A DNA stretch of 41,380 bases from contig JAFSZJ010000098.1 in NCBI GenBank assembly GCA_017458965.1, positions 1 to 41,380 on the forward strand. Direction: 5' to 3'. The position numbers were made by a program, and so were the translations under genes. Below are positions 1 to 41,380 of the stretch, in pieces; position 1 is the stretch's first letter; each line of letters opens with the position of its first letter. This stretch comes from Kiritimatiellia bacterium (GTDB taxonomy: Bacteria > Verrucomicrobiota > Kiritimatiellia > RFP12 > JAAYLN01). The notes under the pieces are model-generated. The model was given only the letters and a program-made list of their open reading frames with translations, was not told where the DNA came from and made no database searches.

Positions 1-414
1 CGTGATGCCCGCGCGTCCACCGAGCAGATCCAGTGCGGCAAGGGTCCAGTCACCTGAGGTGCAGACCTTCGTCCATGGCTCGGAACGGTACTTGTATGGG
101 GCCGTCATCGTAAGAAGATGTCGCAGCGTCACTTCTGCGGCCGTCTTCTCTCCGCGCTTAGGCTTGAAGTCAGGGAAGAAGTCCAGAACCTTGCAGCCTT
201 CGTCGGAGATGTGGCCCTTGTCTATAGCGATCCCGACTAGAAGCGCCATGATGCTCTTCGTCACGGACATAACATGGGCGGCGTCGCCTAAGCCGAACCC
301 CAGCCAGCAGTCCTCGTATATGGTCTGGCCGTCGCGCATCATGCAGATCTGGCAGATGTTGCCTTCGTTGCCGATGCTGTCCGCGACTAGATTGTGCAGT
401 TCCTGAGCGGTCAT
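1..414 (-). CDS. Serine hydrolase, beta-lactamase / class C family (partial, C-terminus off the left edge)
   Basis: The first 138 residues of a protein that runs off the left edge are readable. The motif S-V-T-K sits in the context HVMSVTKSIMALL. This is the SxxK catalytic motif of the class C beta-lactamase / penicillin-binding-protein-like / EstB esterase family. It is followed by a HLLTMTAP segment, a hallmark of the same family (usually HLLTMTSG). The start ATG overlaps the stop of the upstream GH39-like gene as ATGA, so the two are translationally coupled. There is no visible signal peptide, which suggests a cytoplasmic enzyme. Members in sugar clusters are often esterases or amidohydrolases rather than true beta-lactamases. 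The Y-x-N and third motif lie beyond the window, so substrate cannot be judged. Confidence 0.85.
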   Translation of the reverse strand, partial: MTAQELHNLVADSIGNEGNICQICMMRDGQTIYEDCWLGFGLGDAAHVMSVTKSIMALLVGIAIDKGHISDEGCKVLDFFPDFKPKRGEKTAAEVTLRHLLTMTAPYKYRSEPWTKVCTSGDWTLAALDLLGGRAGIT

Positions 415-1634
415 GATGGAGAACCGCTGTTGACGACCATCAACGCGCAGTCCGCGCCGTCCGTCGCCGCCGCCGCGCAAAGTCGGGCGCAATCCCCCTC
501 CACGGAAGTGAACACCTCCTGCCCGCGGCGGTACAGCTCGCCGAAGTAGAAGAGCGCCCAATAGGCCCCGTCGGGTCTGGCGGTCATTGGGTTGAAGAGC
601 GGGGCGTATGCGTTGCGTACGGCGCAGCGGGCATCGTAGAGCATAAGCATGTCGAGCGGCGAATGCTGCCCCCTGACTATGACGGAGGCTATCTCCGCGT
701 TCTGCTGTTCGGTATGGACTCGCTCAAGGCAGGCATCTGGAAGCCACTCGTCCAGGATGAGTTCGACATCATTCAGCCCCCGGCGCTCCAATTCGAGGGC
801 AATGCTTTCGGTCTGCTGGAAAAGGAGGTCTGGCGAGGAGTATGAATGGAAGGAGAAGAAATCCATCGGGCTCGCGGTGTCGCGGACATGGTCCAGGAAC
901 TGGTGCGCGCAGTCGATGAAGTGCGTCCCGTAAGTCTTGCGCCAGTCGTCATCGGGAAGCGCGGGATTCACGCGAATTGGCTTGCCGGGTTCTGCGGCGT
1001 AGAAGCCACATGACGCGGGACCGCCTACCTTGATCGACGGGAACCTCTCCTTCAGGAGCTTGGATGTTATCTCATAAAGGCGGCAGTATTCGGAGAACGA
1101 ACCGCACCACATGAACGATTCCTCCGGGTTGGCGCGGTCGTCCGCCTCGTTCCAGATCTCCCAGTATGTGATGCCATAGCGGAATCCGTTGGCCCATCCA
1201 TCGTTGTAGTGCGCCACGACATGCTCGCAAATGCGCGCCCACTTTTCAAAGTCCTTGGGAGGATATATCCGATACTTGCGGATGTCTGACTTGTTCTCGA
1301 TCGTGACACCAAGCCGCATGAAGGGTTCGACACCGTTTGCCGCAAGCTCCGCAAGAAGGAGGTCGGTGAAAGAGAAGTCGTAGCTGGCCGGGTCGTTCTC
1401 GTCCGCATCGAAGTCGCGGAAGAGATTAGGTATATCGACGTATATGTTCTTGCCGAACGCGCCGCCAGTGTCATGAAGCCGCGAATACGGTATGTGCGCC
1501 TCCTTGAGGAAGTGGAACATCGAGAAGTCGTTCCACCCTTGGATAGGAGGCTGCCCGACGGCGTGCATCGGCTTGATTCGCCCGATGGTCCTGCCTATGT
1601 CGAAGGAGATAGTCGCTAGCTGCTCCATTGCCAT
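411..1634 (-). CDS. GH39-like glycoside hydrolase (beta-xylosidase / retaining GH clan A type)
   Basis: A 407-residue TIM-barrel glycosidase. The segment WEIWNEAD contains the expected acid/base Glu (about residue 163). LILDEW carries the expected nucleophile Glu (about residue 296). The spacing and both motifs match clan GH-A, family GH39 (beta-xylosidase, alpha-L-iduronidase) best. The start is supported by a strong ribosome-binding site, AAAAGGAGG at 1640-1648, five bases before the ATG; an ATG two codons in is an alternative. No signal peptide is visible, so it is likely cytoplasmic. It is shorter than typical GH39 enzymes (about 500 residues) and seems to lack most of the C-terminal beta-sandwich. 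It ends by a 4-base overlap with the serine hydrolase gene. Family assignment is fairly safe; substrate is inference. Confidence 0.75.
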   Translation of the reverse strand: MAMEQLATISFDIGRTIGRIKPMHAVGQPPIQGWNDFSMFHFLKEAHIPYSRLHDTGGAFGKNIYVDIPNLFRDFDADENDPASYDFSFTDLLLAELAANGVEPFMRLGVTIENKSDIRKYRIYPPKDFEKWARICEHVVAHYNDGWANGFRYGITYWEIWNEADDRANPEESFMWCGSFSEYCRLYEITSKLLKERFPSIKVGGPASCGFYAAEPGKPIRVNPALPDDDWRKTYGTHFIDCAHQFLDHVRDTASPMDFFSFHSYSSPDLLFQQTESIALELERRGLNDVELILDEWLPDACLERVHTEQQNAEIASVIVRGQHSPLDMLMLYDARCAVRNAYAPLFNPMTARPDGAYWALFYFGELYRRGQEVFTSVEGDCARLCAAAATDGADCALMVVNSGSPS

Positions 1635-1667
1635 TTATTCCTCCTTTTGCGATTAAAACTAAACTGT

Positions 1668-3218
1668 TCAGGCATCGCGCACTTCAAAATGCTGTCGCGG
1701 CGTCGGCGGTCCGGATTCGAGATACTCGATCACGCATCCGGTCGCGCCATCGGCGTTCACGGTGCAGCCTTCGCCAAGCCATACGCGGCGGAAGATGAAG
1801 TGGCGGCATCCGGAAAGGTCGAAGTCCGTGTTCGTCCATGTCCCGCCCTCGAACATCATGCCGTCAGCGAGCTTCACGGACAGACGCCCGCCTTGCACAG
1901 GAGCGAACTTAGTGTCCTGGTCGGCCAGAAACACCTGGCCGGGCTTGAATTCGATGCCGTTGCGGCAGATGACGGGCTTTTCGCCCTCGTTCACGAAAAC
2001 GGCGTTGTGCTCGGCAAGCGACGCGGCGATCTCATCCTGCGCCGTTTCGCGCCCTTCGGGGACGATCGGATGCTCGCATCCGATGCCATAGGCGTGCTCG
2101 ACGTCGCTCAAGGCGTCGATGACCCGCATTTCACGCTCATGACTGGCCTTTGTCCCCGCATCGGCCGTGCCACGGGCAAGGGCTATGACGCGACCGAGCT
2201 GGGCGACCTGCTCTGGCGACATCGTCCCGGCGTCATGCACAAAGCCCACATCAAAGCAGACGCTTGCGCCAAGCGGCAGGACGCGCTTAAGCCAATCCGA
2301 CCAGACATTGTCCGTATGGCGGCAATCGGTCCAGCCCCACATCGCGCCCATGTAGGTGAGCGTGAACCACTGGCGGCCAAGGACCTCGCGTCCGTCGCAT
2401 GGGAGGCGCATCGGGTTCGTCGCCTCTCCGGCTGTGAAGTCGCATCCGGCCCAGACATCGTGATGCGCTTCGCCACGGCAGTTGTAGTCGGTGAAGAGCG
2501 TGTCGAGTTCACGGCCTTCCTTGCGATCCATGCCAAGGACCCAGCGGAAGCCGTGGTCGTAATCGACGACCTTCTTAGCGAAAGCGCAGACTGCCTCGGG
2601 GTTGCCGCGACGCGCGGCGGCGCGGATGGCAAGCGTTTCGTCATCCCCGCCGAAGCCGACGCCGCCGGCGCCGTCGAACCACCAGGCGTTGACGTCGCGC
2701 CCATAGCGCTCGCTCCATTCGCCAATCACCTCGCACCAATTGGCGAGGCCCTCTGGCGTGTCTGTGCAGTCTCCGGTGCCGTTCGGCGGCGGAAGATAAC
2801 CGAGCGCCTTGTAGTCGTCCGGCACGGCCGCAGGACCGCGACATGGAAGGTAGAGGCAGAACCTGATGCCAGTTCCTCGCAGTGCTTCGATGACCTCGCG
2901 CGGAATGTCGCGCCCGTTGCATGCGGCCGTCGCCTCGCCCGGCTTGTGGCCGGTTAGTCGCTCATAGGTCGCGTTTGGGGCTATGTAGGTGCCACGATTC
3001 TGCCCTAGCGTCAGGAAGAAGTAATCGACGCCAGCCGAGACGAGATCGCGTTTGAGTTGCTCCACATCGAACTTCAGGGATTCGCGTCCGGCGATCTTTG
3101 GCCAGTAGTGAAGGAAAGCTCCGACCTTCCCGGCCATCCAGTCGGTCTCTGGGGGCGGAGTCGGGCGGGTATTGGCCTTATCTGCGGCGGTTGAACTGCG
3201 GTCAATTTTGGTTGTCAT
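1668..3218 (-). CDS. GH29-like protein (putative alpha-L-fucosidase family)
   Basis: A 516-residue protein. The N-terminal GAFLHYWP segment resembles the G-x-F-x-H-W-G start of GH29 barrels. VNAWWFDG, with Asp at about residue 182, corresponds to the nucleophile region (WWxDG) of alpha-L-fucosidases. An acidic YLPCRG region and a C-terminal stretch (about 400-516) rich in beta-strand-like sequence follow. No signal peptide is seen. The first codons overlap the end of the mutarotase-like gene by 17 bases. The start is preceded by a pyrimidine-rich stretch on the coding strand rather than a clear Shine-Dalgarno site. It is a divergent member: only the barrel start and nucleophile regions look familiar, so fucosidase activity is tentative. 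Context in a run of glycosidases supports a sugar-cleaving role. Confidence 0.6.
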   Translation of the reverse strand: MTTKIDRSSTAADKANTRPTPPPETDWMAGKVGAFLHYWPKIAGRESLKFDVEQLKRDLVSAGVDYFFLTLGQNRGTYIAPNATYERLTGHKPGEATAACNGRDIPREVIEALRGTGIRFCLYLPCRGPAAVPDDYKALGYLPPPNGTGDCTDTPEGLANWCEVIGEWSERYGRDVNAWWFDGAGGVGFGGDDETLAIRAAARRGNPEAVCAFAKKVVDYDHGFRWVLGMDRKEGRELDTLFTDYNCRGEAHHDVWAGCDFTAGEATNPMRLPCDGREVLGRQWFTLTYMGAMWGWTDCRHTDNVWSDWLKRVLPLGASVCFDVGFVHDAGTMSPEQVAQLGRVIALARGTADAGTKASHEREMRVIDALSDVEHAYGIGCEHPIVPEGRETAQDEIAASLAEHNAVFVNEGEKPVICRNGIEFKPGQVFLADQDTKFAPVQGGRLSVKLADGMMFEGGTWTNTDFDLSGCRHFIFRRVWLGEGCTVNADGATGCVIEYLESGPPTPRQHFEVRDA

Positions 3219-4173
3219 GGGAGAAAGGTTGGGGAGTCAGGGAGTTGGGGAGTTGTGGAGCGTCCTTCACAATCCTTAGCGTCAGCGTCTGCTCCGCGTC
3301 GGGACCGAGGGCCACGAACTCGAGTTCGATATAGGGTTTTGGGGCGTCCTGCCCCGTCGTGAAGACCATTGCGCGGGATGGAGCTCCGAAAGCGCCTAGG
3401 CATCGTGCTGGAGCGGTCTGCTCTATGACAAGCCACTCGCCTGAACCGTCGGTAAGCGGCGCGGCGAGGGCGTCGCCATCGAAGTCGAGCCTTGCATCCC
3501 TCCATGCGGCGGACATGTCGAGTTCAATCCAGCCACCGCCAAGGCTTCGCGGTTCCGGGAAGCATGGCTTGCCCTTCCGATCAAGCACCATGCGTCCCTC
3601 GCCCCATAGCCGTCCTACCACCTTGGATACGAGAGGTATCTGCGTCACGGACCATACGCGGCGCGGATCGTCAATGACGGCAGAGGTCATTTTCTGACAG
3701 CTCCCAAGCGTTTCGCGCAGGATTAGCCGGTCGTCGCACAGTGTGAACTCGCGCTCAAGCGACACGGTCCAGTCACCGGAAGCATGGTCGGCGCTCCGCA
3801 GCAGGATGTTCGTCGCGTCGGCGCGGACAACCTCGAGCGGCGCGGAGTCGAACCATGCGGGGGGCGGCCAGAACGACACGGCGGACTTGTCCTTGAAGCC
3901 TTTCCAGAGCGACATCGCGCCGACCCATGTCTTTTCGCCGCCGATGTTCACCCAGCGAGGTCTTCCCGCCGCGTCAACGATATTCGTCGTTGCGTCCGGG
4001 TCTCTCCAGAGGGCGTTCGCCCCGCCCGTGCGCCCGAAGCGCATCAACCGCCCTCCGCATGAGGGCATGACCTCCGCGCGGAGCGTCCCGTTATCCAGCA
4101 CGAGCGTTCCGGCGGCAAAGGCGCCGCAACGCATCGCGAGGGTTGCCGCAAGGATTATGACTTCAGGCCTCAT
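3202..4173 (-). CDS. Secreted galactose-mutarotase-like protein of unknown activity
   Basis: 323 residues from the chosen ATG. This start gives a clean signal peptide (MRPEVIILAATLAM, ending near AFAAG) and overlaps the GH36 stop by 11 bases. The in-frame ATG 16 codons upstream lies inside the GH36 gene and would bury the signal sequence. After the signal the protein reads LVLDNGTLRAEVMPSCGGRL. This pattern (D/N-x-G-x-L-x-A-x-V-x-P-x-x-G-G-R) opens the beta-supersandwich of aldose-1-epimerase-like proteins (DUF4380-like, from memory). No catalytic His pair is evident, so mutarotase activity is uncertain; sugar binding is likelier. The last ~15 residues (from about QLPNSL) come from a repeat-like CAACTCCCC sequence, suggesting a repeat-derived tail. 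Confidence 0.6.
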   Translation of the reverse strand: MRPEVIILAATLAMRCGAFAAGTLVLDNGTLRAEVMPSCGGRLMRFGRTGGANALWRDPDATTNIVDAAGRPRWVNIGGEKTWVGAMSLWKGFKDKSAVSFWPPPAWFDSAPLEVVRADATNILLRSADHASGDWTVSLEREFTLCDDRLILRETLGSCQKMTSAVIDDPRRVWSVTQIPLVSKVVGRLWGEGRMVLDRKGKPCFPEPRSLGGGWIELDMSAAWRDARLDFDGDALAAPLTDGSGEWLVIEQTAPARCLGAFGAPSRAMVFTTGQDAPKPYIELEFVALGPDAEQTLTLRIVKDAPQLPNSLTPQPFSHDNQN

Positions 4174-6373
4174 TAGCCGCCACGAGTTCCAGGATTGCGG
4201 AGTCGTAGTCGCGATCGCCAAGGAGGATCGGAAGTCCGACCTTCATCAGCGCCTCGCCTGTCGGAAGCAGGCCATCCGCCATCTCGGCGGTGAAGTCGGT
4301 GCATTTGCCTAGGAGCGGCGAATGCGCCCTGCGCCAGCTCTCGGTGTTGAGTTCGCGGATGCGGTAGCGCTTTGCGGGGTCAAGGCCCTGAAGCATAAGC
4401 GCAGGCGGGTAGTTCTTGCGGGCATCCCGGGAAAGACCGTAGATGCATACAATGGCGCGGTCCTTGGACTCGTCCACGAACATCAGCGCCGCATAGTCGC
4501 GCTCGAAGGGCGAGACGAGCCTGAAAAGATCCCCCTGCTGCACGACCGGGCGTATGCGGTGGTACTCCTTCACGGCGTTCTTCGCGAACTCGAGTTCGCG
4601 CGGAGTCATGTGCTTGGGCTGCATCTCGAAGCCGAATCGCCCGGAGAAGGCGACATCCACGCGGTACTTGAACGGCACGACGCGACCAGTAACGGTCACA
4701 TGGCTGGCCATCGCCTGCGCCGGATAGAACATGCTCGCGCCCCACTGCATCTTCACGCGGTCTCGAGGGTCGGTGTTGTCGGAAGTCCAGAACTCGTCGC
4801 AGTAGCGGAGCGAACCGTACTCCATGTGCCCGCCACCGGACGAGCAAGCCTGGATATCGACACCGGGGTACTTGGCCCGCTGCTTCGCAAGGACTTCATA
4901 GTAGCCCATCGCATAGTCGAAGTAGAGGTTGCCCTGATGCGCCGCGTCGAGGTATGTGGACCCGACGTTGTCGATGTTGGCGTTGGCATCCCACTTGACA
5001 TAGGCGAGGTCCTTGACGGAGCCGTAGGCGGCATCAAGCTGCCGCCAGATCTCGTCGCGGACGGCCGGGTTCGTGAAGTCGAGCACGACCTGCGATCCTC
5101 CGCGCCCAAGCCGCATTGGTCGACCATTCTCCTGAAGCGCCCATTCCGGGTGCGCCGCGAGGAGGTCGCATGCCTTCCAGTTCGCCATCTCCGGCTCGAC
5201 CCAGAACCCGAATTTAAGCCCGCGCCTCTTCGCCTCCTCGGCTAGGCCTGCGAGACCATGCGGGAGCTTGGCCTCGTTCACGCACCAATCGCCAAGGCCG
5301 CGCAGATCGTCGTCACGGGCGTTGGCGCCACGCGCGAACCATCCGTCGTCCAGCACGAACATCTCCACGCCGAGTTCCTTCGCGCCATCCATGATCTCGT
5401 GGAGCAACGGCTCGTCGAAGGACATCCCGGTGCCCTCCCAGTTGTTGAGCAGAGTCGGACGCTCCTTAGCGCCGGCTGGCATCCAGTGGCGGCGCGCCCA
5501 TCGGTGGAAGTTGCGCGACACCTGCCCCTTGCCCTTGTCGCTGAAGGTAAGCGCCGCGACTGGCAGAATGATCGACTTGCCGGGATCGAGAACATAGTCG
5601 CCAGCGACATTAGCTGGTCCTCCGGTTAGCTCAAGGAGATCGACCTCGCTCCGACGGAAGGACATCTCCCACGCGCCCGTCCAGCAAAGCGCTCCGCCGA
5701 TCACGCGGCCCTCGGTTTCGGAGGAGGGACCGCCAACGGAAAGCATGAAGGTCGGATTGTCCAGCCAGGCGTCGCGCACACCAGATCGGGAGTCGAGGAT
5801 GATGCGCCGTCCGCGCTCTATGGGCGTCTCCACGACCTCCCCCTCGGAGCACCACTCGCCCGTCAGGCTCAAAAGCCGCCAGTCGTCCGCCATCAGCGGG
5901 AAGACGAACGAGAATGAGGACATCCTGGAGATGCGCACCGCGCCAGCCTCGCCATTCGCCAGCTCGACCCATGTCTCGATGACATCCGCGTCAGGGCGCG
6001 GGCTGAAGGTCTGGATAACGCGGAAATCGTGCGCCGCGTCGCGCCAGCGAATGACGACGGCACCCTCGTCGCCATTCTCGATCTTCTCCACGATGAGGTC
6101 GAGAGTCACCGTGCCGTCGTCATGCGTGACCTTGAGCCCGCCAAAGCGGTTGAGCCCGCCGCCGGACTCGCCGAAGACCGAATAGGCCAACGGCCTTTCC
6201 ACGCCGAGTGAGCTGGGCAGCCTGTCGTGCACGGTCAGCGCCAATGCACATTCGGCGTCGGCGACCTTTACGCCGTAATGGCGTAGGTAGAGACGCTCGC
6301 CCACGCCGGAGGCTTTGCGCTCGAAAAGTAGCGCGGTGTTGGCGGTCTCGATACTCAAGAGTGAAGTGTTCAT
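4163..6373 (-). CDS. GH36 alpha-galactosidase
   Basis: 736 residues, the normal length for large GH36 alpha-galactosidases, which release terminal alpha-galactose from raffinose-type sugars or galactomannan. Seen in order: an N-terminal beta-supersandwich (about 1-300), then the barrel with FVLDDGWF (near 341). YVKWDAN follows with the nucleophile Asp462, then CSSGGG, and SDNTDP with the acid/base Asp532. In the family the nucleophile motif is normally KWDMNR; here it is KWDANA, a mild deviation. The start is the ATG giving MNTSLLSIET. A longer frame extends upstream but has no family similarity. No signal peptide, so cytoplasmic. No clear Shine-Dalgarno site precedes the start; the mRNA there is pyrimidine-rich. 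Downstream genes overlap, indicating one operon. Confidence 0.93.
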   Translation of the reverse strand: MNTSLLSIETANTALLFERKASGVGERLYLRHYGVKVADAECALALTVHDRLPSSLGVERPLAYSVFGESGGGLNRFGGLKVTHDDGTVTLDLIVEKIENGDEGAVVIRWRDAAHDFRVIQTFSPRPDADVIETWVELANGEAGAVRISRMSSFSFVFPLMADDWRLLSLTGEWCSEGEVVETPIERGRRIILDSRSGVRDAWLDNPTFMLSVGGPSSETEGRVIGGALCWTGAWEMSFRRSEVDLLELTGGPANVAGDYVLDPGKSIILPVAALTFSDKGKGQVSRNFHRWARRHWMPAGAKERPTLLNNWEGTGMSFDEPLLHEIMDGAKELGVEMFVLDDGWFARGANARDDDLRGLGDWCVNEAKLPHGLAGLAEEAKRRGLKFGFWVEPEMANWKACDLLAAHPEWALQENGRPMRLGRGGSQVVLDFTNPAVRDEIWRQLDAAYGSVKDLAYVKWDANANIDNVGSTYLDAAHQGNLYFDYAMGYYEVLAKQRAKYPGVDIQACSSGGGHMEYGSLRYCDEFWTSDNTDPRDRVKMQWGASMFYPAQAMASHVTVTGRVVPFKYRVDVAFSGRFGFEMQPKHMTPRELEFAKNAVKEYHRIRPVVQQGDLFRLVSPFERDYAALMFVDESKDRAIVCIYGLSRDARKNYPPALMLQGLDPAKRYRIRELNTESWRRAHSPLLGKCTDFTAEMADGLLPTGEALMKVGLPILLGDRDYDSAILELVAANEA

Positions 6374-6537
6374 GGTGGAAAGTTGGGATTGGGGTGTCCG
6401 CGACGGGGCGCGGACGACAGAACTCGTATGCAAAACCGGATATCCATCATCCACAATCTATTATCTGTTATCTATTATCTGCTATCTGTTATCTATTATC
6501 TGCTATCTGTTATCTGTTATCTATTATCTACTATCTG
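6374..6537. other. Spacer between FAD oxidoreductase and GH36 genes
   Basis: This gap inside the operon contains no gene. It holds a perfect 7-bp hairpin at 6396-6415 (GTCCGCG / CGCGGAC, loop of six) and most of the 7-bp tandem array at 6458-6555. The hairpin has no T-run on either strand, so it is not a classical terminator. It could be an mRNA processing or stabilising element between the two coding regions. Confidence 0.6.
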
Positions 6538-6555
6538 CTATCTGCTATCTGCCAT
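6458..6555. repeat. 7-bp tandem repeat, 14 units of CTRYTAT
   Basis: Fourteen consecutive heptamers (CTATTAT, CTGTTAT, CTGCTAT, CTACTAT, CTGCCAT) stay in exact 7-bp phase. The array overlaps the last six codons and the stop codon of the FAD oxidoreductase gene (TAG, 6538-6540). On the mRNA strand the unit is ATAGCAG or ATAACAG, which gives stop codons in all three frames. It is strikingly AT-rich compared with the surrounding GC-rich genes. Confidence 0.95.
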
Positions 6556-9327
6556 CCCGGCCTTGCGGAGCCGTTCCGCAACGAAGGCGCGCTGCCAAGG
6601 ACGGCGGGCGCGTTTAGGGCCGACACCGTCTGGCAAGGCGTCCGTGAGGTCGCATGTCCCGTCGAGCATACGCAGAATCGCACCGCGCTCCGAAGCGCAC
6701 TTCCCCGCGAGGCGGATGGCAATATCTCCAGCGCTCCAAAGCGCCGTCATGCGGACCATGGAGCCGCGCGTCTGGTCGCATGCGATGGATGACAGCGTCC
6801 GCAGCGAAGCGCGGCCTCCGCAGAACCCCAGCGCCCAGACCGCCGCAAGGGAATGCGGCGCCTTGCCGAATGGATTGGGGTGCGTACCGTCCTCGCGATC
6901 CGCCGCCATGGCGGCAAGAACGGGTTCGACGCGCTTGTCGCCGAGCGCACCAAGGAGCAATGCAGCATCACCGGACTTTTCGCTCCCCTGCCCCACGAGC
7001 GGCCAGACGCTGTCCGCGATGCGTTTCAACCCCATGCGGTATAGAAGCCAAAGCGCAAGACCGCCATGCTCCCCGCCAATAGCGGAGACAAGGCGGCTAA
7101 CGCCATCATCCTTGGATGCGGACGCGACGAGGTCGACGCCTTCGTAAGCCCTTGGAGTCACTTCGCCGAAAATGCCAGGACCTGGCGTCCATTGCTCAAG
7201 CGCCCCGCTTGCGCGAAGCGCTTTCTGGAGCCGCTCAAGCGGCACATCTCCCGAGGCGACGCCAAGTCGGGTCGCGAGGGCAGCGGCGATGCCGGCCGCC
7301 TCCCCGATGCGCTGTATGTCGCGTTGCATCCTGAATGCGTAGGTCGTCTCCGATGTGCATCCTGCGGCCCTGCAGGCCACAAAGAGGTTGTCAATGCCCT
7401 CTGCCAGGATGGCGCGATACGGGATTTCGCAGCCAGTCGGCATTTGCCAGAGGCCGCAGCACCAGTTGTAGAAGGCGAGGTCGCGTCCCTCGGCGAAGAA
7501 GTCGCATGCGTGTCCATCGACATGGCCCGCCGTAAAGCCGATAACATCGTCGAAGGCGCGGTGTTCGACGAGATCGTCCAGCGTCAGCCGGTAGCGCGTG
7601 GCGGCAAGTGGCCCTTGCCGGATGCCTATCGCCGGCGCCATGCCGGTCGTGCGGTTGAAGGTGTTGCTCGTGCGGACGCACGAGTCCGCAACGAGTTTCC
7701 TTGTGGCCTCTATGCGGGCGGTGGTCATGTCGAGGCTGTCGGACGGATCGACATGACCGCAGTCACGGTTGTCGATGAAGAGCGTCAATTCCTGATTGGC
7801 GCCAAAACCGAAGCAACCCCATATCTGTGAGAAGGGGTTCATGGATCCGTCGCCCTCGCGACCGACTGAAAGCGGAACGCCGGCGGAAGCGGAGAGGAAT
7901 GCATCGCCTGTCGAGTCGATCCAGTTTTTGGCGGCTATGCGGACAATGCCTTTTGGCGTCGCAGCGAGTATCGATACGATGCGTCCGTCCTTGACCTCGG
8001 CCGACGACGGGATAGTACGCGACTCCAGAAGCGTCGAGACGCCGGCCTTGCCCAGAGCCATCCATGTCGCAACGAGCCGCGCAAGTCCATGATAGCCCCG
8101 TCCAACCTGTTGCTGCGTGGCGAAGAGCGGTTGGAGGCGTTTGACCTCGGCGTCTAATTCGTCCTGCATTCCACCATGGCAGCCGTGGTAATACGAAGGG
8201 ATGCCCCCGATCGAAGGGATGCCGCCGACCATCGAGCGCGCTTCAAGCGCAAGCGTTCCAGCTCCGCCAGCCGATGCCGCAACCGCAGCGAAGAGTCCGC
8301 CCGTGCCGAGACCGGCGACGCACACATCCGTCTCGATCGTGAAAAGAGGCTTTGGGTCGAGAGGACGCAGGCGCGGCGGAAGCGTGCAACGCGGGGCGTT
8401 CTCCAGCGCGGCAAAAGCGCCTTCTCCCAGGGCGTAGCGATCGCCAAGCGTCGCGGACGGCGCGGAGGAAAGAGAAGGAACGGCGATGGCGAGGTTTGCG
8501 CAGGGCGATTTCGCCGAAGCGCGACGCCGTGGATAAAGCGGATATGCGCGATAGCTCCAGTGGGAGACAAAAGCGTCTGCGCAAGTCTTGCCAAGTCGCC
8601 GCCTCAAAGCCTTGAAGACCGGCTCGACGATCCCTGCCTCGCCACCATGCATGGACCGTGGGCACTCTATGCGCAGGATCTTCTCAGACGACCAGCCGGA
8701 GGACTCGAACACTACCTTTACACCGCGCATCCCTCCATCAATCGTGAAAGGGCATTCGATTGGCCAGCGCGTCCGCTGCAGGAAGAAACGCAGGACATGA
8801 CGCGATGGCTCAACGGGTTCCTCGGCAAGGCCACAGAGGCGCGCCAGAAGACCATGCTCCGTCGCGTCGATCCAATTCGCGGCCGAGATCGCGGCAAGAC
8901 GGGAGCGTAGGGCGAATGTCACGCTACGCAAAAGGCCATTGCCCGCGATGTCGGCCGCGACTGGGGTGGCGAAGTACAGGCGCGTGACGGCTGTGGCGGC
9001 AAGAAGCTCGTTAGCAACCCACTCGGCGCTGCCGGGGTCGATCCAATCCTCCGCTATACCGGTAGCGCACCCGATCGCGTACATGAATGTGCGCATGGAG
9101 TCCGGGGTCTTGCCGGCCTCCGGACAACGGGCATGCGCGCTTTCCCAAAGCAGATCGCATTCTGGATCGATAAGGATCGTCTTCAGGCCTGCCGCCGTTG
9201 CGGCCGTAGCCGCCGCGTATCCGGCATATCCGGCTCCGACAACGGCGACATCCCAGCGCGTTGCCGAAAGAGCTTCAAGGGTTTTGCATTGATCGACCTT
9301 GGCGAGATTGGTTGTTCTGCTTTTCAT
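6538..9327 (-). CDS. Tandem-domain FAD-dependent oxidoreductase with HEAT-like C-terminus
   Basis: 929 residues. There are two separate dinucleotide-binding Rossmann starts: VVGAGYAGYAAATAA (about 29-43) and VAGLGTGGLFAAVAA (about 338-352). The second is followed by GGIPSIGGIPSYYHGCHGG, typical of the FAD_oxidored family (Pfam PF12831). Each half later contains a matching NWID-(A/S)-T segment, so the N-terminal part (about 25-300) looks like a shortened copy of the second (about 335-740). The region from about 770 to 900 has alanine-rich helix pairs resembling HEAT repeats. Such proteins are common in polysaccharide clusters of PVC bacteria; the substrate is unknown. It heads the minus-strand sugar operon. 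An extended -10 (TGCTATCAT, 9364-9372) lies 36 bases upstream. The stop lies within the heptamer array. Confidence 0.8.
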   Translation of the reverse strand: MKSRTTNLAKVDQCKTLEALSATRWDVAVVGAGYAGYAAATAATAAGLKTILIDPECDLLWESAHARCPEAGKTPDSMRTFMYAIGCATGIAEDWIDPGSAEWVANELLAATAVTRLYFATPVAADIAGNGLLRSVTFALRSRLAAISAANWIDATEHGLLARLCGLAEEPVEPSRHVLRFFLQRTRWPIECPFTIDGGMRGVKVVFESSGWSSEKILRIECPRSMHGGEAGIVEPVFKALRRRLGKTCADAFVSHWSYRAYPLYPRRRASAKSPCANLAIAVPSLSSAPSATLGDRYALGEGAFAALENAPRCTLPPRLRPLDPKPLFTIETDVCVAGLGTGGLFAAVAASAGGAGTLALEARSMVGGIPSIGGIPSYYHGCHGGMQDELDAEVKRLQPLFATQQQVGRGYHGLARLVATWMALGKAGVSTLLESRTIPSSAEVKDGRIVSILAATPKGIVRIAAKNWIDSTGDAFLSASAGVPLSVGREGDGSMNPFSQIWGCFGFGANQELTLFIDNRDCGHVDPSDSLDMTTARIEATRKLVADSCVRTSNTFNRTTGMAPAIGIRQGPLAATRYRLTLDDLVEHRAFDDVIGFTAGHVDGHACDFFAEGRDLAFYNWCCGLWQMPTGCEIPYRAILAEGIDNLFVACRAAGCTSETTYAFRMQRDIQRIGEAAGIAAALATRLGVASGDVPLERLQKALRASGALEQWTPGPGIFGEVTPRAYEGVDLVASASKDDGVSRLVSAIGGEHGGLALWLLYRMGLKRIADSVWPLVGQGSEKSGDAALLLGALGDKRVEPVLAAMAADREDGTHPNPFGKAPHSLAAVWALGFCGGRASLRTLSSIACDQTRGSMVRMTALWSAGDIAIRLAGKCASERGAILRMLDGTCDLTDALPDGVGPKRARRPWQRAFVAERLRKAGMADSR

Positions 9328-9363
9328 GATCGGCGTAGATAGGTTCTCGGATCACACAGAAAG

Positions 9364-9372
9364 ATGATAGCA
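9364..9372 (-). promoter_or_regulatory. Extended -10 promoter for the sugar operon
   Basis: On the minus strand the sequence reads TGCTATCAT, an extended -10 element (TGnTAnnAT). It lies 36 bases before the FAD oxidoreductase ATG. No convincing -35 hexamer is seen, as expected for extended -10 promoters. It is divergent from the yejA promoter 45 bases away. Confidence 0.45.
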
Positions 9373-9416
9373 CGGCCGTCAGCATGAAGTGAATGCTACG
9401 CCCCATGGCGAAGTTG

Positions 9417-9422
9417 TATAAT
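9417..9422 (+). promoter_or_regulatory. TATAAT box directly before yejA (likely leaderless)
   Basis: A perfect TATAAT is followed by seven bases and then the yejA ATG (9430). Transcription normally starts 6-8 bases after the box, so the mRNA would begin at or next to the start codon. There is no Shine-Dalgarno sequence in the intervening GATTCCT. No good -35 hexamer is visible. Confidence 0.6.
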
Positions 9423-9429
9423 GATTCCT

Positions 9430-11298
9430 ATGGAAAAGAGACTCCCCCAGCTCCTCCCGCTTATGGTACCGGCGCTCCTCGCGTTGTCCGCCATTGCAGC
9501 CCCGGAAAACGGCACCACCAACGCAACTGGCCGCCTCGAAACCGCCTACAACGAGGACCAGGTCCGAATTACAAACACGGCCACCAATTCGGCGATGGGT
9601 GGCGTCTTCGAGGACCGCTCGGACCCGATAGCCAGCCAAGACGCCGTGCCAGGTGGACGCATCGTCTATGCGGGACCCTCGGAACCGAAAAGCCTGAACG
9701 CATACCTCGACAACAATGTTTTCTCTTACCAGGTCTTCGGATCACTCTACGAGACGCTTCTCGGCTCCGATCCCCTGACCGCCGACCACGCCCCCGGTCT
9801 CGCGGACAGATGGGAGGTGTCGGAGGACAAACTCTCGTTCACGTTCCACATTGATGAAAAGGCGCGATGGAGCGACGGGAAGCCGATTACGGCAGAAGAC
9901 GTCGTCTGGACTTTCAATGCCGTGATGGATCCCCAAAGCCAGACAGGTCCCGTGAAGGTGGCCCTTCGCACGTTCATGGCCACACCACCCGAGATAGTCG
10001 ATAGAAACACCGTACGCTTCACGGCGGACGAGGTTCATTGGCGAAACCTTGGCGCGGCAGGCGGCTTCGAGATATTGCCGAAGCACATCTTCGAGGGCAA
10101 GGACTTCAACAAGATCAACGACGATTTCCCGGTCGTGTCAGGTCCCTACAGGATCAAGGAGCGCAAGGAGGGCGTTTCGCTCACACTGTCGCGCAGAAAC
10201 GACTGGTGGGCGCGCTACCGCAAGTCCACCAAGGGGACGTTCAACTTCGGCACGGTCGTCTATCGCTTCTTCGCGGAGCAGGACAACGCCTTCACGGCTT
10301 TCATGGCCGGAGAGGTCGATGTCTTTCCCGTATATCGCGCCGCTATATGGACGGAGAAGACAAAGGGGCGGCGATTCGACTCGAACTGGATCGTGAAGCG
10401 CCGCATCCGCAACCGACACCCGGTCGGCTTCCAGGGGTTCGCGATGAACATGCGCCGCGAACCATTCAGCGACATACGCGTGCGCAAGGCACTCGCCCAT
10501 CTCCTTGACCGCAACCGCATGAACGAGACGCTCATGTCGGGGCAATACTTCCTACAGCGCTCGTACTACGACGGCATATATGATGCCGACAACCCCTGCG
10601 GGAACGTCCTGATCGAGTTCGATCCCGTCGAGGCCGGACATCTCCTGGATGAAGCCGGTTGGGTGGTCGATCCCGCGACCGGTTCACGCATGAAGGACGG
10701 CAAGCGCCTTTCCTTCACGTTCCTTACGCGTGACGAGAGCTCCGACAAGTTCCTGGCTCTCTACGGGGAGGATCTGCGGAAGGCCGGCATCGAGATGAAG
10801 ATCGAACGCAAGGACTGGGCGGCCTGGGCGCGGGACATGGACGATTTCCAATTCGACATGACATGGGCGGCATGGTCCGGCGGGCTTTACCCAGACCCTG
10901 AGGGCATGTGGTCCTCAAAGGAGGCCGACAAGACCGGCGGCAACAACATCACCGGCTTCAAGGATCCGATGGTCGATCAGCTGATCGACACGCAGCGCTC
11001 CATCTTCGACCTCTCCGAACGCAACGGCATCTGCCGGCGCATCGATGGAATACTGGCCGACAGGGTCCCGTACATCCTCCTTTGGAACATCGACAGCGTG
11101 AGGCTCCTCTACTGGGACAAGTTCGGCACCCCGCCCACTGTCCTCTCGAAGTTCGGCGACGAGCGTAGCCTGCTGGTGTACTGGTGGTACGACGCGGACA
11201 ACGACGCCGACCTGAAGGACGCCATACGCTCCGGCGAGAGTCTGCCGCCACGCCCCGACGTCATCGACTTCGACGAGGTCTTCACCACGGCAGACTAG
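9430..11298 (+). CDS. yejA: Peptide ABC transporter substrate-binding protein, YejA/OppA family
   Basis: 622 residues from the ATG at 9430, which gives MEKRLPQLLPLMVPALLAL, a signal peptide ending near AIAAPE; no lipobox cysteine is seen, so the product is periplasmic. An upstream ATG three codons earlier overlaps the TATAAT box and is unlikely. The body is family 5 extracellular solute-binding protein (SBP_bac_5). GRIVYAGPSEPKSLNAY opens the fold, and FHIDEKARWSDGKPITAEDVVWTF is the conserved W-S-D-G-x-P-x-T-A-x-D-V motif. DIRVRKALAHLLDRNRMNE is the late conserved R-x-A-x-x-x-x-x-D-R helix. It is followed at 3 and 4 bases by two permease genes of the Yej subtype. The substrate is probably oligopeptides, by family. 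Confidence 0.9.
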   Translation: MEKRLPQLLPLMVPALLALSAIAAPENGTTNATGRLETAYNEDQVRITNTATNSAMGGVFEDRSDPIASQDAVPGGRIVYAGPSEPKSLNAYLDNNVFSYQVFGSLYETLLGSDPLTADHAPGLADRWEVSEDKLSFTFHIDEKARWSDGKPITAEDVVWTFNAVMDPQSQTGPVKVALRTFMATPPEIVDRNTVRFTADEVHWRNLGAAGGFEILPKHIFEGKDFNKINDDFPVVSGPYRIKERKEGVSLTLSRRNDWWARYRKSTKGTFNFGTVVYRFFAEQDNAFTAFMAGEVDVFPVYRAAIWTEKTKGRRFDSNWIVKRRIRNRHPVGFQGFAMNMRREPFSDIRVRKALAHLLDRNRMNETLMSGQYFLQRSYYDGIYDADNPCGNVLIEFDPVEAGHLLDEAGWVVDPATGSRMKDGKRLSFTFLTRDESSDKFLALYGEDLRKAGIEMKIERKDWAAWARDMDDFQFDMTWAAWSGGLYPDPEGMWSSKEADKTGGNNITGFKDPMVDQLIDTQRSIFDLSERNGICRRIDGILADRVPYILLWNIDSVRLLYWDKFGTPPTVLSKFGDERSLLVYWWYDADNDADLKDAIRSGESLPPRPDVIDFDEVFTTAD

Positions 11299-11301
11299 CG
11301 G

Positions 11302-12348
11302 ATGTCGCGGACGGCATACATCCTGCGGCGGCTCCTTCTCGCCATACCGACCTTCCTAGGCATCACTCTCGTTTGCTTCGCGCTCACAAGGGTTCTCCCA
11401 GGCGGTCCCGTGGAGATGAGGCTCGCCCGACTACGGGGAATGGGCGCCGGGCCAGGCGGCGCCTCGGCTACGGCGGTCGCGACCGTGACGGAGGCTCAAC
11501 GCGCCGAACTGACAAGGCAGTTCGGGTTCGACAGGCCATTCGCCGTGCAGTACGCAAAATGGCTTTTCAAGGACGCCATGGGTCTGAAAATGGCCTCGTA
11601 CGACTATCCAGACAGGACGGCAGGAGAGCTGATCGTCTCACGCTTCCCTGTTTCACTTGTATTCGGATTGACCGGCTTCATCCTGGCCTACGCCATCTGC
11701 ATACCGCTCGGCATGGCCAAGGCGCTTCGTAACGGATCGCATTTCGACGCCGCGACATCGGTCCTCGTCTTCATAGGCTACGCCTTGCCGGCTTTCGCGC
11801 TCGGGATGCTTCTCAAGATGGGGTTCTGCGGCACCGTCGACGGCATGCCCGCGCTCTTCCCGCTGGGTGGCTTCGAATCGCAGGACGCCGAGGTGCTTGA
11901 CTTCTGGCATCGCACAGCCGACAGGGCATGGCACATGGTGCTGCCAGTGGTGTGCTATGTCGCCGGGTCCTTCGCCATGCTCACGCTGATGATGAAGAAC
12001 TCCCTCCTTGAGCAGATTTCGGCGGACTATGTGCGAACAGTCATGGCAAAGGGGGCATCGCCGTCACGCGCCCTCTGGCACCATGCGCTCCGCAACGCGC
12101 TCATACCAATCGCCACCGGCTTCGGCTCCATACTTTCCCTCCTTTTCGCCGGGTCGGTGATCATCGAACGCATCTTCGAGATACCCGGCATGGGCCGTCT
12201 GAGCCTCGACGCCATAACCGGGCGCGACTACGCCGTCTTCATGGCCATACTGGCGCTAACTTCAACGCTCCAGCTGCTTGGCAACCTCCTCTCGGACATC
12301 TGCTACATGCTGATAGACCCGAGGATCACGTTCTCATCGGGAAGGTAG
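11302..12348 (+). CDS. yejB: Peptide ABC transporter permease, YejB/DppB family
   Basis: 348 residues with six expected membrane segments. The N-terminus (YILRRLLLAIPTFLGITLVCFALTRVLPGG) is the standard start of DppB/OppB/YejB permeases. The EAA loop region reads DYVRTVMAKGASPSRALWHHALRNALIPI, the contact site for the ATPase. The ending DPRI is also standard. The roughly 60-residue segment after the first helix matches the YejB subtype. The gene starts 3 bases after yejA. Inner-membrane subunit of the importer. Confidence 0.92.
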   Translation: MSRTAYILRRLLLAIPTFLGITLVCFALTRVLPGGPVEMRLARLRGMGAGPGGASATAVATVTEAQRAELTRQFGFDRPFAVQYAKWLFKDAMGLKMASYDYPDRTAGELIVSRFPVSLVFGLTGFILAYAICIPLGMAKALRNGSHFDAATSVLVFIGYALPAFALGMLLKMGFCGTVDGMPALFPLGGFESQDAEVLDFWHRTADRAWHMVLPVVCYVAGSFAMLTLMMKNSLLEQISADYVRTVMAKGASPSRALWHHALRNALIPIATGFGSILSLLFAGSVIIERIFEIPGMGRLSLDAITGRDYAVFMAILALTSTLQLLGNLLSDICYMLIDPRITFSSGR

Positions 12349-12352
12349 GCCG

Positions 12353-13909
12353 ATGGCTGGAAGGAACACAAAAGGTGCGCGAAGGTCCGGACTGGGCAGG
12401 CTGGCAACGGTCTCGCTCGTCCTTCTCTGCGCACTCTACGCCGCCAGCCTCGTCTCCGAACTCATCTGTAACTCCAAGCCGCTGATCGTCCGAGCCAACG
12501 GACATGTGGCAATGCCGTTCCTGGCGCATGTCACCGAAGACGACTTGTTCGGAAACGGCGTCCCGAGGGAACCCGACTGGTCTGAAGTCGCCGCAACCGG
12601 ATCCGTCCACGCCATCTTCGCCCCATTACGCCATGGCCCATCGGACATCATCGACGCCGCATCGCTGGCAGGCTTCCGCCGCATACGCGCTACCATACGA
12701 CCAAAGGTCGCCTCTGGCAGGATCGATGTCCGTCCCGACATGACGGTTTCACGTTGTGAGGGTGTCGAAGCCTTCTTCCAGCGCGTTCCTGACGCAGACG
12801 AACGGATTGACGCCCTTTTCGATCATCCTGTTGGTCTTGCGGATGCCATCTCATCGCGTTTCTCCGACAGTCCGTCTGCTGCAGCGACGTTCAGGATCGG
12901 GACGCCTGGAGTGCCCGATGCTGAGATATCCCTGGCCGAATACGAGCCTAGAGGCGCCACGCCGCGTACCGTGCGGCTGCGACTCCGCTCAGGCGAAGGC
13001 GCAGCACGGACGGCCTCGATAGTCTTCGATGTCAAGGACGGAGTCCCCTACCCCATCCGCTCCTCCCGCTCCGCATTCGAACACCTTGACGAGGAGACGC
13101 GCAACACCATCCTCGCCGCCCTCTCCTCCACTCCTCCACTTTCCACTCTCCACTCTCCACTTTCCACTCCCAACTCCTCCACTCTCGAACTTTCATACGA
13201 AAGCGTGACTTGGCCATTCCGTCCGGTCCCAGGTCACCCGATGGGGATAGACGCCGCCGGACGCGATGTCTTTGCAAGGCTTCTGCACGGCACACGGACG
13301 GCGCTGACCTTCGGTATGCTCCTTGTCGCATGGGCCGTGCTGATAGGCGTGATAGCCGGCGCGATGCAAGGCTACTTCGGGGGATGGGTCGATCTCGCCG
13401 GACAGCGTTTCATCGAGATCTGGAGCGCCTTGCCGTTCCTCTATGTGATGATCCTCGTCGGTTCGGTGCTGGGGCGCAGCTTCCTGCTGCTCCTCCTTTG
13501 CTATGGCCTCTTCAACTGGATCGGCGTCTCCTACTACGCCCGGGCCGAGTTCCTTCGGCTTCGCGGACGGCCATTCGTCGATGCCGCCAGATGCCAAGGG
13601 CTTTCCACATGGCGGATCATAATGCGCCACATACTGCCGAACGCTCTGACACCTGTCATCACGCTTCTACCGTTCAACCTCGTCGGGGCGATAGCATCGA
13701 TTTCGGCGCTCGATTTCCTTGGCTTCGGTCTTCCGCCGCTGACGCCAAGCTGGGGCGAGCTGCTCCAGCAGGCGCAGCAGGACACCTCAGCCTGGTGGCT
13801 GATCCTCTACCCGTCGCTATTCCTCTTCATGACGATGCTGTTGTCGGTCTTCGTGGGCGAAGGACTCCGTGATGCCCTCGACCCGCGCCCTGACAGCCGC
13901 TATGAATGA
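12353..13909 (+). CDS. yejE: Peptide ABC transporter permease, YejE/DppC family, with repeat-encoded insert
   Basis: 518 residues, long for DppC-type permeases (about 300) because of a periplasmic domain (about 40-280) between the first helix and the permease core. That insertion, with SELICNSKPLIVRANGHVAMPF at its start, is a trait of YejE. The core begins at GHPMGIDAAGRDVFARLLHG, followed by the EAA loop (FVDAARCQGLSTWRIIMRHI) and the C-terminal DPR. Residues about 257-279 are encoded by the CCACTYT heptamer repeat (13121-13189), giving [11 protein letters not shown] in frame, just before the permease core. No ATPase gene follows; the convergent manC gene ends 10 bases later. The insert is likely a flexible linker on the periplasmic side. 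Confidence 0.9.
   Translation: MAGRNTKGARRSGLGRLATVSLVLLCALYAASLVSELICNSKPLIVRANGHVAMPFLAHVTEDDLFGNGVPREPDWSEVAATGSVHAIFAPLRHGPSDIIDAASLAGFRRIRATIRPKVASGRIDVRPDMTVSRCEGVEAFFQRVPDADERIDALFDHPVGLADAISSRFSDSPSAAATFRIGTPGVPDAEISLAEYEPRGATPRTVRLRLRSGEGAARTASIVFDVKDGVPYPIRSSRSAFEHLDEETRNTILAALSSTPPLSTLHSPLSTPNSSTLELSYESVTWPFRPVPGHPMGIDAAGRDVFARLLHGTRTALTFGMLLVAWAVLIGVIAGAMQGYFGGWVDLAGQRFIEIWSALPFLYVMILVGSVLGRSFLLLLLCYGLFNWIGVSYYARAEFLRLRGRPFVDAARCQGLSTWRIIMRHILPNALTPVITLLPFNLVGAIASISALDFLGFGLPPLTPSWGELLQQAQQDTSAWWLILYPSLFLFMTMLLSVFVGEGLRDALDPRPDSRYE
13121..13189 (+). repeat. In-frame heptamer repeat (CCACTYT) within yejE
   Basis: About six heptamers (CCACTTT, CCACTCT, CCACTCC, CAACTCC) lie in exact 7-bp phase at 13136-13177, with degenerate flanks on both sides. 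The reading frame stays open and yields the peptide [11 protein letters not shown]. The same family occurs in lnt and before manC and metK, always pyrimidine-rich on the coding strand. Confidence 0.92.
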
Positions 13910-13919
13910 GGGATATCCC

Positions 13920-15014
13920 TTAGACGTACCGTGAGCCACCTTCGCCAGAGGCTATCTGCCTGACGAGGCGCTTCAGGTCCTGCGCCTTGGATTTTGGGCA
14001 GACGAGAGTCGCGTACGGCGTCTGGACAACCACCATGTCCTCGCATCCGAGGAGTGCCAGCATGCGACCTTCGGCCGTGTTCACGACGATGCTTTCACGC
14101 GAGTCCATGGCCGCGACCTCACCAAGCGTCACGTTGCCGTCTCCGTCCGCCGGCATGTGCGCGACGATGGATGGCCACGAGCCGACATCGTCCCACCCGA
14201 ACTCGCCTTCGGCCATGATGATGTTCCGGCACTTCTCCATGACTGCGTAGTCGAGCGATATCCGCTCAAGACCCGGATAGATGGCGGCAAGTCTTGCGGC
14301 CAGGTCGTCAGTCGAAGACGCGGAGGAGGCGGATTCGATGAGTGGAAGCAACTGCGGAGCGTGTGCGGCGAAAGCCTTCCCCATCGTCGCGACGCTCCAG
14401 ATGAACATCCCGGCGTTCCAGCGGAAGCGCCCTGACTCTACATACGAGCGTGCAGTTGCCTCGTCCGGCTTCTCAACGAACCTCAGCGCCTTGCGCATGC
14501 TTGTCGAGAGCCCGAAGCCGCAATCCTCAGCGCCTTCGATATAACCGAATCCGGTCGCAGGATAGCTCGGGACAACACCGATGGTGACGATCGCGTCGGC
14601 TCTTGCCGCGACGGTGAACGAATCCGCCAGGATGCGGCGGAAGGCGGCGACATCGGCCATCAGCTGGTCGGCCGTCAGTATGGCGGCCACGCCATCAGGG
14701 TCGCGCGCCTTGACGAGACCCAGCGCGAGCGCGCAAGCCGCTGCTGTGTCACGACGCATCGGCTCCCCGATGATGTTTTCCGGCGGGACGGACGGACACG
14801 CCTCGCGCGATGGGGCGACTAGCGCATCGGCCGTGATGATCAGGATGCGATCCGGATCGACAAGACCGTCAAGCCTGTCAACCGCATGACGGATAAGCGG
14901 CTTGCCTCCGAAGATCGAGACGAACTGCTTGGGACGGCTAGATGTGCTCAATGGCCAGAAGCGTTCGCCGCTTCCCCCGGCCATGATTACTGCGAAATTA
15001 TGTGAAGTGGACAT
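13920..15014 (-). CDS. manC: Mannose-1-phosphate guanylyltransferase
   Basis: 364 residues that make GDP-mannose from mannose-1-phosphate and GTP. The N-terminal IMAGGSGERFWPLSTSSRPKQF is the nucleotide-binding and pyrophosphorylase signature. FVEKPDEATARSYVESGRFRWNAGMFIW is the sugar-phosphate-binding region, and the WDDVGSW segment is typical too. It lacks the C-terminal phosphomannose isomerase domain of bifunctional ManC/AlgA. The start ATG (MSTSHNF) is placed at the beginning of family similarity. The frame stays open 40 codons further upstream through the heptamer repeat (PLSTL-type peptide), but that is not expected to be translated. No Shine-Dalgarno site precedes it. Last gene of the minus-strand run, convergent with yejE. 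Confidence 0.93.
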   Translation of the reverse strand: MSTSHNFAVIMAGGSGERFWPLSTSSRPKQFVSIFGGKPLIRHAVDRLDGLVDPDRILIITADALVAPSREACPSVPPENIIGEPMRRDTAAACALALGLVKARDPDGVAAILTADQLMADVAAFRRILADSFTVAARADAIVTIGVVPSYPATGFGYIEGAEDCGFGLSTSMRKALRFVEKPDEATARSYVESGRFRWNAGMFIWSVATMGKAFAAHAPQLLPLIESASSASSTDDLAARLAAIYPGLERISLDYAVMEKCRNIIMAEGEFGWDDVGSWPSIVAHMPADGDGNVTLGEVAAMDSRESIVVNTAEGRMLALLGCEDMVVVQTPYATLVCPKSKAQDLKRLVRQIASGEGGSRYV

Positions 15015-15216
15015 TGGAAGTTGAAAGATGAAAGATGAGAGATGAAAGATGAGAGTGGAGAGTGGAAAGTGGAGAGTGGAAAATGGAAAGTGTGAAGATG
15101 AGAGTGGAGAGAAGTTGACCTTGCAGACTTTCAATACATTCTAGACATTCCTAGACTTTTGGACCTTCTAGACATTCCTAGACCTTCTTAGACTTTCTAG
15201 ACCGTCCTGGACCTTC
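15015..15216. repeat. Spacer made of two tandem repeat families (manC leader)
   Basis: No gene here. 15027-15110 holds twelve heptamers in phase (GATGARA and GTGGARA on the plus strand; pyrimidine-rich CCACTYT / CATCTYT in the mRNA). 15124-15224 holds an 8-10 bp degenerate repeat built on TCTAGAC / CCTAGAC. The second array includes the stop codon of the metallophosphoesterase gene (15217-15219). Apart from about a dozen bases, the spacer from stop to start is repeat. Confidence 0.92.
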
Positions 15217-16317
15217 CTAGACTAGCGGCATTTCATCATCAGGGGCGAAAAAGCCACCGTCGCTATCGGCGTAGCGTACGCGGACAGCGTCCTTTGAGAG
15301 CGTTATCGCACCTGACACATGGTACTGGTCCCTAACATATGATGAGCAGACAGCTACGCCAGGCTGGAGACCGTAGGAGTCATGCGCCCCACCTGGCGCC
15401 TCGGTGTAGCATTCATGAAGGTGCCCGGAGAGCATAAGCGTGGGCTTCATCCTGCCGACGAGACGGCACCAGCGCTTGTAGCGCTTGATCTCTATCTGGA
15501 ACTGCTTGTCAGGGATGAGGTAGTTGAAGGGCATGTGGCTGACGACAAGCCGCACCGGATATCTTTTGTACGCCTTCCTCGAGACCACCCGACGGATGAA
15601 AGCCTCCTCCTCCTCGCGGAACACCTCGCAGCATACGGTATGGCCGTACTCGTTGCATTCATCCACCTTGTCCTCGCCACAGTCTATGACGATGCCCCAG
15701 ACCGGACCGAGATGGAATGTGAAGTAGCTCTCACCGGCCCGCGTCGTGGGCGTGTAGTCGGCCAGCATGTCGGCGCCCACGCCGCGCAGATCATGGTTAC
15801 CGCGCGAGAACACGCATGGGATACGTCCCTTTGTGATAGGCCCGCTTATGAGGTATATGGCCTTGAACATGTCCACGGACTCGCTGCACTCGGGGACATC
15901 GCCGTTCATGATGAGGAAGTCGAGGTCGTCGCCGAAGAACGAACCGCTCCGCGCCGCCGCCTCGTGGCGGCTGTGGGAGTCGGCAAGGTTCACGAATTTG
16001 TATTCGGCCTTCTCGGCGACGGGTCTGAATTCAAACACCCTCTCCTCGATCCCCCCGCATTCCGAGAAGTATGCCTTGCGCTCGATTATCCTGCGCAGGC
16101 AGACCTTGTAGGAACGCGCCTCATCCAGCGCCACCATAGGTACGCGGGCGATGTGCAAGTACTTCGCGGAACGGAGGATGCCGTTCGAATGATCGAAGTA
16201 GGACTTGCCTCCGACCTCCACCCACATGGTGCATTCCGCATCGACCGGAACGCAAACCAGATACTCGTCCTCCACCGCGTACACGGATGGATATGTCATC
16301 ATCAGGCTGTCTTCCAT
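15217..16317 (-). CDS. Calcineurin-like metallophosphoesterase with N-terminal beta-domain
   Basis: 366 residues from MEDSLMM. Metal-binding motifs are seen in order: D113-x-H115 (LADSH), G139-D140 (MNGD), GNHD at 173-176, SHMPFN, and GHLHE. The first ~100 residues look like the fibronectin-III-type domain that precedes the catalytic domain in purple-acid-phosphatase-like proteins. No signal peptide, so cytoplasmic; substrate unknown. The ATG overlaps the end of lnt by 16 bases, consistent with an operon; a much longer upstream frame is antisense-like sequence inside lnt and was rejected. The stop codon lies inside the CTAG-rich repeat array, so the natural C-terminus may have been altered. 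Confidence 0.82.
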   Translation of the reverse strand: MEDSLMMTYPSVYAVEDEYLVCVPVDAECTMWVEVGGKSYFDHSNGILRSAKYLHIARVPMVALDEARSYKVCLRRIIERKAYFSECGGIEERVFEFRPVAEKAEYKFVNLADSHSRHEAAARSGSFFGDDLDFLIMNGDVPECSESVDMFKAIYLISGPITKGRIPCVFSRGNHDLRGVGADMLADYTPTTRAGESYFTFHLGPVWGIVIDCGEDKVDECNEYGHTVCCEVFREEEEAFIRRVVSRKAYKRYPVRLVVSHMPFNYLIPDKQFQIEIKRYKRWCRLVGRMKPTLMLSGHLHECYTEAPGGAHDSYGLQPGVAVCSSYVRDQYHVSGAITLSKDAVRVRYADSDGGFFAPDDEMPLV

Positions 16318-18053
16318 GCGGAGGATTCTAGCACAGCGAAGGCGATAAGCAGGATTGCGCAAGGTATGCCGAGAAGCCAGTCGCCAAACCGTGTGTAGAT
16401 GGTGCGGCGCGGAACAATGGCCAGATCCCCGACGGCAAAGCCGGCGCCGGATCCGTCGCCACCGATCCGGCGGACGATTCTGCCATGGCCATCGATCAAA
16501 GCCGACACGCCACGGTTCGTTGCACGCATCATCGGCCTCCCATTCTCCACGCACCTCAACACGGCCTGCGCGAGATGCTGCTCCCCTTCTGCCGAGCCTG
16601 CGAACCAGGCGTCGTTGGCCAGCAATGCGAGAACATCCGCCCCGTTGCGGACGGAGTCGCGCGCAAGCGACGGGAAGGCGTCCTCGAAGCATATGAGCGA
16701 GCCGATCCTGAACTCGCCCCTGGGCGTGTGGATGGTGCAGACCGCCGCCGCGTCGCCGGGCTCGCAGCTGAAACCGGCAGGCGCAAGCCGCTTGAGGAAC
16801 CGGAGTTTCGATTCCAGCGGAATGAACTCCCCGAATGGGACAAGATGCCTCTTGCGGTAGGTGGCCATGATCCCCTTTGGACCGAAGAGGAACGCGGAAT
16901 TGTAGATCAGGTGCGGGTTCGGGACATCGTCATCCGGCGCGCCTCCATATTTAAGTTCAACACCGCCAGCCAGAAGCGCGGCACCGTCGAGGGCCGAAAC
17001 TGCGCCACGGACGAGGTCCGCGGCATCACGGTCATAGGGAATATATCCAGGGAGGATCGTTTCAGGCCAAACGCAGATGTCTGGCGACGCCATGGCGGCG
17101 AGTTCGGCGTGCGACAAAAGAGTCTCCGAAGTCGTATCCAACGCCTCCTCATCCTTCTCGAAGATGCTTGGCATGTCTGCGCAGACAACGGCCGCCCGCA
17201 AACGGGGGGATTCGATTTCAACGCGGCGCGACTCGCCGATCGCATCCAGTCCACGCATCCAGCAGGCCACAGTCACGCAAAGTGCGATGAATAGCTCAAG
17301 AGAGCGGACAGGCCATTTGAAGATGCGGGGAACGGGGAGGCGGGGAGATGAAAGATGAAAGTGGAAAGTGGAAAGTGGAGAGTGAAAAGTGGGAAGTGGA
17401 GAGTGGGGAGTGGAAAGTGGAGAGTGGAGGGTGGAGAGGAGACGGGAGATAGTTGAGGCGATGGAGGAGTTTATCGCTACGAGAAGTAAGGAGACCGCAC
17501 CGGCGCCAACCCAGGATGCAGGGTGGAGGAATGCGGGATTGCCGTATTGCGTCGCGGCGAGAGGGTTCCATGGGAAGCCGGTGAGAACGACGCCCCGCAG
17601 GTATTCAGATCCCACCCAGAATACTGGTTCGGCAATGAGGACCAGAAGGATGGGGATGATGGTCCAGGGGCGCTTCATGGCAAGCCGCCATGAAGCCGCA
17701 ACCGCGAATGCGAAAAGAGCCTGGAAAAGCGAGAGGAAAAGGGAAAGCGCCACATGGCCGAGGCCGACAAGCGCCACTGGTCCGCCATTGTCTTTGAGGC
17801 TCCATAGCCACGACAGGTCGATCAGCCAGAAGACGCATCCGAAAACGAACCCCAGAAACGCTGCCCTGCGCGGCGGCGCGGCGCGCACCGCAAGCAGCAT
17901 CGGCACGATGGCCACGAACGCCAGATCGCCATGCCCGAATGGCGGGAACGCCATAGCGAGCAAAACTGCCGACAAGACGGATAGGATGACGGACAGCACC
18001 TGGTTTCGCCCTATGCGTTGCGGAGGGCGTCGGCGCGGTCGGTTCGCTCCCAT
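16302..18053 (-). CDS. lnt: Apolipoprotein N-acyltransferase with repeat-encoded insert
   Basis: 583 residues; transfers the third acyl chain onto lipoproteins in the inner membrane. The N-terminal half has several membrane segments starting at [21 protein letters not shown]. The C-terminal half is a nitrilase-like CN-hydrolase domain with Glu331 (VWPETI) and the nucleophile Cys455 (LICFED). Between the membrane helices, residues about 206-236 are encoded by 13 in-phase heptamers (17347-17437), giving [14 protein letters not shown], a non-family insert. This start overlaps metK by 43 bases; a GTG at 17999 (565 residues), 11 bases after the metK stop and just before the first helix, is a good alternative. 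It overlaps the metallophosphoesterase gene downstream. Confidence 0.9.
17347..17437 (-). repeat. In-frame heptamer array within lnt, 13 units
   Basis: Thirteen consecutive 7-bp units (two GATGAAA, then GTGGAAA / GTGGAGA variants as seen on the plus strand) keep exact phase for 91 bases. In the lnt frame they read as the heptapeptide family P-L-S-T-L/P-H-S/F. The reading frame is intact on both sides. Confidence 0.95.
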
Positions 18054-19189
18054 GGGAAACCGTCGCGGCCGAAATGACCATAAGTGGCCGTCTCGCGGTA
18101 GGACCAGCCCTGCGGCCTCATAAGACCTAGGTCACGCACGAGCATGCCTGGGCGGAAGTCGAATATGCGGCCGGACATGAGAATGTCCGCAAGGCGGTCC
18201 TCGGGGATGGAACCGGTGCCTAATGTCTGCACAGTGACGTTTATGCTCGTTGGTTCGGAGATTCCGATCGCGTAGGAGACCTGTATCTGGCACTTGTCAG
18301 CGAGACCAGCCGCCACGATGTTCTTGGCCGCGTAGCGGGCGTAGTAGGCGGCGGACCTATCGACCTTTGACGGGTCCTTGCCGGAGAACGCACCTCCACC
18401 ATGGGCAGCCATGCCGCCGTAGGTATCGACAATGATCTTGCGTCCGGTGACACCGGCATCGCCGTTCGGACCGCCGATGACGAACTTGCCGGTGGGGTTG
18501 ATGAGAAAGCGCGTGTCATCCGTGACAAGGCCCGTGGACGCCAGTTCCCCCCTGGCCACCTCTTCAAGGTCCTGCCTGATGCGCACGATATCGATGTCTT
18601 CGGTCTGATGGGAAAGGACGACTGTGGTTATTGCCGCCGGACGGCCACCATCGTACCGGATGCTCACCTGCGCCTTGGCATCAGGCCGCAGATACGGAAT
18701 CTCGCCGTTATGCCGGAGGGTGGCGCAGCGCCGCATCAGGCGGTGCGAAAAGACCAGGGCCGCAGGCATCATCTCAGGCGTCTCGTTCGTCGCGTATCCG
18801 AACATCATGCCCTGATCACCTGCCCCCTGTTCCTCCGGGCATCCGCGTTCAACTCCCATGTTGATGTCCGGTGACTGGCCATGCAGTGCGTTGATGTAGC
18901 GGAAGTCGTCGCTGGAGAACTCCTCGCCGGGGCGATCATAGCCTATGTCGCGGACAACACCTCTGGCTATCGCCTCCGTATCCACGCCATCCCACCCGGA
19001 GCAGGTGACCTCGCCTATGTTGACAACGAGATTAGGGCCAACAGCGGTCTCACACGCGACATGCGCATTCGGATCCTTGGCGATGCAGGCGTCGAGAATG
19101 GCGTCCGAAATCTGGTCGGCAACCTTGTCGGGATGGCCCTCGGACACTGATTCAGATGTGAAGATGTAGCGCGATGGGAAAGTGTTCAT
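18011..19189 (-). CDS. metK: S-adenosylmethionine synthetase
   Basis: 392 residues, normal for MetK, which makes S-adenosylmethionine from methionine and ATP in the cytoplasm. Signatures: [20 protein letters not shown] at the N-terminus, [12 protein letters not shown] (methionine/ATP site), and [19 protein letters not shown] (P-loop-like, phosphate binding). The start ATG is preceded directly by the heptamer repeat, with no Shine-Dalgarno site. The C-terminus overlaps the lnt start. It supplies SAM to the neighbouring SpoU-type methyltransferase in a general sense only. Confidence 0.97.
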
Positions 19190-19343
19190 GGGAGATGAGA
19201 GATGAGAGATGAAAGATTAGAGATGAGAGAGAAAAGATGAGAGATGAAAGTGGAGAGTGGAAAGTGGAGAGTGGAAAGTGGAAAGTGGAGAATGGAGAGT
19301 GGAGGAGTTGGGAGTGGAGGAGTGGAAAGTGAGGAGTTGAGAG
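19190..19343. repeat. Spacer made entirely of tandem repeats (metK leader)
   Basis: No gene here. Sixteen heptamers in exact phase cover 19194-19305 (GATGAGA / GATGAAA followed by GTGGAGA / GTGGAAA on the plus strand). A looser GAGTTGGGAGTGGAG series follows up to the RNA methyltransferase stop codon (TAA, 19344-19346). The transcript of this leader is almost pure C and U with few A. Confidence 0.95.
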
Positions 19344-20204
19344 TTAGGCGCCGTGGTGTTCAGGAAGTGGTGGAGGTGGCGTGGCTATGCCCGCCTCGAC
19401 ACGCTGTCGGACGGCCTCGAACAGCAGGATGGTCGTGGCAGCGGACACGTTCAGGGAATCCGCTACGCCAAGCATGGGGATGCGCACTCGCATGTCCGCC
19501 TCATTCATCCATTTGTCCGTGAGCCCGAACTGCTCGTTGCCAACCACCAGGGCCACATCACGAGTGAGATCAAGCTGGAAATGGAGTGCGTCGGCATGAG
19601 GTGTTGCGGCAAGGATACCGAAGCCCCTTGCCTTGAGGAAGTCCAGGCATTCGTCCGTGGAGCATTCAACAACGGGCATTGAGAAGATCACGCCTGTCGA
19701 GGCGCGCACGACGTTGGGGTTGTAGATGTCGGTGCACTTGTCGCAGACGATGACCGCAGCGGCGCCGGCGGCGTCCGCAGAACGGAGAATCGTCCCGAGG
19801 TTGCCTGGCTTCTCGATGGTCTCGGCGACAATCAAGAGCGAGCGTGGCGGGAGATCTAGATCATCCAGAGATCGTTTCGGCTGCGGTCCTACGGCAAGAA
19901 GCCCTTCCGGTCTTTCGCGGTAAGCGATCTTCAGGAACACAGGCGCAGAGCAGGATATTATTTCAGCCCCACGTTCCTTGGCTCTTTCGATGAGCGTAGG
20001 CTCGTTGACGCCTTTGAGGAAGAGCTCCTCGCAGAAGAAGAGACGGACCGGCGACCAGCCATGGTCGAGTCCGCGCTTTATCTCGCGGTAGCCCTCCGCG
20101 ATCATCAGCCCTTCGTCATCGCGATGGGAGCGCTGACGCAACCTCACCACATCCTTGATCTTGGGATTGGCGAGACTCGTGATATCCAGGTCGGAGGCGA
20201 TCAT
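19344..20204 (-). CDS. TrmH/SpoU-family RNA 2'-O-methyltransferase
   Basis: 286 residues. The N-terminal part (KIKDVVRLRQRSHRDDEGLMIAEG) is the SpoU substrate-binding domain. The SPOUT knot motifs are all present: ETIEKPGNLGTILRSADAAG (motif 1), LVVGNEQFGL (motif 2) and RIPMLGVADSLNVSAA (motif 3). The target is 23S rRNA or tRNA ribose; which one cannot be told. Product is cytoplasmic. It lies 21 bases after xseB in the same direction. The stop codon adjoins the repeat array that fills the gap to metK. Confidence 0.88.
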   Translation of the reverse strand: MIASDLDITSLANPKIKDVVRLRQRSHRDDEGLMIAEGYREIKRGLDHGWSPVRLFFCEELFLKGVNEPTLIERAKERGAEIISCSAPVFLKIAYRERPEGLLAVGPQPKRSLDDLDLPPRSLLIVAETIEKPGNLGTILRSADAAGAAAVIVCDKCTDIYNPNVVRASTGVIFSMPVVECSTDECLDFLKARGFGILAATPHADALHFQLDLTRDVALVVGNEQFGLTDKWMNEADMRVRIPMLGVADSLNVSAATTILLFEAVRQRVEAGIATPPPPLPEHHGA

Positions 20205-20225
20205 CTGGCTTGCGCCCTTTGGTGT

Positions 20226-20462
20226 CTACGCCATCGGAGGCAGTTCCTCGGTGGCCTTCGCGGAGCCACCCGCCTCGCGGCGGATGACCTCGATGCGGCG
20301 CTCGACCTCTCCAAGCCGTTCGTTGCAGGACTTGACGAGCTTCTGGCCGCGCTCAAAGGCCGCGACCATCTCGTCGAGTCCCATCTCGCCGCCCTCCATG
20401 GCCTCGACGAGCTTTTCCAACTCGCCTATGGCTTCCTCGAAAGACTGCTTTTTCTTCTCCAT
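20226..20462 (-). CDS. xseB: Exodeoxyribonuclease VII small subunit
   Basis: 78 residues. The sequence FEEAIGELEKLVEAMEGGEMGLDEMV followed by AFERGQKLVKSC is the XseB signature; the protein is a helical coiled-coil partner of XseA. The ATG at 20462 is preceded by GGAG seven bases upstream; a TTG 21 bases earlier is less likely. xseA is not in the window. It follows the glycosyltransferase stop after 23 bases. Confidence 0.93.
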   Translation of the reverse strand: MEKKKQSFEEAIGELEKLVEAMEGGEMGLDEMVAAFERGQKLVKSCNERLGEVERRIEVIRREAGGSAKATEELPPMA

Positions 20463-20485
20463 GTTCTGCTCCAAGCGGAACAATT

Positions 20486-21520
20486 CTACACAAAACCGGC
20501 GTCATCCTGCATCACGGGATCGAAATCGCGCCGCAGAAGCCTTTCCACACGATCGGCCCAGGCCTTCGCCGAATATCGCTCCGCCTGTTCCTGCGCCTTC
20601 ATCGAGACATGCCGTCTCTCATCCGGCGTCATGCGATGAACACGGATCATCGCATCGCGAAGGGCGCTGATATTGTCGCTCGGGAAGACGATCGCAGGGG
20701 CGGCGTCGTCCACGAAGCCGCAGGCGTCGGAGGCGATGACGGCAAGACCTGCGCTCATCGCCTCAAGGGCGCAGATGCCCCAGGTCTCCCTCCTGCTCGG
20801 AAGGATCAGCGAGGCATGGGCGCCGATCAAGGCCGGCATCCTCGAAGGTGGCGCGAAACCAAGGCGACGCACCCCTGCGGCATTCGGGACCTCGACATCC
20901 CCGGCGCCTACTATGTCAAGATCCCATGGATCATTGACCGCCTCGCGATACTGCGCGTAGGCCGCAAACAACACATCGAGCGCCTTCTCCTCGGATAGCC
21001 GCCCGGAGAAGACAAAGCCCTTCTCCGCGACGCCGGCATCCTTGAAACGTTCCCAGCCGCTTGGATTGCACCCTGTGGCTATCCGGCCCTTGAAGCCCAA
21101 CCACTCCGCATATCTCAACGTCCTTTTTCCGGGTATGAAGACGGCGTCATATCGCCGTAGGCGAGGCCACAATGCCCAGCGGGCAATGAACTTCCTTAAA
21201 GTCCTTTCCCAGGGCATCTCGAAAGTGAGGATCCTGCGGCAGCGGAAATCGGCGGTAGCGGCGCGTCTGGCGAGAGGCGTGCTCCACCCTCCCACAATCA
21301 CGGCGTCAGGCCGGAAGGAGCGTATCGACTCTATGGCCTGATCGAAGCCATCCGCCTCAATGCGTCGCCAGTCAAGGCCATCAAGCTCGCTGCCGTCGAA
21401 CCGGTGCTCAAGCGGGGCGGGTTCAATGAAGATGCGCAGTTCGCACCGACCGGCAAGTTCCCGCCAGCAGGCGTCCATGTAACCCGTGAAACCTGGCCAG
21501 ACTATCGCAATGCGCTTCAT
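20486..21520 (-). CDS. Glycosyltransferase, family 4 / GT-B type
   Basis: 344 residues of a retaining GT-B glycosyltransferase. The C-terminal half shows FSGRLSEEKALDVLFAAY (sugar-nucleotide loop) and the E-x7-E motif in RRETWGICALEAMSAG, typical of GT4. The N-terminal half begins MKRIAIVWPGFTGYMD. No membrane helix is obvious, so it likely acts at the cytoplasmic face of the membrane, on an envelope polysaccharide or lipid. The start overlaps the preceding unknown gene by ATGA. The donor and acceptor are unknown. Confidence 0.85.
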   Translation of the reverse strand: MKRIAIVWPGFTGYMDACWRELAGRCELRIFIEPAPLEHRFDGSELDGLDWRRIEADGFDQAIESIRSFRPDAVIVGGWSTPLARRAATADFRCRRILTFEMPWERTLRKFIARWALWPRLRRYDAVFIPGKRTLRYAEWLGFKGRIATGCNPSGWERFKDAGVAEKGFVFSGRLSEEKALDVLFAAYAQYREAVNDPWDLDIVGAGDVEVPNAAGVRRLGFAPPSRMPALIGAHASLILPSRRETWGICALEAMSAGLAVIASDACGFVDDAAPAIVFPSDNISALRDAMIRVHRMTPDERRHVSMKAQEQAERYSAKAWADRVERLLRRDFDPVMQDDAGFV

Positions 21521-22482
21521 TTGGCCTGACCTAGCTCCGCAAGGGCGTCCGTCACCTCGCCAAGGAGATCATCGCGCCCGGTTTCGCGAAGTATCTGGGC
21601 GAGCCGTTCAAGGGTGAGGGACGAGACCGGGACGTCGGACGGGTCCTCGCGGCATGTCTCAAGGCAAAACGCCACAAGCCCGTGCGAGATGCCGGGGCTC
21701 GGCGCAGTCGAGAAGACGCCTTTCGACACATCTCCGGTGAACTCCCCGGCAAGGGCGAGCGAAAGGGCGTTCTGCCGCACCATCCTTCGCGCCGCGTCAC
21801 GCTCGAAGCCCGGTTTGGCGACCGCGATCGCGCGCCAAGCCCAATAAATCGCATGCGATGGCGCGAGACGCCAGTCAAGGGGTCCGAAAAAGCCTTCTAT
21901 CTCAGCGACCGTCGCTGCGTCGAGCTTGAATCCCGGACCTTCGCCGATCACCTTCTCGCGTGACGCGAACTCGGCCGCCAGATTCAGACGGTACACCAAA
22001 GCCGCGGGATCGCCGTCGGATCCGATCTTGTTCTGATATAACCACCCCAGCTCGCGGCAAAGGCGCGGCGAGGAGGGGTTGGCAGGAATCGCCTTGTGCT
22101 CAAGCAGGTCGATGCCGGCCTTGACCCATTGTAGGCGCGTCCTGCCGTCCTGTATCATGGCCGTCACGTTGTAGGCGAGGTTCCAGGCGTTGAAGACCCA
22201 GGCGTCGATTGCCTTGGGGTCAAGCGCGGTGATCCAGTCGGAAAGCTGCACCAGCTCAAAATAGCGGCCCTCCTCCTGAAGCTCCCCTGCGCGGATCCAC
22301 AGGATCTCCGAAAGCACCCCGCGGAACCCGCCGAACGCCACCATGACGTACCTGACCCATGCGGTCTCGGTCCCCTCCCCCGGCGTCTTGGCTCGCATTT
22401 CGCGAAGCGCCCTGGAAGTCGGAACGGCGGCGGCAAGGCCGGCCACGATCAGTACGGCAGGAATGACTCCGCGCCATTTCAT
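21517..22482 (-). CDS. Unknown membrane-anchored protein between ABC permease and glycosyltransferase
   Basis: 321 residues from MKWRGVIPAVLIVAGLAAAV, an uncleaved N-terminal anchor or signal. The ATG overlaps the permease stop by ATGA, which fixes the start; a longer upstream frame is shadow sequence inside the permease gene. The body is helical and tryptophan-rich (VFNAWNLAYNVTAM, LCRELGWLYQNKIG), resembling tetratricopeptide-type helix pairs, and most of the protein is predicted outside the cytoplasm. I do not recognise the family. Its tight position (4-base overlaps at both ends) suggests it works with the ABC-2 exporter. Confidence 0.7.
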   Translation of the reverse strand: MKWRGVIPAVLIVAGLAAAVPTSRALREMRAKTPGEGTETAWVRYVMVAFGGFRGVLSEILWIRAGELQEEGRYFELVQLSDWITALDPKAIDAWVFNAWNLAYNVTAMIQDGRTRLQWVKAGIDLLEHKAIPANPSSPRLCRELGWLYQNKIGSDGDPAALVYRLNLAAEFASREKVIGEGPGFKLDAATVAEIEGFFGPLDWRLAPSHAIYWAWRAIAVAKPGFERDAARRMVRQNALSLALAGEFTGDVSKGVFSTAPSPGISHGLVAFCLETCREDPSDVPVSSLTLERLAQILRETGRDDLLGEVTDALAELGQAK

Positions 22483-23807
22483 TCGGGAAGCTCCCTTCGC
22501 GAAAGGATCAGGGAGAACACGGCGAAAAGCACGGCCGGTATGGCCACGCAGTTTGAGAGCAACGCCTTGGCCAAGTCGCGAGACGGTATCCACTCCGATG
22601 CCGAAAGGCGCGAAAGCGGATCTGCGTCGAGGGCGTTCCGCGAGACGAACGCGATGGCGCTCGTCACCGCAAGGGAGGCATGGTACTCCACGCGATGGAC
22701 CGGTCCATGTATCTCGCCCGGCTCCACATCGAAGACGTATCCGTCCCTTACGACCCAATCGCTGCTGACGGCCGAGATCACAGCGCATATCGCGGCAAAC
22801 ACCGCGACCGGCAGCGAGAACACCGCGCCAAGCGCGACGCCGAACGCCGAAAGTAGGGCGAGGACCGACAAAAGCACAAGGTACGCGCGCACCATGTTGG
22901 CGGGCAGCGACCCAGCCGCGAGGAGAAGGACTATTCCCCGCCTTGGCTGGAGGACTATCGCCGGGGCGTCTTTGGGGGATGTATTGGAAATGTCGAGCCG
23001 CAACTCTCCGTCCAACAGCGGTGCCGAGTCAAAGCGGAGCGGCGCGTCCACGCCCTGAGGCGGAAAATCATCGACCACGAACGCAAGGCTTTCCTCGCCG
23101 GAACCATTCGCGGCGGGACGCGAGAGGGAACATGACGCCGACGACGGCGCATCGGATATGAGCTTCGCACGGAGCCAGAATCTTTCGCCGGCGGCGGGAA
23201 GGCGTCGCGGACGGAATGCGAAGGTCGTCGAACCATGCAGCGTTATGGCCGCATTCGGGGCGCGGCGCAGAAGCGTCGCCCGCAGACGGCGGCGACCGGC
23301 CGGGTCAAGGTTCTCCGACACCTCAGCCGATGCCAGGATCCGTTCCACCTGCTCCTCGACGGGCGGAAGGTCCGGACCAACAAGCTCCTTGGCCACGCCA
23401 ATTGCGGAATCCTTGTCCATGCCGCGCAAGGCTATGTGCGCCCACGATATGACAAAGGCCACTGCGAGGAGCGATCCAAGAAGGAGCATCACTCCTAGCC
23501 ACTTCCCAAGCAGAAGCTGCCACATTCGTATGGGTTTGACGCGGGCGAGCTGAAGCGTGCGGCGTCTCACGCCACCTGCCACCGCGGCCGAGGCGATCCA
23601 TGGGGAAGCGAAAGCAAGGATGCCGAAAGTGGCGGCAAGGGGGTATAGCAGTATCATCCGCGCCACGCCAGGCTCCGAGCCGTCCCCGACAAGGGCGAGC
23701 GGGAGGAAGGCCGCGACGGAGGCAACTATCAGGAAGAGGGAAAGCGCGACCTTCGATCGCACATTCTCCCTGAAGGAGAGCACCGCCATTGACAGAACCT
23801 TGATCAT
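22479..23807 (-). CDS. ABC-2 type transporter permease
   Basis: 442 residues. The start MIKVLSMAVLSFRENVRSKVAL is typical of ABC-2 permeases (cytoplasmic elbow, then helix). Two helices (about 20-45 and 60-85) are followed by VRRRTLQLARVKPIRMWQLLLGKWLG, a conserved coupling region, and another helix. A long extracytoplasmic loop (about 130-300) resembles a beta-rich domain, and further helices follow. It pairs with the ATPase gene 47 bases upstream. It overlaps the unknown downstream gene by 4 bases. Substrate not known; exporters of this class handle drugs, polysaccharide or serve gliding/lipoprotein functions. Confidence 0.85.
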   Translation of the reverse strand: MIKVLSMAVLSFRENVRSKVALSLFLIVASVAAFLPLALVGDGSEPGVARMILLYPLAATFGILAFASPWIASAAVAGGVRRRTLQLARVKPIRMWQLLLGKWLGVMLLLGSLLAVAFVISWAHIALRGMDKDSAIGVAKELVGPDLPPVEEQVERILASAEVSENLDPAGRRRLRATLLRRAPNAAITLHGSTTFAFRPRRLPAAGERFWLRAKLISDAPSSASCSLSRPAANGSGEESLAFVVDDFPPQGVDAPLRFDSAPLLDGELRLDISNTSPKDAPAIVLQPRRGIVLLLAAGSLPANMVRAYLVLLSVLALLSAFGVALGAVFSLPVAVFAAICAVISAVSSDWVVRDGYVFDVEPGEIHGPVHRVEYHASLAVTSAIAFVSRNALDADPLSRLSASEWIPSRDLAKALLSNCVAIPAVLFAVFSLILSRRELPE

Positions 23808-23854
23808 CCCAGTCCTATGCCCTTATAGCATTCGGAATCTCGGTGGCCGGACCT

Positions 23855-24778
23855 TCATTTCCCCAGGAACGGCGCCAGAGAGGCGGTCCGCACCCGTCCG
23901 CCGCCCTCCTCGGCGTCCGACTCCCGCACAACATCGAGGAAGAACGTTTCGAGGTCGATGCGCGGGCTATCGACCGACACAGCTTTGCCCGTGGCCTTTT
24001 CAAGAGCCGCCTTCGCCGGAGTCTCGTCGCCGCGACGAAGGCCGGGGACCGTGAATCGTATCGCGTCGGGACGCGACAGCAGTTCGTCTATGCGCCCCTC
24101 GGCTCTGAGGAGTCCGTCGGATATTATGGCGACGCGGTCGCAGACATCCTCGACGTCCGCGAGGAGATGCGACGTCATGAAGACCGTCTTGCCGGCGGAT
24201 GAAAGCGCACGGATCCAGTCCTTGACGTCACGCGAAGCGATCGGATCAAGACCGGACGTCGGCTCGTCCAGTATCAGAAGCTCGGGGTCGTTTATCAGCG
24301 CCTGCGCGAAGCCGACGCGCCTCGCCATGCCCTTGGAGAACTGGGAGATCTCCATATCCGCGACTTTGGAGAGTCCGACCATCTCCAGAAGCTGGGCCGA
24401 GCGCTCACGGGTCGTGGCACCGTCAAGGCCGAACAGACCCGCGTAGTAGCGAAGAGTTTCACGCGGAGTCAGGAACCGATGCAAGTTCGAGACTTCCGGC
24501 AGATAGCCGATCCTTCTCTTGACGGCGACATCGTCAGGGGAGTGGGAGAGTACACGGACGCTGCCGGAAGTCGGGCGGACAAGCCCGAGGACGATCTTGA
24601 TGGTGGTGCTCTTCCCTGATCCATTCGGACCAAGAAGCCCGAAGACCTCCCCACGCGATACGGATAGATCCAAACCGCGAAGCGCCTGCGTCCTCGGCCT
24701 TCTCCAAAAGTCAAGGTAGGTCTTCGCAAGGCCTCGGATGCTTATTGCCGCATCCTTGCCGATGTCATCTTGCCCCAT
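23855..24778 (-). CDS. ABC transporter ATP-binding protein (ABC-2 exporter)
   Basis: 307 residues. Walker A is LLGPNGSGKST (Lys56). The signature loop is ISQFSKGMARRVGFAQAL, and Walker B is LLILDEPTSGLD. The C-terminal ~80 residues follow the CcmA/NatA-type domain. The start ATG (MGQDDIG) was chosen because family similarity begins soon after; a longer frame upstream reads through the promoter region. An extended -10 (TGGTACGAT, 24816-24824) lies 37 bases before it. First gene of the long minus-strand run. Confidence 0.93.
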   Translation of the reverse strand: MGQDDIGKDAAISIRGLAKTYLDFWRRPRTQALRGLDLSVSRGEVFGLLGPNGSGKSTTIKIVLGLVRPTSGSVRVLSHSPDDVAVKRRIGYLPEVSNLHRFLTPRETLRYYAGLFGLDGATTRERSAQLLEMVGLSKVADMEISQFSKGMARRVGFAQALINDPELLILDEPTSGLDPIASRDVKDWIRALSSAGKTVFMTSHLLADVEDVCDRVAIISDGLLRAEGRIDELLSRPDAIRFTVPGLRRGDETPAKAALEKATGKAVSVDSPRIDLETFFLDVVRESDAEEGGGRVRTASLAPFLGK

Positions 24779-24815
24779 TGGAACTCCAAACCCGGACTCA
24801 TCCGGCAACATGCGA

Positions 24816-24824
24816 ATCGTACCA
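24816..24824 (-). promoter_or_regulatory. Extended -10 promoter for the ABC exporter / manC run
   Basis: The minus strand reads TGGTACGAT, 37 bases before the ATPase start. It forms a divergent pair with TGGTAGTAT at 24860-24868. No good -35 is seen. Confidence 0.45.
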
Positions 24825-24859
24825 CAGATCATTCGCCATTCGCCAAAGGAGAACGCATA

Positions 24860-24868
24860 TGGTAGTAT
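24860..24868 (+). promoter_or_regulatory. Extended -10 promoter for the small secreted protein gene
   Basis: TGGTAGTAT matches the TGnTAnnAT pattern seen at other starts in this window. Transcription would begin near 24875, at the edge of the 24874-24893 hairpin, placing that hairpin at the 5' end of the mRNA. Confidence 0.4.
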
Positions 24869-24873
24869 CTGGA

Positions 24874-24893
24874 CATGCGCTTTAGTGCGCATG
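24874..24893 (+). other. Hairpin in the 5' untranslated region
   Basis: A perfect 7-bp stem CATGCGC / GCGCATG with loop TTTAGT lies between the promoter and the strong ribosome-binding site AAGGAGGT (24900-24907). It could protect the 5' end of the mRNA; a regulatory role is speculation. Confidence 0.6.
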
Positions 24894-24914
24894 CAATTCA
24901 AGGAGGTTGAGGAT

Positions 24915-25439
24915 ATGTTCAAGTGCAGGACAATCATTGCGGCGGCCATGGCGGTCCTCTTCGCAGGTGCGGCGATGGCGCTGGACGCATACTATGTCGT
25001 GGCTATCACGAGCATGACCGGGGAGAAAACCTACGAGGTCATGGACAAGGAGCGGTTGGCGGCGTTCAAGAAGCAGATAGCCCTTGAAGCGCGCTTCTTC
25101 ATGAAGGCTGTATCCAACGTGCAGAAGGAGTGGATGTCTCCGGAGCGCAAGGACTCGCACCAGTACCGTTGGCAGGGCCAGAAGCTGAAGCCGCGCGCCG
25201 CGAGGGAGTCGCAGCCGTACACGAGCCAGGAGAAGGCGACCGAAAAGGCCGACAAGATGATGGACAAGGCGCTCGGCCTAGACGACCCGAAGAAGAAGAA
25301 ACGGACAAAGCTCTCCGAGAAGGAGGAGGAGAAACTCTACAAGGAGAGGATGCGCAAGCAGGAGCTCGACGAGCTTGCGGCCGAAGTCCAGAAGGAGATC
25401 GACTCCCTAATCGCCGCCGCAGCAGCCGCGACCAAGTAA
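24915..25439 (+). CDS. Small secreted, highly charged protein of unknown function
   Basis: 174 residues. The ATG is fixed by AAGGAGGT seven bases upstream and gives a clear signal peptide (MFKCRTIIAAAMAVLFAGAAMA, cleavage near ALDA). The first ~80 mature residues (YYVVAITSMTGEKTYEVMDK) may form a small fold. The rest is helical and rich in Lys, Glu and Arg (DPKKKKRTKLSEKEEEKLY), likely a coiled coil ending in an alanine run. No family recognised. An extracytoplasmic structural or chaperone-like role is possible but unproven. nth starts ten bases after its stop. Confidence 0.8.
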   Translation: MFKCRTIIAAAMAVLFAGAAMALDAYYVVAITSMTGEKTYEVMDKERLAAFKKQIALEARFFMKAVSNVQKEWMSPERKDSHQYRWQGQKLKPRAARESQPYTSQEKATEKADKMMDKALGLDDPKKKKRTKLSEKEEEKLYKERMRKQELDELAAEVQKEIDSLIAAAAAATK

Positions 25440-25449
25440 TGGACATGCG

Positions 25450-26130
25450 ATGAAGATCGCCGATCTACCATCCGTCGTCCGCCGGCTCAAGGACGACTAC
25501 AATTCGCACCGCGCTCCCATCATGGAGCTTGTGGCGGAGCAGACGAACGACCCTTTCCGCGTACTAGTCGGAACAATACTCAGCGCCCGCACGAAGGACG
25601 CATGCACGGCGGGCGCATGCCGTAGGCTCTTCGCGAAGGCCACTACCCCGGAGGAGCTGGACGCCCTGTCCGAGGAAGAGGTGAAGTCGCTGATATACCC
25701 GGTGGGATTCTCCGCCACGAAGGCGCGGATGCTGAAGAGGCTGCCGTCAGTTCTGCGCGAGCGCTTCGGCGGCGTGCTGCCGGACGATGTCGAGAGCCTC
25801 TGCGAGCTGCCAGGCGTCGGCCGCAAGACGGCGAACCTCGTCGTGGCGCTTGGCTTCAACAAGCCGGCGATATGCGTGGACGTCCATGTCCATCGCATAT
25901 CGAACCGCTTCGGCCTCATCAGCACACAGACGCCGCTCGAGACGGAGATGACCCTGCGGCGCATCCTGCCAGTCCGCTACTGGCAGACGTGGAACAGCTA
26001 CCTAGTCGCCTTCGGACAGACACGGTGCTCGCCGCGCAACCCGAAATGCCAGGGCTGCCCCATCGTGCGCTGGTGCGACTACGGCGCTACTCGAGTTCAA
26101 CAAGCGCCAGCGAAGGGCCGTCGGGCGTAG
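25450..26130 (+). CDS. nth: Endonuclease III (DNA glycosylase/AP lyase)
   Basis: 226 residues; removes oxidised pyrimidines from DNA and cuts the abasic site. The helix-hairpin-helix LPGVGRKTANLV contains the catalytic Lys126, and the catalytic Asp144 follows in CVDVHVHRISNR. The 4Fe-4S cluster motif C-x6-C-x2-C-x5-C is complete (Cys193, 200, 203, 209). The C-terminus extends about 17 residues past the cluster, so the gene overlaps the convergent unknown gene by 44 bases. Confidence 0.96.
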   Translation: MKIADLPSVVRRLKDDYNSHRAPIMELVAEQTNDPFRVLVGTILSARTKDACTAGACRRLFAKATTPEELDALSEEEVKSLIYPVGFSATKARMLKRLPSVLRERFGGVLPDDVESLCELPGVGRKTANLVVALGFNKPAICVDVHVHRISNRFGLISTQTPLETEMTLRRILPVRYWQTWNSYLVAFGQTRCSPRNPKCQGCPIVRWCDYGATRVQQAPAKGRRA

Positions 26131-28144
26131 AGATCTCGCGGGCCCCGTAATTCACATGGACCGTCTCGGCTGGTTTTCCGCCGTACACGGGTTTGACGAT
26201 CTTTTCGCCAGAGGCGTTGAAGGCGACAGGCTCCTCTCCGTCGCGGACGCGCGTCCAGCCAGAGACGCGCCCAGACTTGTCGTACGCGTAGATGTCGCGC
26301 CAGTCCTTTGGCAGCGATATCTCGGGATCGACGTACCGTGACCTCCCGGAGGCGTAATCCACCCCGAGGATTTGATGGTCCTGCGAATATGTCCTGTTCT
26401 CGTTGGCGAGGAAGAAGCAGGAGAAGAAAGCCGCGGGCGAGTAATGGGTGCCGTCATCGGCTATCAGCGCGATCTCCACGCGGGATGACGGCATTCCGAA
26501 CGGGGTGTCGAACGGGGCCTCATGGTAGTCGATCTCGACATCGACGACCCTGCGGGTGTCATCGTGCGGCTTTATGCGTATCTTGTCGTTGTCGCCCTGG
26601 ATGATGACCCAGTGATACGCGAGCTTCGTGTCGGCGCGGGGGTTGACGGGCATGGCCTCAAGCGTGTACTTGCGCGTGTATGCCATGCCGCGGAAGACGC
26701 GGCAGATCGCGAACGGCGTCTCGGCAAGTGCTTCGCCGCGCGCCAGATCGAAGTAATCCACGCCCGGCGTCTTGTCGGCACCCTCCTCGCCTATCATGCG
26801 GAGGGCCACCATCGGGGGCAACGAGTTTGTGGTGAGGGAGTGCGCCGCCTCGACCAGGCGGACGAGGTCGATCCTGTCGCCGTTCATGACGATGGGATGC
26901 GACGATGGCACAAGGTAGTCGGTACGGCGGAAGATGTCCTTCTGCGAAGAGTAGATCAGGTAGCGCAGGACGGGAGCGACCAGATGGGCGCGCACCAGGC
27001 GCTCCTTCGTCTCAGGCCTCAACGCCGCGAGCGCGGCGGCGAGGGCGTTCATGATCGGTCTGTCGGTCCAGGATGATCCATGCGATATGTAGATGTACGG
27101 CGTGCGGGAGGGGAATACATCACCGGCAATTGTCGGGAGGTAGTCATGGTGCTGCGGGTACACGTACATCTCGTTGTTGAGGTACTGCTGGACGAGATAT
27201 CGCATGTTCTGGCCAAGCGCGTTGCGGGCCGTGCTGCGCCATGCAGGGCCCTGCGTCAACGCCGTCGAGCTGTTTCCGATCACGGTCTGGCCCGCGAAGG
27301 TTATCAGCGTCGCGCCCATGTTGTCGATGCCGTTCGACACGGCCTCCTGCCCGTATCTGATCGGCGTAAGGCCGGGGAACATCCTGCGGTCTATGGTTGA
27401 GTGGCCCCTGTCGAGGTTGTCGTAGAGGTCGCCCCAGTTGCCGGCCGCAGTCCCCTCCTCCTGCCAGGCGAGAAGCTTCTCGCCTGCCTTGCCGGGAAGG
27501 CGCGCGTAGAGGTTCGTCGGCATCTCGTCAGGGCGCAGCTGGATGGCGAATAGGGATATGAAGCCTCCGTTCTCCATGTCCCATGTCGTGTTGGAGGAAT
27601 CGACCCTGGCGACCTTGGGGACATCGACTTTGAACGGCCGTGTGACGCGCCTCCGCTTATCAGGATGGAGGGCAAGGTCATGAGCTTCGGCGAGGATATC
27701 CGCAAAGGTCTTCTCGCGGCGAAGGACGGCCAGGTCGGGATCCGCGGCAATGGCGTTCGAGTCCGTGAAACCGAGGCGCACGGCCTCCGCGAGAATGGCT
27801 AACGCCTCGCGTGGCTTGCCTACCCGTGTGCGGGCGCAGGCGAGGTTGTAGCGCCAGGTGGCGTCCTCGGGGAATATCCGCACGGCGTATGTCGCGATCT
27901 CATCCATCGCCCGGTAGTCGTTCTTTTCGATGGCTTTCTTCAACTGCCCTACGAGCTGCCGGTGGAGGGCATGAAGCCTCGGCATCGCGAAAACGCTGTC
28001 AGCCGGCGCGACCACTGCCGGTCCTGTCTGAGCGACCTGCGCTTGCGTCGGCGACGCAAGCATGGTCGCCGTCAAAGCCAATGAAAGCCCCGCAATGCGT
28101 ACGCCTGCGGGTATATCGAGGGAAAAGACTCTCTTCCGTTCCAT
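26087..28144 (-). CDS. Large secreted protein of unknown function with TPR-like N-terminus
   Basis: 685 residues. The signal peptide runs to about SPTQAQ. Residues ~60-150 look like tetratricopeptide helices (ATWRYNLACARTRVGKPREALAILAEA). The remainder mixes helices and strands, with phrases such as YIYISHGSSWTDRPIMNALAAALAAL and a late beta-rich part (about 520-685). I recognise no enzyme motif. It is transcribed alone from TGGTATAAT, which lies six bases before the ATG, so it is probably leaderless. The 3' end overlaps nth by 44 bases. Likely periplasmic or surface-located. The family may be limited to relatives. Confidence 0.8.
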   Translation of the reverse strand: MERKRVFSLDIPAGVRIAGLSLALTATMLASPTQAQVAQTGPAVVAPADSVFAMPRLHALHRQLVGQLKKAIEKNDYRAMDEIATYAVRIFPEDATWRYNLACARTRVGKPREALAILAEAVRLGFTDSNAIAADPDLAVLRREKTFADILAEAHDLALHPDKRRRVTRPFKVDVPKVARVDSSNTTWDMENGGFISLFAIQLRPDEMPTNLYARLPGKAGEKLLAWQEEGTAAGNWGDLYDNLDRGHSTIDRRMFPGLTPIRYGQEAVSNGIDNMGATLITFAGQTVIGNSSTALTQGPAWRSTARNALGQNMRYLVQQYLNNEMYVYPQHHDYLPTIAGDVFPSRTPYIYISHGSSWTDRPIMNALAAALAALRPETKERLVRAHLVAPVLRYLIYSSQKDIFRRTDYLVPSSHPIVMNGDRIDLVRLVEAAHSLTTNSLPPMVALRMIGEEGADKTPGVDYFDLARGEALAETPFAICRVFRGMAYTRKYTLEAMPVNPRADTKLAYHWVIIQGDNDKIRIKPHDDTRRVVDVEIDYHEAPFDTPFGMPSSRVEIALIADDGTHYSPAAFFSCFFLANENRTYSQDHQILGVDYASGRSRYVDPEISLPKDWRDIYAYDKSGRVSGWTRVRDGEEPVAFNASGEKIVKPVYGGKPAETVHVNYGAREISTPDGPSLALVELE

Positions 28145-28150
28145 GCGTCG

Positions 28151-28159
28151 ATTATACCA
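28151..28159 (-). promoter_or_regulatory. Extended -10 (TGGTATAAT) directly before the unknown secreted gene
   Basis: The minus strand reads TGGTATAAT followed by six bases (CGACGC) and the ATG at 28144. It gives a leaderless or nearly leaderless mRNA. The core is identical to the promoters at 33549-33557 and 33589-33597. Confidence 0.65.
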
Positions 28160-28263
28160 CCGGACTATACATTCCCATTATGATTTGGCTTGAAATCGAT
28201 CAGGGATGATGAAAAGATTGTCATGAAAACGCCGGCCACTCCGGTGGAAAGGAACGCATCAAC

Positions 28264-31200
28264 ATGAACACAGGCTCCATACGCTCCGCGCTTCGCCCGC
28301 TTATGCTCGCGGCATTCGTATCCGTAGCAATCGCGCTTCCGGCCGTCGCCGACGGACGCGCAGATCTGCCGCTCGACCTGAAGCCTCTCGCGCTCGAGAC
28401 ATACGGACTTCGCGGCGCGGTAGCCGTGAACTCCAATGTCGTCGTCGCCGTTCTCGGCGCATCGACCACAGGTGAACGCCTGAAGACCGTCTCATGGAGG
28501 GTGCGAAGCGAGGAGGATCCGGACTACGCATACCCGCTCTTCATCAAGCCGAAGGCCGTCGCCAAGGTCATCGACGAGGTCGAGTTCCCGCTTCCCGAAA
28601 ACTTCAAGGCTCCGGATCCGGCCAAGAACAAGATGCAGCGGTATCTTGTCGCCCTGACGCTCCCGCGCCCGCTCAGGCAAGGTGTCCGCTACGGCCTCGT
28701 GCTTCACGGCGACGGCGGACTGGCCACCGGTGGCAAGTCCGGATGCCAATTCACTTGGGACGGCTCCGTATTAGACGACCCGGAGAAGGTCCGTGTGCCG
28801 GCGGACGATATCGCGGCGCGGATGGTCGGACTCCGCCGCGTGTCGCCGCTTGGCGATGGCAAGATCGCCTTGGAGTTCGGCGCCACCTTCTCGACATCCG
28901 GGGGATGCGACCTGCGGAACTATGAAGTCACGGTCAACGGCGAACGCATGACTTTCGACGCATTCGGGCGACGTTCGAAGATCGACGTCTACCTGCCCAT
29001 TGGCTGGCCCTTCAAGACCATCCTACAGCACGAAATCTTCCTGGACCTAGGTCGCGACCTCAAACCCGGCGACCGTGTTGAGGTGAAGGTCGGGCCTGCG
29101 GTCTGCTCCGGCGAGCGGGAGGCCTCGTTCGTCTTCGATCCATCTACCACGATCTCAAGGTCCATCCAAGCCAACCAGATCGGCTATCTCCCCGACGCGC
29201 CCAAGGTGGCGTATCTCGGCTTCTGGCTAGGCTCCTTCCCGGAGAAGCCGAAGTCGGTGGACAAGTTCGACTACTCCACACCCCCTACCCCGGAGGCCGC
29301 GTACTTCGTCCAGCCACCGGCGGAGGAGACGGCGGTCGCAGAAGATCCAGCCGCGGAGACGGACCCGAATTCGAGCCGCTACGAGGACCTGGCGCCATAC
29401 GCCCTGCGCTTCCGCGAGGCGCCGGCCTTCGAGCTGGTCCGCGAGAAGGACGGCAAAGTCGCCTATTCGGGCATAGCCCGCTTCGTGCACAACGGGCTCC
29501 TTAACGACGGCCGCGTCAACCACTCTGCCGAAAACGTCTATGTGCTGGACTTCACGGACTTCGCCACGTCTGGACGCTACTACCTCCGCGTTTCTGGCGT
29601 CGGGCGCTCCATCGCCTTCGACATCTCGGCAGACGTGTACGCCCGCCCGTTCAAAGTTCAGTCCACCGGCGTCTTCGCCCAGCGCTGCGGAATCGAACTG
29701 ACGCCGGACCGCGCACCCCACTGGCATCGCATCGCGTGCCACACGAACGGCGTCCAGCTGACCACCGTTGCGAAGTGGAAGCATCCCAGCTTCGGCCCGT
29801 TCCGCGAGAACCCGGTCCCCTCGCCCAACCCGGACTACCCGCGCCTGGCCGCGATACACGAGGCGCTCCTTGCCGACAAGACGCTCGTCGCGCGCTTCCC
29901 GCTAGAAGGCGACATGTCGAACACAGTCGCGGGGGCGTCCGTGGCGCTCTCGCGGACAGGCGAAGGCTGCACATTCGTCGATGACGCCACTATCGGAGCG
30001 AAGGTGCTTCGCACTGGGCGCAAAGGCAACGGCTTCACTGGCGAGTTCCCCATCGACCCGGCCGTCGGCGCTACCGCCACATTCTGGATGCTCCGCGAGG
30101 ACGTGGACGGCAACAACTACAGCGGCGACCTGATCCGTTTCGGCGGAAGCAAGGGGTCTAGCCTGGTCTTTACAGCGAGCTGGGGCATCCTGAAGCTAGG
30201 CGGCGCCACATGGCGACGCGTCGGCGACAGGAAATGGCGCCATTACGCGATCCGCATCTCGCCAGTCGGCGACGACGGGAAGATGGAGGCCGTGCTCACC
30301 GTGGATGGCGAAAAGGCCGCTCAGCAGAGGATCAAGCCGCCGGAGACGGATGAGTTCACCTTCGCAGGCGCGACCGGCGATGGCGCCGCAGGAAGCCACT
30401 TCAGCGATCTGCGGCTATACGGACGCGTGTTGTCCGGAACTGATCTCACGAACCTGGCCACGCGGGCGTCGAAGACGATTCCCGCCGTCATCCCCCTTGT
30501 CGGCGGGCATCACGACGCCGGCGACTACAACCCGCGCTGCCACATCGAGGTGGCGCAGACTCTTCTTGCAGCATACGAGCACGCGCCGCGCAAGTTCTTC
30601 GACGGGCAGCTCGACATACCGGAGGCCGGCAACGGGCTTCCCGACATCGTTGACGAGGCTCTCTGGGCGCTTAAGCCCTGGACCTACCTCCAGGATGTCG
30701 ACGGCGGCGTCCGGGCCGGAACGGAATCGGCTGGCGACCCCAACTTCCACCAGACGGTGGAGCTGGACGACAAGGGCGACTTCGCCTACGACAAGGACAG
30801 CAAGGCGTCGTTCATCTTCGCCGGCGCGTTCGCGCAGGCGTCGCGCATCCTTGCCTCATGCGGCCGCGCCAAAGAGGCGGCGGACTTCCTCTCCCGCGCC
30901 CGCCGCGCTTACGCATGGGCAGTTGAAAACGTCCCCGAAGGCCTCTCGTCGCAGGGGCAGTTCACGGAGTACCGTCTGTCATCCCGCGCCTACGCCGCCG
31001 CCGAGCTTCTCCACACCACCGGCGAGGAGGCGTTCCTGCGCGACTTCCGCGAATGCTCGCCGTGGGGTTCGTACAAGGATGCGGATATCCGAGTCCACGG
31101 CAAGTACGAGGCAGCCGAAGCCGCTTATGCCTTCGTGCGCGACCCTGCCGCGAAGAACCGCGACCCGGCCTTGTATGAAAGCGTCCGCGCCGCAATCCTC

Positions 31201-31695
31201 CGCGAGGCGGACTGGTACATCAAGGGTTCCGACGCCATGGCGTACAAGTTCGTCCGCCACCCCGACGCGCCAATCAACTGGGGTACCGGTGCGTATGGCA
31301 ACCACATCCCACCGGTCCTGGCCGCATGGTTCCTTACAGGCGACGGGAAGTATCGCGACTGGATCGTTCGCACATGCGACGTCATGCTGGGGGCCAATCC
31401 GCTTGGCCTCTCATGGATAACGGGTCTTGGCGAACGCGGGATCAGGGCGCCTCTCCACAACAGCCGCTACCGTCCCGAGGGGCTTGTCGTGGACGGCTTG
31501 CAGGGCGAGGGCCCGGTCGGGAGCGGACGGGCATACAACTACAAGGAGACCGTCCATCCGGCCCACGACCCCAAATTCGCGGTCATGCACTCCTTCGTGG
31601 ACTGCCACTTCGCGATAGGCATGGACGAGGGTGTGGTGGTACACCAGGCACTCGACATGGCGATCTTCGGGCTGCTGCTGCCCGATGCGCGGTAA
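28264..31695 (+). CDS. Secreted GH9 glycoside hydrolase with Ig-like and inserted LamG-like domains
   Basis: 1143 residues, with a signal peptide (cleavage near AVADG). Residues ~200-460 contain the cellulase N-terminal Ig-like domain (SIQANQIGYLPDAPKVAYL, then YVLDFTDFATSGRYYLRVSG). The GH9 barrel begins with FKVQSTGVFAQRCG; a concanavalin/LamG-like domain (about 541-735, LVARFPLEGDM ... LRLYGRVLSG) is inserted before GGHHDAGDYN, which holds Asp751 and Asp754. Near the end, FVDCHFAIGMDEG keeps the Asp-to-Glu spacing of the second GH9 signature, with Glu1122 as likely acid, though aromatic and Asn positions differ. GH9 enzymes are mostly endoglucanases; some cleave other beta-glucans. A GGAAAGG-type ribosome site precedes the start. 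Convergent with the PIG-L gene, 17 bases apart. Confidence 0.88.
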   Translation: MNTGSIRSALRPLMLAAFVSVAIALPAVADGRADLPLDLKPLALETYGLRGAVAVNSNVVVAVLGASTTGERLKTVSWRVRSEEDPDYAYPLFIKPKAVAKVIDEVEFPLPENFKAPDPAKNKMQRYLVALTLPRPLRQGVRYGLVLHGDGGLATGGKSGCQFTWDGSVLDDPEKVRVPADDIAARMVGLRRVSPLGDGKIALEFGATFSTSGGCDLRNYEVTVNGERMTFDAFGRRSKIDVYLPIGWPFKTILQHEIFLDLGRDLKPGDRVEVKVGPAVCSGEREASFVFDPSTTISRSIQANQIGYLPDAPKVAYLGFWLGSFPEKPKSVDKFDYSTPPTPEAAYFVQPPAEETAVAEDPAAETDPNSSRYEDLAPYALRFREAPAFELVREKDGKVAYSGIARFVHNGLLNDGRVNHSAENVYVLDFTDFATSGRYYLRVSGVGRSIAFDISADVYARPFKVQSTGVFAQRCGIELTPDRAPHWHRIACHTNGVQLTTVAKWKHPSFGPFRENPVPSPNPDYPRLAAIHEALLADKTLVARFPLEGDMSNTVAGASVALSRTGEGCTFVDDATIGAKVLRTGRKGNGFTGEFPIDPAVGATATFWMLREDVDGNNYSGDLIRFGGSKGSSLVFTASWGILKLGGATWRRVGDRKWRHYAIRISPVGDDGKMEAVLTVDGEKAAQQRIKPPETDEFTFAGATGDGAAGSHFSDLRLYGRVLSGTDLTNLATRASKTIPAVIPLVGGHHDAGDYNPRCHIEVAQTLLAAYEHAPRKFFDGQLDIPEAGNGLPDIVDEALWALKPWTYLQDVDGGVRAGTESAGDPNFHQTVELDDKGDFAYDKDSKASFIFAGAFAQASRILASCGRAKEAADFLSRARRAYAWAVENVPEGLSSQGQFTEYRLSSRAYAAAELLHTTGEEAFLRDFRECSPWGSYKDADIRVHGKYEAAEAAYAFVRDPAAKNRDPALYESVRAAILREADWYIKGSDAMAYKFVRHPDAPINWGTGAYGNHIPPVLAAWFLTGDGKYRDWIVRTCDVMLGANPLGLSWITGLGERGIRAPLHNSRYRPEGLVVDGLQGEGPVGSGRAYNYKETVHPAHDPKFAVMHSFVDCHFAIGMDEGVVVHQALDMAIFGLLLPDAR

Positions 31696-31712
31696 AGCGC
31701 CGCGCCGATCGC

Positions 31713-32489
31713 TCACGCCTTTGCAGGAGACAGAAGCGCGTCCGATCCAAGAACCTCGGACAGAGGGTCGAAGCCGCCATCGCAGAAGCCGAGGCGGTTG
31801 TGGCGGGACCATCCTTCGGCGAAGCGGCATGCGCCGCCGGACATGGCGCCCATCTCGGCGCACAGCGAATGCATCGTCTCGAGGTAGGCATCCATGCCCT
31901 GGGAATCGTCCAGCCAGTCGCGCTGGCTCCGGTGCTCGGCGAGGGCCGCCGTCTTGGCGTCCATGACGTCATCGACGGCGACCAGGAACTCTGGGCGGCG
32001 GAAGGCGCCCATGGAGTCGCGGTGGCCGTGAGGCTGCGCGTGATAGACCATTACGGGGTTCTCCGCGATGGGGCGCGGCGGATCGCACGGCGCGTTCGGC
32101 ATACCGCGGCAGAAGCCGGCCATGACAGCCAGGCGCGCCGTGAAAACATGGTCCTCCATGTAGTCGAAGAGCGACGGCACGAGAAGGATGTCAGGCGCCA
32201 CCTCGCGGACGGCGGAGATGGCCTTGGCCAGACAGGGCTTGTCGTAGAAGACTTCGAGATCATGCGCGAAAGGCGGATGATATGCGGCTCCAAGCAAGCG
32301 GGCCGCGGAGGCCGCCTCCGCTCCGCGAATGCGGGCGGTGTCGGCGGCGTTCGTGACGTTCGACCCGCAGCACCCGTCGCAGAAGGTCATGTAGTGAAGC
32401 TCGCACCCGGCCTGGGCAAGGCGCAGCATGGTCCCAGCCATGCCGAACTCGATGTCGTCGGGGTGCGCCCCGATTGCCATGACTTTCAT
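31713..32489 (-). CDS. PIG-L (LmbE) family deacetylase
   Basis: 258 residues. AHPDD (His9, Asp11, Asp12) begins the zinc-binding motif, and the second metal ligand motif is MEDH (His114). These enzymes remove N-acetyl groups from GlcNAc-type substrates. The start ATG has AAGGA eight bases upstream. The gene follows the NagB-like gene in the same direction across a repeat-filled gap of about 110 bases. PIG-L and NagB-like domains occur fused in single proteins in other bacteria (PRK02122, from memory), so joint action on amino sugars is likely. Confidence 0.88.
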   Translation of the reverse strand: MKVMAIGAHPDDIEFGMAGTMLRLAQAGCELHYMTFCDGCCGSNVTNAADTARIRGAEAASAARLLGAAYHPPFAHDLEVFYDKPCLAKAISAVREVAPDILLVPSLFDYMEDHVFTARLAVMAGFCRGMPNAPCDPPRPIAENPVMVYHAQPHGHRDSMGAFRRPEFLVAVDDVMDAKTAALAEHRSQRDWLDDSQGMDAYLETMHSLCAEMGAMSGGACRFAEGWSRHNRLGFCDGGFDPLSEVLGSDALLSPAKA

Positions 32490-32598
32490 ATCACGTCCTT
32501 GTTGAGGAGTTGAGAAGTTGAGAAGTTGGGAAGTTGAGGAGTTGAGAGTTGGTGGTTTTCCTACACTAGCCACTAGAACTAGCCACTAGAACTAGTGA
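32490..32598. repeat. Spacer with 8-bp and CTAG repeats
   Basis: No gene here. 32501-32548 holds six octamers of GTTGAGAA type in phase, giving a CU-rich leader before the PIG-L gene. 32565-32604 holds a 13-bp CTAG repeat (ACTAGCCACTAGA), which includes the NagB-like stop codon (TAG, 32599-32601). Confidence 0.9.
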
Positions 32599-33525
32599 CT
32601 AGTGCATTTCGACATCGCATGTGCCGATGCCGGGGCGGTAGAAGTTGAAGCGCACGTCCGGATGGTCGGCGAGAAGCGACATCGGGACGGCGGCGTCGGG
32701 GATGCGCTTGGAGATCATGTAGGCGCTCAGGCGCATGCCGAAGGGGTTGTCATGGTGGCCGGGATGCCAGATCGACACTGTCTCGGCCTTCCATGTCTCG
32801 TACGGGCCGACTGTCATCGCCTGGGAAGGAACGGACTGCACCACGCCGCCACCGGACGTGCGGGCGTTCTGGATGAGGGTCATCGGGTGGAGGTCCACGC
32901 AGCGGGTGTGGAGCTGCCGCTGCACCTCCGGCGGCGGAGGAGCGTCGACGTACGCCCCCTCGCGCTTGGGCGGGTCGTTGAAGGCCCAGTGCTTCGTCTC
33001 GCCCTGTCCGCCCTGCATGATGACGCAGCGGAAATCCTCCCAGGACTTGCGGTAGGCGGTCGTGTCGGTGTCCGGGAAATGGAGGTTCTCGTCGGGCATG
33101 CGCAGTTCGGGGCGTATGCGGTCGAAGCAAAGCTCGCGGTCGGCCTTCTGGAAGCCAAGCGGGAAGTCGCGTCCTGCCGCCTTGCCGTCAACGACCCATT
33201 CGTCCATTCCCCAGAAGTGGCAGTTGCGGAGATCGAGTCCGATCGCGTTGACTATCTGCGCCACGATCGGAAGCTGCTCGGTCGGGCCTATCGGGCCGCA
33301 GATCCCGGCAGGGCGTTCCGGCGTCGCCTTCATCCAGGCCTCGATGTATTCGAGGGCCTCGGCGGCGTAGAACTCCTGGAATGTCTCGTACAAGCGGACT
33401 GTGAACCCCGGTCGCGAGAGGGCGAGGATGTCCTTTTCCGTCAGACGCGCCGCGGCGTCGAGTATTTCACGGTCGAGAGTGGTGTAGTCCCACCAGCCTG
33501 GGGCGACTTTGCTTTGGTTGCGCAT
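32599..33525 (-). CDS. NagB-like glucosamine-6-phosphate deaminase family protein
   Basis: 308 residues. WGMDEW (Asp108, Glu109) matches the MDE[YF] motif of glucosamine-6-phosphate deaminase. [12 protein letters not shown], with His179, matches the G-x-x-G-H-I-A-F-N-E-P motif, where His is catalytic. The family converts amino-sugar phosphate to ketose phosphate plus ammonia. The loop between the motifs differs from NagB proper, so the substrate is uncertain. A good ribosome site (AAGGAG) and TGGTATAAT 23 bases upstream are present. It pairs with the downstream PIG-L deacetylase; together they suggest amino-sugar catabolism. Confidence 0.83.
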
Positions 33526-33548
33526 GATTGCTGTCTCCTTGTGCCAAG

Positions 33549-33557
33549 ATTATACCA
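33549..33557 (-). promoter_or_regulatory. Extended -10 (TGGTATAAT) for the NagB-like / PIG-L pair
   Basis: The minus strand reads TGGTATAAT, 23 bases before the NagB-like ATG. The leader contains the AAGGAG ribosome site. Divergent from the mlaE promoter 32 bases away. Confidence 0.65.
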
Positions 33558-33588
33558 GCAAAGGTCGAAGTCCGAAGGGTGAGATGGT

Positions 33589-33597
33589 TGGTATAAT
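33589..33597 (+). promoter_or_regulatory. Extended -10 (TGGTATAAT) directly before mlaE
   Basis: TGGTATAAT ends seven bases before the mlaE ATG at 33605, with no ribosome site between. This predicts a leaderless mRNA. No -35 hexamer is apparent. Confidence 0.65.
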
Positions 33598-33604
33598 GTC
33601 AGCG

Positions 33605-34426
33605 ATGATAATCACCCGTGAACCGCTGATAAGACCGCCGACGGAGGGACGCACCCAGTCCATCGGGCGCTACACGCTTGACCTCCTGCGCGAGATCGGA
33701 ATCGGCACAGGGCTCTTCCTGGCGTCGATATCGTCGATGCGCCATCTCCTCGTATCCCGACGCATGAGACGCGAGACCGTGGCGCAGATCTTCGCCGCCG
33801 GCATCAAGAGCCTTCCCGTCATAACGGTCGTCGCGATCTTCACGGGCATGATCCTCTCGCTACAGATCGGCCTTTTGCTCAAGGACTTCAGCCAGGAGAT
33901 CTACATCGGCACGACGGTGATGGTCACGATGCTCCGCGAGATGGGCCCGTTCATGACGGGGCTGATTCTGGCCGCGTGCGTCGGCTCGGCTATGGCCGCG
34001 CAGATAGGCACCATGTCCGTGAACGACGAGATCGCCGCACTTGAGATCATGTCGATCGACCCGGTCCGCTTCCTGATGACGCCCCGCATTGCGGCAATGC
34101 TCCTCGTCACTCCGCTGCTGTCGTTCTACACCTGCATGATGGGCGTGCTTGGCGGCGGCATCGTCGGCATGACGCAGCTCAACATACGCTGGAGCCAGTA
34201 CATCCAGAACGCCTTGGAGTTCGCGGCCGTGAAGGACCTGTTCGTCGGTCTCTTCAAGGCGATGGTCTTCGGCGCCATCATCTCGACGGTCGCCTGCTAC
34301 GAGGGCTTCGCCACGACGCAGGGAGCCGTCGGCGTCGGCCGTGCGACAAGGAGCAGCGTGATCACGTCGTTCCTGCTGATCCTGATCGTCGGCTACTTCA
34401 TAACGAGCCTGTTCTACAACACCTAG
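33605..34426 (+). CDS. mlaE: MlaE-family phospholipid ABC transporter permease
   Basis: 273 residues from MIITREPLIR. The start was set by the TATAAT box seven bases upstream; an ATG nine bases earlier (MSAM) overlaps that box. The family pattern is clear: LREMGPFMTGLILAACVGSAMAAQIGTM is the signature of MlaE/TrnI-like permeases, and five to six hydrophobic segments are present. It acts in the inner membrane in phospholipid traffic between the two membranes. The partner ATPase (MlaF) and MlaD do not follow in this window, as the gene runs into a repeat spacer and then convergent recN. Confidence 0.92.
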   Translation: MIITREPLIRPPTEGRTQSIGRYTLDLLREIGIGTGLFLASISSMRHLLVSRRMRRETVAQIFAAGIKSLPVITVVAIFTGMILSLQIGLLLKDFSQEIYIGTTVMVTMLREMGPFMTGLILAACVGSAMAAQIGTMSVNDEIAALEIMSIDPVRFLMTPRIAAMLLVTPLLSFYTCMMGVLGGGIVGMTQLNIRWSQYIQNALEFAAVKDLFVGLFKAMVFGAIISTVACYEGFATTQGAVGVGRATRSSVITSFLLILIVGYFITSLFYNT

Positions 34427-34427
34427 G

Positions 34428-34577
34428 GCGGCGTCCCGCCGCGCTCTTGGAACATGTGAAATAAGCCAACTCCAACAACGACGGACAACATTTACATGCG
34501 GACCAACTCGCCCGCATGCGCCGCGCATGTTGGCGCGGCCCAAGCCAAGGTTGTCCCAAGTTGTTCATGTTGTCTTA
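34428..34577. repeat. Palindromic repeat element, copy A
   Basis: Begins one base after the mlaE stop with a perfect hairpin (GCGGCG-TCC-CGCCGC, 34428-34442). The inner part, 34462-34577, is flanked by imperfect inverted repeats (TAAGCCAAC... and ...GTTGTCTTA). It also contains an internal CATGCG-CC-GCGCATG hairpin. Against copy B it shows about ten mismatches and one single-base gap. Confidence 0.9.
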
Positions 34578-34592
34578 TGCCATTTTGGAGGT

Positions 34593-34743
34593 GCGGCGTC
34601 CCGCCGCGCACTCGGTGCATGTGTAGTAAGACAACTCCAACAACGACGGACAACATTTACATGCAAACCAACTCGTCCGCATGCGCCGCGCATGTTGGCG
34701 CGGCCCAAGTCCAAGGTTGTCCCAAGTTGTTCATGTTGTCTTA
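34593..34743. repeat. Palindromic repeat element, copy B
   Basis: Starts with the same GCGGCG-TCC-CGCCGC hairpin (34593-34607), here with a longer stem (GTG/CAC outside it). The inner part, 34627-34743, has matching ends: TAAGACAAC at the left and GTTGTCTTA at the right. The inverted repeat extends imperfectly to ~31 bases (about 24 matches). It carries no coding capacity, so it resembles a MITE- or REP-like non-autonomous element. Confidence 0.9.
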
Positions 34744-34819
34744 GTCTTCATGACTTGGCGACGAACCCGGCTTTGCGCGTCGGCGTCAGCCAACCACCGC
34801 CCCATAACACCTTTTCGGC

Positions 34820-36493
34820 TTAGGAGTCCGCGCAGTTTTTGAGCATTTCGCGGGCGTGGCGCAGAGTGACGGAGGTGAGGTCGCTGCCACCAAGCATGCG
34901 CGCGATTTCCTTCGCCCTAGCCTCGCCGGAGAGCGGAGCGATGGTCGCGGTCGTCCTGTCGCCTGCGACGGATTTAGAGACGGCGAAGTGCGCCTCGCCG
35001 TATGCGGCGACCTGCGGAAGATGCGTGATCGAGATGATCTGGTGGCTTCGGGATAGAGCTCGGAGCTTTAGACCTACCGCACGTCCGACCTCGCCGCCGA
35101 CGTTGGAGTCTATCTCGTCGAAGACCAGGAGCGGGATCATGTCATGTTCCGCGAGGACGGATTTGACGGCCAGCATGACGCGGGCGATCTCGCCGCTCGA
35201 CGCTATGGCGCGGAGCGGCATGGTCCCCTCCCCCGGGTTCGGCGCGAAGGCGAACGTCACGGAGTCGCAGCCAGTCCTTACCGGCTCGCATGGCGCCACG
35301 CCCACGCTGAAAAGCGACTGCGCGAAGCCCAGGGGCGACAGTTCCCCGGTGATCGCCTTGCCAAGGCGCGAAGCCGCCGAGGAGCGGACCTTCGTAAGCT
35401 TAGCACCCATGTCACGGACCACGCGGAGCGACTTGGCGATTTCTGCGTCAAGTCCGGCAAGCCGCTCTTCGCGGGAAAGAAGCGCCTCGAGTCTTTCCTT
35501 CCGGGCGTCGCGTGTCTTAAGCACGTCCTCCAGCGTAGGCCCGTATTTTCGCCTGAGCCTCTGGACGAGGGCCAGACGGGCCTCGAGTTCCTCCAGCATC
35601 CCCGGATCGGCATCCACTCGTGAGAGGCGGTCCGATATGGTCCGCGAAAGCTCCTGCACGGCCACGGCATGTTCCGCTATCTCGTCGCGCCATTCGCCGG
35701 CCTCCGGCAGTATCCGCGACAGTTCCTGAAGGCGCTGCTGCACGGTCGCCATCATGTCGAAGACCGAGCCTTCGCCGTCCGTCAGCCCATCCACGACGGC
35801 GCCGCCGACGCCCGCGATCTCCCCGGCGTTCGCCGCCTCGGAATGACGGGCTATGAGCGCGTCGCCGTCTTCCGCCGAAAGAGCGGCTTCGTCGATCTCC
35901 GTAACGGCGTATCGCAGGAGGTCTATCTCCTCCTCGATCGATCCGCTGGCCACCGACTCAAGCTCCGCCTTTTCCCGAAGAAGCGACTGCCAAGCCTCAT
36001 ACGCCTCGGCGTAGGCCCCGCGCTCCGCCTCGTCATGTGCGTACGAGTCGAGGATGGCGAGCTGGAAGTCGGGGGAGAGCAACGACTGGTGGTCGTATGG
36101 CCCATGTATGTCAATCAGGTGCTCGCCGAGGCGGCGGAGAGTGGCCAGCGTGGCTGACGAGTCGTTTATCCAGACGCGACCAGATCCTGACGCGGAGACA
36201 GTCCTGCGAACGATAAGGCGTCCGTCCTCGCATGGCGGAAGGCCGGCGTCGGCGAGGACTATATCTACGGCCTTGGAACCGTCGGCGGAAAAGACGGCCT
36301 CCACGGACAGTTCCTTTGCGCCGGAGCGTATCGCGCCGTGATCGGCGCGTTCACCAAGTACAAGTCCGAGCGCCCCTATGAGGACGGATTTTCCCGAACC
36401 GGTCTCGCCCGTGACGATGTTCAGACCGGGAGCGAAGCGCACCTCGGCGTTCTCGACCACGGCGAGGTTGCGGACTTTCAGATTCTCAAGCAT
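34820..36493 (-). CDS. recN: DNA repair protein RecN
   Basis: 557 residues, normal for RecN, an SMC-like ATPase in double-strand break repair. Walker A is TGETGSGKS (Lys35) near the N-terminus (LKVRNLAVVENAEVRFAPGLNIV). A helical coiled-coil middle follows (about 150-380). The C-terminal ATPase half has SSGEIARVMLAVKSVL (signature) and LLVFDEIDSNVGGEVG (Walker B). The ATG is preceded by GAGGA eight bases upstream; a GTG five codons earlier overlaps the ptsI stop and is an alternative. Last gene of the lpt-hpf-pts run. Confidence 0.95.
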   Translation of the reverse strand: MLENLKVRNLAVVENAEVRFAPGLNIVTGETGSGKSVLIGALGLVLGERADHGAIRSGAKELSVEAVFSADGSKAVDIVLADAGLPPCEDGRLIVRRTVSASGSGRVWINDSSATLATLRRLGEHLIDIHGPYDHQSLLSPDFQLAILDSYAHDEAERGAYAEAYEAWQSLLREKAELESVASGSIEEEIDLLRYAVTEIDEAALSAEDGDALIARHSEAANAGEIAGVGGAVVDGLTDGEGSVFDMMATVQQRLQELSRILPEAGEWRDEIAEHAVAVQELSRTISDRLSRVDADPGMLEELEARLALVQRLRRKYGPTLEDVLKTRDARKERLEALLSREERLAGLDAEIAKSLRVVRDMGAKLTKVRSSAASRLGKAITGELSPLGFAQSLFSVGVAPCEPVRTGCDSVTFAFAPNPGEGTMPLRAIASSGEIARVMLAVKSVLAEHDMIPLLVFDEIDSNVGGEVGRAVGLKLRALSRSHQIISITHLPQVAAYGEAHFAVSKSVAGDRTTATIAPLSGEARAKEIARMLGGSDLTSVTLRHAREMLKNCADS

Positions 36494-36504
36494 GGGCCGG
36501 GTCC

Positions 36505-38283
36505 TCACAGGGACAGCAGATCGGGGACGTGCCGCGCGAGGAAATCACGCGAAAGCTCCAGCACAGTCGCGGCGCTGCCGGACGAAAGCGCGGCATCGGC
36601 GAGCGCCTTGGCGGCCGAGAACGGCACGGCGCGGATCAACGCCTTGATCGCTGGGATGGATGTCGGGGCCATGCTCAGCGAATCGAAGCCCATGCCTACG
36701 AGTATGGCGGCTAGGCCAGGCACGGACGCCATCTCGCCGCACAGTCCCAGCGGGATCGACGCGGACTTCGCCGCGTCGGCGGCCATCTTGACGAGCCGCA
36801 GCACGGACGGATGGGCCGGCTGGTATAGATGGGCCACTAGTTCGTTCGTGCGGTCGGCGGCCATGGTGTACTGCGTCAGGTCGTTGGAGCCCACGGAGAA
36901 GAAATCGGCGCGCTTGGCCAGGAACTGTGCCGTGAGCGCGGCGGACGGCACCTCCACCATGATGCCAAGTCGCGGCGTCTTGCATTCGACGCCGTTCTCC
37001 GCGAGGTCGTTCAGGCATTCCTCCATGATCTCGCGTGTCCGGACGAGTTCGGAGATGTCCGCGACCATGGGGAGGAGGATGTTGGCCGGGGCGCCTCCTG
37101 CGCTTGCGCGCATGATGGCGCGGAGCTGCATGCGGAGGACATCCTCGTCGTGCAGCAGGTAGCGGAGGGAGCGGAGGCCAAGGAACGGGTTCTCCTCGGA
37201 CTCGCAAAGACCAGTTTCGCCGGCGAACTTGTCGCCGCCGAGATCGAACGCCCTGATGATCACAGGCCTGTCGCCCATGGCGTCGAATGCGGCGCGGTAC
37301 GCGGCGACCTGCTCATCCTCCGGCACGGGCTTGCCGGATGCCATCCAAAGATACTCCGTGCGGAAAAGTCCGATGCCTTCGGCGCCATCGTCCACAAGCG
37401 AGGATACGCCTGCGGCGCTCTCCACGTTGGCCATGACGCGGACGCGGACGCCGTCCGGCGTGACCGCCTCCCCGCCCCGCCGTTCGCGGAGGGACTCGAC
37501 GATGCTCTCGCGCATGCGGGCGAGTCCAAGCAGATGGGAGAGTTCCCTACGGCCAGGGTTGAGGACCACCACGCCGTTGCCGCCATCGACGGCGATCTGC
37601 TGTCCGGAGACCGCCTCCTGCGAGACGGTCCCGAGACCGACGACGGCGGGAATGCCGATGGCGCGCATGAGCAACGCGGCATGCGAAGTGAGGCTGCCGC
37701 GGTCGAGGACCACGGCTTTAACGACGCTCCTCGGAAGGGCTAGCGTCTCCGACGGGGTGAGGTTCTCTGCGACTACGACGCACGGGCGGTCCCAGGCACC
37801 TGGCAGCTCCTCCTTCACCCCCATCAGGTTGCGAAGAAGGCGGCGGGCCACGTCGGAGAGATCGTCGGCGCGCTCGCGGAAGAGGGCGTCGCCCGACTCC
37901 TGGAACTGGGCGATGTACTTGTTCGCCACCTCGCGGACGGCCCATTCAGCGTTGTGATGGAGGTCGAAGATCTCATGATGGAGGTCGGCGGTGATGATCT
38001 CGTCGTCGAGGACCATCATATGGCCGTCTATGATGCCGGCCTCTCCGGACGAGGCGATCTCGTCGACGCGCTCGCGTATGACCTTGAGCTGTCGGCGCGT
38101 GACCTCGCTGGCCACCGCAAGGCGCCGCCATTCATGCTCGATGGCGGAAGGGGCTATCTCGACGGCGGGGGCGTTGTAGACGCGGGAGCGATAGAGGACG
38201 GCCGTCGCCACGGCGATGCCAGGCGAGACGCCAATGCCCTGAAGGGTGCGGGATGTGGCAGTTTGTCCGTAGCTATTGCTCAT
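36505..38283 (-). CDS. ptsI: Phosphoenolpyruvate-protein phosphotransferase (PTS enzyme I)
   Basis: 592 residues, as usual for enzyme I without a GAF domain. It passes phosphate from phosphoenolpyruvate to HPr. Phosphorylated His201 lies in GSLTSHAALLMRAIGIPAVVG. LFRTEYLWM, FSVGSNDLTQYTMAADRTNE and GLCGEMAS (Cys515, active site) mark the PEP-binding barrel. The start ATG (MSNSYGQ) overlaps the ptsH stop by 11 bases. The cytoplasmic product couples with the adjacent HPr; no EII component is visible. Confidence 0.96.
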   Translation of the reverse strand: MSNSYGQTATSRTLQGIGVSPGIAVATAVLYRSRVYNAPAVEIAPSAIEHEWRRLAVASEVTRRQLKVIRERVDEIASSGEAGIIDGHMMVLDDEIITADLHHEIFDLHHNAEWAVREVANKYIAQFQESGDALFRERADDLSDVARRLLRNLMGVKEELPGAWDRPCVVVAENLTPSETLALPRSVVKAVVLDRGSLTSHAALLMRAIGIPAVVGLGTVSQEAVSGQQIAVDGGNGVVVLNPGRRELSHLLGLARMRESIVESLRERRGGEAVTPDGVRVRVMANVESAAGVSSLVDDGAEGIGLFRTEYLWMASGKPVPEDEQVAAYRAAFDAMGDRPVIIRAFDLGGDKFAGETGLCESEENPFLGLRSLRYLLHDEDVLRMQLRAIMRASAGGAPANILLPMVADISELVRTREIMEECLNDLAENGVECKTPRLGIMVEVPSAALTAQFLAKRADFFSVGSNDLTQYTMAADRTNELVAHLYQPAHPSVLRLVKMAADAAKSASIPLGLCGEMASVPGLAAILVGMGFDSLSMAPTSIPAIKALIRAVPFSAAKALADAALSSGSAATVLELSRDFLARHVPDLLSL

Positions 38284-38569
38284 CTGGGATGTCGAACTTG
38301 CGCTTGACGAGGGCTTCCAATTCATCAAGGACCGCCGCCGCCTCCGGACCTGAGGCGCGGACCGTAAGCGTCGATCCGCACACTGCCTCAAGCGTCATGA
38401 GAGCCATGATGCTCTTGCCGGAGACGATGTTGCCATCGCCGTCCTTCTCGACGGTCACGTCAGCCTTGAAGCGCGACGACGTCTTGGCGAAAAGACCTGC
38501 CGGACGCACATGCATGCCGTACCTGTTGAGCAGGACCATGTCGCGTGAAATAGTCTCTGAAGTCGCCAT
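38273..38569 (-). CDS. ptsH: Phosphocarrier protein HPr
   Basis: 98 residues. The PEP-dependent site is His20 in RYGMHVRPAG. The HPr kinase site is Ser53 in SGKSIMALMTLEA, equivalent to Ser46 of Bacillus HPr. Both sites are present, so the protein can receive phosphate from enzyme I and from HprK. The start is the ATG giving MATSETISRD, where similarity begins; an upstream frame reads repeat sequence. The upstream spacer to hprK is repeat-like. Confidence 0.95.
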   Translation of the reverse strand: MATSETISRDMVLLNRYGMHVRPAGLFAKTSSRFKADVTVEKDGDGNIVSGKSIMALMTLEAVCGSTLTVRASGPEAAAVLDELEALVKRKFDIPDEQ

Positions 38570-38700
38570 TTTGAGTTCCTGGTTGGGAAGTTGGGGGTTG
38601 CTAAGTTCCTGTTTCTGGTAACTAAGTTCCAATGTCCCGCGTTGCGAAGTTTCGAGTTCCTGATTGCGAAGTTACGGGTTCCTGGTTCAGAGTTGGCAGT
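38570..38700. repeat. Degenerate AAGTTCCTG repeat spacer between hprK and ptsH
   Basis: No gene here. The plus strand shows many variants of AAGTTCCTG and GGTTGCG at irregular 7-16 base spacing. On the mRNA strand this is CAGGAACTT-type sequence. It fills nearly the whole gap, less regularly than the heptamer arrays. Confidence 0.8.
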
Positions 38701-39693
38701 TCATTGGGATGCGCCGCCAAGGCGCTTGAGCTGGGCATCGAGGTCTTTGTAGGCCACATGGCCCGCGAAACGAAGCTTGTACTCCTGGGCAACGGTCTCC
38801 ACGACGTTCACGAGGTCACGCCCAGGGGCGACGGGCAGCATCACCTGCGGGACATCCACGCCGAGGAAAGTTCTGTGGAGATCGTTCGCGCCGGTTCTGT
38901 CGAGGTCCGCGCCATCGGTCTCGTCCTGCTGCCGCATGAGCGTGACGACGAGATCGACCTGCTTGGCGCCGCGCACCGCGGAGACGCCGAAGATCGACGG
39001 GACATGGATTATGCCGAGGCCGCGTATCTCCATGTAGTGCCGCGTGGAGCCGACGGCGGAGCCCATGATGAAACCCGAACTGTCGCGGACAAGCTGTGTG
39101 CAGTCGTCCGCGACAAGCGCGTGGCCGTGCTTGATAAGGCCAAGCGCCGTCTCGCTTTTGCCTATGCCAGGCGGCCCCTCGATCAGCACGCCCATGCCGG
39201 ACACCTCGAGCATCGTGCCATGAACCTTGATGCGCGGGGCGGAGAGGTCCTCCATGAGGATCGTCGCCGCGTTGGAGAACTGGCCCGTGATCATCTGCGT
39301 GCGCAGAAGAGGGGTCTGGTACTTCTCGGCGAGTTCCTTGACCTTGTCGCTGGGCTTCCTGTTGCGGGAATAGATGACGCAGGGCACATGGCGCGCGAAG
39401 ACGCCCTCCATGCGCACGACGCGTTCCTCCTCCGGCAGGGTCTGGAGATACGAGTACTCCGCGTAGCCTATGAGCTGGATGCGCTTGTCTGGGAAATAGC
39501 GGAAGAAACCGACGAGACCAAGGCCGGGACGGTTTATCGCCGGCTCGCGAATCGGCTTGTCGAGACCGCTTCCGCCCGCGACGAGTTGCAGGAGGAGGCG
39601 CTTTGAGCCTTCCTCCAGGAACCTGCGGACGGGGATGCCCGTTTCCTGCGATTTACCCTGCATGGCTTGCTTGCTGCGGCGTGATGCGGCCAA
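38701..39693 (-). CDS. hprK: HPr kinase/phosphorylase
   Basis: 330 residues from a TTG preceded by GAGG five bases upstream; an ATG at 39663 (MQGKSQETG) with no ribosome site is the alternative. The P-loop is GPPGIGKSE (Lys179), and the family signature is MEIRGLGIIHVPSIFG. The N-terminal domain begins IPVRRFLEEGSKRLLLQLVAG. It phosphorylates Ser53 of the HPr encoded next door in response to metabolic state. It lies 12 bases after hpf. Confidence 0.95.
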   Translation of the reverse strand: MAASRRSKQAMQGKSQETGIPVRRFLEEGSKRLLLQLVAGGSGLDKPIREPAINRPGLGLVGFFRYFPDKRIQLIGYAEYSYLQTLPEEERVVRMEGVFARHVPCVIYSRNRKPSDKVKELAEKYQTPLLRTQMITGQFSNAATILMEDLSAPRIKVHGTMLEVSGMGVLIEGPPGIGKSETALGLIKHGHALVADDCTQLVRDSSGFIMGSAVGSTRHYMEIRGLGIIHVPSIFGVSAVRGAKQVDLVVTLMRQQDETDGADLDRTGANDLHRTFLGVDVPQVMLPVAPGRDLVNVVETVAQEYKLRFAGHVAYKDLDAQLKRLGGASQ

Positions 39694-39705
39694 CGCCGCC
39701 TCGCG

Positions 39706-40002
39706 CTACTTTCGGTTGTCGCCGATCTTGTCCAGCTGCTTGCGGATCTGGCGGTCGGTCTTGTCGGCGGCCTCGTCTATGGCCTTGGCGAGGTTGTCGG
39801 AGTCCGAGGCCTCGGCGTCGAACTGGAAGCCATCGACAGTTGCGGTGAAATGAGCGCCGTAGAGGTGGCGGTCGAGGTCGAGCACGACCTTGACGGAAGA
39901 GGTCTTCGGGTATTCCTTCTCTATGGCCGCGGCCTTGCCGCGCGCGTAGTCCTGCATGCTGGCCGGTATGTCCTTGTTCCTGGATGTGATCTCGATCGCC
40001 AT
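39706..40002 (-). CDS. hpf: Ribosome hibernation promoting factor, short form
   Basis: 98 residues of the HPF/YfiA family. ITSRNKDIPASMQDYARGKAAAIEKEY and DLDRHLYGAHFTATVDG are typical, and the length is that of the short form without the C-terminal dimerisation domain. It binds the 30S subunit in resting cells. A Shine-Dalgarno-like AAGGAAAGG precedes the ATG. The gene follows lptB, the position where rpoN often separates them. Confidence 0.93.
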   Translation of the reverse strand: MAIEITSRNKDIPASMQDYARGKAAAIEKEYPKTSSVKVVLDLDRHLYGAHFTATVDGFQFDAEASDSDNLAKAIDEAADKTDRQIRKQLDKIGDNRK

Positions 40003-40066
40003 GGCGTAGTCCTTTCCTTGAGTTGTGGTTGATGTTCGTGGGCCGTGCCCGGATGCGGGGTTTCCC

Positions 40067-40888
40067 CTACATGCGGAAGTCGGCCCCCAGATAGATCTTG
40101 CGCGCCTCGGGGTCGTTGACGAGGAAGTCGCTCGACCCCTCGCATAGGACCTTGCCCTCCGATATGAGGTAGGCGCGGTTCACGACCGCGAGGGTCTCGC
40201 GGACGTTGTGGTCGGTTATGATGATGCCAAGCCCCTGGTCGCGCAGCCCGATGACGATCTGCTGGATGTCGTGCACGGCCAGCGGATCGACGCCGCTGAA
40301 CGGCTCGTCGAGCATGAGGATCGACGGACGGCGCACCAGCGCGCGGGCTATCTCGAGCTTGCGGCGTTCGCCGCCGGAGAGCGTGTAGGCCTTCTGCTTG
40401 GCGACATGGGATAGCCGGAGACTGTCAAGAAGCTCCTCGCACCGGGCCTTGCGTCCGGCGCGGTTGAGCGGAAGCGATTCGAGTATCGCCAGCAGGTTCT
40501 CTTCGACGCTGAGCTTGCGGAATACCGACGCCTCCTGGGCCAGATATCCGAGCCCCCTGCGGGCGCGCATATAGACGGGGAGCTTCGTGACGTCCTCGCC
40601 ACGGAAAAGTATCGTGCCTTCATTCGGGCGCACGAGGCCGACGATCATGTAGAAGGAAGTCGTCTTCCCGGCGCCGTTGGGGCCGAGGATACCGACGATT
40701 TCGCCGCAGGAGGCCGAAATCGAAACGCCATTGACCACGGTCCTGCCCTTGTAGCGCTTTACCAGGCCGCTCGCCTCCAGATCCGGCTTGCGCCCGACGA
40801 CCGAACCCGAATCCGGCATGTCCTGTGGCGGCAAAGGCGCCGTCACGCCGTCTGCGGTTTTGTCCCTGATATCGTCCATTCCGTCCAT
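40067..40888 (-). CDS. lptB: LPS export ABC transporter ATP-binding protein
   Basis: 273 residues. Walker A is GPNGAGKTT (Lys75), the signature is TLSGGERRKLEIARAL, and Walker B is ILMLDEPFSGVDPLA. The GERR(K/R) signature and the Q-E-A-S-V-F-R-K-L-S segment are specific to LptB. A ~35-residue N-terminal extension (up to about PDLEAS) precedes the usual start; it may reflect a wrong upstream start, but no better one is seen. It follows lptA by 11 bases. Confidence 0.94.
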   Translation of the reverse strand: MDGMDDIRDKTADGVTAPLPPQDMPDSGSVVGRKPDLEASGLVKRYKGRTVVNGVSISASCGEIVGILGPNGAGKTTSFYMIVGLVRPNEGTILFRGEDVTKLPVYMRARRGLGYLAQEASVFRKLSVEENLLAILESLPLNRAGRKARCEELLDSLRLSHVAKQKAYTLSGGERRKLEIARALVRRPSILMLDEPFSGVDPLAVHDIQQIVIGLRDQGLGIIITDHNVRETLAVVNRAYLISEGKVLCEGSSDFLVNDPEARKIYLGADFRM

Positions 40889-40899
40889 CGCGACGCCGT

Positions 40900-41379
40900 T
40901 TACGGAAGCATCCGCTTATCCTCGCCGTTCTTGTCCTTGCCCTTTGGCTTCGCCGGGTTCGAATCCACAAGCCTGATGCGCGACGGGACGCATTCCATCC
41001 GCTGGTCGTTGAGCCATATCGTGATCTTGCGCCCCCATATCTTGTCATCCTTGCTCGATAGCTGGACGGAGTTGTCCGAGGGGCCGGACATGACGATCTG
41101 TTCGGTCGCCTTGGTGTAGACGGCCTCAGGGCAACGGGCCGTACGGTCGCCGTTGATGAGCACCACATGGCCCAGAGCGCGGATCTGGCGCACGTCGTTT
41201 GTGCCTTCCAGCATCACGAGCACACGATCCGCCGTAAGCGTGTATTCGGCGTCCTCGACGCGGACGTTCTCCTCGAAGAGTATGGCGCTCTCCGCGTAGT
41301 CGTACTCCATGCGGGAGGAGGTGATGTTGGTCTCGGATCTCGGTGCCGCGAAGGCGACGCCACATGCGAAAGCCGCCGC
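40900..41379 (-). CDS. lptA: LptA/OstA-like LPS transport protein (partial, N-terminus off the right edge)
   Basis: The frame runs to the right edge, giving 159 visible residues. Residues near the edge read AFACGVAFAAPRSE, the end of a signal peptide. ITSSRMEYDYAESAILFEENVRVED and TLTADRVLVML are the repeating beta-strand pattern of OstA-like domains, and the C-terminus is a charged tail. It bridges the periplasm in LPS transport, beside lptB. The start codon is outside the window. Confidence 0.85.
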   Translation of the reverse strand, partial: AAAFACGVAFAAPRSETNITSSRMEYDYAESAILFEENVRVEDAEYTLTADRVLVMLEGTNDVRQIRALGHVVLINGDRTARCPEAVYTKATEQIVMSGPSDNSVQLSSKDDKIWGRKITIWLNDQRMECVPSRIRLVDSNPAKPKGKDKNGEDKRMLP

Positions 41380-41380
41380 C

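Follow-up and report, generated by a model that had tools for sequence, protein, structure and literature searches.

The DNA stretch analysed here (the window, 41,380 nucleotides in its full length) is contig C52 of a Kiritimatiellia MAG of 1.75 Mb, which is 63% complete and consists of 122 contigs. It carries mlaE and a recN-like gene, which are convergent and whose identities, assigned in an earlier note on this DNA, were borne out by Pfam. The gap between the two genes is mostly filled by two tandem units, located at 34428 and 34593, with a spacing of 165/166 (Table 1). The units differ by a single 1-nt indel and, within their first 117 nt, by 10 mismatches, thus the two tandem copies with about ten differences described in the earlier note are real; the sequence GCGGCG-TCC-CGCCGC is present in both of them, and the mlaE stop codon, after which copy A was said to begin at a distance of one base, is indeed the TAG at 34424-34426. 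What did not hold was the description of the unit as one element of about 150 bp: in both copies it is composed of a REP element joined to a 117-bp palindrome, that is, of two separate repeat families. Taking into account that the REP occurs at 70 places in the genome and the 117-bp interior in three near-full copies (twice in the window and once in C31), the unit is a short abundant repeat joined to a longer rare one. The interior of the window units is approximately 20% different from that of the C31 unit.

Table 1. Features of the mlaE-recN gap and related repeats (positions refer to the window unless a contig is named)
Feature	Position	Strand	Remarks
mlaE (permease, PF02405)	33509..34426	+	Pfam; not followed by its operon partner mlaF
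Tandem pair of REP + palindrome units	34428..34743	+	period 165
REP copy A, hairpin without GGAGGT head (guide lost)	34428..34444	+	starts one base past mlaE stop
117-bp-class palindrome, copy A (116 nt)	34462..34577	+	outer arms TAAGCCAAC/GTTGTCTTA
Palindrome A, first central hairpin (CATGCGGACCAACTCGCCCGCATG)	34495..34518	+	sequence, fold
Palindrome A, second central hairpin (GCCGCGCATGTTGGCGCGGC)	34520..34539	+	sequence, fold
REP copy B, complete	34587..34610	+	exact match to genome-wide consensus; fold
REP copy B, guide GGAG	34587-34590
REP copy B, stem	34591-34598/34602-34609		G-C and T.G at foot
REP copy B, loop TCC	34599-34601
117-bp palindrome, copy B	34627..34743	+	outer arms TAAGACAAC/GTTGTCTTA; three-tier stem
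Palindrome B, first central hairpin	34660..34683	+	sequence, fold
Palindrome B, second central hairpin	34685..34704	+	sequence, fold
recN-like gene (SMC_N)	34820..36508	-	Pfam; convergent with mlaE
Degenerate tandem repeat arrays	6456-6551, 13126-13194, 15015-15223, 17357-17438, 19188-19344, 32501-32551
Third REP + palindrome unit	G000:C31:8565-8727
Direct REP arrays, period 31-33	C24 (five copies); C61, C96, C101, C49 (four each); C58 (two)
Direct REP array, period 81	C119
Inverted REP pairs, 41-42 bp start to start	C17, C31, C44 (twice), C66		three with one common linker

Within the window alone the 15-mer palindrome was not significant (29 of 100 shuffles reached two matches with up to 2 mismatches), and an Rfam search of the feature gave no family match up to E = 1. 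The window also contains many degenerate tandem repeats with 7-10-nt units (ATCTGTT, CTCCACT, AGTGGAG, CTAGACCTTC, GTTGAGAA and others), and similar arrays recur beside REPs elsewhere in the genome.

On the scale of the genome, the 15-mer was found 40 times as an exact match and 61 times when one mismatch was allowed (control 13), and the longer pattern GGAGGTGCRGCRTCYYGCYGCGCA was present at 70 places as compared to 0 for the reversed control. These copies leave no room for the element being a local duplication only, the outcome that would have gone against the earlier note. Alignment of the 70 copies defined a REP of 24 nt, which consists of a GGAG guide (67 of 70 copies), an 8-bp hairpin with an invariant T.G pair and a TC[C/T] loop. 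The borders are sharp: T at -3 (59/70), GGAG-GT-hairpin-GC and A at +1 (57/70), after which conservation ends. The start of the unit, placed at GCGGCG in the earlier note, is thereby shifted 6 nt upstream to GGAGGT, which is retained in copy B (34587) and lost in copy A, and the hairpin described there is extended to a stem of 8 bp including the T.G pair. Compensatory stem changes were observed at pair 12-16 (G-C in 51 copies, A-T in 17, others in 2), and pair 6-22 was T.G in 70 of 70. On the GGAG strand the 8-bp stem begins directly after the guide, whereas only 6 bp can form on the opposite strand; judged from the sequence, the invariant T.G pair, which is an A.C mismatch on the other strand, would fit strand discrimination by the RAYT.

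Codon-based gene calling showed that the REP copies are extragenic, overlap with predicted genes being limited to the C17 pair and a poor copy on C62. They are arranged as singletons, direct arrays and inverted pairs (Table 1); the inverted pair on C77 is oriented the opposite way round, and two copies on C34 share their downstream sequence and diverge upstream exactly at the guide. By its copy number, extragenic location, guide, compensatory changes and association with flanked RAYT genes in relatives (see below), the short repeat is a REP (REPtron), with GGAG in place of the canonical GT[AG]G guide.

The 117-bp palindrome folds into stems of 9, 6 and 7 bp, which are parted by 3x3 loops and carry two central hairpins (z of copy B -6.0 on the plus and -6.9 on the minus strand). 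The inner hairpin noticed earlier is part of a three-tier structure with z values of about -6 to -7, and the inverted ends reported for the inner 117 bp are as described in copy B (TAAGACAAC/GTTGTCTTA), whereas copy A has TAAGCCAAC. Apart from the three near-full copies, the interior was found in diverged or partial form. Nine loci together hold 13 occurrences of the triple GTTGTY arm (control 0). Six of these loci are at most 121 bp from a REP, for which a probability of 1e-5 was roughly estimated from a binomial with 12% of the DNA taken as intergenic. The REP at C13:2209 is located within a GTTGTC palindrome, and palindrome versions unlinked to a REP are present on C113 and C15. The palindrome is thus a second dispersed repeat that is usually located near REPs, and we infer that it is cargo or a landing site, not the motor. 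An integron attC site was considered and rejected by inspection, the palindrome ends being unlike RYYYAAC/GTTRRRY. A partial match with 75% identity was noted in a genome of another family in the order (L058, G026:C174:61890-61953).

The earlier note had suggested looking for a transposase of the RAYT type with matching ends, and such genes were found in related genomes. The REP 21-mer is present, as species-specific variants, in 12 of 288 genomes of the class, and within these genomes five Y1_Tnp loci are flanked by the REP motif or a close variant: the RAYT genes of G026 and G263 have the motif on both sides, and variants were found at three more loci. The proteins encoded by the five loci match NF047646 REP_Tyr_transpos with 63.8 bits (below the NCBIfam cut-off of 80), the IS200 transposase with 23.6 bits, and also PF01797 and the E. 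coli TnpA_REP 4ER8 (E 5e-5). The enzyme, a HUH/Y1 protein of approximately 208 aa from Kiritimatiellae/Verrucomicrobiota, retains W-Q, Asp at E. coli position 100, Arg104 and the catalytic Tyr. The subfamily was detected in 107 of the 288 genomes and in other classes of the phylum. In the 450-bp flanks of 91 RAYT loci we counted 213 guide-hairpins (stem of 7 or more with G[GT][AG]G at its foot and a T(T)C[CT] loop) compared to 0.1 in dinucleotide shuffles, and hairpins were present on both sides at 44 loci; 13 of 14 other Y1 loci had none in their flanks. The loop and guide forms used for this count were picked after a prior look at the flanking hairpins, which is immaterial, the contrast with the shuffles and with the other Y1 loci being too large.

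No member of the subfamily was found in the assembled part of the window's own genome, whose 63% completeness permits absence without proving it, nor in the relative G002; that this REP has a cognate RAYT is what we infer from the relatives. The two Y1 genes of the own genome (on C42 and C13) were rejected as the cognate RAYT because no REP copy flanks either. Locus L057 (G000:C13:24476-27754) contains a Y1 transposase-like gene of a different kind (335 aa), which has copies of another hairpin repeat, of the GCGGTCTGAAGGACCGCGCCGACAGGA type, at its borders; the upstream ORF reads through three tandem copies of a related sequence in frame, and this repeat is possibly a second REP family. At L056 (G000:C42:5533-8724) a third type of Y1 gene (319 aa) is followed by GTGGCGGGCGCCGCGAGCGGCGCATT repeats with AGATTTCAAATCTC stretches.

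Guides of typical REPs are GT[AG]G, those of class 3 are CnGA, and subclass 2.6 has atypical structures (PMC6006769, PMC8266576, PMC2817692). Relative to the GT[AG]G guides described in these papers, the GG guide is a new variant. GG[AG]G guides mark one RAYT clade and GT[AG]G guides its sister clades, and the alignment column that best separates GG from GT RAYTs aligns with H101 of the E. coli enzyme, which was listed among the guide-recognition residues and is at times Arg (Quentin 2018). With guide labels assigned blind to the protein, His at this position was found with GT in 49 cases and with GG in 2 (L192, L280), Arg with GG in 32, with GT in 2 (L273, L293) and with GA in 2 (L266, L297, one hairpin each), and Thr with GG in 7. 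Trees built from 70 and from 92 RAYTs require no more than 2-3 guide changes, which makes a sign test for independent origins powerless; the coupling between residue and guide is therefore proposed as a hypothesis at the level of clades, without independent replication, and is backed by the position of the residue. Two RAYTs with Thr (L130 and L134, in G241 and G007) have flanking REPs whose head is GGG and whose loops are CTCC/CTCT, and perhaps represent a third specificity class.

The best explanation of these observations is that extragenic repeats form a mosaic around the REP of a GGAG-guided RAYT system, a reading to which we assign a probability of about 0.8. It is favoured by the 70 copies against none in the control, their extragenic location, sharp borders, stem compensation, arrays and inverted pairs, as well as by the RAYT genes of G026 and G263 flanked on both sides, the large excess of guide-hairpins and the homology to TnpA_REP. 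Mobilization of a REP/BIME in trans, one of the possibilities raised in the earlier note, is supported by the same evidence. In the mechanism that we envisage, the RAYT would bind the REP folded as a single strand, e.g. on the lagging-strand template, would read the guide and nick close by, and would move or copy the REP plus anything up to the next REP. By analogy with the model in PMC8266576, in which guide positions choose CT, CA or CC for nicking, the dinucleotide might be selected by the guide. Head-to-tail REPs would then yield the 31-bp arrays or, with the 117-bp palindrome between them, the 165-bp units, and inverted pairs would yield REPINs; the last tandem step could equally have occurred by slippage or recombination between REPs. 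In a wider form, which we regard as tentative and somewhat doubtful, a deep Verrucomicrobiota RAYT clade would read GG[AG]G, the second guide base would be set by the amino acid aligned with E. coli position 101 (T by His, G by Arg or Thr), and direct REPs could take along further repeats, the 117-bp palindrome for instance, as IS200/IS605-like cargo.

Selection at this site for a transcription terminator or 3'-end stabilizer serving the convergent mlaE and recN, also proposed earlier as a bidirectional terminator, would agree with the orientation of the neighbours and with the stable folding of the whole unit on both strands (z -4.2 and -4.5). E. coli REPs affect mRNA 3' ends, and a secondary role of this kind is possible. 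As the origin of the feature it is improbable: there is no T-tract and no terminator-like site in 34300-34900, T is not enriched downstream of the hairpin in the 70 copies, only 9 of 32 classifiable clusters are in a convergent setting, and identical copies are also located between co-directional and divergent genes. The chances of a classical MITE, i.e. a non-autonomous element of the DDE type, 117 or 165 bp long, whose movement depends on terminal inverted repeats, appear slimmer still. Its 117-bp part does have inverted ends and three near-full copies, but the unit common to the window and C31 starts with the REP and not with TAAGACAAC, and its end is also at a REP; the right ends differ, no target duplication was seen, the ends are guide-hairpins, and the remaining palindrome copies are fragmentary or diverged.

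Local tandem duplication by slippage or unequal recombination between REPs, or a contig misjoin at the mlaE-recN repeat, deserves more weight, even if we consider it unlikely. All 17 of 17 relatives have the start of mlaF 1-71 nt past mlaE, whereas the window has no mlaF at this place and the junction is occupied by the REP units, the guide-less REP A being the first. The mla operon thus appears to be split here, either by a rearrangement at REP A or by a misjoin in the assembly, which is in 122 contigs. In the stretches of the genome that were searched mlaF was not found near other REPs; the mlaE-recN junction was found in none of the relatives, and no pair of empty and filled sites was found. 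Against a misjoin, there are 10 differences between units A and B in 117 positions, and both differ from the C31 unit, so that reads should distinguish them, and this explanation bears only on the last duplication and on the junction, not on the REP nature of the repeat.

The GGAG-guided REP/RAYT reading is of interest for the question of how RAYTs recognize and cut REPs; no structural data with REP were available for group 3 type RAYTs as of PMC8266576. The GT and GG lineages constitute natural enzyme/guide pairs, and with one named residue to swap, guide recognition becomes directly testable. REP biology is also extended to uncultured Kiritimatiellae, where the element can be located at the point at which a conserved operon is interrupted; the phylum Verrucomicrobiota is not mentioned in the text of the 2018 classification.

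Among the known systems, the closest are the REP/REPtrons of RAYT group 3 (TnpA_Y1 subclass 2.5) and of subclass 2.7 (PMC6006769, PMC8266576, PMC2817692). Common features are the short GC hairpin, whose loop is conserved and whose foot carries a 4-nt guide, the many extragenic copies occurring as singles, inverted pairs and tandem clusters, the flanking of a HUH/Y1 RAYT, and the retained W-Q, Asp100, Arg104 and catalytic Tyr; the differences are the guide, GGAG (GG[AG]G) here versus GT[AG]G there, and the TC[C/T] loop. The five inverted REP pairs with a short linker resemble BIMEs/REPINs, whereas the REPs of the window are direct, each being followed by the 117-bp palindrome. REPs inserted in longer palindromes have been described in A. 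variabilis (GTAG-15) and H. neapolitanus (CGTC-1) (PMC3733652, section 7), and the REP at C13:2209 is of this kind; in contrast to these, the palindrome studied here is mostly intact beside or between REPs and has REP-free versions. Like the ends of IS200/IS605 and of non-autonomous elements derived from them, same-strand guide-hairpins bound a segment, direct REPs resemble left and right ends, and the enzyme is of the Y1 HUH type, but it fits REP_Tyr_transpos better than the IS200 transposase (63.8 versus 23.6 bits), and single dispersed hairpins prevail.
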